Below, piece after piece: positions 1-64,000 of a stretch of 64,000 nucleotides of DNA (position 1 is the first letter of the stretch; the number at the start of each line of letters is the position of its first letter). The translations under genes and the position numbers were made by a program. Location: positions 1,302,001-1,366,000 of the forward strand of contig NZ_CP033917.1 of NCBI RefSeq assembly GCF_003815655.1. Direction: 5' to 3'. Source of the stretch: Chryseobacterium sp. G0201. Its GTDB lineage: Bacteria > Bacteroidota > Bacteroidia > Flavobacteriales > Weeksellaceae. The notes beneath the pieces are model-generated. The model was not told the origin of the DNA, did no database searches, and worked only from the letters and a program-made list of their open reading frames with translations.

Positions 1-1823
1 ATTCTGTCTTTTACACCAATCCAATATCCGTCCAAGGTGATGAAAAGTCCTTTGGCAGGCTTTAAAGTAAATCCAAGACTTCCGTTGACAGAAGTTTCCT
101 GTTTTAATTTATCAAAACCAAGAACCTCAGCCGCTTTACTGTCTGTCGTAAATATCCCTTTTCTAACAATTCCGATTCCTGAAGTTGAAATATCAGCATA
201 CGAGTTATTAAAATATTGCTGTTGCAGAGATGGCGCTCTGAAGCCTGTTCCCACCGCTCCACGAATCGCGTAATTTTTTATGAATTCATATCTAATGGCT
301 AATTTTCCATTCAACGTATTTCCGAAGTCGGAATAATTTTCAAACCTTGCAGCAGCATCGATATTTAATTTTTTATCTAAATCGTAGGAAACATCTGCAT
401 AAACTGCTGTAGAATGTCTTGATTTTTTCAAAGCATTGTCGGGAGAAAAGCCCATAAAAGACTGTGATCCACCATTTCCAATAACTGTAGATCCGGGCGT
501 TGCAATATTTCCATTGATATCATATCTCGCATAAGATGCTTCATCTCCAGCCTTGATTTGATATTCCTCAAACCTAAATTCTCCTCCGAAAGCAATATTG
601 AAATTATTTAAATTCTTAGAAACATCAAGATTTATGGTGTTTTGGAGAAAGCTGTGGGCTCCCGCATAGAAACTTGTCGGAGATTTCGCGCCTAAAGAAG
701 CATTATTGGTATTGTCAACGTTATAATTAAATGTATTGCTTCCGAAAGTATTGCTCAGGTCGAAAAACCAATCGTTGAGATTATATTTCGTTCCGACAGC
801 GTAAGAAAGATCGTACACTTGAGATTTTAAATTAGCCTGAAAGCCATTTGGATAAATTGAAGAAACGATATTATCTTTCTCACTTGGAAGTCTTCTGAAA
901 CCAAATCCCACACCTTCTTTTAAGCTGAAGCCTCCAAAAGTATAGAGCTTAAAATGATCATTAAAAGGATATTCTGCATTGAAAAACAACTGACCCTGTT
1001 TTATCTGAGCATCACCGATCTGGAAATTGAAATCGTCTCGGGTTAAGCCTCTTTGTCTGATAATTTCGTCGTCAGAAGCTCTTGCTCCATCAGGATCATC
1101 AGCAAATTCATAGGCAAAATTATCTCCGAAAATATCTAAATCGTGATTCTGCGTTCTCGTTGTTTTTCCTCTCTGACTTAATTGTAATGATAAGTTGATG
1201 TAACTTTTATCTTTTCCTAAAGAAGTTCCGTAATTAACTGCTCCCTGATACGTTTCGCCATCATTTCTCCCTGATAATCCATAGTTTAAACTTGCCGAAG
1301 CGCCAATATCTTTTTTAAGAATAATATTAATAACTCCTGCAATGGCATCAGAACCGTATTGAGCAGCGGCTCCGTCTCTTAGGACTTCAATTCTGTCTAT
1401 TGCAATCACCGGAATTGTGCTTAAATCTGTCCCAACAGAACCGTTTCCTACTGTATTTTGATAATTAACCAGAGATGTTGTATGTCTTCTTTTTCCATTC
1501 ACCAAAACCAAAACCTGGTCAGGTCCCATTCCTCTTAAAGTCATAGGATCAATATGTTCAGTTCCGTCAGACGCAGATTGTCTCACCGCATTAAAAGACG
1601 GAATTACATAGTTTAAAAGATCCTGAACCGTCGTTTGAGGTGCCGATTTTTGTATTTTTTCAATATTGATAACATCTACCGGAACAGGAGTTTCTAGTTT
1701 TGTTCTTTTAGCATTTCGGTTTCCGACAATAATGACGTCTTCAATTTGTTTTTCTTTTTCAAGTTCCTGAGCCGATACGAAAACCGCTCCAAGCAATAAT
1801 ACTGATATGCTTAGTTTCTTCAT
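1..1823 (-). CDS. TonB-dependent receptor, 5' part (C-terminus outside window)
   Basis: Outer-membrane, TonB-energised uptake receptor. Reading the minus strand from ATG 1823 gives an uninterrupted frame to the window edge (about 607 codons), so the C-terminal barrel strands are missing. It opens with a signal peptide ending near VSAQ, then a plug domain with the motifs TLRGMGPDQVLVLVNGKRRH and VLRDGAAAQYGSDAIAGVIN, followed by barrel sequence rich in aromatic and Asn residues. There is no N-terminal carboxypeptidase-like domain, so it is the short receptor type rather than SusC. The leader carries a SAM-I riboswitch (1920-2025), which suggests uptake of methionine or another sulfur compound. 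The substrate is inferred only from that riboswitch. A paralogue lies at 62396-64000. Confidence 0.93.
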   Translation of the reverse strand, partial: MKKLSISVLLLGAVFVSAQELEKEKQIEDVIIVGNRNAKRTKLETPVPVDVINIEKIQKSAPQTTVQDLLNYVIPSFNAVRQSASDGTEHIDPMTLRGMGPDQVLVLVNGKRRHTTSLVNYQNTVGNGSVGTDLSTIPVIAIDRIEVLRDGAAAQYGSDAIAGVINIILKKDIGASASLNYGLSGRNDGETYQGAVNYGTSLGKDKSYINLSLQLSQRGKTTRTQNHDLDIFGDNFAYEFADDPDGARASDDEIIRQRGLTRDDFNFQIGDAQIKQGQLFFNAEYPFNDHFKLYTFGGFSLKEGVGFGFRRLPSEKDNIVSSIYPNGFQANLKSQVYDLSYAVGTKYNLNDWFFDLSNTFGSNTFNYNVDNTNNASLGAKSPTSFYAGAHSFLQNTINLDVSKNLNNFNIAFGGEFRFEEYQIKAGDEASYARYDINGNIATPGSTVIGNGGSQSFMGFSPDNALKKSRHSTAVYADVSYDLDKKLNIDAAARFENYSDFGNTLNGKLAIRYEFIKNYAIRGAVGTGFRAPSLQQQYFNNSYADISTSGIGIVRKGIFTTDSKAAEVLGFDKLKQETSVNGSLGFTLKPAKGLFITLDGYWIGVKDR

Positions 1824-1919
1824 CTTTTGTTTTTTGCAAAATTAATAATAAACCCTGACGGACAAAAATCCGCCAACAAAGATTGTCAAGAAATGGAATG
1901 AATATTTAGAATATTGCTT

Positions 1920-2025
1920 CACTTATCTACCCTCAATCGGGTTGGAATTAGCACCATTACACGCTGGAATTGTGTCGGTTGCTAAGGTTTCACAGGGCCA
2001 AATCCCTCCACCTTTCTTGATAAAT
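1920..2025 (-). promoter_or_regulatory. SAM-I (S-box) riboswitch aptamer
   Basis: Read on the minus strand the segment has every hallmark of the SAM-I aptamer: P1 arms TTATC (2023-2019) and GATAA (1927-1923), then AAGAAAGGTGGAGGGA, GGCCC, TGAAACC, GCAACC, GGTGCTAATTCC and the closing P1. This is the consensus S-box order. The next 96 nt to the receptor ATG contain a 6-bp hairpin (1857-1874) but no clear U-tract, so control may be at translation. SAM binding normally represses, so the receptor should be induced when SAM or methionine is low. Confidence 0.95.
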
Positions 2026-2031
2026 CTACTG

Positions 2032-2062
2032 CAAAGGTAGATTAATAATTTAAAACTGCAAA
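2032..2062 (-). promoter_or_regulatory. Bacteroidota sigma-A promoter of the riboswitch-receptor transcript
   Basis: On the minus strand TTTG (2062-2059), a 19-bp spacer and TACCTTTG (2039-2032) match the Bacteroidota -33/-7 consensus TTTG-N19-TAnnTTTG. Transcription would begin around 2027, right at the first arm of the riboswitch P1 stem, so the aptamer forms the extreme 5' end of the mRNA. Confidence 0.8.
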
Positions 2063-2108
2063 AATTTGTGAATTTCGAAGTGTTAAAATGTGAATTATAC
2101 CGTAAATA

Positions 2109-2145
2109 AAAAGAGAGATAATTTTCATTACCTCTCTCTCTTTAT
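2109..2145. terminator. Terminator hairpin below the amylase gene
   Basis: An AGAGAG/CTCTCT-rich stem of about 12 bp with a TTTC/GAAA loop is followed on the minus strand by TTTTTATTT. It sits just after the amylase stop codon (2157) and before the receptor promoter, so it separates two genes read in the same direction. T-runs on both flanks could let it work on either strand. Confidence 0.7.
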
Positions 2146-2156
2146 TTAAAATATAT

Positions 2157-4991
2157 TTATTTAATAATCATCTTCTGGATAGCAACTCCGGTTTCTGATT
2201 TTAAATGAACCAGATACATTCCGGCAGAATAATTGGCTTTTAATTCATAAGTTCCATTTTCATTTTTTAATTTAAATGAATCCATTTTTTTGCCACTCAT
2301 GTCATAGATTGCAATTTCGCCGTTTTTAGCTTTATGATAAATTAGTTTCGCCAAACCATTTTTCACAGGATTGTCTGCGATTTGAAGCGATAATTTATTT
2401 TCTGCATTTACGTCAACTGTAGATAAAGTTCCGGTATAATTTCCGAAAATTCTAAATTCTCCCGGCTGAAGATTGATCGGAGCTGTTGTAGAAGTGATAT
2501 TTGAAATCGTATTATCCATTAAATTTTTCCATTGTCCTGTGTATGGAAAATATGGTACCACATCTTTTGCAGAGGTATCGTAATTGGCTATAACTACAAC
2601 ATTCTGAACAGTACTCGCCGCGTTATCGTATACATAAATTCTTGTAATTAATCCATTCGGATCATTGGTAAGATTGTTTGATTCTACAGAATATGTTTTT
2701 GATTTGAAAACCGGATACAAACTTCTAAGATTGATAATCTGAGCCCAAGTATCATAAACCGCTTTTCTGTTTGCGTTTGTGTCATAACCTAAAGAAAAAG
2801 CAATTGGTTTTTCATCTGTTCTGCAACCGTTGTTGATAGATCCGTCTCCACATCTGTTGATGCTGAATTCATAGCCCAATTCGCCAAACTGCCAGATCAT
2901 TTTTGGGCCGGGAATTGTGAAGAATGTTGCTCCGAAAGTTTTCATTCTGTTCAGCGCAGTATTCAGATTTTTAACATCATAAGCTCCGTTTACAGCTCCA
3001 TAAGCAAGATTTTTAAACATTAATCTCTCTTCGTCATGGCTTTCTCCATATCCAACCGCATGCATATTGGTGAAACCGTGAAGCGTATGATTCATTCTGT
3101 CAAAGCTGCTGTTTTCTTTGTAGCCCATCGTATTTTGGTTGTACGCGCCATTTTGATTATTCCAAAGCATTATGCCTTTTCCTTCTGCAACTCTATAATT
3201 TGCCCATTGCTGCTCTTCTGCATCTGTTCCTAAATGTTCGAAGATCATATAAGAATTCGGATCAATTGCCCACTGTTTATCGGCATAATATTTCATGATG
3301 TCTACTCTATCCTGCTGATAAGCATTGGTACAAGCTTCATCATTCTCAGAACAGCTTTGCGTGAAGCCTTTTGTAAGATCCCAACGGAAACCGTCGATAT
3401 GATATTCTGTCAACCATTGTTGCAATGTTCTTTCAACGTAATATTTAGTTGATGGGCTTGTATGGTTAAAATCATTGAAAACATTATACGAATGTTTCGG
3501 AACTGTATTAAAATATGGGTTATTTGGAGCAACATCACCGTAACCATCTCCATCCGGATCAACATTCCAAAGTCTTACCAACGGAGAACGTCCTGTCGCA
3601 TGATTAAAAGCAACATCCAGAATGACTGCAATTCCGTTTTGATGGCATAAGTCTACAAACTCCTTGAATTTTTCGGGAGTTCCGTAAGCTTTATCCAAAG
3701 CATAATGGAATGAAGTGTTGTATCCCCAGGAAAGATTCCCTTCAAATTCCATGATCGGCATCAATTCAATTGCGTTGATCTTTAAATTTCTTAAATACGT
3801 AATTTTATTGATTAATGACTGCCAGTTTTTTTCCTGAGTAAAATCTCTAAGCAACAATTCATATACCACTAAATTTTCTTTGTTTGGTCTCTGGAAGTTT
3901 GTAGTCTGCCAGTTGTAAGGAGCCTGTCCTGTTTTAAACATAGAAACCTCAAAGCCCTGTCCTGCAGGAAACGCAGGTAAATTTGGATAGGTTGTAGCCG
4001 AAATCCACTGATCATCATAAGAAGACAATATTTGTGGAGAAAAAGGATCTGCTACTTTTCTAAGATCGTTGGTTCTGTATTGGAAGGTATATAATTGAGA
4101 AGGCGTAATCCCCGTTAATTCGATCCAATAAAGATCAGGATTTGTGGTATCTCTTTTCATTAAATAAGCATCATCCACAACCCAATTATTGAAGCTTCCG
4201 ATCACATGAACGAAATTTTTAAACGGAGCATACAACGCAAGACCAACTCGGGTATTATCTGTCGGATGATAGTTAATCCCCTGCTTTATCCATGTCGGAA
4301 TGGCTTCAGAAATAACATTTCTCGGTGTTTGTAAAATGAATGTTGCATTTTTAGTATTTGAATTGGCATCTGTAGCAATCAATTCCATATTCGCATCTGC
4401 AGTTACGGTATAACTGTAAGAATATGAAGCAGAAGGCGTTGAAGTAGAATTTACAACTGTTCCGTTAGCTTTCAACTGAAATGTTGAATTAACATTGGTT
4501 GTAGCCGTCACATTAACAGAATTTCCCACCGGAACCGATGTCAAACTGTTCGCTAAAGGATTGGTTAAGTTTAAATTTAAAATTCCAACATTTACAAAAG
4601 TATCTGATGTCTGGTGACTTCCCGTTTTATCTTTCAACAAAAACCCGAATCTTCCGATTCCCGTTCTGTTATAAAACGTTGTCGGAGTAAATGTCAAAGA
4701 ATAGGTATCTGCTGTTGAATTATAACTTAATTTATTTAAGTCATTAGAATCTCCCCAGCTCCCATTGGTAGGACAATTTTGACTATTGCTGTAATTGGTA
4801 TCTAAAGACCAGGTCCACATATAAACAGCATTATTCGCAAGTCCCCAAGCAGATTCATCGATCTGGCTTCCGGATATCGTTAATGTAATCTGATCCGTCT
4901 CATTGAACGGATTTGGTGTAACTGTATAGCTTATCTGCCCAAAAATAAGGACGGTCATAAACAACAATACACTCGAATAAAATTTCCTCAT
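2157..4991 (-). CDS. Secreted GH13 alpha-amylase-family glycoside hydrolase with T9SS sorting domain
   Basis: A 944-residue exported alpha-glucan hydrolase. The signal peptide ends near residue 18, followed by immunoglobulin-like/E-set modules. A CBM48-like segment around residues 245-330 contains the motif VHVIGSFNNW. The GH13 barrel shows all four conserved regions: DVAFNH (459-464), GFRWDLTK with nucleophile D538, FEHLG with acid/base E585, and SHDEE with D653 as the transition-state-stabilising Asp. The last 75 or so residues are a type A sorting domain for the type IX secretion system (typical end KMIIK). It is likely released or surface-attached and degrades starch or glycogen. It is transcribed alone, with its own terminator. 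The exact product specificity (amylase, pullulanase or similar) cannot be read from the sequence. Confidence 0.92.
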   Translation of the reverse strand: MRKFYSSVLLFMTVLIFGQISYTVTPNPFNETDQITLTISGSQIDESAWGLANNAVYMWTWSLDTNYSNSQNCPTNGSWGDSNDLNKLSYNSTADTYSLTFTPTTFYNRTGIGRFGFLLKDKTGSHQTSDTFVNVGILNLNLTNPLANSLTSVPVGNSVNVTATTNVNSTFQLKANGTVVNSTSTPSASYSYSYTVTADANMELIATDANSNTKNATFILQTPRNVISEAIPTWIKQGINYHPTDNTRVGLALYAPFKNFVHVIGSFNNWVVDDAYLMKRDTTNPDLYWIELTGITPSQLYTFQYRTNDLRKVADPFSPQILSSYDDQWISATTYPNLPAFPAGQGFEVSMFKTGQAPYNWQTTNFQRPNKENLVVYELLLRDFTQEKNWQSLINKITYLRNLKINAIELMPIMEFEGNLSWGYNTSFHYALDKAYGTPEKFKEFVDLCHQNGIAVILDVAFNHATGRSPLVRLWNVDPDGDGYGDVAPNNPYFNTVPKHSYNVFNDFNHTSPSTKYYVERTLQQWLTEYHIDGFRWDLTKGFTQSCSENDEACTNAYQQDRVDIMKYYADKQWAIDPNSYMIFEHLGTDAEEQQWANYRVAEGKGIMLWNNQNGAYNQNTMGYKENSSFDRMNHTLHGFTNMHAVGYGESHDEERLMFKNLAYGAVNGAYDVKNLNTALNRMKTFGATFFTIPGPKMIWQFGELGYEFSINRCGDGSINNGCRTDEKPIAFSLGYDTNANRKAVYDTWAQIINLRSLYPVFKSKTYSVESNNLTNDPNGLITRIYVYDNAASTVQNVVVIANYDTSAKDVVPYFPYTGQWKNLMDNTISNITSTTAPINLQPGEFRIFGNYTGTLSTVDVNAENKLSLQIADNPVKNGLAKLIYHKAKNGEIAIYDMSGKKMDSFKLKNENGTYELKANYSAGMYLVHLKSETGVAIQKMIIK

Positions 4992-5110
4992 AAAAGTTTG
5001 TTTTTTTTATTAATACTATACGAATGTAAATTATTTTTTGAGAAATTAGCTCTTTTAACTATAAAATTTCACACTTTAGTTATTCGGGACTTATCAATTT
5101 TATAAAACAA

Positions 5111-5146
5111 AACCCGATGTATATTTTTATCATACACATCGGGTTT
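5111..5146 (-). terminator. Intrinsic terminator between the FISUMP and amylase genes
   Basis: Stem AACCCGATGT/ACATCGGGTT with an AT-rich inner part, followed on the minus strand by TTTTGTTTTAT. It stops transcripts of the gene ending at 5228 before the amylase promoter region. Confidence 0.75.
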
Positions 5147-5176
5147 CTGCAATTTAATAATGAACTAATATGTAAA

Positions 5177-5206
5177 ACAAAAGGCCTTAAAAAAGCCTTT
5201 TGTTCA
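5177..5206 (-). terminator. Second hairpin downstream of the FISUMP-domain gene
   Basis: Perfect AACAAAAGGC/GCCTTTTGTT stem immediately after the stop codon region. It is followed on the minus strand by a weak T-rich stretch and about 30 nt later by the stronger hairpin at 5111-5146, giving a tandem pair. Confidence 0.55.
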
Positions 5207-5227
5207 TCAATCAAATATCTATGGACT

Positions 5228-7291
5228 TTAGTTTTTGCTGATTTTTTTAGAGAAAGTCTGTCCGTTCTTTAATTTCAATTCTACAATGTAAATTCCTTTT
5301 GGAAGTCCTTGCATATCGATCTGATCATTAGAGAATCTAACATTAATTTTCTGCCCTACAACATTCATTACATTTACATTTTCAATCGCTGAATCTGCTT
5401 TGATATAAAGAATTCCGTTGGTTGGGTTTGGATAAATTCCTACTGTATTAAGTTTAATATCTGAAGTACTTAAACCAGTAAAATCTTTAATACATCTTAC
5501 AGAAGCACCCTGACCTCTTGGAGCTCCGGAAGATGGATTTGCAATGGTAGTTCCTACATAAAGATATTTTCCACCTGTGCTTGCTACATCTGAACTCCAG
5601 AAATAACCTCTCTGTCCTACATAGGTAAAACTACCATCTGTACTTCCTCTGTATCCTCCTGCAGGTAATTTTAATTTGCTGTTAAAAGCTGAAGTTGGAT
5701 TGCTTATAGAAGCTGCATTTATTGCTGACATCCAATCTGCCTGAGAAGGCATTTTCCAACCCTGTCCGATTGCTTTACAAGGATCTGCTCCGATTGCTTG
5801 ATTTACTGCTGCTGCATTATTCGCTGTCCATTGGTCGCTTGATGCATTTGTTCCCCACCATGAGCTTCCACTGGAACCAATAATAAATGAAGTAACCCCC
5901 GCCAATGCACTTGGATTATTTGTTGAAGGAGCAGTAACAGTAGATGAGTTTCTTGCCTGATGACCATCATCCCATCTTCCCCACTGGAAAAGATCTCCAT
6001 AAGAATCTACATCTGCCTGAGAAGCTGCTACTTGTGCACTACCTAAGTTTTGCTGAAGCCAAACTTTTCCGTCTGATCCTCTTACCGTTGTATACGTTAC
6101 AGGCTGTCCTTTATACGTAAAAGTAACACAACCTAAATCACCAATATTAGCTCCCGGATCTGTATTATTACAAAGCTGAGTTGTGCTGCCTAAAGAAATT
6201 CTTTTTATTTTTAAACCTCCATCTGTATAAGCTAAAACAAGATAATTATTCACCTTATCGATCGACAGGTCATTAAAAGTTGCCTGTCCGTCAGAAAGGA
6301 AATTACCTCCTAAAGTTCCCCATGTTTGTGTAGCATTATCTAATTTGTAAACTGTGTTTCTCAATAGGTCATCATTTTCCCAACGGCTTGCTACAACATA
6401 AGGCTCACCAGCAGAAGTAACAGCGATCGCAACATGTTGCACACCACCTGAAGAGAAATAAGCGTTTCCTACTTGTATCCAAGAAGTTCCGTCAAATTTC
6501 TTAACATTTACTTTTCTTGAATTTGCAGAGTTTGAAACATACGCAACATAAAGATTATTATTAGCATCAATTGCTATATCTGATGTATAATTTTCTCCTG
6601 AAGATGAAGCATCCACAATACTTCCGCCCGTCAATACCCAGTTGTCAGAAGTGGTAGCAGTCGTTGTATTTTCATAGACTCTTACTCCACTTGCTACATT
6701 ACAAGTATACACTTTGTTATTAGTTCCGATCACAATTTTCGCAAAGGAAGCTCCGTTAGAGAAACCTGTATTTCCTACCTGTTCCCAAGCTCCGTTCACA
6801 TAACGCTGAACCGTTCCTGAATTATGAGTACCAAAAGTGAATAATACATTCGACGGAGATATAGCAGAAGCATGGTAATTGACCGTACTTGTTGTTGCAC
6901 TTGGCAATTGAGACCAAGCACTCCCGGTAAACTGACGAACTTCTAATCCTGTTCCCTGATTTGTATAATATACATTTCCCGTATTATCAACAGATAAAGA
7001 GTTGTACAATGCTATTCCTGATGTAATTCCGGCACTTCCACCAACATAAGACCAAGAAGTTCCGTTAAATTTTTGTACAGAACCTTTTGTTACAGATGAA
7101 TCATAATAAGAAATAAAATAATTTCCCGAATTGTCTACCACCAAATTATTGTGGCTAGTTCCTGCTGCCGAAATCGGCTGCACCGACCCAACATTCTCCC
7201 ATTGCTGTGCGTAAGAGTAACTACCTGGGACAGTAAGCAACCCTAATCCCACCCCAATTTTTTTAATCGCAAAATATAAATTTCCGAACAT
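5228..7291 (-). CDS. Secreted FISUMP-domain protein with T9SS sorting domain
   Basis: A 687-residue exported protein of unknown function. The N-terminus has a signal peptide ending SYSYAQQ. Residues 30-370 hold repeated segments of the form 'FNGTSW..VG....G', spaced like blades of a beta-propeller. Residues 385-605 form a FISUMP (Fibrobacter succinogenes major paralogous) domain, seen in VRGSDGKVWLQQNLG, LFQWGRWDDGHQ, WKMPSQADW, GYRGSTDG, GYFWSSD and SVRCIKD. Residues 607-687 are a type A sorting domain (IYPNPTNG) ending in FSKKISKN. It is probably a surface-anchored adhesion or binding protein. The start ATG at 7291 is preceded by an A/T-rich leader with a TAATTTTG -7-like box at 7344-7337. 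Confidence 0.85.
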   Translation of the reverse strand: MFGNLYFAIKKIGVGLGLLTVPGSYSYAQQWENVGSVQPISAAGTSHNNLVVDNSGNYFISYYDSSVTKGSVQKFNGTSWSYVGGSAGITSGIALYNSLSVDNTGNVYYTNQGTGLEVRQFTGSAWSQLPSATTSTVNYHASAISPSNVLFTFGTHNSGTVQRYVNGAWEQVGNTGFSNGASFAKIVIGTNNKVYTCNVASGVRVYENTTTATTSDNWVLTGGSIVDASSSGENYTSDIAIDANNNLYVAYVSNSANSRKVNVKKFDGTSWIQVGNAYFSSGGVQHVAIAVTSAGEPYVVASRWENDDLLRNTVYKLDNATQTWGTLGGNFLSDGQATFNDLSIDKVNNYLVLAYTDGGLKIKRISLGSTTQLCNNTDPGANIGDLGCVTFTYKGQPVTYTTVRGSDGKVWLQQNLGSAQVAASQADVDSYGDLFQWGRWDDGHQARNSSTVTAPSTNNPSALAGVTSFIIGSSGSSWWGTNASSDQWTANNAAAVNQAIGADPCKAIGQGWKMPSQADWMSAINAASISNPTSAFNSKLKLPAGGYRGSTDGSFTYVGQRGYFWSSDVASTGGKYLYVGTTIANPSSGAPRGQGASVRCIKDFTGLSTSDIKLNTVGIYPNPTNGILYIKADSAIENVNVMNVVGQKINVRFSNDQIDMQGLPKGIYIVELKLKNGQTFSKKISKN

Positions 7292-7421
7292 AATGAATAT
7301 TATTTTTATTTATTCTAAATTTAATTTAATTTTGCGCAAAATTAGTTGACATCATTAACCCTGAGTTATCATTTCCGAACTATTTGTTATCTGATGCCCT
7401 ACTTTCATTTTAAATTGTACC

Positions 7422-8312
7422 ATGCCCGTAAAAACCTCTCGTATGAAGAATCAATCTAAAAATGGATTATTGTTCAGATCCGAAGACATTAAAATTGTAA
7501 TGCAGGAAGACTCATCTTCTGAAAAGTTTTCCAGATCGAATATGATCGAGGGTAAATCGAGCTTTAATCTAATATTTTTATTGAGCCCCAACAGTCATTT
7601 GGAAGCTCATGATTGTGGTACTCATTATGCATTCAAGAAAAATCAATATATCCTTCATTATTCATCTCAGGAAAGTACTGCGGAACTTTGGACGGAAAAT
7701 CAGGAAGTTTTAAAATATCTTCAAATCCAGATCAATTATCAGTATATATTTAATCTGATTAATCCTGAATCTAATCGAGAAAGTGCAGAAATTCTGGAAA
7801 ATATGATCGAAAACAATTATATTTTTCTTCACAAAGAAACACCGCCGAATATGACCGTTGAAATGCATATCATTTTAAGGGAAATTGTAAGTTATTCTAA
7901 AAGAGGTGTGATGCAGAAATTATTTATTGAAGCGAAGATTATCAAACTTCTGATTTTAATTTTTGAACAATTCAATGAAAAAAATACGATCGAAACTTCA
8001 CCAAAAACACCATCAATTATTAAAAAATTCGTTGATGAAAATTTTCACAAGAATATAAAAGTTGAAGAGATAGGAAAACTGATAGGAATTAATCAAAACA
8101 AAATAAGAAAAGAGTTTAAAGCTCAATATCACATCACTGTTACTGATTATCTTTCTGAACTAAGAATGCTTAAAGCTAAAAAAATGATCATTGATAAAGA
8201 AATCATGATCAAAGAAATTGCCATTGAATGCGGCTATGAATACGTACAAAACTTTACAAGAGCATTTAAGAAAAAATTCGGAGTATCCCCAGAAACCTTA
8301 AGAAACGGATAA
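7422..8312 (+). CDS. AraC-family transcriptional regulator
   Basis: A 296-residue DNA-binding protein. The C-terminal ~100 residues hold two helix-turn-helix units typical of AraC/XylS: 'VEEIGKLIGINQNKIRKEFK' and, after a linker, 'IKEIAIECGYEYVQNFTRAF', ending KKFGVSPETLRNG. The first ~190 residues are an unrecognised sensing domain. Divergently transcribed from the FISUMP gene across 130 bp, so it may control that gene, which is an inference from layout. The start could also be the ATG at 7443, seven codons on. It ends in its own terminator. Confidence 0.88.
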   Translation: MPVKTSRMKNQSKNGLLFRSEDIKIVMQEDSSSEKFSRSNMIEGKSSFNLIFLLSPNSHLEAHDCGTHYAFKKNQYILHYSSQESTAELWTENQEVLKYLQIQINYQYIFNLINPESNRESAEILENMIENNYIFLHKETPPNMTVEMHIILREIVSYSKRGVMQKLFIEAKIIKLLILIFEQFNEKNTIETSPKTPSIIKKFVDENFHKNIKVEEIGKLIGINQNKIRKEFKAQYHITVTDYLSELRMLKAKKMIIDKEIMIKEIAIECGYEYVQNFTRAFKKKFGVSPETLRNG

Positions 8313-8320
8313 AAACAGAA

Positions 8321-8350
8321 AAACCACCTAATAAATTAAGTGGTTTATAT
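8321..8350 (+). terminator. Terminator after the AraC-family gene
   Basis: AAACCAC/GTGGTTT stem with a 13-nt AT-rich loop just past the stop codon. The T-tract is poor (TATATATG), so it is a moderate candidate. Confidence 0.55.
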
Positions 8351-8410
8351 ATGTTGTTTTGCTTTGATATTACTTTTTCAGAATTCAGGTGAAAAAGCAA
8401 TGACAATCAA

Positions 8411-8692
8411 TTAATGATGATGTCCGTGACTATCGTGTAAGAAAGGTCCGTGTCCTTTAGGGCTGTTGAAGATTACTTCAACTCCTTTTTGCTCATTCAG
8501 TTCTTTTCTTCTGATATCTTCCGGATCAAAAGGTTTTACTTTACCGAAGTATTCCATTAAACCTTCACTTAACCACATTGGGATTACCAATCCAAAAAAC
8601 ATAAAGATACACCAGAATCCTACAAGGAACATTGTAACAAAGTAGATTGTCCAAAGGAACTGATAAAACGGCCAAAATGCTGATAACATCAT
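8411..8692 (-). CDS. Small membrane protein with His-rich tail
   Basis: A 93-residue protein of unknown function. Residues 1-45 are almost entirely hydrophobic and aromatic (two closely spaced membrane segments, FYQFLWTIYFVTMFLVGFW and FMFFGLVIPMW). The rest is a charged cytoplasmic or periplasmic tail (PFDPEDIRRKELNEQKG) ending HDSHGHHH, a possible metal-binding cluster. Two Met codons head the frame (8692 and 8689). No family is recognised. The C-terminal His cluster is the only functional clue. Next to fumA, but separated by 180 bp. Confidence 0.65.
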   Translation of the reverse strand: MMLSAFWPFYQFLWTIYFVTMFLVGFWCIFMFFGLVIPMWLSEGLMEYFGKVKPFDPEDIRRKELNEQKGVEVIFNSPKGHGPFLHDSHGHHH

Positions 8693-8799
8693 TTTTCTTA
8701 TATATTTTAGGCAAAAATAGAACTTTTTTCTTTTTTAAACAAAAGATCAGCGCCCTATTTTCATTATTTATTTTTATTTTAAACTAATTGATGGAGAAG

Positions 8800-8827
8800 T
8801 TAGATATTAGATGTTAGAAATTAGACT
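8800..8827. repeat. Heptanucleotide tandem repeat (TTAGAnn x4)
   Basis: Four consecutive copies of a 7-nt unit, TTAG recurring at 8800, 8807, 8814 and 8821 with the fifth base always A. The repeat lies in the 183-bp gap between the 8411 and fumA genes, 3' of fumA. It is too short to be a gene. Confidence 0.7.
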
Positions 8828-8875
8828 TATAGCTGATGTCAGGATTTCTAATCAATATCGTTAACTTCTAAATAT

Positions 8876-10483
8876 TTAATGGGCAAGATTTGCGAAGAAA
8901 TCGTTTCCCTTATCATCGGTGATGATGAATGCAGGGAAATCTTTCACCTCAATTTTTCTTACCGCTTCCATCCCTAATTCAGGGAAATCGACCACCTCAA
9001 CAGACAAAATATTGTCTTGTGCTAAAATTGCAGCAGGTCCGCCGATCGATCCAATGTAGAATCCACCATATTTGTGACAAGCGTTAGTAACATCCGCTGT
9101 TCTGTTACCTTTTGCCAACATCACCATGCTTCCGCCATGACTTTGGAATTCGTCTACGTAAACATCCATTCTTCCCGCAGTCGTTGGTCCGAAACTTCCT
9201 GAAGCCATTCCTTCAGGAGTTTTTGCAGGTCCGGCGTAATAAATTGGATGATTTTTGAAATATTCAGGCATCGGTTTTCCGGCATCCAACAATTCTTTGA
9301 TTTTTGCGTGAGCGATATCTCTTGCAACGATTAATGTTCCGTTTAATTTTAATCTTGTTTTGATTGGATATTTTGAAAGCTCTGCTAAAATTTCCGGCAT
9401 TGGTTTATTCAAATCAATTTCAACCGCTTCTTCCAGATGTGGAGGTGTTGCGGGTAAGAATCTTTTCGGATTTTCCTCCAATTGCTCTAAGAAAATACCT
9501 TCTTTAGTAATTTTTCCTTTGATATTTCTGTCTGCAGAACAAGAAACTCCCATCCCAACCGGGCAAGAAGCCGCATGACGAGGAAGTCTGATAACTCTGA
9601 CATCATGAGTTAAATATTTACCACCAAACTGTGCTCCAATAGCGCTTTCTTGGCAGATTTTCTGAACTTTAGCTTCCCATTCCAGATCTCTGAAAGCCTG
9701 ACCAGCTTCATTTCCTTCTGTCGGAAGATTGTCATAATATTTTGCAGATGCTTTTTTTACGGTTGCTAAATTCGCTTCAGCAGAAGTCCCACCAATAACT
9801 AAAGCTAAATGGTAAGGCGGACAAGCAGCTGTTCCTAAGTCTGAAATTCTCTCTTTTACAAAAGCTTCAAGAGATTTTTCGTTTAGTAAAGATTTCGTTT
9901 TTTGATATAAGAAAGTTTTGTTGGCGGAACCTCCTCCTTTTGTTAAGAATAAAAACTCGTAAGAATCTCCTTTTTTAGCATAAATATCAATCTGTGCCGG
10001 AAGGTTTGAACCAGAATTTTTCTCATCAAACATGTTCAAAGGAACGACCTGAGAATATCTTAAGTTTCTTTTTTGGTATGTATTGTAAATTCCTTTGCTT
10101 AAATATTCACCGTCATCAACCCCTGTATAAACGTTCTCTCCTTTTTTACCCATTACTATTGCCGTTCCTGTATCCTGGCAAGAAGGCAACGCTCCTTCCA
10201 CCGCTACAGCAGCATTCTGTAATAAATTATAAGCAACGAATCTGTCATTGTCTGTAGCTTCAGGATCATCGATAATTCTTTTCAAGCTTTCCAGGTGAGA
10301 AGAACGAAGCATAAAAGAAACATCGGCCATAGCTTCTTCAGCCAATAATTCCAATCCTTTTGGATCAACGGTTAAAATTTCTCTGTCTCCCAGTTTTTCA
10401 ACCTTTACATACTCTGAAGTCAACTTTTTATAAACCGTATCGTCCTTTTGAATCGGGTACGGATCCTGATATCTAAATTCCAT
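8876..10483 (-). CDS. fumA: Fumarate hydratase class I (Fe-S)
   Basis: A homodimeric, oxygen-sensitive [4Fe-4S] fumarase interconverting fumarate and L-malate in the TCA cycle. About 535 residues, the normal length for the single-chain class I enzyme. Visible family motifs are the cluster-ligand region [10 protein letters not shown], the '[19 protein letters not shown]' loop, [10 protein letters not shown] and the C-terminal 'GPTTAGRMD' / 'IGSIGGPAA' region. The open frame extends to a TTG at 10504, but ATG 10483 ([10 protein letters not shown]) fits the family better and has an AAGAAAAAA stretch ahead, so I chose it. The class II enzyme fumC lies 630 bp away on the other strand. The gap holds a 19-bp palindrome at 10556-10574. 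Confidence 0.95.
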
Positions 10484-10555
10484 TTCAATTTTTTCTTGAT
10501 GCAAAAATACGCGTTACACAAAAAAGCATGAGTAAAATCAGTGACTTGAATTGAT

Positions 10556-10574
10556 ATTTATAATGATTATAAAT
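10556..10574. promoter_or_regulatory. 19-bp AT-rich palindrome between divergent genes (candidate operator)
   Basis: ATTTATAAT-G-ATTATAAAT, a perfect inverted repeat with a single central base. It is 72 bp upstream of the fumA start codon and 86 bp upstream of the divergent gene at 10660, the right place for a dimeric regulator to act on either. There is no T-tract and the composition is purely AT-rich, so chance is not excluded. Confidence 0.4.
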
Positions 10575-10659
10575 TGCGGGATTCTGAGTTTATGATTAAT
10601 TTTATAGAAACATATTTTTAGCCATAAAAGTTTCTAAAAGCAATAATTATTTAAGATCA

Positions 10660-11112
10660 ATGAAAAATATTTTAATCATACTTTTCTTTCTTGCTATTTG
10701 CAATAATAGTTTTGCTCAGAAAAAACTAGATAACATTTCCAAACTTTCAGGAACTTGGGTAGGAAAAATTGGAGAAGATCCAATTAAATTTCAAGTGGTG
10801 AAAAACAGCCAAAATTCTTTTACATTTTCATTTATTAATTTTCAAAATGTAAAGTTTATTGTACAAAAATATGATATATCAACAAACGAAAAAAATGAAT
10901 TCATTATCAATATAAAAGAAGCTAAAGTTTCTTCATTACGCTTTAAAAAATGCATCTTTTCCAAAGGAACTATAACAATTTCCGATTTGCCAGAAAACAA
11001 TATCAAATTAAACTTAAAATCAGTTGGCCCAACATGTTGGATAATGGATGATGTGACAGTGAATATGGAGGACATAAAGGATATTATACTAACAAAAGAA
11101 AAAATCAAATAA
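10660..11112 (+). CDS. Small secreted protein of unknown function
   Basis: A 150-residue protein with a clear signal peptide ([20 protein letters not shown], cut after residue 20). The mature part opens with '[19 protein letters not shown]', the kind of start seen in small lipocalin-like beta-barrels, then alternating hydrophobic strands and two Cys (in KKCIF and GPTCW). No family was recognised. It ends 5 bp before the fumC start codon and is probably cotranscribed with it, although a role in fumarate metabolism is not implied. Confidence 0.7.
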
Positions 11113-11117
11113 ATAAT

Positions 11118-12512
11118 ATGAATTACAGAATAGAAAAAGACACCATGGGTGAAGTGCAAGTGCCTGCTGATAAATTTTGGGGAGCACAGACGGAACGTTC
11201 CAGAAACAATTTTAAGATTGGTCCTGAAGGTTCAATGCCCCACGAAATTATTGAAGCTTTTGCTTATTTAAAAAAAGCGACGGCTTTCACCAACACCGAT
11301 TTGGGAGTTCTTCCTGCAGAAAAAAGAGATATGATCGCTAAAGTTTGCGAAGAAATCTTAGAAGGAAAATTAAACGATCAATTTCCTTTGGTCATCTGGC
11401 AAACAGGTTCTGGAACGCAATCTAACATGAATGTGAATGAAGTTATTTCTAACAGAGCGCACGTCAACAACGGAGGAAATTTAGGTGACAAATCTGAAGT
11501 TCATGCTAATGATGACGTGAATAAATCACAATCATCCAACGATACTTATCCAACCGCAATGCACATCGCAGCGTACAAAAAAGTAGTGGAAACAACGATT
11601 CCTGCTGTTGAAAAGTTAAGAGATACTTTAAAAGAAAAATCAGAAGCATTTAAAGATATTGTAAAGATCGGAAGAACGCATTTAATGGATGCTACTCCAC
11701 TGACTTTAGGACAGGAGTTTTCAGGATATGTTGCTCAGTTAAATTATGGTTTAAAAGCTTTAAAAAACACGTTACCTCACCTTTCTGAGCTTGCTTTGGG
11801 AGGAACGGCGGTTGGAACTGGTTTAAATACACCTCAAGGTTATGATGTAAAAGTAGCTGAATATATTGCAAAATTCACCAATCTTCCATTCGTAACCGCT
11901 GAAAATAAATTTGAAGCTTTGGCGGCTCACGATGCTATTGTTGAATCTCACGGAGCTTTAAAGCAATTGGCCGTTTCTTTATTTAAAATTGCTCAGGATA
12001 TCAGATTAATGGCTTCTGGCCCTCGTTCAGGAATCGGTGAAATTCATATTCCGGAAAACGAGCCGGGTTCATCCATTATGCCCGGAAAAGTAAATCCAAC
12101 CCAAAATGAAGCGTTAACAATGGTTTGCGCTCAGGTTTTAGGAAATGATACGACAATTTCATTCGCTGGAACTCAAGGGAATTATGAGTTGAATGTTTTC
12201 AAACCGGTGATGGCTTATAATTTCTTGCAATCTGCACAGTTAATTGCCGATGCTTGTATTTCATTTAATGATCATTGCGCTGTTGGAATTGAACCTAACA
12301 ATGAAAGAATCAAAGAATTGGTTGATAAATCTTTGATGTTGGTAACTGCTTTGAATACACACATTGGTTATGAAAATGCAGCAAAAATAGCAAAAACAGC
12401 TCACAAAAACGGAACAACGTTGAAAGAAGAAGCAGTAAATCTTGGACTTTTAACTCCTGAACAATTTGACGAGTGGGTGAAGCCGGAAGATATGGTAGGA
12501 AGTTTAAAATAG
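11118..12512 (+). CDS. fumC: Fumarate hydratase class II
   Basis: A tetrameric, iron-independent and oxygen-stable fumarase of the aspartase/fumarase superfamily, 464 residues (family norm about 460-467). Signature [16 protein letters not shown] carries the catalytic Ser loop. Other motifs are '[16 protein letters not shown]', [14 protein letters not shown] and '[20 protein letters not shown]' with its catalytic His. It works in the TCA cycle and would back up the Fe-S enzyme FumA when iron is short or oxidants are present. Start ATG 11118, just after the small secreted protein's stop codon. A bidirectional terminator follows. Confidence 0.97.
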
Positions 12513-12540
12513 AAAACTAGATTTAATTATTATATTGTAA

Positions 12541-12572
12541 AAACGCTGAGAAATTTTTCCCAGCGTTTTTTT
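12541..12572. terminator. Bidirectional terminator between fumC and the barrel gene
   Basis: AAACGCTG/CAGCGTTT stem with a 12-nt loop and TTTTTTT on the plus strand and an A-rich left flank. It separates two convergent genes (stops at 12512 and 12596). Confidence 0.85.
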
Positions 12573-12595
12573 ATATATGAATGGTTATGTGTCTT

Positions 12596-13636
12596 TTACC
12601 ACCAAAGTGCTATCCCAAAAATTAAAGCTTTATCGTTCTCAAAATTTCCGTTTTTAAAGAAATTTCCGAAATCTTTTTTCACAAAAATGCTGAATTCATT
12701 GTAAGAAACCGTGAACTGCCCTCCATAGATAAAAGGACTCACCTGATAATTACTTCTATCTCTGTCACTGATTCCATCTCCTTTGACAATATTATTGGTA
12801 GCCATTTTTACTCCACCATAAACATTCGCTCCCACTTTGAAACCTTTATTATAATCTCTATACTCAACATCCATCCCGGCGTTTTTGATCTTCGAAAAAT
12901 TATACTGAATTCCGAGCGGAACCATAATGTATCCCGTTCTAAGCTTACTTTTACTCAATCCATTTTCATAATGAACCAGGACAGGATTGGCATTAAGATC
13001 TTTCATGAAAAACATATTGTTGTCAATATTTAAAGTCCTCCAAGAAAAACCAATTCCTGAAATCAATCCCCATGGACTTGTTCTTCCAAATTGATAATTA
13101 AGTTTAAAACCAAATTCAAAATTTCCGGCGTATCCTAAGTTTTTATCTAAATCGTTATCAGCTTTATTATTCGTAAGATTCATGATTCCGTAAGAAAAAT
13201 ATCCTGAAAGGCTTTTCGTTGGTCTGAATTTTTTCATCAATTGTGCTTTTAACTCTTCATTAGATGCAATATCAGAGTTAAGAAGGGAATATCTTACCTG
13301 CTTTTGAATGACATTGTCAAGATCAAAACCCAATTCTTCAATTCTCGTATCAATTTTTTCGGAAAAACGATCAGCAATGAGTGATTTTTGTTTATCAAAC
13401 TCAGTTTTGTCAAGGTTTTTTGACTGAAGAGTAACTAATTCTGCTTCCATCAGCTTTTTCTCTTCCTGAATGATAGCATCTATTTTTTTGGCATATTCAT
13501 CTACTTTCTCCTTTACAATTGGGCTTACCTCGGTATCATTTTTTGACTGAAGATTTACTGATAATGATTTTCTCTGTGAATACGCTGATGTGGATAATGC
13601 ACATAGGAATCCCATCATGATAATTTTCTTGATCAT
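12596..13636 (-). CDS. Outer-membrane beta-barrel protein with N-terminal coiled coil
   Basis: A 346-residue exported protein with a signal peptide ending TSAYSQ. Residues 35-135 are heptad-like and rich in Lys/Glu (VKEKVDEYAKKIDAIIQEEK...), a likely periplasmic coiled coil. Residues 140-346 alternate polar and aromatic residues like a small beta-barrel, ending in the aromatic IALWW expected for Bam recognition. It is the last gene behind the ECF sigma factor (14263) and a putative anti-sigma protein (13668), 31 bp downstream of the latter, so it is probably part of the same stress-response unit. No specific family recognised. Confidence 0.72.
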   Translation of the reverse strand: MIKKIIMMGFLCALSTSAYSQRKSLSVNLQSKNDTEVSPIVKEKVDEYAKKIDAIIQEEKKLMEAELVTLQSKNLDKTEFDKQKSLIADRFSEKIDTRIEELGFDLDNVIQKQVRYSLLNSDIASNEELKAQLMKKFRPTKSLSGYFSYGIMNLTNNKADNDLDKNLGYAGNFEFGFKLNYQFGRTSPWGLISGIGFSWRTLNIDNNMFFMKDLNANPVLVHYENGLSKSKLRTGYIMVPLGIQYNFSKIKNAGMDVEYRDYNKGFKVGANVYGGVKMATNNIVKGDGISDRDRSNYQVSPFIYGGQFTVSYNEFSIFVKKDFGNFFKNGNFENDKALIFGIALWW

Positions 13637-13667
13637 ATTATTAATTTTTTATTGTTAAAATGAGTTT

Positions 13668-14282
13668 TTATTTTGCGTTCAGATCAACGCTTGCGACGTT
13701 GCTTTCTTTAGTTTTTTCAATAACATCTTTATGTTCAACAGAAAAAAGTAATGTGGAAGGATCTACATATTTTTTTCTTTTCGCAGGAATCTTTGCAGAA
13801 TCTGCCTGAGCCATAATTTGTTCAGTTTTAATTTTAGGAAGCTGGGGAAAAACCATTTGTAGCCCTTCTTTTTGCTGAAGTATTTGTTTCTGTTCTGCTA
13901 AAACTTTTGAAGGTTGAACTTCATCGGTAATTTTAGTTGAAACATCCTTATTTTTGGGAGTTGTATTTTTATCTGCATAAACCGGCTCTGTATTTTCATG
14001 TACTTCTTCAGAAGATTTCTCATGAGCAGGATCATTTTTTATCTCAGCAATTTCTGTATGTTGAGTTTTTCCTTTATCTGAAGGATTTGAAAAAAGAACG
14101 AATCCCAAACCAAAAGCAAGAACGATACATGCAGCAGCCCAAACCCAGCTCATATAAGATGTAGATTTTTTCTGCTCTTTCTGTAATTCAATTTCAGACC
14201 AAAGATCTCTTGAAGGAGCGATTTCTCTTTCTTCTATCTGTTTTTTTATCTGATGTTCTAAATTATCCTTTTGCGTGTTCAT
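13668..14282 (-). CDS. Putative anti-sigma factor (single-pass membrane protein)
   Basis: A 204-residue protein. Residues 1-40 are cytosolic and charged (DNLEHQIKKQIEEREIAPSRDLWSEI would match the short N-terminal segment that contacts sigma factors). One membrane helix is at about 45-65 (WVWAAACIVLAFGLGFVLF). The remainder is a low-complexity, Lys/Glu/Thr-rich periplasmic part. Its start overlaps the end of the ECF sigma gene by 20 bp, the usual arrangement of sigma/anti-sigma pairs. There is no zinc-binding HxxxCxxC motif, so it is not the ZAS type. The call rests on topology and context. Confidence 0.6.
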   Translation of the reverse strand: MNTQKDNLEHQIKKQIEEREIAPSRDLWSEIELQKEQKKSTSYMSWVWAAACIVLAFGLGFVLFSNPSDKGKTQHTEIAEIKNDPAHEKSSEEVHENTEPVYADKNTTPKNKDVSTKITDEVQPSKVLAEQKQILQQKEGLQMVFPQLPKIKTEQIMAQADSAKIPAKRKKYVDPSTLLFSVEHKDVIEKTKESNVASVDLNAK

Positions 14283-14829
14283 TTTTCATTGTTTTTTGTT
14301 GTTGAAGATAAAGTACTCTTAACTTCTCTTTAGCTCGAAACAGTTGCGTCTTGCTTACCGCCAGCGAAATCTGTAATGTATCAGAAATTTCCTGATGCGA
14401 GTAGCCTTCCAGAACGTACAAGTTGAAAACCATTCTGTAAGCATCCGGAAGCTGATTCAACAGTTCCTGAGCATCAAAATCAACGGAAATTTCATCGTCC
14501 TGAGCTTCTACCAAAAAAGAAGGGTTGATATCGTCTATGTAAAAAACCGTTTTGTGGCTTTTTATAAAATTAAGACATTCATTCACCACAATTCTTTTTG
14601 CCCATCCTTCGAGATTACCATCACCACGAAAACCTTCAATATGTTTAAAAATTTTACAGAAAGCTTTGATGATACAGTCTTCCGCCTGATACAGGTCTGT
14701 GATGTAGCTTTTGCCCACGCTCAGGAATTTATTAACGTTCTGCTCATAGAAAACCTTCTGAGCAGCCGGATCTTGTTTCTTAAGACGGCTCAGCAAATCT
14801 TCTTTCTTATTTCCGAACAAAATTTTCAT
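14263..14829 (-). CDS. RNA polymerase ECF sigma factor
   Basis: A 188-residue group IV sigma factor. Region 2 runs through residues 20-90, with 'DLYQAEDCIIKAFCKIFKHI' and 'GNLEGWAKRIVVNECLNFIK' for -10 recognition. Region 4 is around 125-175 (LPDAYRMVFNLYVLEGYSHQEIADTL-like: here 'YSHQEISDTLQISLAVSKTQ'). It would direct polymerase to stress or envelope genes. It heads a three-gene unit with a membrane protein (likely anti-sigma) and an outer-membrane barrel. Confidence 0.9.
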   Translation of the reverse strand: MKILFGNKKEDLLSRLKKQDPAAQKVFYEQNVNKFLSVGKSYITDLYQAEDCIIKAFCKIFKHIEGFRGDGNLEGWAKRIVVNECLNFIKSHKTVFYIDDINPSFLVEAQDDEISVDFDAQELLNQLPDAYRMVFNLYVLEGYSHQEISDTLQISLAVSKTQLFRAKEKLRVLYLQQQKTMKNEHAKG

Positions 14830-15002
14830 TCTTAAAACTGTTTCTATTGTAAAGACAACGAAAACCTCAAAAGGTTACACAAAAATATATTTTTATTAAA
14901 AAAGATTTTGAATTAATATTTCTCCCATTCAATAAGCAAATGCAAAAATCTATAAATAAAATGATTGTAAAAAATAAATTAAACAATCAAAACTTAAAGG
15001 TT

Positions 15003-15040
15003 TCAAAAACAAAAAGGTCAGAAAAATGTTCTGACCTTTT
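15003..15040 (-). terminator. Terminator after the ABC transporter operon
   Basis: AAAAGGTCAGAA/TTCTGACCTTTT perfect 12-bp stem with a 5-nt loop, followed on the minus strand by TTTTTGTTTTTG. It ends the 17285-15095 operon. Confidence 0.85.
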
Positions 15041-15094
15041 ATATCTATTTACTCTGTTTCAGCTTATTTTTTCGTAAAAGAGTAAAATTTTGAA

Positions 15095-15817
15095 TTAAAT
15101 TGCCTCAGTCGGAGTTGAAACCTGATCCGCAAAATACTGTTCCAATTCTTTCAAAGTCTCAGGATTGGTCTGAATATCTTTCACCATTTGCCCTTTATTT
15201 ACTACCACAATTCTATTGCAAACTTCTGTCGTATGCGAAAGATCGTGACTAGAAATAAGGAACGTCACTCCATCCTGCTTCGACAATTCTTTAATTAAAT
15301 TCTTCAGTTTAATCTGTGTAGAAGGATCTAAATTGGCAAAAGGCTCATCCAAAATAATAATTTCAGGATTTCCGATAATTGCGCCTACAATTCCTACTTT
15401 CTTCTGATTTCCTTTCGAAAGATCACGAACGTATTTTCCGGAATTTAGAATCTCTCCATTAAATAAATCATGAAACTGTTTCAAAAACTCATCCACAGAA
15501 GCTTTATTCTGTCCTCTCAATTCACCGATAAAATAAAAATATTCCTCCGGTGTCAGATACCCAATTAAAAAAGTATCGTCCACGAAAGCTGAAACTTTGC
15601 TTTTCCATGCTTCGGATTCGCTTACTTTAATTTCGTCAATGCTTACAGAGCCTGTTGTAGCCTGAATCAGATCTAGCATTAAGCTGAAAAGCGTAGTTTT
15701 TCCGGCTCCGTTATTTCCGACGAGACCGAACGTTTCGCCGTTAGGAATTTCAATATTTTCAATATTCAGAACAGTCGCAGTTCCGTATGTTTTAGATAAA
15801 TTATTTATAGTAATCAT
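15095..15817 (-). CDS. ABC transporter ATP-binding protein
   Basis: A 240-residue ATPase subunit. Walker A GNNGAGKTT sits near residues 37-45, the Q-loop region near 80, the ABC signature LSKGNQKK around 135, Walker B IIILDEPFANLDP around 155 and the switch His in ISSHDLSH. The signature and layout resemble the ABC-2/YhaQ-type exporter ATPases. It follows the membrane subunit by a single base (15817/15819), so the two are translationally coupled and probably form one transporter. The substrate is unknown. Confidence 0.92.
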   Translation of the reverse strand: MITINNLSKTYGTATVLNIENIEIPNGETFGLVGNNGAGKTTLFSLMLDLIQATTGSVSIDEIKVSESEAWKSKVSAFVDDTFLIGYLTPEEYFYFIGELRGQNKASVDEFLKQFHDLFNGEILNSGKYVRDLSKGNQKKVGIVGAIIGNPEIIILDEPFANLDPSTQIKLKNLIKELSKQDGVTFLISSHDLSHTTEVCNRIVVVNKGQMVKDIQTNPETLKELEQYFADQVSTPTEAI

Positions 15818-15818
15818 A

Positions 15819-17285
15819 TTAACCTTTGTTTTTGAATGCGTCTAACGTACTGTATTTCTCTTTTTTATAGTGTCTTACGATGGTATCGAATATTTTTTCT
15901 CTCAATAAAAATCCAATTAATCCTAAAATAGCTATACTTACCACACCGACAGTCATTCCGAAGAAATATTTTGAAGCTCCGAATACAGCCATCGGTAAAA
16001 GCATTTTTGGAATTAATAACAACAAAGCTTTCATATTGAAACTGTTTTTCTGGCCAATCCTTTTTTCTCTGGAATTCAGGTCTATCTGAGTTTTATTAAA
16101 AGCTCCTGACCACAGCGTAAATTGTGAATTAACTCCAATATTATAGAGTCCAGCTGCGAAGAAAGTAATGTAGATCTCCCAACCCCAATAGGCATAAAAT
16201 ATAGCAATGATAATTGAAGCTCCTGTTACAATATTCATTAACCACCATTTTGCTTTTAAATATTCTTTGTAAGGAACATTTAGAGTCATCATTAAAGGAT
16301 AATAAGAGCTGTCGAAAGCCGGAACCCTTTGCCCAAACAAAAATTGGAAACCTCCCGTCACAAAAAGTCCCATAAGCATCATCATATAAGGTGTTTTGTA
16401 GACCGGAGAAGAGAACATCAATAATCCGTAAAATATAAACAGAAAGCTTCCCAAAATAATTCCTTTGGCCACTTTATTTCGTCTTAACAGCTTGATATCG
16501 TTATTAATAAACGTTCCGAGTACACCATATTTATTTAAAAAGGCAATATTTTCTGTTCTTCCGATCTCTTTTTTCGCTTCTAATCCTTGATCCAAGTAAA
16601 ATTCCTGAAAAACATGTTTAAAACAAATCCACCAAAGTCCTGAAAACAAAACAATCGGTATTAAAATTAAATAAGGTTTCGTATAAAAACCATAGAAAAA
16701 GGCTTCAGAGTAAGATAGAAGCGGAATGATATTATAATACGTCAAAAGCCCCAATCCTATGAATATAGAACCGACAACAATTGCTACCGTTTCTTTATTA
16801 TTAAAAAGGATATTGATAAAATTATTAAGATAGAAAAGTAGAGAAACTCCTATAAACCAGCTCAAAACTTGTAAAAATCCGTATCCGTTGAATAGCGCGA
16901 TGATAGAAAACGTAATGAAAAACAAAGAATTAAGCCAACTAAAAGCTGATAAAAATGTTTTGATCAACATGTAATTGACCAATGTTTTCTTAGAAATATT
17001 CAGCGTAAGAAATGGTTTTATGTTTTGGGTAGACATTTCCTGCCACATATATTTGACAATCAAATCAACCGCCCAAAAAATAATCATGAATTTTGAAACT
17101 ACTTTTATAGGACCAGCATTCATTTTGTTTTGAATCAGATAAAAAACAGCAAAAGCCCCTCCTACCAAACATGCCATAAAATAAAGAATCCCTATAAATC
17201 GGAAAATTTTCATGGCCAAATTTACCCCAACAGAAGTACCACGAAAAAAACTTTTTATTTCTAACCTTAGGAACTTTACAAACAT
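15819..17285 (-). CDS. DUF5687-type ABC-2 membrane subunit
   Basis: A 488-residue polytopic membrane protein with about ten to twelve hydrophobic helices. The opening 'MFVKFLRLEIKSFFRGTSVG' and overall length match the Bacteroidota DUF5687 family, which accompanies ABC ATPases. It would form the permease for the ATPase encoded directly downstream. No substrate can be deduced. Followed upstream by recN but separated by 50 bp. Confidence 0.82.
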   Translation of the reverse strand: MFVKFLRLEIKSFFRGTSVGVNLAMKIFRFIGILYFMACLVGGAFAVFYLIQNKMNAGPIKVVSKFMIIFWAVDLIVKYMWQEMSTQNIKPFLTLNISKKTLVNYMLIKTFLSAFSWLNSLFFITFSIIALFNGYGFLQVLSWFIGVSLLFYLNNFINILFNNKETVAIVVGSIFIGLGLLTYYNIIPLLSYSEAFFYGFYTKPYLILIPIVLFSGLWWICFKHVFQEFYLDQGLEAKKEIGRTENIAFLNKYGVLGTFINNDIKLLRRNKVAKGIILGSFLFIFYGLLMFSSPVYKTPYMMMLMGLFVTGGFQFLFGQRVPAFDSSYYPLMMTLNVPYKEYLKAKWWLMNIVTGASIIIAIFYAYWGWEIYITFFAAGLYNIGVNSQFTLWSGAFNKTQIDLNSREKRIGQKNSFNMKALLLLIPKMLLPMAVFGASKYFFGMTVGVVSIAILGLIGFLLREKIFDTIVRHYKKEKYSTLDAFKNKG

Positions 17286-17335
17286 AGCTTACTTTTTTAC
17301 ATTAGTAAGTAGAATGCAAAATATGTTACAGATTT

Positions 17336-18985
17336 TTAGCCAATTAATTCTTTCGCCTGCGCCAAAGCCGCTTCAGTAATTTTACTTCCTGAAAGTAATT
17401 GAGCAATTTCGTTCAATTTTTCATCATCACTCAAAGGAACAATGGTAGATTGAGTTTTGCCGGAAACGTCCTGTTTTACCACTTTGTAATTATTATTTCC
17501 TTTTGCCGCAACCTGTGCCAAGTGAGAAATAACGATCAACTGCATGTCCTGAGACATTTCGCGCATCAGATTTCCGATTTCTTCGGCTACTTTCCCTGAA
17601 ACTCCACTGTCTATCTCGTCTAAAATAAGCGTTGGAAGCTCATCACTTTCAGCAATGATTTTTTTGACAGCCAACATTACTCGAGATCTTTCACCGCCGG
17701 AAATAGCTGTCTGAATAGGTTTTAAAGGAAACCCAGAATTGGCTTGAAACAGCAATTGAATATTCTCTTTCCCAAATTGATTAAATTCTGAAGTATCCTG
17801 AAGTTCAATATCAACTTTAGCTTTTTCAAGACCTAGTTTTTTAAGTAAGCTTTCTGCTTTTTTAATGAAAACAGGAACACTTTTCTTTCTGTTTTTCGAA
17901 AGCTTTTCGGAAAGAGATTGAAGAGATTTTTCTTTTTTAGAAATATTTTCTTCAATTTCTATAATATTTGATTCTAATTCTGATGCACCTTGCTGTTCTC
18001 CAGATAATTGATCTCTGATTTCTTTTAATTCAGAAACATCAGAAACGTTATGCTTAATAAATAAAGCATTGAGCTTATTATTCAGTTCGGAAAGTGAAGC
18101 AAGATTCTCAGGATTAATTTCAATTTTCTCAGACTCGTTTTCGAGTTCGGAAATGATATCTTTTAATTCTACAAAAGATATTTCCAATCTTTGGTCTAGC
18201 TCAGAAAAGCTGTTTGAGACCTCAGAAATTTTAGATAATTTATTTTTTGCTTCATTAAAGAAAGATAAAATCCCGATTTCTTCCTGATGAAATCTAGATA
18301 AAACCTGAGCCAGATTTTCGGAGATCATTCCTGCATTTTCCTGAACAGAAAGCATATTTTTTAATTCTTCATAATCAACATCATCCAGATTCAATTCTTC
18401 CAGTTCATTTAATAAAAACTGTTTGTAATCACTTTCTTTATTACTTTCTGAAAGTTGAGTCTGCAATTTTTTTAGCTGAGTTTTTAAGCTCTGAAATTCT
18501 AAAAATTCATGCTGATATTCTTCAACGATTTTTTTATTTTCGGAAAGTCCGTCAATGATTTTAAATTGATATTCTGATGTAAAAAGATTTGAAGTTTCAA
18601 ATTGTGAATGAATATCGATAAGCTGTGAAGACAATTCTTTTAAAACATCCAACGTTACCGGAACATCATTAATAAACGCTCTAGATTTGCCTGCAGGAGA
18701 AATTTCTCTGCGGATAATGGTTTGATGCTCATAATCGAGATCATTTTCTATAAAGAATTTTTTGAACTGATTATTTAGGTTAAATTCAGTTTCAACAATG
18801 CTTTTTTCGGCTGCATTTGAAATAGATTTCACATCTGCCCTTTCTCCTAAAATAAGTCTAAGGGCACCTAAAATAATAGATTTACCCGCACCGGTTTCAC
18901 CGGTTATTACTTGTAAACCATTGTGTAATGATACATCTAACGTATCAATAAGGGCAAAATTTTTAATGTAAATTCTCGAAAGCAT
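17336..18985 (-). CDS. recN: DNA repair protein RecN
   Basis: A 549-residue SMC-like ATPase that helps hold and process broken DNA ends during recombinational repair. Walker A GETGAGKS (near residue 30) and the opening 'MLSRIYIKNFALIDTLDV' are diagnostic. Two long coiled-coil segments (about 150-370, rich in Glu/Lys/Leu) flank the hinge. The C-terminal half has the signature AISGGERSRVMLA and Walker B LPTLILDEIDSGVSG. Length is normal for the family. It is the last gene of the bamD-rpoZ-coaBC-porD-recN run. Confidence 0.97.
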   Translation of the reverse strand: MLSRIYIKNFALIDTLDVSLHNGLQVITGETGAGKSIILGALRLILGERADVKSISNAAEKSIVETEFNLNNQFKKFFIENDLDYEHQTIIRREISPAGKSRAFINDVPVTLDVLKELSSQLIDIHSQFETSNLFTSEYQFKIIDGLSENKKIVEEYQHEFLEFQSLKTQLKKLQTQLSESNKESDYKQFLLNELEELNLDDVDYEELKNMLSVQENAGMISENLAQVLSRFHQEEIGILSFFNEAKNKLSKISEVSNSFSELDQRLEISFVELKDIISELENESEKIEINPENLASLSELNNKLNALFIKHNVSDVSELKEIRDQLSGEQQGASELESNIIEIEENISKKEKSLQSLSEKLSKNRKKSVPVFIKKAESLLKKLGLEKAKVDIELQDTSEFNQFGKENIQLLFQANSGFPLKPIQTAISGGERSRVMLAVKKIIAESDELPTLILDEIDSGVSGKVAEEIGNLMREMSQDMQLIVISHLAQVAAKGNNNYKVVKQDVSGKTQSTIVPLSDDEKLNEIAQLLSGSKITEAALAQAKELIG

Positions 18986-19061
18986 TGATGTAGCAGTTAC
19001 TTTAGGTAATGCAAATATAGAACTTTAAAATTCAGAATTCAAGACTGAAAAAATCCGAGTT

Positions 19062-19973
19062 TTATTGTTTCCACTGACTCCAATATTTGTCTGTATTTTT
19101 AGGATTCATGAAGATCAGTAATTGTTTCAGATCACCCAATACAATTCCTCCATTATTTCCTGAATTGAATATATTAAAAATCTCATCCGCCTTATTCGTT
19201 AGAAAAAGATCTAAGTAATAATTCTGAGTGAAATTACTTTCATAGGTTTTCAACTGTAACAAACCATCAAAAATAACTTTCTTTGCCTGTGTCTGATCCT
19301 GATTGAATAGATTATCTAAACCAGCTCTGTGATAAGAATAAAATAAAGATCTTAGCTGTGTCATATTGGGACTCATAATTTCTTTGATCAGCTGAGAACG
19401 GTTTCTGGGCTCATTAATTTGCTTCCATCCCTCATAAGTATTCTGAGATTCTCCGTTTTGAGCAATTTGCTGTGCTTTTTGAAACCACGGTGTTCCGCCC
19501 GAAGACTGGAAACTATCCGCATCGTAGCCCAAAATTGTATAGACATAAAAACTAATGACATCAATTAAATTTTTACCTGAAAACTGTCTTTCATTAAAAA
19601 TAAGATTCTCATTTTCAATATATTCAAAAGAAAACCTTTGATCATTAAGATTTACTAATGGAGATTCATAATTTGTATTATAAACCGGACGTACTGCCTG
19701 AACAACAATATTTCCTTTGTATTTGTTATTACCGGGACTTTCTGTCAGAACAATAGCAAAATTACATTTTATCTTTTCAAAATTCTGAAGCTTTTTACCT
19801 GTCCAGCTTGTATTATTAATGAAATCTCTAAGACTTTTTTCCAAAGATTTATAAATCTGCTGGTTACTTCCTCCCAATGATTGAGCGTTTACCTGAACGG
19901 TAGCCAGCAACTCCTGAGAAAAGCTAAAATTAAATATGAAAAGTAGTAAAAATAAACTTATGTATTTTTTCAT
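19062..19973 (-). CDS. porD: Type IX secretion protein PorD (DUF4835)
   Basis: A 303-residue exported protein (signal peptide MKKYISLFLLLFIFNFSFSQ). The mature sequence matches the DUF4835/PorD family: 'LLATVQVNAQSLGGSNQQIYKSLEKSLRDFIN' at the start, then 'WTGKKLQNFEKIKCNF', and 'NPKNTDKYWSQWKQ' at the end. PorD is one of the accessory proteins reported for the type IX secretion system in Bacteroidota. It lies between coaBC and recN, its usual neighbourhood in Flavobacteriia, and would serve the secretion of the amylase and FISUMP proteins encoded nearby. Confidence 0.87.
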   Translation of the reverse strand: MKKYISLFLLLFIFNFSFSQELLATVQVNAQSLGGSNQQIYKSLEKSLRDFINNTSWTGKKLQNFEKIKCNFAIVLTESPGNNKYKGNIVVQAVRPVYNTNYESPLVNLNDQRFSFEYIENENLIFNERQFSGKNLIDVISFYVYTILGYDADSFQSSGGTPWFQKAQQIAQNGESQNTYEGWKQINEPRNRSQLIKEIMSPNMTQLRSLFYSYHRAGLDNLFNQDQTQAKKVIFDGLLQLKTYESNFTQNYYLDLFLTNKADEIFNIFNSGNNGGIVLGDLKQLLIFMNPKNTDKYWSQWKQ

Positions 19974-20009
19974 TATCTATTAAAAATTGAGAACGGAAAT
20001 TTATTAAAA

Positions 20010-21212
20010 TTATTTTAAAATCTGAGACTCAACAAAATTAAGAATGTCTTTTGCAACATCATCCTTAGATTTTAGCTCAAATTCTTTTTTCTCCGTCTTG
20101 GTGAATATTTTTATTTTATTGGTATCATTCTTAAATCCTGCGCCTTCGTCACGAAGAGAATTTAAAACAATCATATCAAGATTTTTCTTTTCCAGTTTTC
20201 CTTTGGCATTTTCTTCTTCATTCTGAGTTTCCAAGGCAAAACCTACCAAAAACTGATGGGTTTTCTTTTCACCCATTGTTCTGAGGATATCCGGATTTTT
20301 AATTAATTCAATGGTTAAGCTTTCGTCATTTTTTTTGATTTTTTCCTTAGCCACTTCCTTTGGAGCATAGTCTGCAACGGCTGCACTTGCAATTCCAATA
20401 TCAATTTTATCATAAAACTCGAACACTTTCGCCACCATTTCTTTTGCAGAAGTCACTTTATGTAGATAAACATTTTTATCATCTATCACCTGAGAAGTCG
20501 GCCCCGAGATCAAAATAACTTTTGCTCCTCTTTTTGAAGCTTCCTCAGCCAGAGAAAATCCCATCTTACCCGAAGAATGATTTCCTATAAACCTTACAGG
20601 ATCAATGGCTTCATAAGTGGGTCCGGCAGTAATTAAAACCGTTTTTCCTTCTAAAGTTTTTTTATGATTTGAATTAAAAAATTCTTCAACAGCTTTAGCA
20701 ATTGTTTCCGGTTCCGCCATTCTTCCCTGCCCGATTAATCCGCTCGCAAGCTCACCCTCTTCTGCAGGAATGATAAAATGTCCGAAATCTTCAGCCAATT
20801 CTAAATTCTGCGTTGTGGAAGGATGCGCATACATATCCAAATCCATTGCAGGAGCTATAAAAACGGGGCATTTCGCTGACATATAGGTTGCAATAACCAA
20901 ATTATCACACATTCCGTGCGTCATTTTTGCCAACGTGTTTGCTGTGCAGGGAGCAACGATCATTACATCTGCCCACAATGCCATTTCCACATGACTGTTC
21001 CATGTTCCGTTTTCATTATAAAAATCTGTATAAACAGGTTTTTTGGACAGCGTAGACAAACTCAGCTTCGTTACAAAATGCTCAGCATCAGGAGTCATAA
21101 TCACCTGAACTTCTGCACTTTTCTTTATCAATTCTCTTATCAGAAAATGAATTTTATAGGCTGCAATTCCTCCAGAAACGGCAATAAGAATCTTCTTCCC
21201 GGAAACACTCAT
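20010..21212 (-). CDS. coaBC: Bifunctional phosphopantothenoylcysteine decarboxylase / phosphopantothenate-cysteine ligase
   Basis: Coenzyme A biosynthesis, steps 2 and 3. The N-terminal half is the FMN-dependent decarboxylase CoaC (ISGGIAAYK; SHVEMALWAD with the active-site His; 'APAMDLDMYAHP'). The C-terminal half from about residue 190 is the ligase CoaB (LITAGPTYEAIDPVRFIGNHSSGKMG; AAVADYAP; 'IKKNPDI'-like 'LIKNPDILRTMG'). 400 residues is the standard fused size. It stands between rpoZ and porD in the conserved run; the rpoZ hairpin at 21276-21307 sits upstream. Confidence 0.97.
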   Translation of the reverse strand: MSVSGKKILIAVSGGIAAYKIHFLIRELIKKSAEVQVIMTPDAEHFVTKLSLSTLSKKPVYTDFYNENGTWNSHVEMALWADVMIVAPCTANTLAKMTHGMCDNLVIATYMSAKCPVFIAPAMDLDMYAHPSTTQNLELAEDFGHFIIPAEEGELASGLIGQGRMAEPETIAKAVEEFFNSNHKKTLEGKTVLITAGPTYEAIDPVRFIGNHSSGKMGFSLAEEASKRGAKVILISGPTSQVIDDKNVYLHKVTSAKEMVAKVFEFYDKIDIGIASAAVADYAPKEVAKEKIKKNDESLTIELIKNPDILRTMGEKKTHQFLVGFALETQNEEENAKGKLEKKNLDMIVLNSLRDEGAGFKNDTNKIKIFTKTEKKEFELKSKDDVAKDILNFVESQILK

Positions 21213-21275
21213 GTAGTTTTAATTTTAAAACACTAAAATACTTATTTTTTCTCACAAACCATTTAAACAACAAAG

Positions 21276-21307
21276 GTCATAAAAGAAATAGTTCCTTTAT
21301 GACCTTC
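21276..21307 (-). terminator. Hairpin downstream of rpoZ
   Basis: AAGGTCATAAA/TTTATGACCTT perfect 11-bp stem with a 10-nt loop, 24 bp after the rpoZ stop and 64 bp before coaBC. The T-tract is weak (TGTTGTTT), so it probably attenuates rather than ends transcription between the two genes. Confidence 0.6.
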
Positions 21308-21330
21308 ATCTATTAAAAACCAAACGGTTC

Positions 21331-21654
21331 TTATTTTCTTTCTTCAGTTTTTCTGAAGTAGATATCTTCGTTTAACCATTCTTCAATAGCGATAGAAGTT
21401 GGTTTTGGAAGTTTTTCGTAATGTTTAGAGATTTCAATTTGCTCTCTGTTTTCGAAAACTTCTTCCAATGTAGAGTTGTGAACAGCAAATTCATCTAATT
21501 TGTTATGCAATTCCGTACGGATTTCTGCATTGATCTGCTCTGCTCTCTTTCCCATGATAACAATAGCTTCATAGATTGAACCTACTTTATCTTCAATCTT
21601 GTCTTTATCGTAAGTAATAGTATTTACTTCTGCTTTTGTATCTTTTACACTCAT
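21331..21654 (-). CDS. rpoZ: DNA-directed RNA polymerase omega subunit, Bacteroidota type
   Basis: A 107-residue small subunit that stabilises beta' in the polymerase. The Bacteroidota form differs from the proteobacterial one. Here 'VGSIYEAIVIMGKRAEQINAEI' carries the conserved helix that contacts beta'. It lies directly behind bamD (43 bp) in the usual Flavobacteriia order bamD-rpoZ-coaBC. A short Lys/Arg-rich end (FRKTEERK) is normal for the group. Confidence 0.9.
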   Translation of the reverse strand: MSVKDTKAEVNTITYDKDKIEDKVGSIYEAIVIMGKRAEQINAEIRTELHNKLDEFAVHNSTLEEVFENREQIEISKHYEKLPKPTSIAIEEWLNEDIYFRKTEERK

Positions 21655-21696
21655 TTTGAGAAAATTAATTTATTTATAAGATGGCAAATTTACGAA

Positions 21697-22692
21697 TTAT
21701 CTTTGGATTTTGAAAGTCGCTGCCGGTGGAGGTGTTTGAAGCTTCGCACTATCCCTCTGAATCTGCATTGCTTTCTTCTCAGCATCAACCTGATTTTTAA
21801 TCTGCTCCTCAGTTTTATTCTTTTCTGCTACCTTTTCAGCTTCTTTTTTCTGTCTTGCCGTTAATGTTGCAATTCTAGCTTCAGTTTCTTTTTTTACAAC
21901 TGCAAAATCTTTCTTTTCTTTCTCTAATTTTTCTCTAAGATCCAATGCAGTTTTAGAATATTCTGTATTCGGAAGATCTTTTTCAACCTGTCTTGTAAAA
22001 GATAATGCGCTTTCAATACGTTCATCTTTTAGATCATAAATAGATTTTTGGGCCAAAGAATAACGAGCTTTCATGATATAATCATAAATTTTCGGACGAA
22101 GCTTTGTACTTGGGAAATCTTCCAATACGTTTTCTAAAGCCGTATTTGCAGCTTTGTAATCACCCATATTAAAGTACTGTCTTGCATTTTCGTAAGATTT
22201 GAATTCTAACTTGTAAGACAACTCATCAATAAGGGTACTGATATTTTTAGATCTTTCAGAGGTTGGATAATTATTTAAGAATTCCTGTAACTCATTAATT
22301 GCCAATTCTGTACTAGACTGATCCAAATTATAATCCATTGAACCTTCATAGTAACATAAAGCAGACATATACGCTGCCTCTTCTGCTCTTGGATCCTTTG
22401 GAAAACTTACTGCAAAGTTTTTGAACTGATGCCCAGCCAATTTATAATTTTTATCGTAATAGTTTGCATACGCCGTATTGAAACCCACATTAGGGAAATC
22501 ATCCGTACCTGCAACCAAATTAGCCAATCTGTCATAAAGAGCCAATGAATTTTTCCACTTCTTTTTTGCAAAGTTCTCATTTGCAACCTTTAAGATGTAG
22601 TTTTTATCAGCACTTTTCATCGCTTTATCTTGCTGACTCACACATGAAGATACCACAGCTACAGCAAAAAGACCTAAAATATATTTTTTCAT
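21697..22692 (-). CDS. bamD: Outer-membrane assembly lipoprotein BamD
   Basis: A 331-residue periplasmic lipoprotein of the Bam complex that folds outer-membrane barrels. The lipobox is VVSSC (C17). TPR-like helix pairs cover residues 30-230 (FAKKKWKNSLALYDRLANLV; 'AEEAAYMSALCYYEGSMDY'; 'GDYKAANTALENVLEDFPSTKLRPKIYDYI'). It has a Lys/Glu-rich coiled-coil tail that is longer than in E. coli (245 residues), typical for Flavobacteriia. It heads the run with rpoZ, coaBC, porD and recN. Confidence 0.92.
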   Translation of the reverse strand: MKKYILGLFAVAVVSSCVSQQDKAMKSADKNYILKVANENFAKKKWKNSLALYDRLANLVAGTDDFPNVGFNTAYANYYDKNYKLAGHQFKNFAVSFPKDPRAEEAAYMSALCYYEGSMDYNLDQSSTELAINELQEFLNNYPTSERSKNISTLIDELSYKLEFKSYENARQYFNMGDYKAANTALENVLEDFPSTKLRPKIYDYIMKARYSLAQKSIYDLKDERIESALSFTRQVEKDLPNTEYSKTALDLREKLEKEKKDFAVVKKETEARIATLTARQKKEAEKVAEKNKTEEQIKNQVDAEKKAMQIQRDSAKLQTPPPAATFKIQR

Positions 22693-22795
22693 ATAAAAAA
22701 TTCAACAGTTTTCGGATTATATGACCGATCTATTAATTTGCAAAAATATAACTTTTTTGTCAATAGATTTTTTTTTATGAATATTTAACGTAATT

Positions 22796-23425
22796 TTAGT
22801 CTGCAGCGTATCCCAAAATTGCAAAAACACTCATCAAAAGATTCATTCTCACCTTCTTTTCGGCTTCTTTGGCGTAAGCTTCTTCATTTTTACTCGGAAC
22901 ATAGAGTTCATAAAAGTTTTTATTGCGAATTACAAACAATGTAGAACCAATAATTGTGGTAAGAACATCTTCAGGTTTTGGCGTAAATGTGAAAACTCCT
23001 GACGTAACTCCTTTTTTTATGACTTCATCCAGTTTTTTTACAAATAATTGATAAAAATCGAGAAGCTCGTCTTTTAAATTTTCTGTATGTCGAAGTTCCT
23101 GCGTAACAAATCCGTGGAAATAATTATATTTAAATAATTGAGAGACAATATATTTAATAATCTCCTTCATTTGCATTTCCGGTTTGCCATCTTTGATTGT
23201 GTCTGCAAATTCCGAAAAATTTTCCCTCGTCTTTAGAACTCTGTATTGATAGAGATAAGACATCATTTTCTCCTTAGAACCGAAATAATAAGAGATCATT
23301 GCGACATTAATACCGGCTTTGGAACAGATATCCCTCACCGACGTTCCTTCATATCCTTTTTTCGCAATCAGCTCTTCGGCGATGTCTAAAATATGGATTT
23401 GTTTTTCTGTAAATTTTTTCTTCAT
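22796..23425 (-). CDS. TetR/AcrR-family transcriptional repressor
   Basis: A 209-residue regulator. The N-terminal helix-turn-helix (residues 5-55) is a classic TetR motif: 'ILDIAEELIAKKGYEGTSVRDI', then 'AGINVAMISYYFGSKEKMM'. The C-terminal ligand pocket is not assignable. A 14-bp inverted repeat typical of TetR operators lies 43 bp upstream (23469-23482), in the gap shared with the divergent tatD gene, so the protein probably represses itself and perhaps the tatD-tcdA pair. Confidence 0.9.
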   Translation of the reverse strand: MKKKFTEKQIHILDIAEELIAKKGYEGTSVRDICSKAGINVAMISYYFGSKEKMMSYLYQYRVLKTRENFSEFADTIKDGKPEMQMKEIIKYIVSQLFKYNYFHGFVTQELRHTENLKDELLDFYQLFVKKLDEVIKKGVTSGVFTFTPKPEDVLTTIIGSTLFVIRNKNFYELYVPSKNEEAYAKEAEKKVRMNLLMSVFAILGYAAD

Positions 23426-23468
23426 GGAGTGTTGTTTGAGTAAAGTTAAGAAATTTTTAACATATTTA

Positions 23469-23482
23469 TAAACGTTCGTTTA
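23469..23482. promoter_or_regulatory. Candidate TetR-family operator
   Basis: Perfect inverted repeat TAAACG-TT-CGTTTA in the 97-bp divergent gap between the tetR-type gene (ATG 23425, minus) and tatD (ATG 23523, plus). TetR repressors of this type often bind ACG/CGT-centred palindromes. Position and shape are seen; binding is inferred. Confidence 0.65.
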
Positions 23483-23522
23483 AGAATTTTCTATTAATTC
23501 TAAATAGTTAGTATTTTTGCTC

Positions 23523-24149
23523 ATGGATTTTTTTGATTTTCATCATCATAAGAAAAATATAACGTACGGAATTTATAATTTAGACTTAAATAATATTCCG
23601 CCCTATTCCTTGTATTCTATTGGAATCCACCCTCAGGATATTCAAATAGAATACATTGATAATCAAACCGATTGGTTACAATCAAACATCAATGTAAACT
23701 GCTTTGCGATTGGAGAATGCGGATTGGATTCTTTTGTTGAAATTGATCAAAAAATTCAGGAAAACGTTTTTTTAAGGCAAATAAAAATTTCCAATGAAGT
23801 AAAAAAGCCTTTAATTATTCATTGTGTAAGAAAATTTTACGAAGTGATTTCCTTCAAAAATAAGGCAGAACAAGCGATGATCATTCATGGTTTTAATAAA
23901 AAACAAAGCATTGCCGAAGACCTGCTCAAAAATAATTTTTATCTGAGTTTTGGAAAAGCGGTTTTGTATAATTTATCTTTGCAAAATATTCTGAAAATTA
24001 CCCCTTTAGATAAAATCTTTTTAGAAACTGATAATGAAGATTTTAACATCGAAGATTTATATCAAAAAACCTCGGAAATCAAGGGGATTTCTTTAGAAAA
24101 ACTGAACGAACAAATTTTAGAAAATTTAGAGACAATAAAAAATGGATAA
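23523..24149 (+). CDS. TatD-family metal-dependent hydrolase (short, divergent)
   Basis: A 209-residue predicted metallo-DNase/hydrolase of the TIM-barrel TatD family. Recognisable blocks: DFHHH (metal-binding HxH), GIHPQ, IGECGLD (bridging Glu), 'KPLIIHCVRKF' (metal His), 'MIIHGFNK' and 'IFLETDNEDF' (catalytic Asp). It is 40-50 residues shorter than canonical TatD (about 255-260), and the loops between blocks are pared down. The frame extends back to TTG 23517, but ATG 23523 is preferred. A TATTTTTG -7-like box at 23512-23519 sits almost on the start codon, which would imply a very short leader. It overlaps tcdA by 8 bp. Confidence 0.85.
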   Translation: MDFFDFHHHKKNITYGIYNLDLNNIPPYSLYSIGIHPQDIQIEYIDNQTDWLQSNINVNCFAIGECGLDSFVEIDQKIQENVFLRQIKISNEVKKPLIIHCVRKFYEVISFKNKAEQAMIIHGFNKKQSIAEDLLKNNFYLSFGKAVLYNLSLQNILKITPLDKIFLETDNEDFNIEDLYQKTSEIKGISLEKLNEQILENLETIKNG

Positions 24150-24867
24150 AAACTGGTTGGAGAGAACGGAACTTCTCATCAAAGAAGATGGTTTGGAAAG
24201 ATTGAATAAAGCAACTGTTTTGGTTGTCGGACTAGGCGGAGTTGGTTCTTTTGCGGCAGAATTTCTCGCAAGAGCCGGAGTCGGAACCATGACAATCGTA
24301 GATGGTGACACGGTAGATATAACAAACATTAACAGACAGTTACCCGCTTTACATTCTACAATTGGAAAACATAAAGTAGAGGTTGTTGCAGAAAGGCTTT
24401 TAGATATTAATCCTCAACTTAATTTAACCAAAATCAATGAGTTTCTAAATCCGGAAAGAATGGACGAAGTCCTGGACTCTGCAAAATTCGATTATGTTTT
24501 AGATTGTATCGACAGTATAACGCCAAAAGTTTATTTAATCATCGCGGCAAAAAGAAGAAAAATAAAGATCGTAAGCTCAATGGGAGCCGGAGGAAAGATC
24601 GATCCTAGCAAGGTAATAGTAAGAGACATCAGCAAAACCGAGCATTGCCATCTTGCAAGACAAGTAAGAAAAAGATTAAAAAAAGAGAAAATTGATAAGG
24701 GTGTTCGTTGCGTTTTTGCTAACGATATCCAAGATGAAGAAAGCCTGAAAATGACAGACGGAAGCAATTATAAAAGATCTTTTTACGGAACGATAAGTTA
24801 TATGCCTGCAATTTTTGGCTTGTATACTGCTTCGGAAGTTATTAATCATTTATTGAAAAAAGATTAA
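24142..24867 (+). CDS. tcdA: tRNA threonylcarbamoyladenosine dehydratase TcdA (ThiF family)
   Basis: An ATP-dependent E1-like enzyme that dehydrates t6A to cyclic ct6A at position 37 of ANN-decoding tRNAs. 241 residues (E. coli TcdA 268). The nucleotide-binding loop VVGLGGVGSFAAEFLARAGVG is at residues 29-49, then 'DGDTVDITNINRQLPA' and 'DCIDSITPKVYLI'. The C-terminus retains 'GTISYMPAIFGLYTASEVI'. ATG at 24142 overlaps the tatD stop (24149), so the two are coupled. The gene ends at the large palindrome 24883-24978. Confidence 0.92.
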   Translation: MDKNWLERTELLIKEDGLERLNKATVLVVGLGGVGSFAAEFLARAGVGTMTIVDGDTVDITNINRQLPALHSTIGKHKVEVVAERLLDINPQLNLTKINEFLNPERMDEVLDSAKFDYVLDCIDSITPKVYLIIAAKRRKIKIVSSMGAGGKIDPSKVIVRDISKTEHCHLARQVRKRLKKEKIDKGVRCVFANDIQDEESLKMTDGSNYKRSFYGTISYMPAIFGLYTASEVINHLLKKD

Positions 24868-24882
24868 TTTAATTCATAATAA

Positions 24883-24978
24883 AGATGCTTCGACTCCGCT
24901 CAGCATGACATTTCTAATACTCGCTGTTTTCCACAGTATATTTTTAGCGCTGTCATGCTGAGCGGAGTCGAAGCATCT
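24883..24978. repeat. Large palindromic repeat (perfect 28-bp arms)
   Basis: Arms 24883-24910 and 24951-24978 are exact reverse complements, with core GACTCCGCTCAGCATGACA, separated by a 40-nt loop. This sequence type is common between genes in flavobacterial chromosomes. It lies 3' of tcdA and may end its transcript, and it falls 38 bp before rnpA. No open frame or transposase is inside. Confidence 0.93.
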
Positions 24979-25016
24979 CAAACAAACAAAATATACCTTA
25001 TATTTACACTCTGTAA

Positions 25017-25400
25017 ATGACAAATTTCAAATATCCCAGAGCCGAAAAACTCAAAAAAAACAATGAGATCACTTTACTTTTTGAAAAAGGTAAATGGAGA
25101 ACGTGCGGAAATTTGAGAATTATTATCCTAAAAGATAAACCTGCTTTACCTGTAGAAACTTTAAAATTCGGAGTTTCTGTTTCTAAACGATATTTCAAAA
25201 AAGCAGTTCACAGAAACCGCATAAAGAGATTATTACGAGAATGTTACCGCTTGAATAAAGATCTTTTCAGAGAAGCTTTCGGTGAAAAAACAATTGCGAT
25301 GATGTTTTGGGTTTCTCCAGAAATGCCTGCTAAATTTCAGGATGTAGAAGCGCAGTTTATTAAACTTTGTCAATCTAATCAACCTCAGAAAAAATCTTAA
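25017..25400 (+). CDS. rnpA: Ribonuclease P protein component
   Basis: A 127-residue basic protein that binds the RNase P RNA and helps trim the 5' ends of pre-tRNAs. The central 'SKRYFKKAVHRNRIKRLLRE' contains the conserved RNR motif, and 'RAEKLKKNNEITLLFEKGKW' is the start of the family fold. Usually found next to rpmH; here rpmH is not in the window and rnpA stands alone behind a large palindrome. The start codon is ATG 25017, with a TATATTTA -7-like box at 24999-25006 and hence a very short leader. Confidence 0.93.
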   Translation: MTNFKYPRAEKLKKNNEITLLFEKGKWRTCGNLRIIILKDKPALPVETLKFGVSVSKRYFKKAVHRNRIKRLLRECYRLNKDLFREAFGEKTIAMMFWVSPEMPAKFQDVEAQFIKLCQSNQPQKKS

Positions 25401-25426
25401 CTTTTCTATTTTTCAAGAATAAATAA

Positions 25427-25500
25427 AGCGTGAAGATTTGTGAAAATCTGTTGTTATAATTATTTATTTTTCTACAACAGATTTGCACAGATGATTGTGT
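25427..25500. repeat. Dispersed palindromic element (copy 1, 'ACAACAGATTTGCACAGATG' type)
   Basis: Inverted arms AAATCTGTTGT (25444-25454) and ACAACAGATTT (25474-25484) with flanking 'GAAGATTTGTG' and 'GCACAGATGATTGTG'. The same family recurs at 44119-44215. It fills the gap between rnpA and the DUF4126 gene and has no open frame. Confidence 0.75.
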
Positions 25501-25605
25501 GCTACTTTCTTGTGCTTAAATATGATTCGCTGAGAATTAAAAATTCATTAAAATCTTTGCATTCTTTTTGTAACTTTATGGGAAACAATTAATCTGAAAA
25601 TTAAA

Positions 25606-26214
25606 ATGTTAGATCATGTTCCCTACTTACCTTATGTCCTGAGTGCGTTTATCGGCATCGGACTAGCTGCCGCGACCGGCTTTAGAGTTTTTCTACCCAT
25701 GTTTGCGGTAAGTTTAGCTTCTTATCTTCACTGGATCCCAACAAATGAGAGTTTTGAGTGGCTTTCCGGCCTACCAACGCTTATCACAACCGGAATTGCT
25801 ACGATAGCTGAGATCCTCGCTTATTATATTCCCATTATTGATCATTTATTAGACACAATATCTGTTCCAATGGCGACTGTAGCCGGATCTGTTTTGTTTG
25901 CGAGTCAGTTTGCAGATTTGGGGACATTTCCACAATGGGCATTGGCTTTAATAGCGGGCGGTGGAACGGCAGCAACTATAAGTTCAGGCTTTGCAGGACT
26001 CCGGGCTGCTTCTACAGCAACAACGGGCGGACTCGGAAATTCAGTTGTTGGAACCACAGAAACGGCCGGAGCAGGAATTATGACTGTTTTAGCAATGGCG
26101 ATGCCGATTTTAGCAGGGATCTGCGCGATTATTTTGGTAGTTCTCGTATTTGTTTACGGACGAAAAGCATGGCGGAAATTGAAAAGTAAAAAGAATGTCA
26201 TCAATAATACATAA
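25606..26214 (+). CDS. DUF4126 membrane protein
   Basis: A 202-residue integral membrane protein. It has Gly/Ala-rich hydrophobic helices throughout ('VLSAFIGIGLAAATGFRVFL', 'VPMATVAGSVLFASQFADLG', 'GGGTAATISSGFAGLRAAST') and a short basic tail (GRKAWRKLKSKK). This pattern is that of the DUF4126 family, whose function is unknown. Single-gene unit ending in a bidirectional terminator. No partner gene is apparent. Confidence 0.82.
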   Translation: MLDHVPYLPYVLSAFIGIGLAAATGFRVFLPMFAVSLASYLHWIPTNESFEWLSGLPTLITTGIATIAEILAYYIPIIDHLLDTISVPMATVAGSVLFASQFADLGTFPQWALALIAGGGTAATISSGFAGLRAASTATTGGLGNSVVGTTETAGAGIMTVLAMAMPILAGICAIILVVLVFVYGRKAWRKLKSKKNVINNT

Positions 26215-26219
26215 AACAA

Positions 26220-26262
26220 AAATGCTGAATCTCTTAGACTCAGCATTTTTTATATTTTTTTA
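26220..26262. terminator. Bidirectional terminator
   Basis: AATGCTGA/TCAGCATT stem with TTTTTTATATTTTTTT on the plus side and an A-rich left flank, lying between the convergent stops at 26214 and 26273. Confidence 0.85.
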
Positions 26263-26272
26263 TTTTTAAATC

Positions 26273-28603
26273 TTAGTTTTTACCTCGAACATCCTTTATT
26301 TCCTGAATTTTTCCTTCGAAATAATCTTTCTTTTCAGGGTGTTTCGTAATCAATATATTGAAAGCTTTGATTGCTTTTGTGTACAATTTCTGTTCGAAAT
26401 ATAACGTAGCCAAAGTTTCTGTCATTAAGTGTGAAATATCATCCGTTTTTTCTTTAACAACGAAATTAACTTCATCTTTTAACTGAGATATTTTAGGATT
26501 ATTTTCTATGAAAGATTCAATAACCTTATTTTTAATTTCAGTTTTTATTTTATCGATTGGTTCCGCTTCTTCTACTTGCTGAATCTGTTCTACCGTTTCT
26601 TCTGCTTCATCAGACGGCCTGTCGATTTTCAGCCAGCTTTGCCACGTATTGATAAATCCGGGAACATTGCTGTCTATTGGATTTGCGCTTACCGTTTCAG
26701 CAGGAGTTTCTGTAGCTTCTTCTTTTTCTTTTTGCTGTTCTTCTTTAGCTTTATTTGCATCAACCGCCCAGCTTGAAATAATATCTGAATTAAAGAAAGA
26801 AACATTCAATGCCGGAGCTTCTTCCTCTTCCTCATCTTCTTCTTCAGTTTCTGGTTCTTCAATTTTTTCTTCGATAACAGGTTCTTCGATAGTTTCGATT
26901 TCCTCTGAATCTTCTTTTGGAAGTTCTGTTTCTTCTACTACTTGTGAAATAATCTCTTGATCTTTTGGAGCTTCTTCTTTTACCTCTTCAACTTTCGGCT
27001 GAGGAGTTTCTGTTGATTTATTGATTAAAGAATCCGGAACGTGAGATTCGAACCTCATTGGTTTCCAAGCAGATTTCACTTCCTGTACCTCTTCTGTGAC
27101 AATTTTATCTTCCGGAATTTCTTCGTTTACGGTTTCTTCAACTGTTTCGACCTCTTCAGGCTTATTTTCAACTAATTCAGGTTGGCCTTCCTCAATTTTT
27201 TCTTCAACATTCTCTTTTACAGGTTCTTCAACATTGAAATTTTGAGTTTCGGAAAAACTTATTTCATGTCCTGAAATTTCAGGTTCAGTTTCTTTTTGTT
27301 CAGAAGAAACTTTTACCGTTTTCATTTTTTTCTCAACCTCTTCAATCAAGCGTCTCATTTCATCTTCATGTTTGTTGATGCTTGGCTGAGGGATTTCTTC
27401 GCTTACCGTTTCTTCAATAATATTGGATTGAATTTTAACATCAGGAAGGAAAGAATCTGTTCCGTGGAAACTTAATTCGGCATCATTATTTACCTTTTCT
27501 GTTTCACTTTCTGAAGTAATTTCTTCTTCATTGATGATTTCTTCGGGAGTAAATGCTATTTTAGCTTCAGTTTGAGTAAACTCTTCATTTTCAGCAGAAA
27601 CAATTTCATTTTCTTTAACTGAATTATCATTTTCAGTTAAAGAAGGTTCTATTTCATGGAAACTTATATTAGATTCATCATCAATTTTTTCTTCCTCTAA
27701 TTCTGAGTCAACTTTTTCTTCATTAATGATCGTTTCCGGAGTGAATTCCGAAATTTCTTCAACTTTATTAAATTTCTCATTTTCAACAGAAACCGCATTG
27801 TTTTCTTCAACTAAATCATCTTCTTTAGTCTCATTTTCGGTTAAAGAAGGTTCAATTTCATAGAAGCTTACATCAGATTCATTATCAATCTTTTCTTTCT
27901 GTGCTTCTGAATCAATATTTTCTTCATTAATAATCGTTTCAGGAGTAAATTCTGCTATTTCTTCAACAGGATTTTCTTGCTGAACTTCCTCAGAAATTGG
28001 TTCTTCCTGAATATTTTCAACTTCATTTATTACCTCTTCTACTTCTTTCTTTTCAGCTTTTTGAGTAACAATAGATCCGGATTCTAAGGTAGATTCCAAA
28101 TCAATTGTTTCTAAAGTATCGTCCTCAAGGAAGTTTTCTTCACCTTCAAATAAGATACGGTTTCTTTCACCGTTTACGTGAAGATGCTTAATTTCCGGTA
28201 TGGTTTGAGCCTGAAGAAGGAAAGCTTCTTCGTGCTTTTTATCTTCAATGATCTGCTGCTCCTTTTCCTCTCTTTTAATAGGGAAACTGCTGCTTTTATA
28301 AATATATTTGAAAGTATTTACAGAAATCAAAGGCTTTTGCTCTTCAATAATTTCCGGTTTTGGCTTTTGCTTAATTTTACCGTTGATCAACTGATAAAGA
28401 ATTTTCTTATCCGTTGTATAAGCAGCCGTTGTAGAAAGCTCTTTCTGATAATTTTCTTTATCATAAAGATGAATCCCATACAGATGCAAAGCTCTGATAT
28501 TTTGAATGTAAGGAAAAGAACTGATTTCCTCTTTCAAAAGATTAAGATCTTCTGACTGTATATTTTTGGGGTTCCTTAATAATTCTAAAACTCTTGGATT
28601 CAT
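26273..28603 (-). CDS. Very acidic repeat protein with C-terminal TPR
   Basis: A 776-residue protein of unknown function. Residues 1-110 are a helical N-terminus ('NPRVLELLRNPKNIQSEDLN'). Residues 110-640 are extremely rich in Glu (plus Ser/Thr/Val) and probably disordered. Within them, three imperfect repeats of about 65-68 residues start at 215, 283 and about 348, each with FTPE(T/E)IINEE, then EK(I/V)(D/N), 'SFxE' and SLTEN. The C-terminus (about 690-760) looks like a TPR pair (LATLYFEQKLYTKAIKAFN ILITKHPEKKDYF). There is no signal peptide, so it is probably cytoplasmic. It follows lptE by 1 bp (28605/28603), so it belongs to the same operon. Confidence 0.8.
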   Translation of the reverse strand: MNPRVLELLRNPKNIQSEDLNLLKEEISSFPYIQNIRALHLYGIHLYDKENYQKELSTTAAYTTDKKILYQLINGKIKQKPKPEIIEEQKPLISVNTFKYIYKSSSFPIKREEKEQQIIEDKKHEEAFLLQAQTIPEIKHLHVNGERNRILFEGEENFLEDDTLETIDLESTLESGSIVTQKAEKKEVEEVINEVENIQEEPISEEVQQENPVEEIAEFTPETIINEENIDSEAQKEKIDNESDVSFYEIEPSLTENETKEDDLVEENNAVSVENEKFNKVEEISEFTPETIINEEKVDSELEEEKIDDESNISFHEIEPSLTENDNSVKENEIVSAENEEFTQTEAKIAFTPEEIINEEEITSESETEKVNNDAELSFHGTDSFLPDVKIQSNIIEETVSEEIPQPSINKHEDEMRRLIEEVEKKMKTVKVSSEQKETEPEISGHEISFSETQNFNVEEPVKENVEEKIEEGQPELVENKPEEVETVEETVNEEIPEDKIVTEEVQEVKSAWKPMRFESHVPDSLINKSTETPQPKVEEVKEEAPKDQEIISQVVEETELPKEDSEEIETIEEPVIEEKIEEPETEEEDEEEEEAPALNVSFFNSDIISSWAVDANKAKEEQQKEKEEATETPAETVSANPIDSNVPGFINTWQSWLKIDRPSDEAEETVEQIQQVEEAEPIDKIKTEIKNKVIESFIENNPKISQLKDEVNFVVKEKTDDISHLMTETLATLYFEQKLYTKAIKAFNILITKHPEKKDYFEGKIQEIKDVRGKN

Positions 28604-28604
28604 T

Positions 28605-29132
28605 TTACCAATTCGCTACAATATCGTTAAATATCTTGTTAATGATTCTATCTGTTGCAATCTTCACCTGTGAGGCTTCTATATCTGATTGTGATAAGTT
28701 ACTGTTGAAAACCGCTTCATCAGAATATGTTCTGTCGAAACTCGAGTCCGGATGGATCTTGTTTTCGTAATGTACTTTCACTGTGATTGTTAATTTATTT
28801 TGAGAATCCTGAACAATTCCGCCCGTCGTTTGATTGGTGGTTGAATTTGAACCAATCGTAGTCGGTGTTATAGAATAGTCTGAGATTTCTCCTTCGATCA
28901 AAATATCCGGATTTTCTTTGGTTCCCTTTAACGTCGTTCTTTGTAAAAATCTGTTTTGAATATCCGTTGAAAACTGCTGTGACAAGGCAGGATTCACCAA
29001 TGCTGCATTATTTGGAAATTCATTGATCTGTACCGTTTTTTCGTCCGTTAAAGATGAACCTGTAAAAGAATAACACTGTTGAAACAATGTAAGAATTACA
29101 AATCCAAATATAATTTTCATTTTACCTATCAT
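28605..29132 (-). CDS. lptE: LptE-family LPS-assembly lipoprotein
   Basis: A 175-residue outer-membrane lipoprotein. Signal 'KIIFGFVILTLFQQC' ends at the lipobox Cys20, and the mature protein has the LptE-like beta-rich fold (SFTGSSL; 'ILIEGEISDYSITP'; 'QNKLTITVKVHYEN', ending 'ATDRIINKIFNDIVANW'). It would plug LptD and help insert LPS. The ATG at 29132 overlaps the preceding stop as ATGA; a second in-frame Met lies four codons on. It sits in the sigma-54 activator/lptE neighbourhood usual for Flavobacteriia. Confidence 0.83.
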   Translation of the reverse strand: MIGKMKIIFGFVILTLFQQCYSFTGSSLTDEKTVQINEFPNNAALVNPALSQQFSTDIQNRFLQRTTLKGTKENPDILIEGEISDYSITPTTIGSNSTTNQTTGGIVQDSQNKLTITVKVHYENKIHPDSSFDRTYSDEAVFNSNLSQSDIEASQVKIATDRIINKIFNDIVANW

Positions 29133-29827
29133 AAACCCTGCTTTTGATTTTGCGTTTCTAAAATATCTTTAAAGCTGACATATTTAATACAAATTCCGAT
29201 GGGTATCGTAAATATTATCCCGATTCCGCACGCTATGATCCCTAATTCTGAAATTACTCCAACAACAAGGCTGAAAATCAATATCATAAAAAAGTTTTTC
29301 TTAGCAATCTTCCAAGAAAGTGAATACGCTTTTCTTACGCTTTGAACTCTGTAAATCGAAATTAACGGCTGTACAAAGTAAAACGAAATTGCAAATGCAA
29401 ATATCAGCAATATAAAAAGGATCATCCAAACTCCCATTCCGCCTGCAAATAATGCAGTCCCTACATCGCCTGTACCATCACCATATTTTGCCGCCATAAT
29501 CATTGGAACCATAGACACTTGAATAGGAATCATCAATATGAAAATTGCTACAAAAAGCAATATCATAAATTTGAAATACACCCAAAAATCTGTAAAATCA
29601 AAAATATCACCAGCCTGAACTTTTTCTCCTGCGTCTACTTTTCTGCAAATTTTATAGAAATTTCCTAATGCCAATAATCCGCAAAAAGGAATTATGCTCA
29701 TTACGATTGCAAGAATTGTGGCAACTATAAATCCGCCAATATCTTTTTTGAAAAGTTCAAATCCGTCCGAGACGTATTTTCCGATGTTAAAATTGTATCC
29801 TCTGTTAATAATTAAGTCAAAATTCAT
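29129..29827 (-). CDS. Polytopic membrane protein of unknown function
   Basis: A 232-residue integral membrane protein with about five or six helices (IGGFIVATILAIVMSIIPFCGL; FMILLFVAIFILMIPIQVSMV; 'MGVWMILFILLIFAFAISFYF'; 'KKNFFMILIFSLVVGVI'). The topology and 'GFELFKKDIGGF' start resemble DUF975-like or Yip1-like membrane domains, but I do not recognise the family. It overlaps lptE by 4 bp and is 7 bp behind the sigma-54 activator gene, so all belong to one transcript. Confidence 0.68.
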   Translation of the reverse strand: MNFDLIINRGYNFNIGKYVSDGFELFKKDIGGFIVATILAIVMSIIPFCGLLALGNFYKICRKVDAGEKVQAGDIFDFTDFWVYFKFMILLFVAIFILMIPIQVSMVPMIMAAKYGDGTGDVGTALFAGGMGVWMILFILLIFAFAISFYFVQPLISIYRVQSVRKAYSLSWKIAKKNFFMILIFSLVVGVISELGIIACGIGIIFTIPIGICIKYVSFKDILETQNQKQGL

Positions 29828-29834
29828 GGTTAGC

Positions 29835-31133
29835 TTAGTCTTCTAGGTTATATTGTTTTATTTTTCTGTATAAAGTTCTTTGTGAAATCCCCAACTCATC
29901 GGCCGCTTTGTTCCTGCGTCCTTTATGCTTCTCCAATGCCTTGATAATCAAATCTTTTTCATTATTTTGAAGAGACAGAGATTCAGGCTTATTTTCCTCA
30001 ATTTCAATATCTTCAAAGTCTTCATAACTGTTGTCTGAATCTGAATTCGAAATGATTGTTGGTGTCTGAACAGCCGGGTTATTATTAATATTATTTTCAA
30101 AATACAATAAAGAGCTTGCGGGAGCTGCCTGTTGAGTTTCAGGAGTATAAATTCTGCTGATGAGATTTTTTTCCTGGTTGCTCAGATCTGCAGTTCCTCT
30201 GTTCTTTATCAGTTCCGAAGTTAAGGATTTTAAATCATTAATATCGTTACGCATATCGAAGAGAATTTTATACATAATTTCTCTTTCACTTCCGAAATCA
30301 TTCTGTTTCTGTGTATTAGGAGCATTTACCACCATTGGCAAATGGGTCTCCATTGGGATATATTCTGTTAATTTTTCTACCGTTACGCTTCTGTCACGCT
30401 CTACCACGGTCATTTGCTCAACAAGATTTCTCAGTTGACGAATATTTCCGGGAAAAGTATAATTTTCGATATAATGAACGGCGTTAGGCTCCAATTCCAA
30501 TTCCGGCATTCTGTATTTTTCGGCAAAATCTATAGCGAACTTTCTGAATAACAAATGAATATCACCTTTTCTTTCTCTCAAAGGCGGCATATCGATCTGC
30601 ACGGTATTTAAACGGTAAAATAAATCTTCACGGAATCTTCCGTCATGAATTGCCTTCATCATATTGACGTTGGTAGCAGCAACAATTCTTACGTTCGTTT
30701 TTTGAACCTGTGAAGAACCCACTTTCATGAATTCACCGCTTTCTAGTACTCTTAAAAGACGAACCTGCGTCTGCAAAGGAAGCTCCCCAACCTCATCCAA
30801 GAAAATTGTTCCGCCGTCTGCCACTTCAAAATAACCTTTTCTTGTACCTGTTGCCCCTGTAAAAGCGCCTTTTTCGTGTCCGAATAATTCGGAATCAATG
30901 GTTCCTTCTGGGATTGCACCACAGTTAACGACAATATATGGTTGATGTTTTCTTTTGGATTCTGAATGAATGATTTTCGGGATAAATTCTTTCCCAACTC
31001 CACTTTCACCGATTACCAGCACGGAAATATCCGTTGGTGCTACCTGAATAGATTTTTCTAAGGCACGGTTTAAAGCCGGAAAATTTCCGATAATTCCGAA
31101 GCGGTTCTTTATATTTTGTAACTCGTTACTCAT
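29835..31133 (-). CDS. Sigma-54-dependent transcriptional activator without receiver domain
   Basis: A 432-residue AAA+ enhancer-binding protein that remodels sigma-54 polymerase. Walker A GESGVGKE (residues 42-49), GAFTGA sigma-54-contacting loop (89-94), Walker B GGTIFLDEVGEL (around 107-118) and the sensor arginines (FREDLFYRL) are intact. The C-terminal Fis-type helix-turn-helix is 'KHKGRRNKAADELGISQRTL'. The protein begins directly with the AAA+ module and has no N-terminal receiver or GAF domain, so its signal is unknown. It heads the lptE operon, a common Bacteroidota order. A long Asn/Ser-rich linker (about 270-385) precedes the DNA-binding end. Confidence 0.93.
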   Translation of the reverse strand: MSNELQNIKNRFGIIGNFPALNRALEKSIQVAPTDISVLVIGESGVGKEFIPKIIHSESKRKHQPYIVVNCGAIPEGTIDSELFGHEKGAFTGATGTRKGYFEVADGGTIFLDEVGELPLQTQVRLLRVLESGEFMKVGSSQVQKTNVRIVAATNVNMMKAIHDGRFREDLFYRLNTVQIDMPPLRERKGDIHLLFRKFAIDFAEKYRMPELELEPNAVHYIENYTFPGNIRQLRNLVEQMTVVERDRSVTVEKLTEYIPMETHLPMVVNAPNTQKQNDFGSEREIMYKILFDMRNDINDLKSLTSELIKNRGTADLSNQEKNLISRIYTPETQQAAPASSLLYFENNINNNPAVQTPTIISNSDSDNSYEDFEDIEIEENKPESLSLQNNEKDLIIKALEKHKGRRNKAADELGISQRTLYRKIKQYNLED

Positions 31134-31260
31134 AAGTAAATTTTTGATTATTGATTTAATTTTTTGCTTACAGAACTTAAATTATCTTCTGCAAACTTTG
31201 TTGATTTTTTAAAACGATTAGATAAACTTTTAAAGCTTATTTTCATCACGATTAGTAATT

Positions 31261-31692
31261 CTAACTTATTAAATCCAAGTAATCTTTGTTTCTGACTTTT
31301 GAAACCTTAGTTGTAAAATATATGTTTTCGACAAAATCATAATCTTTGATTTGTCGTTCAAAATTTTCTAAATTTTTATTATGTTTGTTCTTTTGAGAAT
31401 AATTTAATTCAAAATCATTATAAAAGTTATGATGCTGAATTTGGAAAATATTTTCGCCAATTGCATCAACGGCTTTTTGTTTTTTACTTAAAACGCAATA
31501 ATCAGTTCTTTTTTTCTTAACTAAAAACTCCAGCGACTGGTCACAATCTTGGGTTCCTAAAAACTTACTGTAAACTTCCCAAAGTCTTTTACAGTCATCG
31601 CTTTCAACGGTTCCGTTTCTGACATGGGCTGAAATATTATTGCAAATGATTACCAATAAAACACTGAGGCAATATTTTTGAAATTTTTCCAT
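31261..31692 (-). CDS. Secreted protein of unknown function
   Basis: A 143-residue protein with a signal peptide (CLSVLLVIICNNISA, cleaved before HVRNG). The mature part is charged and has three Cys (DDCKRLW, DCDQSLEF, YCVLSKKQK), then a Lys/Asn/Tyr-rich C-terminal half. No family recognised. It sits alone between the sigma-54 activator and miaB, with 61 bp to miaB. Confidence 0.6.
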   Translation of the reverse strand: MEKFQKYCLSVLLVIICNNISAHVRNGTVESDDCKRLWEVYSKFLGTQDCDQSLEFLVKKKRTDYCVLSKKQKAVDAIGENIFQIQHHNFYNDFELNYSQKNKHNKNLENFERQIKDYDFVENIYFTTKVSKVRNKDYLDLIS

Positions 31693-31752
31693 TGTCTGTT
31701 TATTATTGATAATTATTATTCTTGAATATATATTTTCTCTTTGGAGAACAAT

Positions 31753-33201
31753 TTAGTTCAGTGTATGTTCTATTTTTCTCCCTAAAAGTGTGCCCTGTGT
31801 GTTATCATAAACGAAAACATCCACAATATCACCCAATTTTTGCCCTTCAAGCATATCAAATACGCAAACGGCATTTTGAGAGTTTCTACCTTTCCACTGA
31901 TTTTCATTTTTTCTTGAAACACCTTCGATCAAAATACGGTGAACACGTCCAACGTATCCTTCCATTCTTTGTCTGGACAATTCTCTCTGTAAATCAATAA
32001 CTTCTGCTAAACGTCTCTGCTTAACATCCGCCGGAACATCGTCTTCCATTTTCTTGTGAGCAGGCGTTCCCGGTCTTTCCGAATAGGAGAACATATAACC
32101 ATAGTCATATTCCACCTCTTTCATTAAACTTAAAGTATCTTGATGATCTTCTTCTGTTTCGCCGCAAAAACCAATGATCATATCCTGAGAAAAAGAAATA
32201 TCCGGAACGATTTCTTTAGCTTTTTTAATTAAATCTAAATATTCTTCGCGGGTATGCTGTCTGTTCATCGCTTCCAACATTCTGTTGCTTCCACTTTGAA
32301 CAGGAAGGTGAACATATTTACAGATATTTTCGTGCTTAGCCATAACTCTGAACACATCCAAGCTCATATCCTGAGGATTCGACGTTGAGAATCTGATTCT
32401 CATTTGAGGAACTGCTTTAGCTACAAGATCAAGCAAATTAGCAAAATCAACTGCTGTAGCCTTCTGCATTTCAGAAGCTTTGGCGAAATCTTTTTTAGGA
32501 CCGCCTCCGTACCAAAGATATGAGTCTACGTTTTGTCCGAGAAGAGTAATTTCTTTATAACCGTTATTCCAAAGCTCTTTACATTCTTCAAGAATTGAGT
32601 GCGGATCACGGCTTCTTTCTCTACCTCTTGTAAACGGAACTACACAGAATGTACACATATTATCACAACCTCTCGTAATAGTGACGAAAGCTGTAACTCC
32701 ATTTCCGCCCAAACGAACAGGATTGATATCTGCATACGTTTCTTCTTTTGAAAGAATTACATTAATAGCATCTCTTCCGTCTTCGGTTTCTTTTAAAAGG
32801 TTGGGTAAGTCTCTGTAAGCATCGGGTCCAACCACAAGATCAACCAATTGTTCTTCTTCCAAAAATTTAGTTTTTAATCTCTCCGCCATGCAGCCCAAAA
32901 CACCGACCGTCATGTTTGGTTTTTCTTTTTTCAGCTTTTTGAACTGAGCAAGACGCATTCTCACCGTCTGCTCGGCTTTTTCACGAATAGAACATGTGTT
33001 TAAAAGGATAAGATCCGCTTCTTCTACTTTAAGAGTGGTATTGTAACCCTGATCATTAAGAATAGAAGCAACGATCTCAGAATCAGAGAAATTCATCTGA
33101 CAACCATAGCTTTCTAAAAATAATTTTTTAGAATTTCCATCTCTTTCAGCAATCGCAAAAGCTTCTCCCTGCTTGGTTTCGTCTATATATTTTTCCTGCA
33201 C
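31753..33201 (-). CDS. miaB: tRNA-2-methylthio-N6-dimethylallyladenosine synthase MiaB
   Basis: A radical-SAM methylthiotransferase that adds the 2-methylthio group to i6A37 of UNN-reading tRNAs. 482 residues (usual about 440-475). The N-terminal UPF0004 domain shows '[13 protein letters not shown]', '[18 protein letters not shown]' and '[10 protein letters not shown]', the three Cys of the auxiliary cluster. The radical-SAM cluster is '[20 protein letters not shown]' and the TRAM domain is near 415-480. Part of the modification pathway completed by MiaE, encoded at 57087-57665. Confidence 0.96.
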
Positions 33202-33399
33202 TTTTGTAGAAATTAAATTTTAGAAATTGGGTTTTAAATCAATGCTAAAAATAGTTTAGTTTGCAAAGATACAAAATATTGTGCCAGAATGGCAGGGTTA
33301 TCTGCTTCTAAAATTTTGATTGCTAGACTTCCCTTTCATCCTATCTTTTTTATATTCTAAATTATATTTATATCGTATTTGTTTGAGCTTATTTTCACA

Positions 33400-33885
33400 C
33401 TACAAATCTGTTGAAATAGATGACAGATTCATTTTTATTTTAACCTGTGAAATGATTGGTTGGCCATTACAAGATGCCGGGATCCAGTTTTTTTTGATTC
33501 TTCTCACCACATATTTCATGTCATCAAAGAAGACTTCACTGTTGGTAACTTTGGGAGATCCTTCAATTTTTATCACTTTTCCTGTTTGATCGATCGTTAA
33601 TATAAAATTGAAATCACCGTTTAAGACATAAAAATCAGAATTAAGATAATCAAACATATATTTTCTTAATGTTTCTTTATAAACCAATACTCCGCCCTCA
33701 AAACCTGCGGCTTTAAAATCATTACAGTTTTTTGCCGCAATTTGTAATAACGGTTCTTTTATATCTATTTTTAAAAGATTCTTATTGCTTTCCGAAGTAA
33801 AAGTATCATCTCTTTCTTCAACATCTTGTTGTGCAAAAGTAAAATTTGCCACCAAAAGCCCGATCAACAATGCTAAAGTTTTCAT
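33400..33885 (-). CDS. Secreted protein with TonB C-terminal-like fold
   Basis: A 161-residue exported protein (signal ends FTFAQQ). The last 70 residues follow the pattern of the TonB C-terminal domain: 'NFILTIDQTGKVIKIEGSPKV', a helix 'FFDDMKYVVRRIKKNWIPA' and 'NGQPIISQVKIKMN'. In TonB this fold contacts the TonB box of receptors. Here there is no N-terminal membrane anchor or proline-rich spacer, so it is a free periplasmic domain of uncertain role. A good promoter is at 33905-33936. Confidence 0.68.
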   Translation of the reverse strand: MKTLALLIGLLVANFTFAQQDVEERDDTFTSESNKNLLKIDIKEPLLQIAAKNCNDFKAAGFEGGVLVYKETLRKYMFDYLNSDFYVLNGDFNFILTIDQTGKVIKIEGSPKVTNSEVFFDDMKYVVRRIKKNWIPASCNGQPIISQVKIKMNLSSISTDL

Positions 33886-33904
33886 GAATTAATTTTTATT
33901 GAAG

Positions 33905-33936
33905 CAAAATTACATCAAAAAAAAGCTTCACACAAA
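33905..33936 (-). promoter_or_regulatory. Sigma-A promoter for the TonB-C-like gene
   Basis: On the minus strand TTTG (33936-33933), a 20-bp spacer and TAATTTTG (33912-33905) match the Bacteroidota consensus, about 20 bp upstream of the ATG at 33885. The -33 box overlaps the terminator stem of the MFS gene. Confidence 0.65.
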
Positions 33937-33946
33937 AGTGTAAAGC
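33915..33946 (-). terminator. Terminator after the MFS transporter gene
   Basis: GCTTTACAC/GTGTGAAGC stem (minus strand) with a TTTT loop, followed by TTTTTTTT. It ends the poxB-MFS transcript. Confidence 0.8.
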
Positions 33947-33982
33947 CTGATTGAAATATTTAATTAAATTTTAATGTAAAAA

Positions 33983-35227
33983 TTATGAAACTATCGCTTG
34001 ATCTTGAGCTTTACTTCCTGTTTCCTTTAACATTAATGAAATAAGAATTGCTAAAACAATCCCCGAAATCCAAAATAAAATCGAATGTTGAAAATGCAGA
34101 TCTCCCGAAGAAATATCTAAACTTTTCCCGAACCATCTGCTGAAAATAGGGCTCAATAAAGTGGTAACTCCAAAAGTGATAAAGTTAATAGCTCCTGTTG
34201 CGCTTCCTTTTACATAATCAGGATTAGCTTCTTTAATAACAGAATAAGGAATCATTGCTGCTCCGGAACCTAGTCCAAGAATGAACATGCTAATTTTTGC
34301 AGGATATAAATCCGGTAGATAAATTAATTGTAATAAACTGATGATCATTAAAATAGCACCAGCAATCAAAACAGGTTTTCTACGACCAATTTTATCTGTA
34401 ATAAATCCTAAAAGAGGACATCCGAAAACCCATCCAAAGGCGACCATCGCACTTGTAATTGCTGCTTCATGAAAAACAAACTGTTTGTCTTTCTGGAAAA
34501 AAGCAACCGCCCAAGTCATTGCAAATATCGTTGTCGGAGCAAATAATAACCCGGAAACAATTCCACAAAGCCAAGATTGAGGATTTTTAAAAACAATTTT
34601 ATAGGGTTCCAAGTAACCAATATGCTGGTTTTTAGCTTTCTCAGAAGCTTTCGCTTTATTTTCATTAGGAATTACAAAAAATAGCCCAAAAGCTGTAATA
34701 ATGGTTGCGATCCCTGACCAAAGCCAGAAAGTATCGATATTAACTCCTTTTTCAACCCAAGGTCCCACTACAAATTGTCCGGCTGTTCCGCCCAACATTC
34801 CTATACACTGCGTAAAACCGATGGCTGTAGCCAAAGATTTCGAAGAAAACCCTTTACTCGCCAAGTAAACACAGCCCGGAAAAGCAAAAGCACAGCCCGC
34901 GCCCTGCAATAATCTTCCCGTAACTCCTGTAACCTGACTTGAAATTAAAAATAATAAACAGCCAATTCCCAAGATCAAAGTGCCGACAAAAAGAGATTTT
35001 TTCCCACCGAATTTATCTAAAGCAATCCCGGCAATCAAACTGCAGGTTGAATAGGTGTAATAATAGGTTCCGACCATGCTGATCAATTTCAGTTCGGTTG
35101 TATTAAAATTATTAACCAATTGAGGAATCATCACCGCAGGAGCAGATCTGATCACGTAATCTAAAAAGTAAAAGATTAGTCCAAATGCCCACGCAATGAT
35201 GTAGAATTTCTTTAAAGAACTATCCAT
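33983..35227 (-). CDS. MFS transporter
   Basis: A 414-residue major facilitator with about 12 membrane helices and a short cytoplasmic loop in the middle (NENKAKASEKAKNQHIGYLEP). Motif A-like 'IALDKFGGKKSLFVGTLILG' and 'GFITDKIGRRKPVL' are visible at the two half-repeats, as in the anion-cation or sugar-acid symporter subfamily. Its start codon shares a base with the poxB stop (TAATG at 35229-35225), so the two genes are coupled. Export or uptake of a carboxylate is an inference from this pairing. Confidence 0.85.
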   Translation of the reverse strand: MDSSLKKFYIIAWAFGLIFYFLDYVIRSAPAVMIPQLVNNFNTTELKLISMVGTYYYTYSTCSLIAGIALDKFGGKKSLFVGTLILGIGCLLFLISSQVTGVTGRLLQGAGCAFAFPGCVYLASKGFSSKSLATAIGFTQCIGMLGGTAGQFVVGPWVEKGVNIDTFWLWSGIATIITAFGLFFVIPNENKAKASEKAKNQHIGYLEPYKIVFKNPQSWLCGIVSGLLFAPTTIFAMTWAVAFFQKDKQFVFHEAAITSAMVAFGWVFGCPLLGFITDKIGRRKPVLIAGAILMIISLLQLIYLPDLYPAKISMFILGLGSGAAMIPYSVIKEANPDYVKGSATGAINFITFGVTTLLSPIFSRWFGKSLDISSGDLHFQHSILFWISGIVLAILISLMLKETGSKAQDQAIVS

Positions 35228-36960
35228 TATAACAATCCTTTAATATGTTTATAGTTACTTTTTACAGTGTCTAAAGCTTCTTCCATTTTACCGCCAAGCA
35301 TCAGCTGAGCCATAGATTTTGTCATTCCTACAACCTGATCAAATTCAATCTTTGGAGGTAATGCCAGCGCATTTGGATTGGTGAAAATATTTAAAAGGTA
35401 AGGGCCATTGTAATTTAAACATTCATTAATAGCCGCTTCAACTTCTTCCGGTTTGTGAACGTTTTTGCCTGGATATCCCATTGCCTGAGCTATCATTGCA
35501 AAATCAGGGTTGATCATATCGGTCTCATTATCGGGCATTCCGCCGACTTCCATTTCCAGTTTTACCATTCCTAGTGTTCTGTTATTAAAAACAATCAATT
35601 TTATGGGAAGTTTATACTGAAAAATAGTCGCCATATCTCCTAATAACATGGATAATCCACCGTCACCACACATCGCGATAACCTGTCTGTCGGGATGAGC
35701 TAATGACGCTCCGATAGCCATCGGCATTGCATTCGCCATAGAACCATGATTGAAAGAACCCAACATCTTACGCTCTCCAGTTCCCGTAATAAATCTTGCG
35801 CCCCAAACACAACACATCCCTGTATCTACAGTAAAGATGGCATCTCTTTTAGCTAATTTATCTAAAGTATGTGCTACAAATTCCGGCTGGATAGAATCTT
35901 CTTTTCCGGAATCTTTTACATACGTCAATTGTTCTTCTTTTACTTTTTCGTAAAATTCCAACTGTTGATTAAGGAAATGTACGTCTGTTTTTTCTTTTAA
36001 TAAAGGTAATAATGCTTTGATGGTTTCTTTAACATCGCCCGTCAAACCCAATTCCAACTTGGCTCTTCTGCCCAATCTTTCAGGACTTTCATCAATTTGT
36101 ACAATCTTATTTTTAACAGGCATGAATTTCTGATAAGGGAAATCTGTTCCCAAAAGAATTAGTAAATCAGCTTCATGCATCGCGTGATACGCGGAAGGAA
36201 GTCCCAGAAGTCCGGTTAACCCAACTTCATTAGGATTATTTGGCTGAATCGCCATTTTTCCGCGGAAAGAATATCCTACAGGAGCTTTTAAATATTTTGA
36301 TAATTCTACCACCTCAGCATTGGATTTTTCAGCTCCGATACCGCAGTAGATGGTTACTTTTTCGCTTTCGTTAATTAAATTCGCCAATTGGTTCAATTCC
36401 TCATCAGACGGGCGAATAACAGGATTTGTTTTAAATATTTTATTGGAAGTCGTAGCTTCTTCAGCATCCAATTCTGAAACATCTCCCGGAAGACCAATCA
36501 CAGCAACTCCTTTCTTTGAAATAGCATGCTGGATCGCTGTTTGAACAGTTCTCTGAACCTGCTCCGGTCTTGTGATCAATTGATTGTAATAACTGCAATC
36601 ATCAAATAATTTTGTGGTATTTGTTTCCTGGAAATAATCCATTCCCATTTCTTCGGTCGGAATCGTTGAAGCGATAACCAACATCGGAACGTGAGAACGA
36701 TGCGCTTCGTAAACTCCATTGATCAAATGAACATGTCCCGGTCCGCAACTTCCTGCACAAACCGCAAAACCATCAAGTTCTGCTTCCGCTGCTGCAGCAT
36801 AGGCTCCCACTTCTTCATGCCTTACATGAATCCATTCGATGCTGCTTTTTTTCACGGCAATATTTAAATGATTAAGGCTATCGCCTGTTACTGCATAAAT
36901 TCTTTTCACATTTGCATTTTCGAGCATTTCAACAATTTGCTCTGCTATGTTTTTAGCCAT
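35227..36960 (-). CDS. poxB: Pyruvate:quinone oxidoreductase (pyruvate oxidase, TPP-dependent)
   Basis: Decarboxylates pyruvate to acetate and CO2 with electrons passed to the quinone pool. 577 residues, near E. coli PoxB (572). The N-terminal TPP-Pyr domain has 'VKRIYAVTGDSLNHLNIAVK' and the catalytic Glu in RHEEVGA. An FAD-binding middle domain follows. The TPP-binding motif GDGGLSMLLGDMATIFQ..N is in the third domain (near 430-460). The C-terminal region retains a lengthened helix, the place of the lipid-binding peptide in E. coli. Acetolactate synthase is the alternative, but the start 'CAGSCGPGHVHLINGVYEAH' is PoxB-like. A perfect FNR-type box is 84 bp upstream. Confidence 0.87.
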   Translation of the reverse strand: MAKNIAEQIVEMLENANVKRIYAVTGDSLNHLNIAVKKSSIEWIHVRHEEVGAYAAAAEAELDGFAVCAGSCGPGHVHLINGVYEAHRSHVPMLVIASTIPTEEMGMDYFQETNTTKLFDDCSYYNQLITRPEQVQRTVQTAIQHAISKKGVAVIGLPGDVSELDAEEATTSNKIFKTNPVIRPSDEELNQLANLINESEKVTIYCGIGAEKSNAEVVELSKYLKAPVGYSFRGKMAIQPNNPNEVGLTGLLGLPSAYHAMHEADLLILLGTDFPYQKFMPVKNKIVQIDESPERLGRRAKLELGLTGDVKETIKALLPLLKEKTDVHFLNQQLEFYEKVKEEQLTYVKDSGKEDSIQPEFVAHTLDKLAKRDAIFTVDTGMCCVWGARFITGTGERKMLGSFNHGSMANAMPMAIGASLAHPDRQVIAMCGDGGLSMLLGDMATIFQYKLPIKLIVFNNRTLGMVKLEMEVGGMPDNETDMINPDFAMIAQAMGYPGKNVHKPEEVEAAINECLNYNGPYLLNIFTNPNALALPPKIEFDQVVGMTKSMAQLMLGGKMEEALDTVKSNYKHIKGLL

Positions 36961-37043
36961 AATTATATTTTTTGACGGTTATTTTTCTAATTTGGGAATA
37001 TAGAATGGTACAGATCAGTTAAGATTATTTTCTTGTTTAAAGA

Positions 37044-37057
37044 TTGATCTCTATCAA
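37044..37057. promoter_or_regulatory. FNR/CRP-type box upstream of poxB
   Basis: Perfect TTGAT-CTCT-ATCAA, the consensus of the FNR branch of the Crp/Fnr family, centred 90 bp upstream of the poxB ATG. No other such site was noticed in the gaps I read. It suggests oxygen- or redox-linked control of pyruvate oxidation. The regulator itself is not in the window. Confidence 0.6.
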
Positions 37058-37115
37058 ATTTATGGAATAATAAATGTTTTAAAGATTCTTAAACCTTAAA
37101 ATTTACTTAAGACCA

Positions 37116-37144
37116 TAAAAAAACTCCGCAATTTCTTGCGGAGT
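37116..37144 (-). terminator. Terminator after lysA
   Basis: ACTCCGCAA/TTGCGGAGT stem with a 4-nt loop followed on the minus strand by TTTTTTTATGG, directly after the lysA stop codon. Confidence 0.9.
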
Positions 37145-37153
37145 TACTGTATT

Positions 37154-38356
37154 TTAATTGATTACTTCGATTTGATTTCTCAATAAATCTTCGAATTCAT
37201 CTCTTTTTCTGATTAAGTGAGCTTTTCCGTCTAAGAAAAGAACCTCAGCAGGTTTTAGTCTTGAATTAAAGTTTGAGCTCATTTCAAAACCGTAAGCTCC
37301 TGCATTATGGAAAGCTAAAATATCACCTTCTCTTACTTCATTCAGTTTTCTGTCCCAAGCGAAAGTATCTGTTTCACAAATATTTCCAACTACGGTATAA
37401 ATTCTTTCCGCTCCTTTTGGATTAGATAAATTTTCAATCTGATGATAAGAATCGTAGAACATTGGGCGGATCAAATGATTAAATCCAGAATTAACTCCAA
37501 CAAAAACAGTCGCTGTTGTCTGCTTGATCACATTAGCTTTTACTAAAAGATATCCGCTTTTTCCAACCAAGAATTTTCCTGGCTCAAACCATAATTCGAA
37601 TTTTTTTCCTGTAGATTTTGAGAACTCAGCGATTACTTTTTCTACTTTTTTACCTAACGTTTTCACATCAGTTTCCTCTTCACTGTCTTGGTAAGGAATT
37701 TTAAAACCGCTTCCCATATCCAGATATTTCAGATTCGGGAAATGCTCAGAAAGTTCCAGCATAATATCTAAAGCCTGTAAGAAAACGTCAGGATCTTTGA
37801 TCTCGCTTCCTGTATGCATGTGAAGACCTTCAACATTCAGATTTGTGCTTTTCATCACTCTTTCGATGTGGCGAACCTGATGAATAGAAATCCCGAATTT
37901 ACTGTCGATGTGACCCGTTGAGATTTTATAGTTTCCACCTGCAAAAATATGCGGGTTGATTCTTACAAGAATTGGATATGTATTTCCGTATTTGTTACCG
38001 AACTGCTCAAGAATAGAGATGTTATCGATATTAATATGTACTCCATGTGTCATTGCTTCCTCGATCTCGGCTAAATCGACACAGTTTGGGGTAAATAATA
38101 TTTTTTCTTTAGAAAATCCGGCTTTTAAACCTAATTTCACTTCATTAATTGATACACAATCCAAAGAAGCCCCCAAGTTCTTGACATACTTAAGAATGTT
38201 GATATTTGTCAACGCCTTCGCTGCATAGAAGAACCTTGTGTGCTTTAAAAAAGAAGATGTAAGCTTTTCGTATTGAATTTTAATCGATTCTGCATCGTAA
38301 ACGTACACCGGCGTGCCAAACTCATTGGCAATCTTTAATAATTCTTTTGAATTCAT
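37154..38356 (-). CDS. lysA: Diaminopimelate decarboxylase
   Basis: The last step of lysine synthesis, meso-DAP to L-lysine, PLP-dependent. 400 residues, fold type III. Landmarks: PLP Lys in FFYAAKALTN (near residue 45), HMHTGSEI, the glycine loop 'DMGSGFKIPY', 'FEPGKFLVGKSGYLL', 'GNICETDTFAWDRKL' (in place of the common CESGD) and NAGAYGFEM with the C-terminal Tyr. Transcription must pass the attenuator hairpin (38373-38407) that ends 16 nt before the start codon. A 23-codon Lys-rich ORF precedes that hairpin. Own terminator downstream. Confidence 0.96.
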   Translation of the reverse strand: MNSKELLKIANEFGTPVYVYDAESIKIQYEKLTSSFLKHTRFFYAAKALTNINILKYVKNLGASLDCVSINEVKLGLKAGFSKEKILFTPNCVDLAEIEEAMTHGVHINIDNISILEQFGNKYGNTYPILVRINPHIFAGGNYKISTGHIDSKFGISIHQVRHIERVMKSTNLNVEGLHMHTGSEIKDPDVFLQALDIMLELSEHFPNLKYLDMGSGFKIPYQDSEEETDVKTLGKKVEKVIAEFSKSTGKKFELWFEPGKFLVGKSGYLLVKANVIKQTTATVFVGVNSGFNHLIRPMFYDSYHQIENLSNPKGAERIYTVVGNICETDTFAWDRKLNEVREGDILAFHNAGAYGFEMSSNFNSRLKPAEVLFLDGKAHLIRKRDEFEDLLRNQIEVIN

Positions 38357-38372
38357 AATTTGATTTTAACAT

Positions 38373-38407
38373 AAAAAAAGGCAGATTCTTCGGAAAAAGA
38401 GTCTGCC
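38373..38407 (-). terminator. Intrinsic terminator just before lysA (attenuator)
   Basis: Minus-strand hairpin GGCAGACTCTT...AAGAATCTGCC with a short loop and a following TTTTTTTAT, ending 16 nt upstream of the lysA ATG. There is no space for a promoter between it and lysA, so lysA expression needs readthrough. Six bases of its left arm can pair with GTCTTGC (38430-38424) next to the leader ORF stop codon, a possible antiterminator. Confidence 0.85.
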
Positions 38408-38438
38408 ACATTAATTATTTTTATGCAAGACAACTCAT

Positions 38439-38510
38439 TTAAATATTCCAAACCTTAGAGAACTTTACAGTTCCCTTTTTTCCAGTTTTATGTTGTTTAA
38501 AATTTTGCAT
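38439..38510 (-). CDS. Lysine-rich leader ORF of lysA (putative leader peptide)
   Basis: A 72-nt frame encoding 23 residues, start ATG 38510, stop TAA 38441-38439. Six of the 23 codons are Lys (positions 5, 8, 11, 12, 16, 19) and the single Trp is at 21. A TACTTTTG -7-like box lies at 38536-38529, giving a leader of roughly 12 nt before the ATG. The frame contains a self-complementary stretch (38458-38475). It is followed after 31 nt by the terminator in front of lysA. The arrangement is that of a ribosome-mediated attenuator responding to lysine, but translation of the frame is not proven. Confidence 0.55.
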   Translation of the reverse strand: MQNFKQHKTGKKGTVKFSKVWNI

Positions 38511-38528
38511 TGCTTTTTTATTCTCTTG

Positions 38529-38536
38529 CAAAAGTA
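38529..38536 (-). promoter_or_regulatory. Candidate -7 box of the lysA leader transcript
   Basis: TACTTTTG on the minus strand (38536-38529) matches the TAnnTTTG -7 consensus. No good -33 TTTG is seen at the usual distance. If used, the leader transcript runs about 150 nt to the end of the lysA terminator. Confidence 0.5.
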
Positions 38537-38602
38537 CTATTTATTTTCAGAAAATTAATTTGAAAAGCATTTTCTTCTTAATAAAAATTCTAAAATGTTC
38601 TA

Positions 38603-39826
38603 TTATTTCGGCAACGGTAGTGTCTCAAAATCACCGCGAAGCAAGGCCAGTTGCAAGTCGTTATTTAAATCTACCGCTGATAAAGGCAGGTCTATTTTTA
38701 ATTTAGAAATCATACTCATCGTCTGAATTTGGGTGAAAAGTTCATAAAATCCGTACGAAACAGTTTTCCCGTTTTCTATAATTAAGAATAGTTTTTCTCC
38801 TAATTTCCTTCCCTGTCCCAGCCAAAGTTCATTTCTTTTTTTGAAATCTATTTTCTTTTTAAAAATATTAATATCGTTATATTCCTCAAAATTTCCAATA
38901 AAATGAACGGCTTTTGTACCTTGAGTAAAGGATTTGAATTTAAGAATCGGCTTCTCTGATTTATTTAATTGATTTTTCTCAACGATATATTTATTATTCC
39001 TAAAATAAAGTCCGAAAGGATAAACTTCTCTTTTTTTAATATTTTTTGAATTCAATATCAACTTGGCAATAATATCGGTTCCGGTGAGCTCAAAATTGAT
39101 TTGTGTAACTTCTAACTGAATTTCTTCCCATCTTTTAGATTTGGAATTAAAAACTTTTTTAGAAAATTTATTAATATCCTGAACATAATCTGAAAAGATG
39201 ATTTTTCCACTTTCATTTTGAAAATAAACAAAGCCTTTCTCGTTCGGAAGATCTTGCGTTAACTCCTTGATTTTATTGATATAAGTATTTGCATTTGTTT
39301 CTTCATGCTGCTCCTGAATGATCTCATTTTTAATATCTTTTGACACCAAAAGTTTGAATAACTCTAATGTAGCTCTTGCATCACCATCTGCTCTGTGATG
39401 ATTTGTTAACGGAATTCCTAAAGATTTCACCAATTTTCCTAAAGAATAACTTACCTCATCGGGAATCAGTTTTTTAGCTAAAGGAATTGTATCTAAAGTA
39501 TTGATTTTGAAATCATAACCAAGCCTTGCAAATGATTGGCGAAGCATTCTGTAATCGAAATCAATATTGTGCCCTACCAATGTTGTATTTTGAGTAATTT
39601 CTATGACTCTTTTTGCAATTTCATGGAATTTCGGAGCAGTTTTGACCATTTTTGGGGTGATATTGGTCAATTTCTGAACAAAAGGGGTAATATCTCCTTC
39701 AGGATTTACAAGAGAAATAAATTGGTCGACAATCTTCTGACCATCATAACGGTAGACAGCAATATCTATAATGCATTCTTTCCTGTAACCTGCACCATTA
39801 CTTTCTATATCTATTATTGAATACAT
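38603..39826 (-). CDS. DEDDh 3'-5' exonuclease domain protein (DnaQ/epsilon-like)
   Basis: A 407-residue protein. Residues 1-165 are a DnaQ-type exonuclease. The metal ligands are IDIESNG (D6, E8), a middle Asp in 'LVGHNIDFDYRMLRQSFARL' and the HxxxxD pair in HHRADGDARATLEL. Residues 170-407 are an unrecognised, Lys-rich region that includes several beta-rich stretches. Proofreading or a nuclease role is implied by the domain; no polymerase is adjacent. Stand-alone gene. Confidence 0.9.
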   Translation of the reverse strand: MYSIIDIESNGAGYRKECIIDIAVYRYDGQKIVDQFISLVNPEGDITPFVQKLTNITPKMVKTAPKFHEIAKRVIEITQNTTLVGHNIDFDYRMLRQSFARLGYDFKINTLDTIPLAKKLIPDEVSYSLGKLVKSLGIPLTNHHRADGDARATLELFKLLVSKDIKNEIIQEQHEETNANTYINKIKELTQDLPNEKGFVYFQNESGKIIFSDYVQDINKFSKKVFNSKSKRWEEIQLEVTQINFELTGTDIIAKLILNSKNIKKREVYPFGLYFRNNKYIVEKNQLNKSEKPILKFKSFTQGTKAVHFIGNFEEYNDINIFKKKIDFKKRNELWLGQGRKLGEKLFLIIENGKTVSYGFYELFTQIQTMSMISKLKIDLPLSAVDLNNDLQLALLRGDFETLPLPK

Positions 39827-40117
39827 TATGTCTTGCTATATAGCTAATTTTATGATTAATATTAAATAATTCCTGCCATCAAAACCTGATAAAAATTACT
39901 AAACTAAGTACACAACCTATGCCATAATTATAAAATGGTTGTAACCAATCTTTTATCATCCTTTAAATTATTCTTCCAACAACTTATACATCCATATTTT
40001 ATCGATGAATAAAGGCAGTCCTGCTAAAATAACAAAAATTATATCAAAAAATGTAAATATTGAATTTAAACTGTTTATAATAAAATTGAAACTGCCAAAC
40101 CAATGAAATAATTTATC
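39827..40117 (-). other. Intergenic region with short hydrophobic ORFs (possible gene remnant)
   Basis: A 291-bp gap without a full-length gene. On the minus strand, a frame continues directly after the HerA-like stop (40118) to 39968, encoding about 49 mostly hydrophobic residues but with no usual start codon until near its end. Eight bases on, after AAAGG, a 26-codon frame (39879-39959, ATG 39959) encodes another membrane-like peptide (MIKDWLQPFYNYGIGCVLSL...). They could be decayed remains of a small membrane gene or two tiny coupled genes. Neither is supported by homology I can recognise. Confidence 0.35.
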
Positions 40118-41644
40118 TTATCTTTTTCTTCCTCCCAGCCCAAACATACCTAAAATAGCTTTTGCGCCTTCACGCATCAAAGTACTGGTAAAAGTTCTTC
40201 CCGCCTGGCTTTTTAAAACCTGTTCAAACATTCCCGGTTCTTCTTTTACAGGTCTCGATTTTTGAGTTGGAGTAGAATTTTGAGCTGCCTGTTCCATTCT
40301 GCTCGTCAGCATTTCGTAGGCAGATTCTTTGTTTATATCTTCCTGATATTTAGCGACTAAACTAGAATTATTCACCAACTCTGAAACTTCAGCATCACTT
40401 AATACATCCATTCTGGATTCAGGAGAAATTAAATAAGTATGAACCAACGGTGTAGGAATTCCTTTTTCATCTAAAGCAGTAATAAATGCTTCACCAATTC
40501 CCAGATTTTGAATTAAATTAGAGGCATTGTAAAACTCCGTTGTCGGATAATTTTCAACCGCTTTTGATATTTCTTTTTTATCTTTTGCCGTAAAACCTCT
40601 CAGCGCATGCTGGATTTTTAAACCTAATTGAGAAAGCACACTTTCAGGCACATCGCCCGGAATTTGAGTGATAAAATAAATCCCAACTCCTTTAGAACGA
40701 ATCAATTTTACCATCGTTTCGATTTGTGAAAGCAATGCTTTTGAAGATTCATCAAACATTAAATGAGCTTCATCAATAAATAAAACCAACTTGGGTTTTC
40801 CGCTGTCTCCTTCTTCCGGGAAAGTCATATAAATTTCAGCAAAAAGAGAAAGCATAAACGTAGAGAATAATTGCGGTTTATTCTGAATATCAGCTACTCT
40901 TAAAATATTTACAACGCCTTTTCCATCTCTGGTTTCAAGCAGATCATGAACATCAAAACTAAGTTCACCAAAGAAATCTGACGCTCCCTGTTGTTCCAAA
41001 GCAACAATTGATCTCAAAATAGCACCCAAAGAAGCAGGAGCAATTGAACCGTAATTAGCAGCTAGCTCTGCCTTGCCTTGTGCATTATCTGTAACGTATT
41101 GCAGAACTTTTTTAAGATCATTAAGATCGATCAAAGGCAATCCTTTATCATCAGAATATTTAAAAACAATTGACATGATACTTTGCTGAGTATCATTTAA
41201 TTCTAAAATTTTACTTAATAAAACAGGACCAAATTCGGTAACGGTAGCTCTCAACTTCACTCCTTTTCCGCCGGAAATTGTCATCAATTCTACCGGAAAC
41301 GCTTGTGGATTATAGGGAAGCTGTGTTTTAGCATATCTTTCTTCAATAATCGGATTCATTTGCCCGGCTTCTGCAATTCCGGAAAAATCTCCTTTGATAT
41401 CCAAAACCAAAGACGGAACTCCCGCATGAGAAAGCTGTTCTGCAAAAACCTGCAACGTTTTGGTTTTACCAGTACCTGTCGCTCCCGCAATAAGTCCGTG
41501 TCTGTTGATTGTTTTTAAAGGAATGGTTACATTAATTTCTGACACCACTTCACCGTCCAGCATTCCTTTTCCTAGTATAATATGTTCACCTTTTGGGGTA
41601 TATCTGGGAGTTAATTCTTCAATAAATTTCGCTTTATCTGCCAT
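40118..41644 (-). CDS. HerA/YjgR-type ATPase (DUF853)
   Basis: A 508-residue P-loop ATPase of the HerA-like DUF853 family, related to DNA-translocating helicases. Walker A 'AGATGTGKTKTLQ' is near residue 55 and Walker B 'KLVLFIDEAHLMFDE' near 290. Sensor-like 'IYFITQIPGDVPESVLSQLG' and 'SRFQHALRAF'-like 'KIQHALRGFTAKDKK' follow. The C-terminal 80 residues are a Lys/Gln-rich tail. The physiological role of this family is poorly defined. Transcribed alone, divergent from the persulfide operon across 319 bp. Confidence 0.9.
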   Translation of the reverse strand: MADKAKFIEELTPRYTPKGEHIILGKGMLDGEVVSEINVTIPLKTINRHGLIAGATGTGKTKTLQVFAEQLSHAGVPSLVLDIKGDFSGIAEAGQMNPIIEERYAKTQLPYNPQAFPVELMTISGGKGVKLRATVTEFGPVLLSKILELNDTQQSIMSIVFKYSDDKGLPLIDLNDLKKVLQYVTDNAQGKAELAANYGSIAPASLGAILRSIVALEQQGASDFFGELSFDVHDLLETRDGKGVVNILRVADIQNKPQLFSTFMLSLFAEIYMTFPEEGDSGKPKLVLFIDEAHLMFDESSKALLSQIETMVKLIRSKGVGIYFITQIPGDVPESVLSQLGLKIQHALRGFTAKDKKEISKAVENYPTTEFYNASNLIQNLGIGEAFITALDEKGIPTPLVHTYLISPESRMDVLSDAEVSELVNNSSLVAKYQEDINKESAYEMLTSRMEQAAQNSTPTQKSRPVKEEPGMFEQVLKSQAGRTFTSTLMREGAKAILGMFGLGGRKR

Positions 41645-41963
41645 TTGATCTTTTTTAACTTATAAATATAAAATATTTTATAAAATATTTGATCATCCAA
41701 GATAATATTCATGATTAAGTTCACTTTCGAATTTCTATAATTTTTACTTAAATTAGTCTTGCTGATAACGAAAATCCGAGAGAATATTTATTATCATTAA
41801 AAACAAAATAAATTTCTTCTTAAGATATTTTCTAAATTAGAATAAATAAAAACTTTATAGATTTACTCTATTATTATTGATATTTTATTTTATCCCGTTT
41901 TTAAAAAATAAAACACGATTTTTGTAGATTGAATAATAACAACAAAATTGTTAAAGAAATAAG
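41645..41963. promoter_or_regulatory. AT-rich divergent control region with 20-bp palindrome
   Basis: The 319-bp gap between the HerA-like gene and the persulfide operon holds no gene. At 41671-41690 there is a perfect 20-bp AT-only palindrome (AAATATTTTATAAAATATTT), 26 bp upstream of the HerA-like start codon. No clear TAnnTTTG box was found ahead of 41964; the operator or promoter of the sulfur genes is not visible to me. Confidence 0.35.
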
Positions 41964-43373
41964 ATGAAAGTTGAACAAATATATACCGGTTGCCTTGCTC
42001 AAGGGGCATATTATATAGTATCAGAAAATGAAGCTGTAATTATAGATCCATTAAGAGAAATTAAGCCTTATTTGGAGCGCCTTGAAAAAGACAATGTAAC
42101 TTTAAAATATATTTTTGAGACCCATTTCCATGCAGATTTTGTTTCGGGACACTTGGATCTAAGTAAGAAAACAGGAGCTCCAATTGTTTACGGACCAACT
42201 GCCAACCCCGATTTTGAAGCAATCATTGCGGAGGACAATCAAATTTTCGAGATCGGAAAAGTAAAAATAAAGACTTTACACACTCCAGGTCATACCATGG
42301 AAAGTACAACCTATCTTTTGATTGATGAAAATGGTGTTGAAACTGCAATTTTCACAGGAGATACTCTATTTTTAGGAGATGTAGGAAGACCGGATCTTGC
42401 TCAAAAAGCAACCAACCTTACTCAAGAAGACCTTGCAGGAATTTTATATGAAAGTTTACACAGCAAAATACTTCCATTAGATGACAGTATTACAGTTTAT
42501 CCGGCTCATGGAGCGGGTTCTGCATGTGGGAAAAATATGCAGAAAGAAACTGTTGATATTTTGGGAAATCAAAAAAGAACCAATTACGCACTAAATCAAC
42601 CCGATAAAGAATCTTTTATTAGAGAAGTTTTAGATGGATTAACAGCTCCACCAAAATATTTCGGGATGAATGTTGCCTTGAATAAAGGAGGTTACGAAAG
42701 CCTTGACGATGTTATGGACAAAGGATTAAATCCTATTTCTGTTGAAGATTTCGAAAGCTTTGCAGAAGAAACGGGCGCTTTAATTTTAGATACAAGAGGA
42801 CCTGCCGATTTCCAGAAAGGTTTTATTCCAAATTCTATTAATATTGGATTAAAAGGAGATTTCGCACCTTGGGTTGGGACGTTAATCGTAGATGTAAAAC
42901 ATCCTTTATTACTGGTTTCTGATGAAGGAACAGAAGAAGAAGTAATTACAAGATTGAGCAGAGTTGGATTCGATAATGTTTTAGGATATTTAAAAGGAGG
43001 ATTTGATTCTTGGAAAAACTCAGACAACGAAATTGATGAAGTAACAAGAATTTCACCTGCCGAATTTGCGGAGCAATTTACTGAAAACACAAAAGTAATT
43101 GACGTTAGAAAACTTGGAGAATATTCTGCAGAGCACATTGACAACGCTTACAACAAACCATTAGATACCATCAGTGATTGGGTAAGCACGATCGATGATT
43201 CTGAACATTTCTTCTTACATTGTGCAGGAGGTTACAGAAGCATGATCGCGGCAAGCATCCTTAATTCACACGGAATCAGAAACTTCACTGAAATAGAAGG
43301 AGGTTTTAACGGAATCAAAAAAACTGAAAAATTTCCAACTTCAGACTTCGTTTGTCAATCAAAAACATTGTAA
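41964..43373 (+). CDS. CstB-like persulfide dioxygenase-rhodanese fusion
   Basis: A 469-residue protein with three domains. Residues 1-230 are an ETHE1-type non-heme iron dioxygenase of the metallo-beta-lactamase fold (ligand-type residues H54, H56, D58, H110, D133, H182 in THFHAD, HTPGH, TGDTLFLGDVGRPDL and PAHGAGSACGK). Residues 262-355 are a rhodanese repeat without the catalytic Cys (loop LLVSDEGTEE). Residues 365-455 are an active-type rhodanese with C420 in HCAGGYRS. This is the layout of staphylococcal CstB, which turns persulfides into thiosulfate. The next two genes, 10 and 31 bp on, complete a sulfide-detoxification operon. Confidence 0.88.
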   Translation: MKVEQIYTGCLAQGAYYIVSENEAVIIDPLREIKPYLERLEKDNVTLKYIFETHFHADFVSGHLDLSKKTGAPIVYGPTANPDFEAIIAEDNQIFEIGKVKIKTLHTPGHTMESTTYLLIDENGVETAIFTGDTLFLGDVGRPDLAQKATNLTQEDLAGILYESLHSKILPLDDSITVYPAHGAGSACGKNMQKETVDILGNQKRTNYALNQPDKESFIREVLDGLTAPPKYFGMNVALNKGGYESLDDVMDKGLNPISVEDFESFAEETGALILDTRGPADFQKGFIPNSINIGLKGDFAPWVGTLIVDVKHPLLLVSDEGTEEEVITRLSRVGFDNVLGYLKGGFDSWKNSDNEIDEVTRISPAEFAEQFTENTKVIDVRKLGEYSAEHIDNAYNKPLDTISDWVSTIDDSEHFFLHCAGGYRSMIAASILNSHGIRNFTEIEGGFNGIKKTEKFPTSDFVCQSKTL

Positions 43374-43383
43374 GATTTTAAAT

Positions 43384-43752
43384 ATGAAAAATAAATTTCT
43401 CGGATTAATTCTTGTATCAATTTTTGCATTAACTGCATGTAAAACATCAACAACGGCAGCAGAAATTTCGAATGCAAGCATACGAAAAGTGATCAACAGT
43501 CCGGATGTAACGTTGGTAGATGTGAGAACTCCGGAACAATACGCTGGAGGATCAGCCAACAACGCCATCAACGTACCCTTAGCTGAAATTATAAACAATC
43601 CGACATCTCTGAAAGGCAAAAAAGTAGTTGTTTTCTGTAATAAAGGAGTACAGGCCGACGAAGCATATAAAATCTTAAAGAAAAACGGTGTTGATGTTTA
43701 TGACGGAACGAGCTGGCAAAATGTAAAAGGCATTCAGGATTCCAGCCTTTAA
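43384..43752 (+). CDS. Rhodanese-domain lipoprotein
   Basis: A 122-residue periplasmic or outer-membrane lipoprotein (lipobox LTAC, C19). The single rhodanese domain shows 'TLVDVRTPEQYAGGSANNAINVP' and the catalytic-loop Cys C85 in VVFCNKGVQAD. Sulfur transfer to or from an acceptor at the cell surface is likely. Cotranscribed with the CstB-like gene and thioredoxin. Confidence 0.87.
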   Translation: MKNKFLGLILVSIFALTACKTSTTAAEISNASIRKVINSPDVTLVDVRTPEQYAGGSANNAINVPLAEIINNPTSLKGKKVVVFCNKGVQADEAYKILKKNGVDVYDGTSWQNVKGIQDSSL

Positions 43753-43783
43753 ATATGAAAACTTTTAACTAAAACCAAAAACT

Positions 43784-44083
43784 ATGTCACAAAAATTTCA
43801 AGAACTTATTGAATCCGAAAGACCGGTATTGATAGACTTTTTTGCAACCTGGTGTCAGCCATGTAAAGTTCAGTCTTCGGTTTTAAATACGGTTAAAGAA
43901 AATGTAGGCCAAGCAGCCAGAATTATAAAAATAGATGTTGATCAATATCCTGCTATTGCCTCTCAATACGGCGTGCGCGGAGTTCCGACGTTAGCCATCT
44001 TCAAAAACGGAGAATTACTCTGGAAAGAAAGTGGCGTACATGATGTGAATACGTTGACTCAACTTTTAAAACAATATGAATAG
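43784..44083 (+). CDS. Thioredoxin-family protein with CQPC active site
   Basis: A 99-residue thioredoxin-like protein without signal peptide. The active site is ATWCQPCKV (C24-C27) in place of the CGPC of normal thioredoxins, followed by 'GVRGVPTLAIFKNGEL' with the cis-proline. The altered dipeptide would tune redox potential. Next to rhodanese genes it likely reduces persulfides on them. It is the last gene of the operon and ends in a strong terminator. Confidence 0.92.
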   Translation: MSQKFQELIESERPVLIDFFATWCQPCKVQSSVLNTVKENVGQAARIIKIDVDQYPAIASQYGVRGVPTLAIFKNGELLWKESGVHDVNTLTQLLKQYE

Positions 44084-44110
44084 AACTGTGATTTTTCACA
44101 GTTTTTTTTT
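44084..44110 (+). terminator. Terminator of the persulfide operon
   Basis: ACTGTGA/TCACAGT stem with a TTTT loop, followed by TTTTTTTTT. A dispersed palindrome begins a few bases later. Confidence 0.9.
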
Positions 44111-44118
44111 ATTTTAAA

Positions 44119-44215
44119 CCACAGATTACACGGATTTGCACATATGTTTGCGCTTTAGTATTTATTTATTAAAAATTATACATAAATATCTGTGCAAATT
44201 TGCGAAAATCCGTGG
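44119..44215. repeat. Dispersed palindromic element (copy 2, 'CCACAGATTACACGG' type)
   Basis: Imperfect inverted repeat: left arm 44119-44142 and right arm 44191-44215, each containing an ATTTGCACA-type core (CACGGATTTGCACA; reverse complement of the right arm CAAATTTGCACA). The 48-nt centre is AT-rich. It is the same family as 25427-25500 and is frequent in Bacteroidota chromosomes. It lies between the thioredoxin terminator and the nitrilase gene. Confidence 0.8.
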
Positions 44216-44226
44216 TCAATAATAAC

Positions 44227-44979
44227 TTAAAATTCAATTGAAAAAGAATCTCTATCATTCAAAAACTGAAAATGCTTTCTGAAATCATTTAATTCATTCA
44301 TATCTAATTCTGCAGAAATGATATTTCCATTTTTCGCAGAAATTTCTTTTCCATCCGCGAAAAAACAATGCGAACTTTCCTGATAAAAAAGATCATTTCC
44401 ATCGGTTCCTACTCTATTTAAACCAAAAACAAAAGATAAATTCTCAATCGCTCTCGCTTTTAGAAGATGTTCCCAAGCTCCTACTCTTTTTTCAGGCCAG
44501 TTGGCAACGTACAAAATTGCATCATAATCATCATTATTTCTCGCAAAAACAGGAAAACGAAGGTCATAACAAACCTGCAGCAAAAATCGTATTCCTTTAT
44601 AATTAACAATCACCCTTTCCTTTCCGGGAGTGTAGACTTTATCCTCTCCAGAAAAAGAAAACAAATGTCTTTTATCGTAAAAAATAACTTCTGAATCCGG
44701 CTGAACGAAATACATTCTGTTATAGAAATTCCCGTTCTCTTCCACAGGAGCGCTTCCACAAAATGCAGCATTCTTTTCTTTAGACAATTTCATTAAAAAT
44801 GCTAAAGATTCTCCATTTCTGTCTGATACTTCAGATGCATCCATGCAAAAACCTGTTGAAAACATTTCCGGTAAAAGAAATAAATCGGCTTCAATATTTT
44901 CTAATTCCTTTTCAATCAATTGAAAATTTCCATCTTTATTTTTCCAGATGATATCTAAATTTAACCCTGCGATCTTCAT
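44227..44979 (-). CDS. Carbon-nitrogen hydrolase (nitrilase superfamily, omega-amidase-like)
   Basis: A 250-residue amidase using the Glu-Lys-Cys triad: E in 'LFLLPEMFSTGF', K in 'VIFYDKRHLFSF' and C in 'LLQVCYDLRFPVFAR', with a second Glu-containing loop WEHLLKARAIEN. The sequence resembles the YafV/omega-amidase branch that hydrolyses alpha-keto-omega-amides. The open frame continues back to 45066, but those 29 residues are not family-like. ATG 44979 gives the standard start (MKIAGLNLDIIW). Divergent from the barrel gene at 45083. Confidence 0.87.
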   Translation of the reverse strand: MKIAGLNLDIIWKNKDGNFQLIEKELENIEADLFLLPEMFSTGFCMDASEVSDRNGESLAFLMKLSKEKNAAFCGSAPVEENGNFYNRMYFVQPDSEVIFYDKRHLFSFSGEDKVYTPGKERVIVNYKGIRFLLQVCYDLRFPVFARNNDDYDAILYVANWPEKRVGAWEHLLKARAIENLSFVFGLNRVGTDGNDLFYQESSHCFFADGKEISAKNGNIISAELDMNELNDFRKHFQFLNDRDSFSIEF

Positions 44980-45082
44980 AAACTTTGTTAAATAACTTCC
45001 ATAAAAATACGATTTTCCGTTGATTTCGGTTCTATTTTTGATGCGGATATTTTTTAGTAATAACATCGAAAAAGTAAAATTT

Positions 45083-45523
45083 ATGAAGAAATTGGTTTTT
45101 ATGTTTATGTTAGTATTGGGTGGCGCCTTAGTAAACGCACAGGCCTACACCGGAAGAGGAGATCAAAAAGTTCAATTGGGATTGAGTGCTTGGGGATACG
45201 GAACAGGAATTACAGGAACTTATGATTATGGTTTAAATAAATTGATTTCAGTCGGAGGAGGTTTGAATGCTTATTTTAGTGGATATAAAGATGATGATAA
45301 AGATAATAGAGTTTTTATCTTCGGAAGATTGAATTTTCACTTGCATGAAGCGTTAGATCTGCCAGAAAAATTAGACATTTATCCTGGTGTAGATGTGGGA
45401 GTTCTTGGAAAAGACTTCGGAATCGGCGCTCACATTGGTGCAAGATACTTTTTCACAGAGAAAATCGGGGTATTTGCAGAAGTAGGAAACAATGGCAGTC
45501 TCGGAGTTTCGCTTAATTTGTAG
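45083..45523 (+). CDS. Small outer-membrane beta-barrel protein
   Basis: A 146-residue exported protein. Signal peptide 'KLVFMFMLVLGGALVNAQ', then amphipathic strands rich in Gly/Tyr ('GLSAWGYGTGITGTYDYGL', 'GARYFFTEKIGVFAEVG'), ending in SLNL. The frame runs back to 45020, but ATG 45083 begins with the signal peptide and is preferred. No specific function recognised. It stands alone with its own terminator. Confidence 0.75.
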   Translation: MKKLVFMFMLVLGGALVNAQAYTGRGDQKVQLGLSAWGYGTGITGTYDYGLNKLISVGGGLNAYFSGYKDDDKDNRVFIFGRLNFHLHEALDLPEKLDIYPGVDVGVLGKDFGIGAHIGARYFFTEKIGVFAEVGNNGSLGVSLNL

Positions 45524-45545
45524 AAAATAGTCTGAATATATGACA

Positions 45546-45573
45546 AAGCTTCTCGTTTCGAGAGGCTTTTTTG
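45546..45573 (+). terminator. Terminator after the small barrel gene
   Basis: AAGCTTCTCG/CGAGAGGCTT stem with a TTT loop, followed by TTTTGTTTGG. The same T-tract supplies the -33 box of the rseP promoter. Confidence 0.85.
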
Positions 45574-45604
45574 TTTGGCATAGTTTTGATAATTGTTACC
45601 TTTG
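45574..45604 (+). promoter_or_regulatory. Sigma-A promoter of rseP
   Basis: TTTG at 45574-45577, 19-bp spacer, TACCTTTG at 45597-45604: an exact match to the Bacteroidota -33/-7 consensus, giving a leader of about 18 nt before the rseP ATG at 45628. Confidence 0.75.
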
Positions 45605-45627
45605 CAAATTAAATCTAAATTTTATTA

Positions 45628-46983
45628 ATGGAATTAGCAATCAAGATTTTCCAGTTTATCTTAAGCATCTCTATTTTAGTGGTTCTTCATGAGCTTGGAC
45701 ACTTTTTACCCGCAAAATACTTTAAAACCAAGGTGGAAAAATTCTATCTGTTTTTTGATCCATGGTTCTCAATAGCAAAGAAAAAAATCGGTGAAACAGA
45801 ATACGGTATCGGATGGCTTCCTTTCGGAGGTTATGTGAAAATTGCCGGAATGGTAGACGAAAGTATGGATACCGAGCAATTGAAGCAACCTGCTCAACCT
45901 TGGGAATTCAGAGCAAAACCGGCTTGGCAGAGATTAATTATTATGTTGGGTGGAGTTACGGTAAACTTTTTCTTGGCTTGGTTAATTTACAGCTGTTTAT
46001 CTCTTTTTAACGGAGAAACATATACAGATCTTACAAAGTTTGAAAACGGAGTTGAAGTAACGGAGGCTGGTAGAAAAATGGGTTTCCAAAATGGTGATAA
46101 AATCATCAGCATCGACGGAAAACCAAACGAAAGACTAGAAAATGCTTCCATTAACATCCTTTTAGGTGATAATGTAACTGTTTTAAGAGATGGTAAAGAA
46201 GTTACTTTCCCGGTAAATACGGATGGTGTCGCAGAAGTTCTTAAACAAAAAGAAGCAAAACTATACATCAGCCCAAGAATGCCAATGGTTATTGATTCTT
46301 TGGCAACGCCTTCATCTAAAGCATCTGGCTTGGCTGTTGGTGATAAAGTTGTTGGAATTAATGGTCAGAAAGTTTCTTTCTTTGATCAGGTAAGTTCTGT
46401 TTTAAGTCAAAATAAAGGAAAAGTAATTTCTGTAGAGGTTGAAAGAAACGGAGCGGTTCAAACAATTCCTACAGTTTCAGTTGATAAAAACGGAAAATTA
46501 GGCGTACAAATTGCGACTAAAGATCTTGCTAAATCAATTACTACCAATAAACAATATTCTCTCGGAGAATCTATTCCTAGAGGATTTACAAGAACGATTG
46601 AAGCATTAACAATGCAGGTTAAGCAGTTCAAAATTATGTTTAACTCAAAAGTTCAAGGATATAAAAACGTTGGTGGGCCAATTGCTATCGTAAAGAATAT
46701 GCCTGTAAATAAAGCTACAGATGGAAGCATCTCAATTAACTGGCCGGCTTTCTGGAGCTTTACAGCAATGTTCTCTGTTTGGTTAGCATTTCTGAACTTA
46801 ATTCCTATCCCGGGATTGGATGGTGGACACGTTATTTTTACTTTATATGAAATAATTGTAGGAAAACCAGTACCTCAAAAGGTTTTAGAGAACGCACAAA
46901 TGATTGGTGTTATCTTCCTGTTAGGCTTAATGTTACTGATCTTTGGAAGTGATATCTTCAAAATATTCACAGGAAAACTATAG
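45628..46983 (+). CDS. rseP: RIP metalloprotease RseP (site-2 protease)
   Basis: An intramembrane zinc metalloprotease of 451 residues. HELGH (H21-H25) in the first helix and LIPIPGLDGGHVIF near the C-terminus (third zinc ligand Asp) form the active site. A periplasmic PDZ-type domain lies between about 170 and 290 with the GDKI and GDKVVGINGQKV patterns. It cleaves membrane-spanning anti-sigma or signal-peptide remnants. The ECF/anti-sigma pair at 13.7-14.8 kb shows such substrates exist in the organism, but no direct link is seen. Single gene with a clean promoter, followed by a tRNA gene. Confidence 0.95.
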   Translation: MELAIKIFQFILSISILVVLHELGHFLPAKYFKTKVEKFYLFFDPWFSIAKKKIGETEYGIGWLPFGGYVKIAGMVDESMDTEQLKQPAQPWEFRAKPAWQRLIIMLGGVTVNFFLAWLIYSCLSLFNGETYTDLTKFENGVEVTEAGRKMGFQNGDKIISIDGKPNERLENASINILLGDNVTVLRDGKEVTFPVNTDGVAEVLKQKEAKLYISPRMPMVIDSLATPSSKASGLAVGDKVVGINGQKVSFFDQVSSVLSQNKGKVISVEVERNGAVQTIPTVSVDKNGKLGVQIATKDLAKSITTNKQYSLGESIPRGFTRTIEALTMQVKQFKIMFNSKVQGYKNVGGPIAIVKNMPVNKATDGSISINWPAFWSFTAMFSVWLAFLNLIPIPGLDGGHVIFTLYEIIVGKPVPQKVLENAQMIGVIFLLGLMLLIFGSDIFKIFTGKL

Positions 46984-47010
46984 AAATATTTAAAATATTT
47001 TTAAAAAATA

Positions 47011-47042
47011 TTTGTCTGGTATAAATATTCGTCCTATATTTG
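47011..47042 (+). promoter_or_regulatory. Promoter of the first tRNA-Asn
   Basis: TTTG (47011-47014), a 20-bp spacer and TATATTTG (47035-47042) 23 nt before the tRNA. The same core, including the following CAYCAC, precedes the second tRNA copy. Confidence 0.7.
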
Positions 47043-47064
47043 CACCACTTAAAAATAAGGACAT

Positions 47065-47138
47065 TCCTCCTTAGCTCAGTTGGTTAGAGCATCTGACTGT
47101 TAATCAGAGGGTCCTTGGTTCGAGCCCAAGAGGAGGAG
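47065..47138 (+). tRNA. tRNA-Asn (anticodon GTT)
   Basis: A 74-nt cloverleaf: acceptor TCCTCCT/AGGAGGA, D-arm GCTCAGTTGGTTAGAGC, anticodon stem TCTGA/TCAGA with loop CTGTTAA (GTT at 47099-47101) and T-arm CTTGG-TTCGAGC-CCAAG. The CCA end is not encoded. A second copy differs at one base (T for C in the D loop). Confidence 0.97.
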
Positions 47139-47150
47139 CGAAAGCTAAGA

Positions 47151-47183
47151 AGAGTTACAAAACATTTTGTAACTCTTTTTTTT
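47151..47183 (+). terminator. Terminator of the first tRNA-Asn
   Basis: AGAGTTACAAA/TTTGTAACTCT stem followed by TTTTTTTTG, 13 nt after the tRNA. Confidence 0.88.
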
Positions 47184-47280
47184 GTATACAATTGAAATCT
47201 TCTCAACACTCAATATAGATAAACTCACTTCTTTTTATTTTAAAAAAAACCTTAGAAAATAATATCTTGTACATAAAAAA

Positions 47281-47832
47281 ATGAGTTCAATAATTGTAAG
47301 ACAAGCTGTACCCAATGATTATTCGGCTATTATCGAATTACAAAACGCCAACACTCCGGATCAATTAACAGAAGAGGAAAAGAAGCAAGGATTTGTGATT
47401 TCAAGCATGACAGAAGAAACACTGGATGACATCAATAAAAACTTAGGTGTTTTAGTTGCTACTGAAGATAATAGGCTAGCAGGATTTGTATGTCTTACAA
47501 CAACCAATCCTCTACCAGAGCATCCTGTTGTAAAAGCGATGCATGAAAGTTTTCCGAAACAAATATTTAATAATAAAAGATTGACAGATTATCGAGTGTT
47601 TATTTATGGTCCTGTGTTAATAAATTCTAATTGGAGAGGAAAAGGAATCTTGAAAAAGCTATTTGCGGCTGTAAAAGATTTTACTAAAAAAGATTATGAT
47701 TTGGGAACAGCATTCATCAATGATAAAAACCCACATTCTCTTGCTGTTCATGTTGAAGGTTTAGGAATGACGGCCTTAACTCCTTTTAATTATAAAGATG
47801 AAACCTTCCAATTGGTAGTTTTTCCAGTTTAA
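47281..47832 (+). CDS. GNAT-family acetyltransferase
   Basis: A 183-residue N-acetyltransferase. The start MSSIIVRQAVPNDYSAIIEL is the usual beta1-alpha1 of the GNAT fold. The acetyl-CoA motif A appears as 'VFIYGPVLINSNWRGKGILKKL' (R-G-K-G-I/L). Near the end 'HVEGLGMTALTPFNYKDETF' completes the fold. Substrate unknown. It is sandwiched between two near-identical tRNA-Asn genes. Confidence 0.85.
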   Translation: MSSIIVRQAVPNDYSAIIELQNANTPDQLTEEEKKQGFVISSMTEETLDDINKNLGVLVATEDNRLAGFVCLTTTNPLPEHPVVKAMHESFPKQIFNNKRLTDYRVFIYGPVLINSNWRGKGILKKLFAAVKDFTKKDYDLGTAFINDKNPHSLAVHVEGLGMTALTPFNYKDETFQLVVFPV

Positions 47833-47885
47833 GTGGCAAAAAGATCGGTTAAAAAAATTATTTTTAAGGAAATTTAATATATATA

Positions 47886-47975
47886 TTATTTTTTCACTTC
47901 TATCAATCCATCCCTGGCTATAACTTCAAAATACTGAAAAATAGACAGATAAAAACGTCTTGCTCTTTTCTTCAT
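47886..47975 (-). CDS. Possible 29-residue basic peptide
   Basis: A 90-nt frame from ATG 47975 to TAA 47888-47886 encodes a basic N-terminus (MKKRARRFYLSIFQYF) then VIARDGLIEVKK. No ribosome-binding site or promoter is obvious. It occupies the gap between the GNAT gene and the second tRNA-Asn, which otherwise contains nothing recognisable. Could be a chance frame. Confidence 0.3.
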   Translation of the reverse strand: MKKRARRFYLSIFQYFEVIARDGLIEVKK

Positions 47976-48037
47976 TAAATAAAATAAAAATCATTAAATA
48001 AAAATTCAGTTTTTCTGCTATAATTTGCTTCTAGCAC

Positions 48038-48068
48038 TTGCTTCATATTAATATTCATATTATATTTG
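48038..48068 (+). promoter_or_regulatory. Promoter of the second tRNA-Asn
   Basis: TTG (48038-48040), a 20-bp spacer and TATATTTG (48061-48068), 23 nt before the tRNA; the same spacing as the first copy. Confidence 0.68.
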
Positions 48069-48090
48069 CATCACTAAAACAACGGAAAAT

Positions 48091-48164
48091 TCCTCCTTAG
48101 CTCAGCTGGTTAGAGCATCTGACTGTTAATCAGAGGGTCCTTGGTTCGAGCCCAAGAGGAGGAG
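48091..48164 (+). tRNA. tRNA-Asn (anticodon GTT), second copy
   Basis: Identical to the copy at 47065 except for one base in the D loop (CAGCTGG instead of CAGTTGG), with the same acceptor, anticodon and T arms. CCA not encoded. About 1.03 kb downstream of the first copy and with its own promoter and terminator. Confidence 0.97.
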
Positions 48165-48170
48165 CAAAAA

Positions 48171-48196
48171 GACTTACATTTCTGTAAGTCTTTTTT
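48171..48196 (+). terminator. Terminator of the second tRNA-Asn
   Basis: GACTTACA/TGTAAGTC stem with a TTTC loop, followed by TTTTTTATTTT, 6 nt after the tRNA. Confidence 0.9.
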
Positions 48197-48337
48197 ATTT
48201 TAAATCACTTTAATTTTCTTTATTAATACAATAATCTTATTATCTATAAGAATTATTAACTAAAATTTAACTAACCTGTGTTAAATTAACAAAATTTCTT
48301 TCGTAAATTGACGAAGTTAAACCCAAATCAATTTATT

Positions 48338-50251
48338 ATGAAAAAAATACTTTTAATTTCTGGACTTATTCCCTTAGCTTTATCGGCACAAGTAGGAATT
48401 AATAACACTGCTCCGACATCAACATTAGACATTACTGCAAAAAATCCTTCAGGACCCGCAACCACCACTGATGGTATTGTTATCCCAAGAATTGACAGAG
48501 GAAGAGCGCAGCTAATGACCGGAATAACAACTTCCAATCTTGTTTATATTAATGATATTTCAACAGGAGACCAAACTGGAACAACTCAAGATGTTTCTTC
48601 GGTTGGTTTTTATTTTTTTGACGGCACGAAATGGGTTGCCATAATCTCAACTCCAACGAATAACGACTGGCATCTTTTAGGAAACACGGGGACAAATCAG
48701 TCCATTAATTTCATCGGAACTATTGATAACCAAAATGTAGTGTTCAGAAGAAATAATGTGGCATCGGGTTTTTTAGGAACCCTGAATACTTCTTTTGGAG
48801 TAGGATCTCTGCCACAAACATCTCCAGCTTTCTTTGCTACAGCATTTGGAGGGGGAGCGCTGTCTGTTTCAACAGGACTTGGCGGGAGCGCTTTTGGCTA
48901 CCAGGCCTTAACTTCAAACACTACAGGAGCTCAAAATACGGCAGTTGGATATCAGGCTTTACGAGCTAACACTACAGGCCTGCAAAATACAGCGTTAGGC
49001 TATGGTGCACTTACAGCATTAACCGGAGGCGGAGGTAACGTGGCTGTAGGGTTCAATTCAATGAGTAATTCAAGTTTAGCATCAGGTGGTTTCAACGTAG
49101 CTATTGGCAACAGTACATTAATTGGTTTTACAGGTGGTAACGCAAATATAGCTATTGGTGATGGAGCAGGAAATACAGCTGCTGGAGATGGAGGAAGCGC
49201 TTTTACCAGCGGAAACAGAAATATAATAATAGGGCACAACCGCGTTCTTCCAAATCCAACCGGAGACAATCAAATGAATATAGGTAATGCTATTTTTGCC
49301 AACAATTTATCCACTAACATAAGCACGCTTACCGCCAACGTCGGAATCGGGATATCTACCCCATTAACGAGACTTCATGTTTCAGCAACCACAGCAGAAT
49401 CAAATAGATACAATATATTTGATGCTCCTGCAGAAACCAATCAATACGGAATTATAGCACTGAGAAATACTTCTGCTCTTGCTACCGGGAATTATTCGCT
49501 TTTAGGATTTACAAATAGCGGACCTACCTCTGGCGGTGCAAACTGGGGCGTAGGATCTATCCGTACAGGAGCAACAGCTACAAACGGCAGTGAGGAAGAT
49601 TTCTACATAGGAAATTCTACCGGATCAACTTTAAATGAACGTTTAAGAATAAAACCTAACACCGGATATGTAGGAATAGGAACTTCAAACCCAACAGCAA
49701 GAGTGGAGATATCCTCCGGAACAGCTAATACTTCAGGTTTAAAATTCACCAATATCAACAGCACTACACCACCAACAGCAAATACATCACCATTAGGAAT
49801 TGATGCTAGTGGAAATGTAGTAGTACAAAGTTCTTTATCTACAAGTTTTAAATCCTTTAACGTAGATGCAAACTCTGCTACAAATTCTCTCCTAACTTTG
49901 GGCGGAATCCAGCTAAGATATAATTCAACAACTTGTACAAGCACCAATACATTTGTACAAGTAAGATCTACCACCGGGACTAACAATATCGGAATCATGC
50001 ACTCTACAAGCACGTCTTCCCAAACAGCTGCCAGCAATGCTTTAATACCGACAACACCTCTTACAATCACAACTACCTTTACAGACATAGCCAATATTCC
50101 TGTCAACTGTGTGCAGGATGGCCATGCCCAATTTAATTACTTTTCTTATACCGATAAAACGTTTTACAGGATTAATTTTCATGTTGCGGATGGAGATAGT
50201 TTACCTGGGGCAGCAGCTCAAGGATACATCTTTGCAGAATTACAGAGATAA
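48338..50251 (+). CDS. Secreted YadA-head-like repeat protein
   Basis: A 637-residue exported protein (signal KKILLISGLIPLALSAQ). The segment from about 180 to 315 is built of short repeats of the type 'AxGYQAL..NTTGxQNTAxG' and 'GNxNxAIG', the pattern of the left-handed beta-roll heads of trimeric adhesins (YadA-like). Further blocks carry 'VGIGTSNPTARVEISSG' stretches common in Bacteroidota surface proteins. The C-terminus (…QGYIFAELQR) has neither an autotransporter anchor nor a type A sorting domain. ATG 48338 is chosen because it starts the signal peptide; the frame extends 10 codons further upstream. Function unknown; adhesion-like. Confidence 0.78.
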   Translation: MKKILLISGLIPLALSAQVGINNTAPTSTLDITAKNPSGPATTTDGIVIPRIDRGRAQLMTGITTSNLVYINDISTGDQTGTTQDVSSVGFYFFDGTKWVAIISTPTNNDWHLLGNTGTNQSINFIGTIDNQNVVFRRNNVASGFLGTLNTSFGVGSLPQTSPAFFATAFGGGALSVSTGLGGSAFGYQALTSNTTGAQNTAVGYQALRANTTGLQNTALGYGALTALTGGGGNVAVGFNSMSNSSLASGGFNVAIGNSTLIGFTGGNANIAIGDGAGNTAAGDGGSAFTSGNRNIIIGHNRVLPNPTGDNQMNIGNAIFANNLSTNISTLTANVGIGISTPLTRLHVSATTAESNRYNIFDAPAETNQYGIIALRNTSALATGNYSLLGFTNSGPTSGGANWGVGSIRTGATATNGSEEDFYIGNSTGSTLNERLRIKPNTGYVGIGTSNPTARVEISSGTANTSGLKFTNINSTTPPTANTSPLGIDASGNVVVQSSLSTSFKSFNVDANSATNSLLTLGGIQLRYNSTTCTSTNTFVQVRSTTGTNNIGIMHSTSTSSQTAASNALIPTTPLTITTTFTDIANIPVNCVQDGHAQFNYFSYTDKTFYRINFHVADGDSLPGAAAQGYIFAELQR

Positions 50252-50291
50252 CTTATCTGAAATTTTATCATTTTAACAAATTAATAACTAT

Positions 50292-50320
50292 AACGCCATC
50301 ATTTTGATGGCGTTATTTTT
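50292..50320 (+). terminator. Terminator of the YadA-head-like gene
   Basis: AACGCCATCA/TGATGGCGTT perfect 10-bp stem with a TTT loop and a TATTTTTG tail. The -7 box of the next gene (TAACTTTG) lies just beyond it. Confidence 0.88.
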
Positions 50321-50322
50321 GT

Positions 50323-50330
50323 TAACTTTG
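50323..50330 (+). promoter_or_regulatory. Candidate -7 box for the DUF5686 gene
   Basis: TAACTTTG matches TAnnTTTG, about 99 bp ahead of the chosen ATG (50429). The nearest upstream TTTG (50303-50306) is too close (16 bp) for an ideal -33 box and lies in the terminator stem, so this is a partial promoter. Confidence 0.5.
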
Positions 50331-50428
50331 CAGTTTTGTATTTATTTACGAAAATCTTTTTAATTTTTAATATTTTACAAATAAACAGCATACTTTTTGT
50401 TTATGCTAAATGCTTGAAGAAACAACAA

Positions 50429-52954
50429 ATGTCAATTAATAACTCCAAATATTATTATTTCTCTTTTTTCCTATTTTTTACAGGTCTTGTCTGTGGCCAG
50501 AACTCAGCAAATGGTAAAATTTTAGATGCTAAAACAAATAAAGAAATCAACGGTGTAGATATCTTTATCAATGAGAACAACAAACCCGCTCTCACGACAA
50601 CTACAGGAAATTTCAGTGTGCAGTCAGACAGTATTATTTATAAATTAAAATTTCTGAGAAAAAACTACGCTCTGGAAACCGTAGATATTACTACTGAAAA
50701 TGCCAACAATCTTTTTGTAAAACTAGCTCAGGAAAAAGTAGAAAGTATACAGGAGGTTGTTATTCACAACGAAAAACCAAAATACAAGAATAAAAAGGAA
50801 AATCCGGCTTACGCAATCATGCAGGAAGTCTGGAAAAGAAAAAGAAATAACGGTTTAGATAAATTCGATACTTATACTTACAAAGAATACGAAAAAATTC
50901 AGTTTGATGCCAACAACCTGGATAGTGCTTTTATGAGTAAAAAAATCTTCAATAAATTAGATTTTATATTCGATTATGCAGATTCTACTGCAAGTGGAAA
51001 AATAGGACTTCCTATTTTCTTAAATGAATCTATTTATGAAAACTTTGGAAAAAACAAACCCGACAAAAGAACAAAAAGACTTTTAGTTGCTCAGAAAACT
51101 TCTGGTTTTCAGGACAATCAGGTAATTTCGATTACTGCAAAAAATCTTTATCGCGATATTAATATTTACGATAATACGATCAATTATTTTGATATAGGAT
51201 TTCCGAGTCCGGTTGGAGAAACCGGTTTTAGCACTTACGATTATAACTTAGTAGATACGATCTCAATCCGTGGAGAAAATGCCTACAAAATAAGATATTT
51301 ACCCAAAAGAACTGAGGTTTTAGCTTTCCAAGGATATCTTTATATAGATACAGACAGCTATGCAGTTTTGGGAGCAACTTTAAAATCGACTCAAAAAATC
51401 AATGTGAATTTCATTAATTCAATTTCAACGGAACTTGAATATGATAATCCTGACGAGAATACTTTTCTACCTAAAAAATTCGTCACAGAGATCGAACTAA
51501 CCCCTTTTGCCAAGAAAAAAACATCAAAAAGCATCATTGCTAAAAGATCTGTAGATTATTCAAATTATGAATTTAATAAGCCTTTAGAAGATAAAGTTTT
51601 TGTACGCAGAGAAGAAGAATATGAAAATAATTTTGTTGATAAAGATGATGCTTATTGGGTAAAAGCCAGACCAGACTCTTTATCTAAAAGCGAACAGGGA
51701 GTTTACGAAATGCTTGATAAGCTTCAGCAAACACCAAAATTCAACAGAATTGTAAAAATTTATGAGACCTTGGCTTCCGGCTATTACAATGCATTTAAAG
51801 GAATAGATATTGGTCCAATATTCTCAATTTACGGAAAAAATGAAGTTGAAGGAGATAGAATAAGATTGGGAGCAAGAACCTATTTTGGGCAAAATGACCC
51901 GTGGAGAATTCAGTTTTATACAGCGTACGGATTTAAAGATCAACAGGTTAAATATGGTGTTGAAGGTCGATACATGTTCAACAGAGTCAACAGATTTATG
52001 ATCGGAGGTGGAAACCGAAGAGACATTCTGCAACTTGGTGTTCAGTTGACAACCGATGACGGTATCATGGCTCGTTCATTTGCTTCATCTACAGTTTTTG
52101 CAAGAGGAGAAAATGCTTCATTAAGCTCATTAAATCAAACAAACATATTCACATCCATTGAGCCTTGGAAAAACTTCCAAATTCGTGTTGACGGAACAAT
52201 GCAAAGCATTAAATCTGCCAACCCGGACGGATTTAGTCTAATGTATTACAGAAATGGTGATCTAAGAAAAACACTTAATGACTCTCACGTTACGATTAGT
52301 TTGATTGCAAGACCGGGAGCAAAGTTTTCTCAGACCGGCGTCGACAGATACGAGCATGGAACTTTAGCGCCAACAATCGTTTTAAAGTATACGAGAGGTA
52401 TCGAAGGTCTCTTTAATGCAGATTTTAACTATAATAAGCTTCAATTCATGTTCTACAAACCTCTTTTGATAGGAAGTTGGGGTAAAACGTTAATTAATTT
52501 TGAAGCGGGTAAAAACTTCAACACCGTTCCATTGGCTTTACAGAATGTTATTCCTGGAAACCAGTCTTACAGCTTGGTTGGAAATACTTTTGCACAGCTT
52601 AATTATTATGAATTTGTTGCAGATACTTATACAACACTACATTTAGAACATCATTTTAACGGAAAAATACTTTCTTATATCCCTTTAATTAAAAAATTGA
52701 AATTAAGAGAAGTTGCTTTCATCAGAGGTGCTTACGGAACATTAAGCGATGCCTCAAAATCGATCAATGTTGAAGGCTTTAAATATTCTGCTCCGAGCGA
52801 GCATGTTTATTATGAATATGGTTTCGGGATCGAGAACATCGGTTTCGGGAACTTAAGAATTTTCAGAGTAGATTTCAACTGGCGTGGCAATTATCTCGAC
52901 AGACCGGATATTTCCAAATTCGGGATCAAAGCAGGATTCCAAGTCGGTTTTTAA
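50429..52954 (+). CDS. DUF5686/carboxypeptidase-regulatory-like outer-membrane protein
   Basis: An 841-residue outer-membrane protein. Signal 'YFSFFLFFTGLVCGQ', then a carboxypeptidase-D regulatory-like beta-sandwich (about 25-110; 'ANGKILDAKTNKEINGVDI') and a DUF5686-type region and barrel ('NPAYAIMQEVWKRKRNNGLDKF', 'RYMFNRVNRFMIGGGNRRDIL'), ending in RPDISKFGIKAGFQVGF, with the final aromatic needed for Bam. The open frame reaches back to a TTG at 50336; ATG 50429 begins the signal peptide and is preferred. Substrate not known. Confidence 0.87.
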   Translation: MSINNSKYYYFSFFLFFTGLVCGQNSANGKILDAKTNKEINGVDIFINENNKPALTTTTGNFSVQSDSIIYKLKFLRKNYALETVDITTENANNLFVKLAQEKVESIQEVVIHNEKPKYKNKKENPAYAIMQEVWKRKRNNGLDKFDTYTYKEYEKIQFDANNLDSAFMSKKIFNKLDFIFDYADSTASGKIGLPIFLNESIYENFGKNKPDKRTKRLLVAQKTSGFQDNQVISITAKNLYRDINIYDNTINYFDIGFPSPVGETGFSTYDYNLVDTISIRGENAYKIRYLPKRTEVLAFQGYLYIDTDSYAVLGATLKSTQKINVNFINSISTELEYDNPDENTFLPKKFVTEIELTPFAKKKTSKSIIAKRSVDYSNYEFNKPLEDKVFVRREEEYENNFVDKDDAYWVKARPDSLSKSEQGVYEMLDKLQQTPKFNRIVKIYETLASGYYNAFKGIDIGPIFSIYGKNEVEGDRIRLGARTYFGQNDPWRIQFYTAYGFKDQQVKYGVEGRYMFNRVNRFMIGGGNRRDILQLGVQLTTDDGIMARSFASSTVFARGENASLSSLNQTNIFTSIEPWKNFQIRVDGTMQSIKSANPDGFSLMYYRNGDLRKTLNDSHVTISLIARPGAKFSQTGVDRYEHGTLAPTIVLKYTRGIEGLFNADFNYNKLQFMFYKPLLIGSWGKTLINFEAGKNFNTVPLALQNVIPGNQSYSLVGNTFAQLNYYEFVADTYTTLHLEHHFNGKILSYIPLIKKLKLREVAFIRGAYGTLSDASKSINVEGFKYSAPSEHVYYEYGFGIENIGFGNLRIFRVDFNWRGNYLDRPDISKFGIKAGFQVGF

Positions 52955-52964
52955 ATAAAATATA

Positions 52965-53000
52965 AATCTCCTTTACAATGATAAAGGAGATTTTTTTTGT
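52965..53000 (+). terminator. Terminator of the DUF5686 gene
   Basis: AATCTCCTTT/AAAGGAGATT perfect 10-bp stem with an 8-nt loop and TTTTTTTTG. It abuts the 3' end of the convergent peptide gene. Confidence 0.88.
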
Positions 53001-53185
53001 TAAGATTCTGATGGATAACCTTTGCAGCTGTTACAATGAGCTACAATATAGACTATGTTACAAGATGGTCTTTCACCTTCCGGGATCTTGCAATACACAT
53101 CACATGGCAAACAATCTTTTCCCGGAAGTGCTCCTCCCATTACACTTTTAAGTTGTCCTCTGTTGATTTTCTTTAAATTTTTCAT
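53000..53185 (-). CDS. Small Cys-rich peptide with GG-type leader (bacteriocin-like)
   Basis: A 61-residue protein. Residues 1-18 (MKNLKKINRGQLKSVMGG) are a leader of the double-glycine type found in Bacteroidota natural-product precursors and bacteriocin-like peptides. The 43-residue core that would remain after cleavage has six Cys (in DCLPC, VYCK, PSCN, HCNSC) and no lanthipeptide-type Ser/Thr density. No C39-peptidase ABC transporter or modifying enzyme is nearby. It may be a secreted disulfide- or metal-stabilised peptide. Activity is not established. Confidence 0.72.
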   Translation of the reverse strand: MKNLKKINRGQLKSVMGGALPGKDCLPCDVYCKIPEGERPSCNIVYIVAHCNSCKGYPSES

Positions 53186-53349
53186 AATGATTAATATTTA
53201 GTTTGATGCTTTAATTAAACATTGGAAATTTAAGAAAATTATTCTTTACATCATTAACTAAAAAAGACATTGAAAATAATCTGGAAGATTCAGATTCTTA
53301 TAGGATGACAAACTTTGTAGATTTTACAAATATTTAAAAACACGACAAC

Positions 53350-53472
53350 AGCCCTAGCCCTGATTGAAGCATTTGTTTGAGCTCATTTTTCCAGGTTTTG
53401 GCTGCGGCGGCTTTGCCGTCGCTGCCAAAAACTGGAAAAATAGCGAGTGCGGAAAGCAGGAAAAAGCTTTAA
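53350..53472. repeat. Flavobacterial dispersed repeat with 26-bp hairpin arms
   Basis: Outer parts 'GCCCTAGCCCTGATTGAAGC' and 'GAGTGCGGAAAGCAGGAAAA' enclose an imperfect palindrome, arms 53386-53411 and 53415-53440, matching at 23 of 26 positions, with a 3-nt loop. Ends and hairpin look like the intergenic repeats common in Flavobacteriia. The remaining sequence of the 53186-53563 gap is otherwise bare except for the terminator of rpmA. Confidence 0.8.
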
Positions 53473-53507
53473 ATAAAGATGCTTTTCGATGTAATCAATT
53501 GCTTCAA

Positions 53508-53539
53508 ACAAAAAAATCCCCGACCAAAGGCCGAGGATT
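53508..53539 (-). terminator. Terminator after rpmA
   Basis: On the minus strand AATCCTCGGCC/GGTCGGGGATT pairs along the whole stem with two G-U pairs, loop TTT, and a tail TTTTTTTG. It ends the rplU-rpmA transcript. Confidence 0.85.
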
Positions 53540-53563
53540 AACTTTTATAAAACGCTTAAATAA

Positions 53564-53821
53564 TTATGCGTTTGGTTCTACAGATACGAAAGATCTGTTA
53601 TTTGCTTTCTTTCTGAAAACTACTTTACCGTCTACTAGAGCAAACAAAGTGTGGTCTTTACCCATTCCCACGTTAGTACCTGGGTGGTGTTGCGTACCTC
53701 TTTGTCTGATAATAATGTTTCCGGCAATAGCTTCTTGTCCTCCGAAGATCTTCACACCTAATCTTTTAGAGTGAGATTCTCTACCGTTCTTGGAACTACC
53801 GACTCCTTTCTTGTGTGCCAT
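53564..53821 (-). CDS. rpmA: 50S ribosomal protein L27
   Basis: An 85-residue ribosomal protein placed at the peptidyl-transferase centre. The opening [20 protein letters not shown] and [23 protein letters not shown] are characteristic. It begins with MAHKKG and so needs no protease trimming of an N-terminal extension. 12 bp behind rplU, the usual pairing. Confidence 0.98.
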
Positions 53822-53833
53822 TTTATTACAGTA

Positions 53834-54409
53834 TTATTTATTAAGTGCTTTAAATTGATCAATGTTCTTAACGATAGCAGCATCTACTTCTTCGTGAGTA
53901 AGAACAGTTTTCTCTAATTCAACTTTAACTGCTTTACCTAAAGTAATTAAAGTTTCTCTGTTTTCTTTAGACTGAGACAAGTTGTTTTTCTTCAAGTGAT
54001 AGTTCAACTCGTGATCTTCACTAAAGTTAACAGTTGCGTTGTCTGAAAGAACTTCAGCTTTCACAGTTTCTTTTTTAGCAGCTTTCTTTGGTGCTCCTTC
54101 AAAACCAGTGATACCAGTGATTTGAATTTGAGTTAAAGATTGTCTGTGACCATTTTTCACCTGATAACCTTTTCTTCTTTTCTTTTTGAAAACGATTACT
54201 TTATCAGCTTTTACATGATCTAAAATTTCAGCATCTACTACGATACCGCTTACAGCTGGGGCGCCAACAGTGATTGAACCGTTTACAGTAAGAAGAATCT
54301 TATCGAAAGATACTTTATCTCCTTTTTCTCCTTTCAAACGGTTTACAAACAACTTCTGGTCTTGCTCAACTTTGTATTGAAGCCCTGCTATTTCTACAAT
54401 TGCAAACAT
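53834..54409 (-). CDS. rplU: 50S ribosomal protein L21 with C-terminal extension
   Basis: Residues 1-102 are a normal L21 (start FAIVEIAGLQYKVEQDQKLF; 'VIVFKKKRRKGYQVKNGHRQ'; end 'QIQITGITGFEG'), which binds 23S rRNA. Residues 103-191 are an extra Lys/Ala/Glu-rich segment and then a helical 'LTHEEVDAAIVKNIDQF' region. Most L21 proteins are about 103 residues, so the extension of about 88 residues is unusual. Followed by rpmA. Confidence 0.95.
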   Translation of the reverse strand: MFAIVEIAGLQYKVEQDQKLFVNRLKGEKGDKVSFDKILLTVNGSITVGAPAVSGIVVDAEILDHVKADKVIVFKKKRRKGYQVKNGHRQSLTQIQITGITGFEGAPKKAAKKETVKAEVLSDNATVNFSEDHELNYHLKKNNLSQSKENRETLITLGKAVKVELEKTVLTHEEVDAAIVKNIDQFKALNK

Positions 54410-54592
54410 TGTTTATAAATTTTTAGTTAATTCGAGGTGCAAATATAAGAATTAATTTTTAATTACCTTATAATCAAATCAATCTTTTTTACAAGATAAA
54501 CATTTCACTATGCTTTGAATAATTTTTAACATTAATTTGCTCGTTCATAACAGATTATTTTATACCTTCGTTTTCACCAAAAAATATTTTAT

Positions 54593-55480
54593 ATGAAAAT
54601 GAACTTTAATTTCTGCTTAATAGCAGGAGCAATTGCTGCATTCTCACTGACAGCATGTAACGACGACAAAATGGAAGACAGCGTTCTTCCGGAATCTCAA
54701 ACTGAAACTTCAAAAATCGAACAACCCGGAGATATGCAAAAGCAATGTTCCTATGTTGATCAGTACTGGAGCTCAAGTGCGGTTTTGAAAACTGTTCTTA
54801 AAACAACAACTGACACCAACTTCATGAATGCTCAGATGTCTAACATCATTAGCCTTTGGGGAGGAACGAGTTTAACTTTCAGATTTGTGGATGATGCATC
54901 AAACCCAAATTCAACGTACAATGCAATTTCATACTCAAATGGAAAAATCTATTATGGATATGCCATTTATTATGATGCAAAAGCAAAAGGCGGCGATATT
55001 GTAAACGCCATGATTCTTGCTCACGAGTACGGACATCAGCTTCAGTATCGTTACGATTTACCTTCTGTAAGTGAATCTACAGCAAGACCAAATGAGTTGG
55101 AAGCTGACGGTTTTGCAGGATATTATTTGAGAAGACCAAACGGTTACAACCAAACAACATTTGCTCAAATTGCAGCAGCTTACGAATTTGCTCAGAGCAT
55201 TGGAGATTATCAGACTACAAGTGCAGGACACCACGGAACTCCGCCACAAAGAAGATCTGCAGTTCGTTTAGGCTTCCTTTTAGGACAGTACAATCTTTCT
55301 GCTGCCGATTTTGATTATAACTTCTTCTATTACTATCAAGGAGTTTTAAATGGAACTTACAAACAGGCAAAAAACACCAGAAATCCTGAAATTGATGCTT
55401 ATATGAGTCAATATATAGACGAATTAAGAAAAATTCAGACTGGGGAAATTTCAGCTGAAGAGTTTAAAGATCTTAAGTAA
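54593..55480 (+). CDS. Zinc metallopeptidase lipoprotein
   Basis: A 295-residue lipoprotein (signal ends LTAC, C22). The active site HEYGH (144-148) supplies two zinc ligands and the Glu, and 'NELEADGFAGYY' (about 167-178) supplies the third. This HExxH...ExxxD layout resembles the neutral zinc metallopeptidase YpfJ/PF04228 family. Sequences such as GHHGTPPQRRSAVRLGF complete the family core. The mature enzyme would be periplasmic or surface-anchored. No partner gene is apparent. Alternative start: ATG 54599. Confidence 0.85.
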   Translation: MKMNFNFCLIAGAIAAFSLTACNDDKMEDSVLPESQTETSKIEQPGDMQKQCSYVDQYWSSSAVLKTVLKTTTDTNFMNAQMSNIISLWGGTSLTFRFVDDASNPNSTYNAISYSNGKIYYGYAIYYDAKAKGGDIVNAMILAHEYGHQLQYRYDLPSVSESTARPNELEADGFAGYYLRRPNGYNQTTFAQIAAAYEFAQSIGDYQTTSAGHHGTPPQRRSAVRLGFLLGQYNLSAADFDYNFFYYYQGVLNGTYKQAKNTRNPEIDAYMSQYIDELRKIQTGEISAEEFKDLK

Positions 55481-55509
55481 ACATTCATTTTTAGTATATT
55501 TAAAGAAAG

Positions 55510-55540
55510 GAGGTAAACGATTCGCTTTACCTCTTTTTAT
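55510..55540 (+). terminator. Terminator after the metallopeptidase gene
   Basis: GAGGTAAA/TTTACCTC stem with an 8-nt loop and TTTTTATTTATT tail, just past the stop codon at 55480. Confidence 0.82.
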
Positions 55541-55595
55541 TTATTAGAAATAATTCCTAAACTTTATTTACTTTTGAAGATTATCATATATAATA

Positions 55596-56687
55596 ATGAA
55601 TAGAGATCTCTACATTGATTTTGCAAAAGGACTGGCAACGCTTTCCATTATATTTATTCATACCGCTTTTTGGTCAGGGCAATTTTATATTCCGGCCGAG
55701 GTAAGAGTATTTTCTTTGGTTTTTGATGTGGCTCTATTCTATGCTTTAAGTGGAATTACATCCGGCAACAATATCGAGAAAACTTTTTACAGATTATTAA
55801 AATTACAGATCACCTACATGATCTTTGTAACATTTTTGTTCTTTTTAGATTACTTTTTTAAAGTTTTTGGGCTGAATTTTTTCTCTTTAGAATGGCTTCA
55901 GAAATTCTATTTAACATTTGGTTCAAAATACGCTACAACAAGCATTTCTATGGAACCACAATGGCAAAATCTCGGAAACTGGTATCTTCATCAATACACA
56001 AATGCAGACACTTTTCCTGTAGTGATGGGAAGTTTTTGGTATTTGAAAGTGTATTTTATTTTAACCGTTTTTGGAGTTTTAATTTTAAAATTCTTTCCAA
56101 AACACATCAATTGGTTTATCGGGATTTGCATTGGTTTAACTTTACTATTTAATATTTTTCCTTGGTTTTATCCAACAGGACAAGTTGGTTATGTAGCGTT
56201 TTATATGGCTATTTTCTTAATTGCCAACAGAATGCGCGGAAAAACAATCCCAACCAAGATGATTCCGGTACTTTACGGGATTGTTGCGTTTGCATTAGCT
56301 TGGATGTTTTGGTATTATGGAAGTGAAATTTTTTATAAAATCAATAAAAATAAATTCCCTCCAAAGATTCCTTATATAATATGGAGCCTATTTTCTTTGA
56401 CTACCCTATTCGTTTTTTACAACAGATTAAAAATTATTAAAGAGAATTTTGTAACCTACATCGGGAAAAACGCGATTTTTTTCTATTTCGCTCAAGGATT
56501 AAGTTCATCACTTGTATATTTTCTCGTTGTTCCATTGAAAGAAAATATGCCTTGGTGGATTTTAATGGTATTAATTTATATCATTAATATCATTCTAGCA
56601 TTTATTATTTCAGCAGGATTGAAGAAAGTCGATAGTTTTGGCTGGAATATTTTGGAGATCTTAAGAAGAAAAACCGAAGTTAAATAA
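55596..56687 (+). CDS. Acyltransferase 3-family membrane protein
   Basis: A 363-residue polytopic membrane acyltransferase with about ten helices. The family start 'RDLYIDFAKGLATLSIIFIH' with the catalytic-type His (IHTAFW) is clear. Proteins of this fold acetylate or acylate surface polysaccharides and lipids. The substrate is unknown. It converges with the small membrane gene at 56689 and stops 1 bp before it. Confidence 0.85.
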   Translation: MNRDLYIDFAKGLATLSIIFIHTAFWSGQFYIPAEVRVFSLVFDVALFYALSGITSGNNIEKTFYRLLKLQITYMIFVTFLFFLDYFFKVFGLNFFSLEWLQKFYLTFGSKYATTSISMEPQWQNLGNWYLHQYTNADTFPVVMGSFWYLKVYFILTVFGVLILKFFPKHINWFIGICIGLTLLFNIFPWFYPTGQVGYVAFYMAIFLIANRMRGKTIPTKMIPVLYGIVAFALAWMFWYYGSEIFYKINKNKFPPKIPYIIWSLFSLTTLFVFYNRLKIIKENFVTYIGKNAIFFYFAQGLSSSLVYFLVVPLKENMPWWILMVLIYIINIILAFIISAGLKKVDSFGWNILEILRRKTEVK

Positions 56688-56688
56688 A

Positions 56689-56931
56689 TTAATCTCCTTT
56701 CCTTCCTCCTCTTACTAAAAGAGCAACAATAATAATTAAAACAACAGCTCCAATAATAAGATAAGTAGGTTCAGCATACCATTCTGTTGTAGTGGTCGTT
56801 TTAGTTTCATTTGTGCTTACAGCCGTTTTTGCAGAATTTTCCTGAGCAAAAGCAAAACAAGAAAAAGCAAATGTCAAAATAAGAGAAAGAAATCCGTTTA
56901 ATTTGTTTTTTAAAATTGTAATTGTTTCCAT
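56689..56931 (-). CDS. Small membrane protein of unknown function
   Basis: An 80-residue protein with a signal-like N-terminus ('LSLILTFAFSCFAFAQ'), a Thr-rich linker (TNETKTTTTTEWY) and a C-terminal membrane helix (YLIIGAVVLIIIVALLVRGG) with a short basic tail. No family recognised. It converges with the acyltransferase gene. Confidence is moderate because it is short, but frame and topology are consistent. Confidence 0.62.
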   Translation of the reverse strand: METITILKNKLNGFLSLILTFAFSCFAFAQENSAKTAVSTNETKTTTTTEWYAEPTYLIIGAVVLIIIVALLVRGGRKGD

Positions 56932-57086
56932 GATGGTTTAAATTTTTAATTATATTTTAATAATATCAAATAAAATACCATAAAATTTAAATGAATTAAT
57001 TAACAACATAAAAATTATAAAATCAAGACAATAATAAAACTTCTTAGTTATCGCAATTTATTTTAATTTTACAAAAAATTTATACA

Positions 57087-57665
57087 ATGTTTAAGTTGAA
57101 ACTTCTTACCGACCCAAGATGGGCAAATATTGCAGAAGGAAATCTCGGAGAAATTTTGACCGATCATGCTTGGTGTGAGCAGAAAGCTACAACAAACGCT
57201 ATAAGTTTGATCAATATGCTTCCTGAACATCCGGAAATCGTAACAGAACTTATTGCTATCGCTCAGGAAGAGCTTGACCATTTTAGTCAGGTTCACGAGA
57301 TCATTAAGAAAAGAGGATTTGTTTTTGGGAAAGCAAGAAAAGATGATTATGTCAATGAATTGGCTAAATTTGTCGTTCAGGGAAGCCGAGAAGATTTAAT
57401 TGTTGATAAATTACTTTTCGCTGCCATGATTGAAGCGAGAAGCTGTGAACGTTTTAAAGTACTTACAGAAAACATTAAAGATGAAGAGCTTGTCGTTTTC
57501 TACAGAGAACTAATGATCTCAGAAGCAAATCATTATACAACATTTATAGGCTTTGCAAGACAATTGGGAGATCCCGAAAAAGTAAACAAGCGTTGGGAAG
57601 AATGGCTGGAATATGAAGCCAATATCATCAAATCATACGGCAATAAAGAAACAATACACGGTTAA
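57087..57665 (+). CDS. miaE: tRNA-(ms2io6A)-hydroxylase MiaE
   Basis: A diiron monooxygenase that hydroxylates the isopentenyl group of ms2i6A37 to ms2io6A37. 192 residues of ferritin-like helices with paired ligands in 'DHAWCEQKATTNAIS', 'AIAQEELDHFSQVHEI', 'IEARSCERF' and 'SEANHYTTFIGF'. Length matches the family. It acts on the product of MiaB, encoded at 31753-33201. It is 21 bp before the DUF502 gene, so the two may be coexpressed. Confidence 0.93.
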   Translation: MFKLKLLTDPRWANIAEGNLGEILTDHAWCEQKATTNAISLINMLPEHPEIVTELIAIAQEELDHFSQVHEIIKKRGFVFGKARKDDYVNELAKFVVQGSREDLIVDKLLFAAMIEARSCERFKVLTENIKDEELVVFYRELMISEANHYTTFIGFARQLGDPEKVNKRWEEWLEYEANIIKSYGNKETIHG

Positions 57666-57686
57666 AATAAATACAGTAAACAAACG

Positions 57687-58304
57687 TTGAAAAAATTAAC
57701 TTTCGAGAATATCACTAATTTTTTTCTGAAAAATTTCTTTCAGGGATTGGTGATTATTGGCCCAATCGGACTTACCATCTTTGTCATTTGGTACGTTGTT
57801 ACGTCTGTTGACAATATTATTCCGTCTGTTGCCAAAGAAATTCCGGGGCTGGTCTTTATTTCAACGATTTTAATTACTGCTCTTCTAGGATTTTTAGGAA
57901 ATAAATTCGTTGTCGGAAAATTCTTTTTCGACTTGGTGGATCGGTTACTTGAAAAAACTCCCGGTGTAAAACATATCTACACCCCAACCAAAGACGTAAT
58001 GTCCTCATTTGTAGGAGACAAGAAAAAATTCAACGATCCTGTCTGGGTAAAAACAAATGAAAGCCCAGAGATCTGGAGAATCGGATTTTTAACGCAAAAA
58101 GAAATGGAAGATGTAGACAAACACAACTATGTTGCCGTTTACCTTCCTCATTCTTACGCTATTTCGGGCTGGGTAATTGTAACTGAAGAAAAAAACATCA
58201 AACCTGTAGTGGGAATGACCGCAGCTTCGGCAATGAAATTTGCTGTAAGTGGCGGTGTAGCAGGCTTCCATTCAGACGACAATATATTTAAAGCTCCAGA
58301 GTAA
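57687..58304 (+). CDS. DUF502 membrane protein
   Basis: A 205-residue membrane protein, two N-terminal helices (FFQGLVIIGPIGLTIFVIWYV; FISTILITALLGFLGN) and a conserved 'TPGVKHIYTPTKDVMSSFVG' segment that typifies the DUF502 family, ending in a soluble domain with MTAASAMKFAVSGGVAG. There is no upstream ATG in frame before about residue 110, so the start is the TTG at 57687 (TTG AAA AAA TTA), an unusual initiation codon. Function unknown. Confidence 0.87.
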   Translation: MKKLTFENITNFFLKNFFQGLVIIGPIGLTIFVIWYVVTSVDNIIPSVAKEIPGLVFISTILITALLGFLGNKFVVGKFFFDLVDRLLEKTPGVKHIYTPTKDVMSSFVGDKKKFNDPVWVKTNESPEIWRIGFLTQKEMEDVDKHNYVAVYLPHSYAISGWVIVTEEKNIKPVVGMTAASAMKFAVSGGVAGFHSDDNIFKAPE

Positions 58305-58393
58305 GTTTCTTTTACTCTTTTAAATATACATGATGAATTTGAATTTATTTCAAACAATTTTTCTTTACAAACAATCTAATAAATAATTAACTC

Positions 58394-59770
58394 ATGAATT
58401 TACCGTACGCGGAACCTTTCCGCATTAAAATGATTGAAGAGATCCGTCAATCAACAAGAGAAGAGAGAGAGCAGTGGCTAAAAGACGCTAACTATAATTT
58501 ATTTAATCTAAAATCTTCACAGGTTTATATTGATCTTTTAACAGATTCAGGAACCGGAGCAATGTCTGACAGACAATGGGGAGCCTTGATGACAGGAGAC
58601 GAAAGCTATGCAGGTTCTCGTTCATTCGAGCAATTACACCAAACTGTACAGGATATCACAGGTTTCAAATATCTTTTACCTACGCACCAGGGAAGAGCTG
58701 CTGAGAACGTTTTATTTTCAGTATTAGTAAAAGATGGTGATGTAGTTCCCGGGAACTCTCACTTTGATACGACAAAAGGTCACATCGAGTTCAGAAAAGC
58801 ACACGCGATCGACTGTACGATTGACGAGGCTTTTGATATTAATAATTTACATCCATTCAAAGGAAATATCGATCTTGAAAAACTGGAAGAAGTTTATAAA
58901 AGTCATCCAAAAGAAAAGATTCCTTTCTGTTTAATTACCATTACATGTAACTCTTCTGGAGGACAGCCTGTTTCTTTAGAAAACATGAAAGCGGTAAGAG
59001 AACTTTCCAACAAGTATGGAGTTCCGGTTTTCTTTGACTCGGCAAGATTCGCAGAAAACGCTTATTTCATCAAAAAAAGAGAAAAAGGTCAGGAAAACAG
59101 ATCGATCAAAGACATTTGCAAAGAAGTTTTCTCTTATGGAGACGGAATGACAATGAGTTCTAAAAAGGATGGATTGGTAAACATCGGAGGTTTCATCGCT
59201 TTGAATAGTGAAGAGGTTTTCAGAAAAGCATCAAGTTTCACCATTATCTACGAAGGTTTCATTACTTATGGTGGAATGGCAGGAAGAGACATGGCAGCTT
59301 TGGCTGTTGGTCTTGATGAAGCAACAGAATTTGCTTATCTGGAAAGCAGAATTTCTCAGGTTGAATATCTTGGTCATAAATTAATTGAATACGGAATTCC
59401 TGTTCAGAAACCAATCGGTGGACACGCGGTTTTTATTGATTCTTTAGATTTCTTACCGAATGTTGAACGTTCGGAATATCCAGCACAAACTTTAGGCCTT
59501 GAGATCTACAAAGAAGCAGGAATCAGAACTGTAGAAATCGGAACTTTATTGGCAGACAGAGATCCTGAAACAAGAGAAAACCGTTATCCTAAGTTGGAAT
59601 TGGTACGTTTGGCGATTCCTAGAAGAACGTATACAAACAATCACATGGATTATATTGCCGCTGCAATCAAAAATGTTTACGAAAGACGTGATGACATTGC
59701 AAAAGGATACAAAATAACATGGGAGCCAGAACTTCTGAGACACTTCACAGTGCAATTGGAAGAAGCATAA
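58394..59770 (+). CDS. tnaA: Tryptophanase (tryptophan indole-lyase)
   Basis: Splits tryptophan to indole, pyruvate and ammonia (PLP). 458 residues. Family landmarks: IDLLTDSGTGAMSD, GDESYAGSRS, PTHQGRAAEN, 'SHFDTTKGH', DSARFAENAYF, PLP Lys in SSKKDGLVNIGGF and GGHAVFIDS. Tyrosine phenol-lyase is the close alternative, but the discriminating segment is GIRTVEIGTLL (TPL has an Arg in the 'ERG' position), and FDTTKGH and DSARFAENAYF match tryptophanase. A short Trp-free frame (58330-58386) lies upstream and is not a TnaC-like leader. Own terminator downstream. Confidence 0.88.
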   Translation: MNLPYAEPFRIKMIEEIRQSTREEREQWLKDANYNLFNLKSSQVYIDLLTDSGTGAMSDRQWGALMTGDESYAGSRSFEQLHQTVQDITGFKYLLPTHQGRAAENVLFSVLVKDGDVVPGNSHFDTTKGHIEFRKAHAIDCTIDEAFDINNLHPFKGNIDLEKLEEVYKSHPKEKIPFCLITITCNSSGGQPVSLENMKAVRELSNKYGVPVFFDSARFAENAYFIKKREKGQENRSIKDICKEVFSYGDGMTMSSKKDGLVNIGGFIALNSEEVFRKASSFTIIYEGFITYGGMAGRDMAALAVGLDEATEFAYLESRISQVEYLGHKLIEYGIPVQKPIGGHAVFIDSLDFLPNVERSEYPAQTLGLEIYKEAGIRTVEIGTLLADRDPETRENRYPKLELVRLAIPRRTYTNNHMDYIAAAIKNVYERRDDIAKGYKITWEPELLRHFTVQLEEA

Positions 59771-59774
59771 AATT

Positions 59775-59801
59775 AAACCGAGTTAGTTCTCGGTTTTTTA
59801 T
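59775..59801 (+). terminator. Terminator after tnaA
   Basis: AAACCGAG/CTCGGTTT stem with a 6-nt loop followed by TTTATTTCTT. Confidence 0.87.
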
Positions 59802-59991
59802 TTCTTATCCGTTAAAGTACTCTTCTTAAAAAATACAGATTTATTAAATTTTACATCTTATTTATCAGATATTTAGAATATATTTTATTTATTACGTAAA
59901 ATTAATGAATATAATTAACCTACATTTGTATTTACTTTAATTTTAAGTAAAAATCACTCAAACACTAACTTGAAATCCCTTTATTCCGAAA

Positions 59992-61065
59992 ATGAACAAA
60001 ATTGCTATCATTGGCGCTGGAATTTCCGGTCTGAGCATGGCGAATTACTTAGAAAAACACAAGATTGATTACCACATTTACGAAAGAAGAAAAAAAGACG
60101 ATTCCACAGGACACGGTTTTTTATTGCCACAAGAAGGCATTGAACAATTGTCCCTTATCGTCGACAAAGAGAAACTCTTCAAACACGGTAATTTTTTAAA
60201 AAAGTACATTCAGTATTCGCACAAAGGAGAAAAAATTGCAGAAAAAACATTAAATAATGTTTTCGTAATAGCAAGAAGCTCATTAATTGAAATCTTATCC
60301 CAAAATATTCCTCAAGAAAAAATCAGCTATGAAAAAACAATTACTTTTTCTAACAACAAAAAATTAAAAGAAACCGACGGCTCATTTATTGATTCTGATA
60401 TCATCATCGTTTCCGACGGATCAAAGAGCAGAATCAGAAGACAAATATTCACCAATGAAGTAATGAATACCGTTCGTGAAAACGAAGTTGTAAATATCAT
60501 TGAAAATAATGATATTGCCAACCATCTTGAAAATAATTTCATGAAATTTCATCACGAAAATGGCGGTTTAACCTTCGGAATCCTTAAACTTTCTGAAGAT
60601 AAAATTTTATGGTATTCACAGTTTGATCCAATCAAATATCAATTTGATGACGAATGCTCTGTAGATCGTTTAAAGGAATATATGTTTGATATTTTTGATG
60701 ATTGGAATCCTTTGGTTTCATCAATTATAAAAGAATCCAGTTATGAAAACGTGCATTTATGGAGGGTTTATGAGCTTGAAAAACTTAATCCATTTTATAA
60801 AGACAACACAGTGTTTATCGGTGACGCAGCACATCCACTAATTCCTTTTACAAGTCAGGGAGTCACCTCAGCGTTGAAAGACTCTTTTGCTTTAACTAAA
60901 TTTTTAATTGAAGAAAAAGATCTGCAACAGGCATTCAGAAAATACGAACAGGAAAGAAAAGCTGAAATCGAGATCCATATCAAAAACGGAAGAATGTTAT
61001 TAGAACAATTCTTGCTTCCGCTTGACCAGCAAACAGAAAATATTTTACCAATCTCTTATAAATAA
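59992..61065 (+). CDS. FAD-dependent monooxygenase
   Basis: A 357-residue flavoprotein of the UbiH/PHBH type. GxGxxG motif GAGISGLS (near residues 8-15), the 'DG' motif in VSDGSKSRIRR (near 140-150) and the 'GD' motif FIGDAAHPLIPFTSQGV (near 278-290) are all present, the standard trio of class A flavin monooxygenases. It would hydroxylate an aromatic or similar substrate using NAD(P)H and O2. It is shorter than kynurenine 3-monooxygenase. A TACATTTG -7-like box lies at 59921-59928. It is 4 bp before the PLP-enzyme gene, so they form a two-gene operon. Confidence 0.82.
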   Translation: MNKIAIIGAGISGLSMANYLEKHKIDYHIYERRKKDDSTGHGFLLPQEGIEQLSLIVDKEKLFKHGNFLKKYIQYSHKGEKIAEKTLNNVFVIARSSLIEILSQNIPQEKISYEKTITFSNNKKLKETDGSFIDSDIIIVSDGSKSRIRRQIFTNEVMNTVRENEVVNIIENNDIANHLENNFMKFHHENGGLTFGILKLSEDKILWYSQFDPIKYQFDDECSVDRLKEYMFDIFDDWNPLVSSIIKESSYENVHLWRVYELEKLNPFYKDNTVFIGDAAHPLIPFTSQGVTSALKDSFALTKFLIEEKDLQQAFRKYEQERKAEIEIHIKNGRMLLEQFLLPLDQQTENILPISYK

Positions 61066-61069
61066 AGAA

Positions 61070-62227
61070 ATGTTTACCAATAACGATATCAATTTTGAAG
61101 CATTAAAAAGAAAAGCCTACAATGGAAGATGGGCAACGCTAGAAGATGGAATAATCCCTTTAACAGCCGCAGATCCAGACTTCAGAACAGCTCCCGGGAT
61201 TGAACAGGGAATTATTGACTATATAAAAGACGGATATCTAAGCTACGGTCCATTTTCAGGACTTCAGGAGTTTAAGAAAAACGTTGCAGAGCATTTTAAC
61301 ATGGAAAAACATGGAAATTTTTTGCCCGAAAATATTCTAGCAGTCAACAGCGCAGCACAGGGAATGTTTTTGATCGCGAAATATGTTTTAAATCCTGGAG
61401 ATGAAGCCATCATTTTGGATCCTGTGGATTTTCTATTCAAAAAATCGGTAGAAGCGGTTGGCGGAATCGTAAAATTATGTCCTGTCGATTCTAAAACCGG
61501 AGATATTGATTTTGAGAAATTAGTTTCATTAATCAATTCAAAAACGAAACTGATTAGCATTTGCAATCCTCACAATCCATTGGGGAAAATTTATTCTAAA
61601 GAAATTTTAACGAAAATTTCCGAGATCGCATCTGCTCACGATCTTTGGGTAATGAGTGACGAAATATGGAGCGATATTATTTATGACAATAAAGAGTTTC
61701 ATACGTATTCATCGGTTTCAGAAGAAGCAAAAAAGAAGAGCTTTACAGTGTACGGTTTTTCAAAATCATTTGGAATTGCAGGTTTGAGAATTGGAGCGGT
61801 TTTATGTAATGATCAACAAATACTGGAAGATTTTACAGAAAAATCAAATTTCAATTCTACCATTGAAGGCGTTTCTACATTATCACAAATTGCCGCAACT
61901 GTTGCTTTGGAAAAAGCAAAACCTTGGTTCAAAGAATTTCTAAATCATTTACAGAACAACAGAGATCTTGCTTATAAAATTTTAAGCAATTCAGGGATTT
62001 TAACTCCTAATTTACCAGAAGCAACCTTTGTTTTATTTCCTAGAATCGAAAATGGATTTACAAGTGAAAATTTTGCTCAACATGCTTTACAACAAGGAAA
62101 AGTTGCCATCGTTCCCGGTTCGGAAAGATGGTTCGGAAAAGGAGCAGAAGGCCACGTAAGAATATGTTTTTCAACCTCAACAGAGATATTAGAAGAAGGA
62201 TTAAATAGAATCATAACCAGCTTTTAA
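61070..62227 (+). CDS. PLP-dependent aminotransferase / C-S lyase (MalY/PatB-like)
   Basis: A 385-residue fold-type I enzyme. Landmarks: YLSYGPFSGLQEFKKNVAEH, the Asn-Pro loop 'ICNPHNPLGKIYSKE', 'VMSDEIWSDIIYDNKEFHTY' and the PLP Lys in VYGFSKSFGIAGLRIG, with Arg in the C-terminal RICFST. The pattern 'PLTAADPDF' and 'SDEIWSDI' is nearest to MalY/PatB-type C-S lyases but an aminotransferase activity is possible. The frame extends back to TTG 61022; ATG 61070, 4 bp after the preceding stop, is chosen. Confidence 0.82.
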   Translation: MFTNNDINFEALKRKAYNGRWATLEDGIIPLTAADPDFRTAPGIEQGIIDYIKDGYLSYGPFSGLQEFKKNVAEHFNMEKHGNFLPENILAVNSAAQGMFLIAKYVLNPGDEAIILDPVDFLFKKSVEAVGGIVKLCPVDSKTGDIDFEKLVSLINSKTKLISICNPHNPLGKIYSKEILTKISEIASAHDLWVMSDEIWSDIIYDNKEFHTYSSVSEEAKKKSFTVYGFSKSFGIAGLRIGAVLCNDQQILEDFTEKSNFNSTIEGVSTLSQIAATVALEKAKPWFKEFLNHLQNNRDLAYKILSNSGILTPNLPEATFVLFPRIENGFTSENFAQHALQQGKVAIVPGSERWFGKGAEGHVRICFSTSTEILEEGLNRIITSF

Positions 62228-62331
62228 AATTAAAAATAACAAACAAATATTATTCAACAATTCAAAATTCTCTAATAACTATCAAAAACAACGCTTCTTT
62301 AATAAATTTTCAAACAATAGTGATTTTTTTT

Positions 62332-62362
62332 ATTGGTTTAAAAACAAAAATCAATACATTTG
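62332..62362 (+). promoter_or_regulatory. Sigma-A promoter of the second TonB-dependent receptor
   Basis: TTG in ATTG (62332-62335), a 19-bp spacer and TACATTTG (62355-62362), 33 bp before the ATG at 62396. Unlike the paralogue at 1-1823, there is no riboswitch in the leader. Confidence 0.68.
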
Positions 62363-62395
62363 GAATAATTACCAATTAAAAAAAACTCATTATAT

Positions 62396-64000
62396 ATGAA
62401 AGCAAGGTACGTGAGCGCTTTTTTTCTTGGCGCAACATCTTTTTTCTACGCTCAGGAAATCAATGATACCATTTCTAAAGAAGCTAAAATAGAGGAAGTT
62501 GCGATTACAGGAAGTAGAAATAAAAAAAGAACCGTAACAAATACACCCGTTCCTATTGATGTGATTGACATTAAACAGGTCAGCCAATCCACGGGACAAG
62601 TAGAGGTCAACCAACTTTTACAGTTTGCGGCACCCTCTTTTAATTCTAATAAACAATCCGGATCAGATGGAGCTGATGCTGTAGATCCTGCAACTTTAAG
62701 AGGTCTTGGGCCCGATCAAACCTTACTTTTATTAAACGGGAAAAGATACCATCAATCATCATTGATCAATCTTTTTGGGACAAAAGGAAGAGGAAACACC
62801 GGATCTGATATGAATACCATTCCGATTGGAGCGATAAAAAGAGTGGAAGTTCTTCGTGACGGCGCATCCGCACAATATGGTTCTGATGCCATTGCAGGAG
62901 TCATCAATGTTATTCTGAACGACCGCGACAAAGGCTTTGAAGGAAATGCTTTCTACGGAATGAATCTGTTTAAAAGTCCGGGAAGTAAAGATGTAGTTTC
63001 TGACCATAAAATAGACGGAATTACGTTCGATTTTAATGGAAATTTAGGAACTAAAATAGGTTCTAAAGGAGGTTTCGGAAATTTTACCGTGGAATTTATC
63101 AATAAAGAACATTCTATTAGAAATGCCAATCCAGAATTCTATGAAGCTCCAAGACAGCGTTTTGGTGATGCAAAATCTCAAAACATCTATTTCTTTGGAA
63201 ACATAGAAGTTCCTTTGTCTGATAATCTGAAATTCTATTCCCGTCAAGGGTTTTCACACAGAGAAACAAATGCGTACGCATGGACGAGAACCGCAGATGC
63301 AGACGGAAATATTCCTGAAGTTTATCCGAATGGTTTCAATCCGATTCAAAATACAAGCATTTCAGATTTTACATTTGATAATGGTTTAAAATTCAAAGTT
63401 GCCGATTGGGATGTAGATTTTTACAATGCTTTTGGCAGCAACAGATTCACTTATCAGATCGACAATACGATTAATGCGACTTTAGGAGTAAATTCTCCCA
63501 CAAGCTTCAATGCTGGCGGCCATTCACTTTTGCAAAATACGACAGGTTTTAATGCTACCAAGCAGTTTGGTGTTTTGGAAGGTTTAAATATTGCTTTCGG
63601 ATCTGAATTCAGGTATGAAAAATTTAATATCATTAAAGGTGAAGAAGCTTCATACGCGATGTATGACATCAATGGAAATCTTGTAACAGCAAACACTGAC
63701 CCCAGTTTATTAGTAACTGTTCCAGGTTCAAATGGCGAAAGTTATCGACCGGGCGGCTCACAAGGATTTCCGGGATATTCTCAGGAAGTGAATAAAAGTC
63801 GAAACAATTTTGCAGCATATGTAGACTCCGAATTGGATATTACAAAAAAATGGATGATTAGTATTGCCGGAAGATTTGAGAATTACAACGATTTCGGAAG
63901 TACCTTCAATGGAAAATTTGCAACAAGATATGCGATAACCCCTCAACTTGCTTTCAGAGCTTCTGCTTCTACAGGCTTTAGGGCTCCATCTTTAGCACAG
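62396..64000 (+). CDS. TonB-dependent receptor, N-terminal part (runs off window)
   Basis: Outer-membrane uptake receptor, open from ATG 62396 to the window edge (535 codons, no stop). Signal peptide ending FFYAQ, plug with TLRGLGPDQTLLLLNGKRYH and VLRDGASAQYGSDAIAGVIN, then barrel sequence. It is clearly homologous to the receptor at 1-1823, including an S-P-T-S-F-x-A-G-x-H-S block in the barrel. No SusD partner is present inside the window. The genes just upstream (monooxygenase, PLP enzyme) may act on its substrate, but the substrate is unknown. Confidence 0.93.
   Translation, partial: MKARYVSAFFLGATSFFYAQEINDTISKEAKIEEVAITGSRNKKRTVTNTPVPIDVIDIKQVSQSTGQVEVNQLLQFAAPSFNSNKQSGSDGADAVDPATLRGLGPDQTLLLLNGKRYHQSSLINLFGTKGRGNTGSDMNTIPIGAIKRVEVLRDGASAQYGSDAIAGVINVILNDRDKGFEGNAFYGMNLFKSPGSKDVVSDHKIDGITFDFNGNLGTKIGSKGGFGNFTVEFINKEHSIRNANPEFYEAPRQRFGDAKSQNIYFFGNIEVPLSDNLKFYSRQGFSHRETNAYAWTRTADADGNIPEVYPNGFNPIQNTSISDFTFDNGLKFKVADWDVDFYNAFGSNRFTYQIDNTINATLGVNSPTSFNAGGHSLLQNTTGFNATKQFGVLEGLNIAFGSEFRYEKFNIIKGEEASYAMYDINGNLVTANTDPSLLVTVPGSNGESYRPGGSQGFPGYSQEVNKSRNNFAAYVDSELDITKKWMISIAGRFENYNDFGSTFNGKFATRYAITPQLAFRASASTGFRAPSLAQ

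Follow-up and report, generated by a model that had tools for sequence, protein, structure and literature searches.

A candidate lysine-codon leader-peptide attenuator upstream of lysA in Chryseobacterium and other Weeksellaceae

How is lysA expressed when a terminator-like hairpin stands between its predicted promoter and its start codon? The gene, named by likeness as encoding diaminopimelate decarboxylase (a 400-aa ORF), lies at positions 37154–38356 on the minus strand of the window, by which we mean the whole 64,000 nt stretch of Chryseobacterium sp. G0201 DNA that was analysed. LysA carries out the last step of lysine synthesis, and 80 records titled Chryseobacterium or Weeksellaceae contain loci with 95–99% identity to the lysA in the window. 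An earlier note on this DNA proposed that a short ORF ahead of lysA acts as a lysine leader-peptide attenuator. We found support for that reading, since seven genera keep the ORF with its Lys codons, the terminator, and a segment after the stop codon that is complementary to the terminator. What comparison of the leaders establishes is the ORF and the constraint on its coding, a terminator-like hairpin, and a post-stop segment with its position and its complementarity. Judged from these sequences, the lysA leader is very probably a ribosome-mediated transcription attenuator with lysine specificity.

Layout of the leader and constraint on its reading frame

The minus strand holds all parts of the putative attenuator, in the order of a gene that reads from its sequence as exonuclease-like, a predicted −7 promoter box, a 23-codon ORF, a post-stop segment, a predicted terminator and lysA. 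The box, TACTTTTG (38529–38536), had been described as −7-like, and we take it to be of the TAnnTTTG type. The motif is more frequent here than chance would give: TAnnTTTG occurs within 60 nt upstream of 101 of 102 leader ORFs, compared with 89 of 1600 random 60-nt windows. The leader ORF, MQNFKQHKTGKKGTVKFSKVWNI (38439–38510, ATG to TAA), carries a coding signature. It does have the 23 codons and six Lys codons ascribed to it, the latter at 38498–38496, 38489–38487, 38480–38478, 38477–38475, 38465–38463 and 38456–38454. Within the ORF, a hairpin (GGGAACU-GUAA-AGUUCUC, 38458–38475) is predicted at −7.1 kcal/mol with a z-score of −4.5. It is also present in the consensus fold of 52 leaders, and is possibly a site at which polymerase pauses.

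The predicted intrinsic terminator (38373–38407) is made up of the stem GGCAGACTCTT/AAGAATCTGCC (38407–38397 with 38390–38380, one C.A mismatch) and a run of seven T residues (38379–38373). As had been observed before, this T7 ends 16 nt ahead of the lysA ATG (38356), a distance that leaves no room in the window for a promoter after the terminator. The stem has a predicted energy of −13.8 kcal/mol (z −4.4, with 0 of 200 shuffles as stable), and a terminator-like hairpin is conserved among the lysA leaders compared. Our pattern scanner reported neither the leader promoter nor the terminator, because it searches for sigma-70 boxes alone and applies a terminator rule without mismatches.

The leader ORF evolves as coding sequence. 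All 67 leader ORFs, from the window and the leader-bearing named lysA loci, have 23 codons, and among 45 distinct ORFs (drawn from 64 leaders with a TAA stop) four lysines (5, 11, 12 and 19) never vary, and neither do G10, W21 and N22. Of 57 distinct ORFs, 44 have Lys at position 16 and 13 have another residue there (Arg in those seen), a variation that counts against an attenuator. For the window's leader type, 57 distinct ORFs drawn from three genera give an in-frame pN/pS of 0.278 versus 1.524 and 1.392 in the other frames, and a diverged leader type gives 0.53 in frame versus 0.96 and 1.04 (10 distinct ORFs). Lys codons 12, 16 and 19 (38454–38477 in the window) are AAG in all but two cases, although neighbouring genes strongly favour AAA (138 AAA against 20 AAG codons in four genes of the window), and in the consensus fold at least one base of these three codons lies in stems. 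The preference for AAG points to a constraint at the RNA level besides coding, owing in part to the RNA stem and perhaps to wobble decoding as well.

The same genome carries four other candidate leaders. A His-rich one, MKPNFLTLHHYYHHLC (4 His in 16 residues; 4132725–4132775, L255), precedes hisG, and its terminator arm is complementary to TAGACGG, the segment around the leader stop codon. Two tandem Ile/Val-rich leaders, MNFTNQKNIIVISIINTIVIQ and MYQLTTIIIVIIIPLRL (3185677–3185742 and 3185827–3185880, L259; Ile/Val 9 of 21 and 7 of 17), each with its own terminator, precede the ilv operon, and a Thr-rich leader, MKCTRNISDISTPKFSTSEVSSVSTATTTTP (8 Thr in 31; 655286–655381, L257), precedes a gene that seems to be a fusion of aspartokinase and homoserine dehydrogenase. 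The His and Ile/Val leaders are laid out like the lysA leader: their terminators are clear, and a complementary segment lies at the stop codon or close to it. They differ in their codons and, as far as our leader model R1 shows, are unrelated to it in sequence. Both features are weak for the Thr leader, which matches the Lys leader layout less clearly. Lys content is 0–1 in the His and Ile/Val leaders and 0–2 across all four, and thus richness in Lys is no general trait of leaders here. This contrast, together with the frame-specific pN/pS, rules out a chance ORF in A-rich DNA.

Could the lysines instead matter as side chains, with a GKK..FSK-like core in the nascent peptide stalling the ribosome on free lysine or another ligand? 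The recurrence of this core across genera would fit such an arrest, as would G10, W21 and N22, which are unpaired in the consensus fold as well as invariant. We nevertheless consider it improbable. W21–N22 is missing from the other leader types, F17 and S18 sit in the conserved hairpin, which can explain their conservation, and the genome's other leaders (His, Ile/Val and Thr) resemble plain codon-run leaders. As for residues fixed near a stall site, VWN is constant within one leader type and missing from the others, whereas the GKK..FSK-like core is kept. That W21 and N22 match the Lys codons in invariance within one type is a point against the attenuator.

Pairing between the post-stop segment and the terminator arm

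The earlier note had also described a competing 6-bp pairing after the stop codon. That pairing is real but was drawn too small, the predicted antiterminator being larger (38436–38423 with 38411–38399). Its 5′ strand (38423–38436) begins 2 nt after the leader stop codon and its 3′ strand (38399–38411) overlaps the terminator 5′ arm, with 38436–38429 and 38426–38423 pairing with 38411–38404 and 38402–38399. The resulting hairpin is predicted at −7.4 kcal/mol, and 18 of 200 shuffles fold equally well or better, so that it is not significant from the window alone.

Comparison was made among representatives (30, 22 and 17 of the 102 leaders), which were chosen by hand to include at least one per leader type. 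Of 30 representatives, 28 have a pairing that starts 0–2 nt past the stop codon, but only 10 reach p<0.05 against shuffled spacers, with p=0.056 for the window itself. All 17 representatives so analysed show pairing between the terminator 5′ arm and the first 12 nt past the stop codon, with energies from −5.2 to −9.7 kcal/mol; the remaining spacer gives +3.3 to −4.9 kcal/mol against the same arm. Within the clade, the antiterminator pairing is kept in 89.9% of cells, compared with 32.6–53.5% in slid versions. Compensatory covariation of the antiterminator shows no excess within this clade, and RNAalifold does not select the pairing; both points weigh against the attenuator. Because the within-clade alignment gave no covariation, we ran a swap test between leader types, in which own pairs of post-stop segment and arm beat those of swapped lineages (permutation p=0.0086, n=17; p=0.038 with about one representative per leader type, n=9). 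An alignment of lysA leaders, suggested at the outset as a check, thus bears out the conserved ORF and Lys codons, and shows covariation between leader types but not within the clade. As read from these alignments, the post-stop covariation is lineage-matched change between leader types, not a set of compensatory pairs within the clade.

Two further pairings were considered. In the consensus fold, the start-codon region (38507–38513) may pair with 38425–38431, and such a pairing may hide the antiterminator when the leader is not translated, leaving the switch off; it has p<0.05 in 4 of 22 representatives and p=0.26 in the window. For the diverged leader type, a candidate outer stem joining codons 5–7 to the last codons is paired in 78 of 112 cells from 14 ORFs, with slid versions giving 35 to 49 of 112, and 34 of 98. 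We do not rely on the outer stem because its rows are close relatives.

Distribution of the leader and the search for riboswitches

Of 173 genomes of the genus, 140 carry the leader DNA at full length and 83–100% identity, among them that of the window, and 33 lack such a match. Lack of conservation among relatives had been named beforehand as evidence against the attenuator; conservation was found instead, both in these genomes and across the seven genera described below. Among 80 named lysA loci, all from Chryseobacterium except one Weeksellaceae MAG, 66 carry the leader and 14 of Chryseobacterium type are leaderless (L057, L060, L061, L066, L070, L081, L087, L091, L093 and L106–L110). The same gene lies upstream in 66/66 leader-bearing and 14/14 leaderless loci, and the latter have a plain TAnnTTTG box near the lysA start (read by eye), from which it follows that the leader is gained or lost as a unit.

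In the family, lysA was found in 132 of 148 sampled genomes and 24 of 33 genera, and its upstream region was read in at least one genome of 23 of these 24 (g15 was left out). Lys-rich leaders precede lysA in seven genera, namely g1 (the window's own), g9 (20/20 genomes), g7 (2/2), g24 (2/2), g14 (1/1), g27 (1/1) and g26 (14/20), and we found none in the other 16 genera read. The leader is thus missing from 6 of 20 g26 genomes as well as from 14 of the 80 named loci, and this counts against an attenuator. At one locus of genus g22 (L173), a terminator-like GCAGGCTC hairpin precedes lysA without a Lys-rich ORF, and is possibly a decayed leader. In other families of the order, no such leader was found in 40 lysA upstream regions read, of 103 genomes with a lysA match, as judged by the terminator rule and reading by eye.

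Between genera, the leader peptides diverge strongly at both ends, as in MKVQKSIKKGASKGKKFFSKANSVD, MSAVVTFKKVSSKGKKHFFKGISVT and MKTVYASKKGMKKGSKKFSKKPV (for the diverged genera, peptide prefixes were picked by hand from the upstream regions). Across the seven genera they retain 4–9 Lys and a core of approximately GKK..FSK, and each is followed by a terminator-like hairpin. In the family genomes, all 34 matches to R1 with E<0.01 lie directly before lysA. Seven weaker R1 matches, examined by eye in search of a second lysine leader elsewhere in the family, were ordinary terminators. The model detects the window's leader type; the leaders of g24 and g26 escaped it, as did one of the two in g7, and a diverged second leader may have done so too.

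This pattern bears on whether the ORF encodes a small protein with its own job, the hairpin being the end of its mRNA and lysA living on readthrough. The strong conservation of the peptide within the clade is what such a protein would lead one to expect, yet between genera the peptide ends change beyond recognition while the Lys richness, the terminator and the post-stop complementarity persist, and the 34 of 34 strong matches before lysA likewise speak against it. We regard this explanation as highly improbable.

Lysine control by a riboswitch is the other obvious expectation at this locus. A covariance-model search for the L-box lysine riboswitch (RF00168) found it in 0 of 148 family genomes, including that of the window, with the search control positive in 4 of 14 genomes; this agrees with the suggestion that a lysine-codon leader would be a solution other than the L-box. 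A cmscan of the window placed no Rfam family at gathering score in the leader, a T-box included. At that score the window yielded a SAM riboswitch (RF00162, 1920–2026, minus strand, 77.2 bits) and two tRNAs only. A known riboswitch is ruled out by these searches. There is only the slightest chance that an undescribed RNA-only cis element senses lysine with the ORF incidental, as the high nucleotide conservation, third positions included (AAG, GTT), and the stable fold (z −3.0) could suggest, given the frame-specific pN/pS, the lack of an Rfam family at gathering score, and nucleotides that change heavily between genera while the Lys-rich frame stays.

Proposed switch and comparison with known systems

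The transcription start, translation, stalling, the switch itself and its response to lysine are what we infer from these features. When lysyl-tRNA is scarce, ribosomes would stall at the Lys codons of the 23-codon ORF, which would leave the post-stop antiterminator free and allow RNA polymerase to pass the predicted terminator into lysA. When lysine is plentiful, the ribosome would translate as far as the stop codon and sit over the antiterminator, so that the terminator could fold, 16 nt ahead of lysA, and transcription would end. Assuming a usual ribosome footprint, a ribosome at the stop codon would mask the antiterminator and one at the last Lys codon would not. The hairpin inside the ORF may pause polymerase, letting the ribosome catch up.

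A more elaborate possibility, which we think unlikely, is that a lineage without detectable lysine riboswitches evolved a lysine sensor out of the translating ribosome, with the GKK..FSK peptide and the in-ORF hairpin jointly setting the stall. The leader would then combine a lysine-responsive arrest peptide with an attenuator, and the two would come and go together in front of lysA.

Leader-peptide regulation is little studied in this phylum, and the locus offers two useful settings. Species with and without the entire leader, but with an unchanged gene and neighbour, can be compared as nature supplies them, and a single genome with five candidate leaders (one each for Lys, His and Thr, and two for Ile/Val) would allow codon-specific predictions to be set side by side.

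Ribosome-mediated leader-peptide attenuators are known for amino-acid operons, including trp, his, thr, phe, ilv and leu. Like these classical systems, the lysA leader has a short ORF rich in the codon of its own pathway (six Lys in 23 codons, with an in-frame pN/pS of 0.28, and 4–9 Lys in every leader type listed), a predicted terminator before the first gene, and a predicted antiterminator that excludes the terminator and would be masked once a ribosome reaches the stop codon. The leader is unlike them in its putative lysine specificity, the hairpin inside the ORF, an antiterminator starting 0–2 nt after the stop codon, and its occurrence in Weeksellaceae-type Bacteroidota.

We found no lysine leader-peptide attenuator in the open-access literature. 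A survey of attenuation by Lopatovskaya et al. from 2010 might list one. That survey is cited in the available part of PMC4833913. For Actinobacteria, the accessible portion of PMC1262725 assigns lysine to riboswitch control, and attenuators to histidine, threonine and phenylalanine. Closer to the present lineage, what was available of PMC9723704 describes clues to leader-peptide attenuation before amino-acid operons of Flavobacterium psychrophilum, with pheA and hisG among the conserved 5′ elements; these candidates come from the same bacterial class, and lysine is absent from the main text. Leader-like short ORFs are mentioned in Bacteroides in the section of PMC7366714 that was at hand. SEP5 of Sinorhizobium meliloti has also been proposed as a leader peptide; it contains six Thr codons and three for Lys, and lies ahead of a gene of the aspartate pathway (PMC10117765, in part). 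SEP5 differs from the lysA leader in its mostly threonine codons and in the gene that it precedes, and the part of that article available describes no attenuator structure for it.

The L-box resembles the putative lysA attenuator in controlling lysine genes by premature termination; it differs in that the lysA leader contains a coding ORF, and the L-box was not found in the 148 family genomes. If the proposal is true, a lysine-codon attenuator fills a gap, with the L-box being otherwise the form of RNA-level lysine control in the portions of the literature examined. We conclude that reading the lysA leader as a classical attenuator with a new amino-acid specificity is well supported by comparison of the sequences. 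What is new is the amino-acid specificity and the lineage, and the mechanism is one already known.
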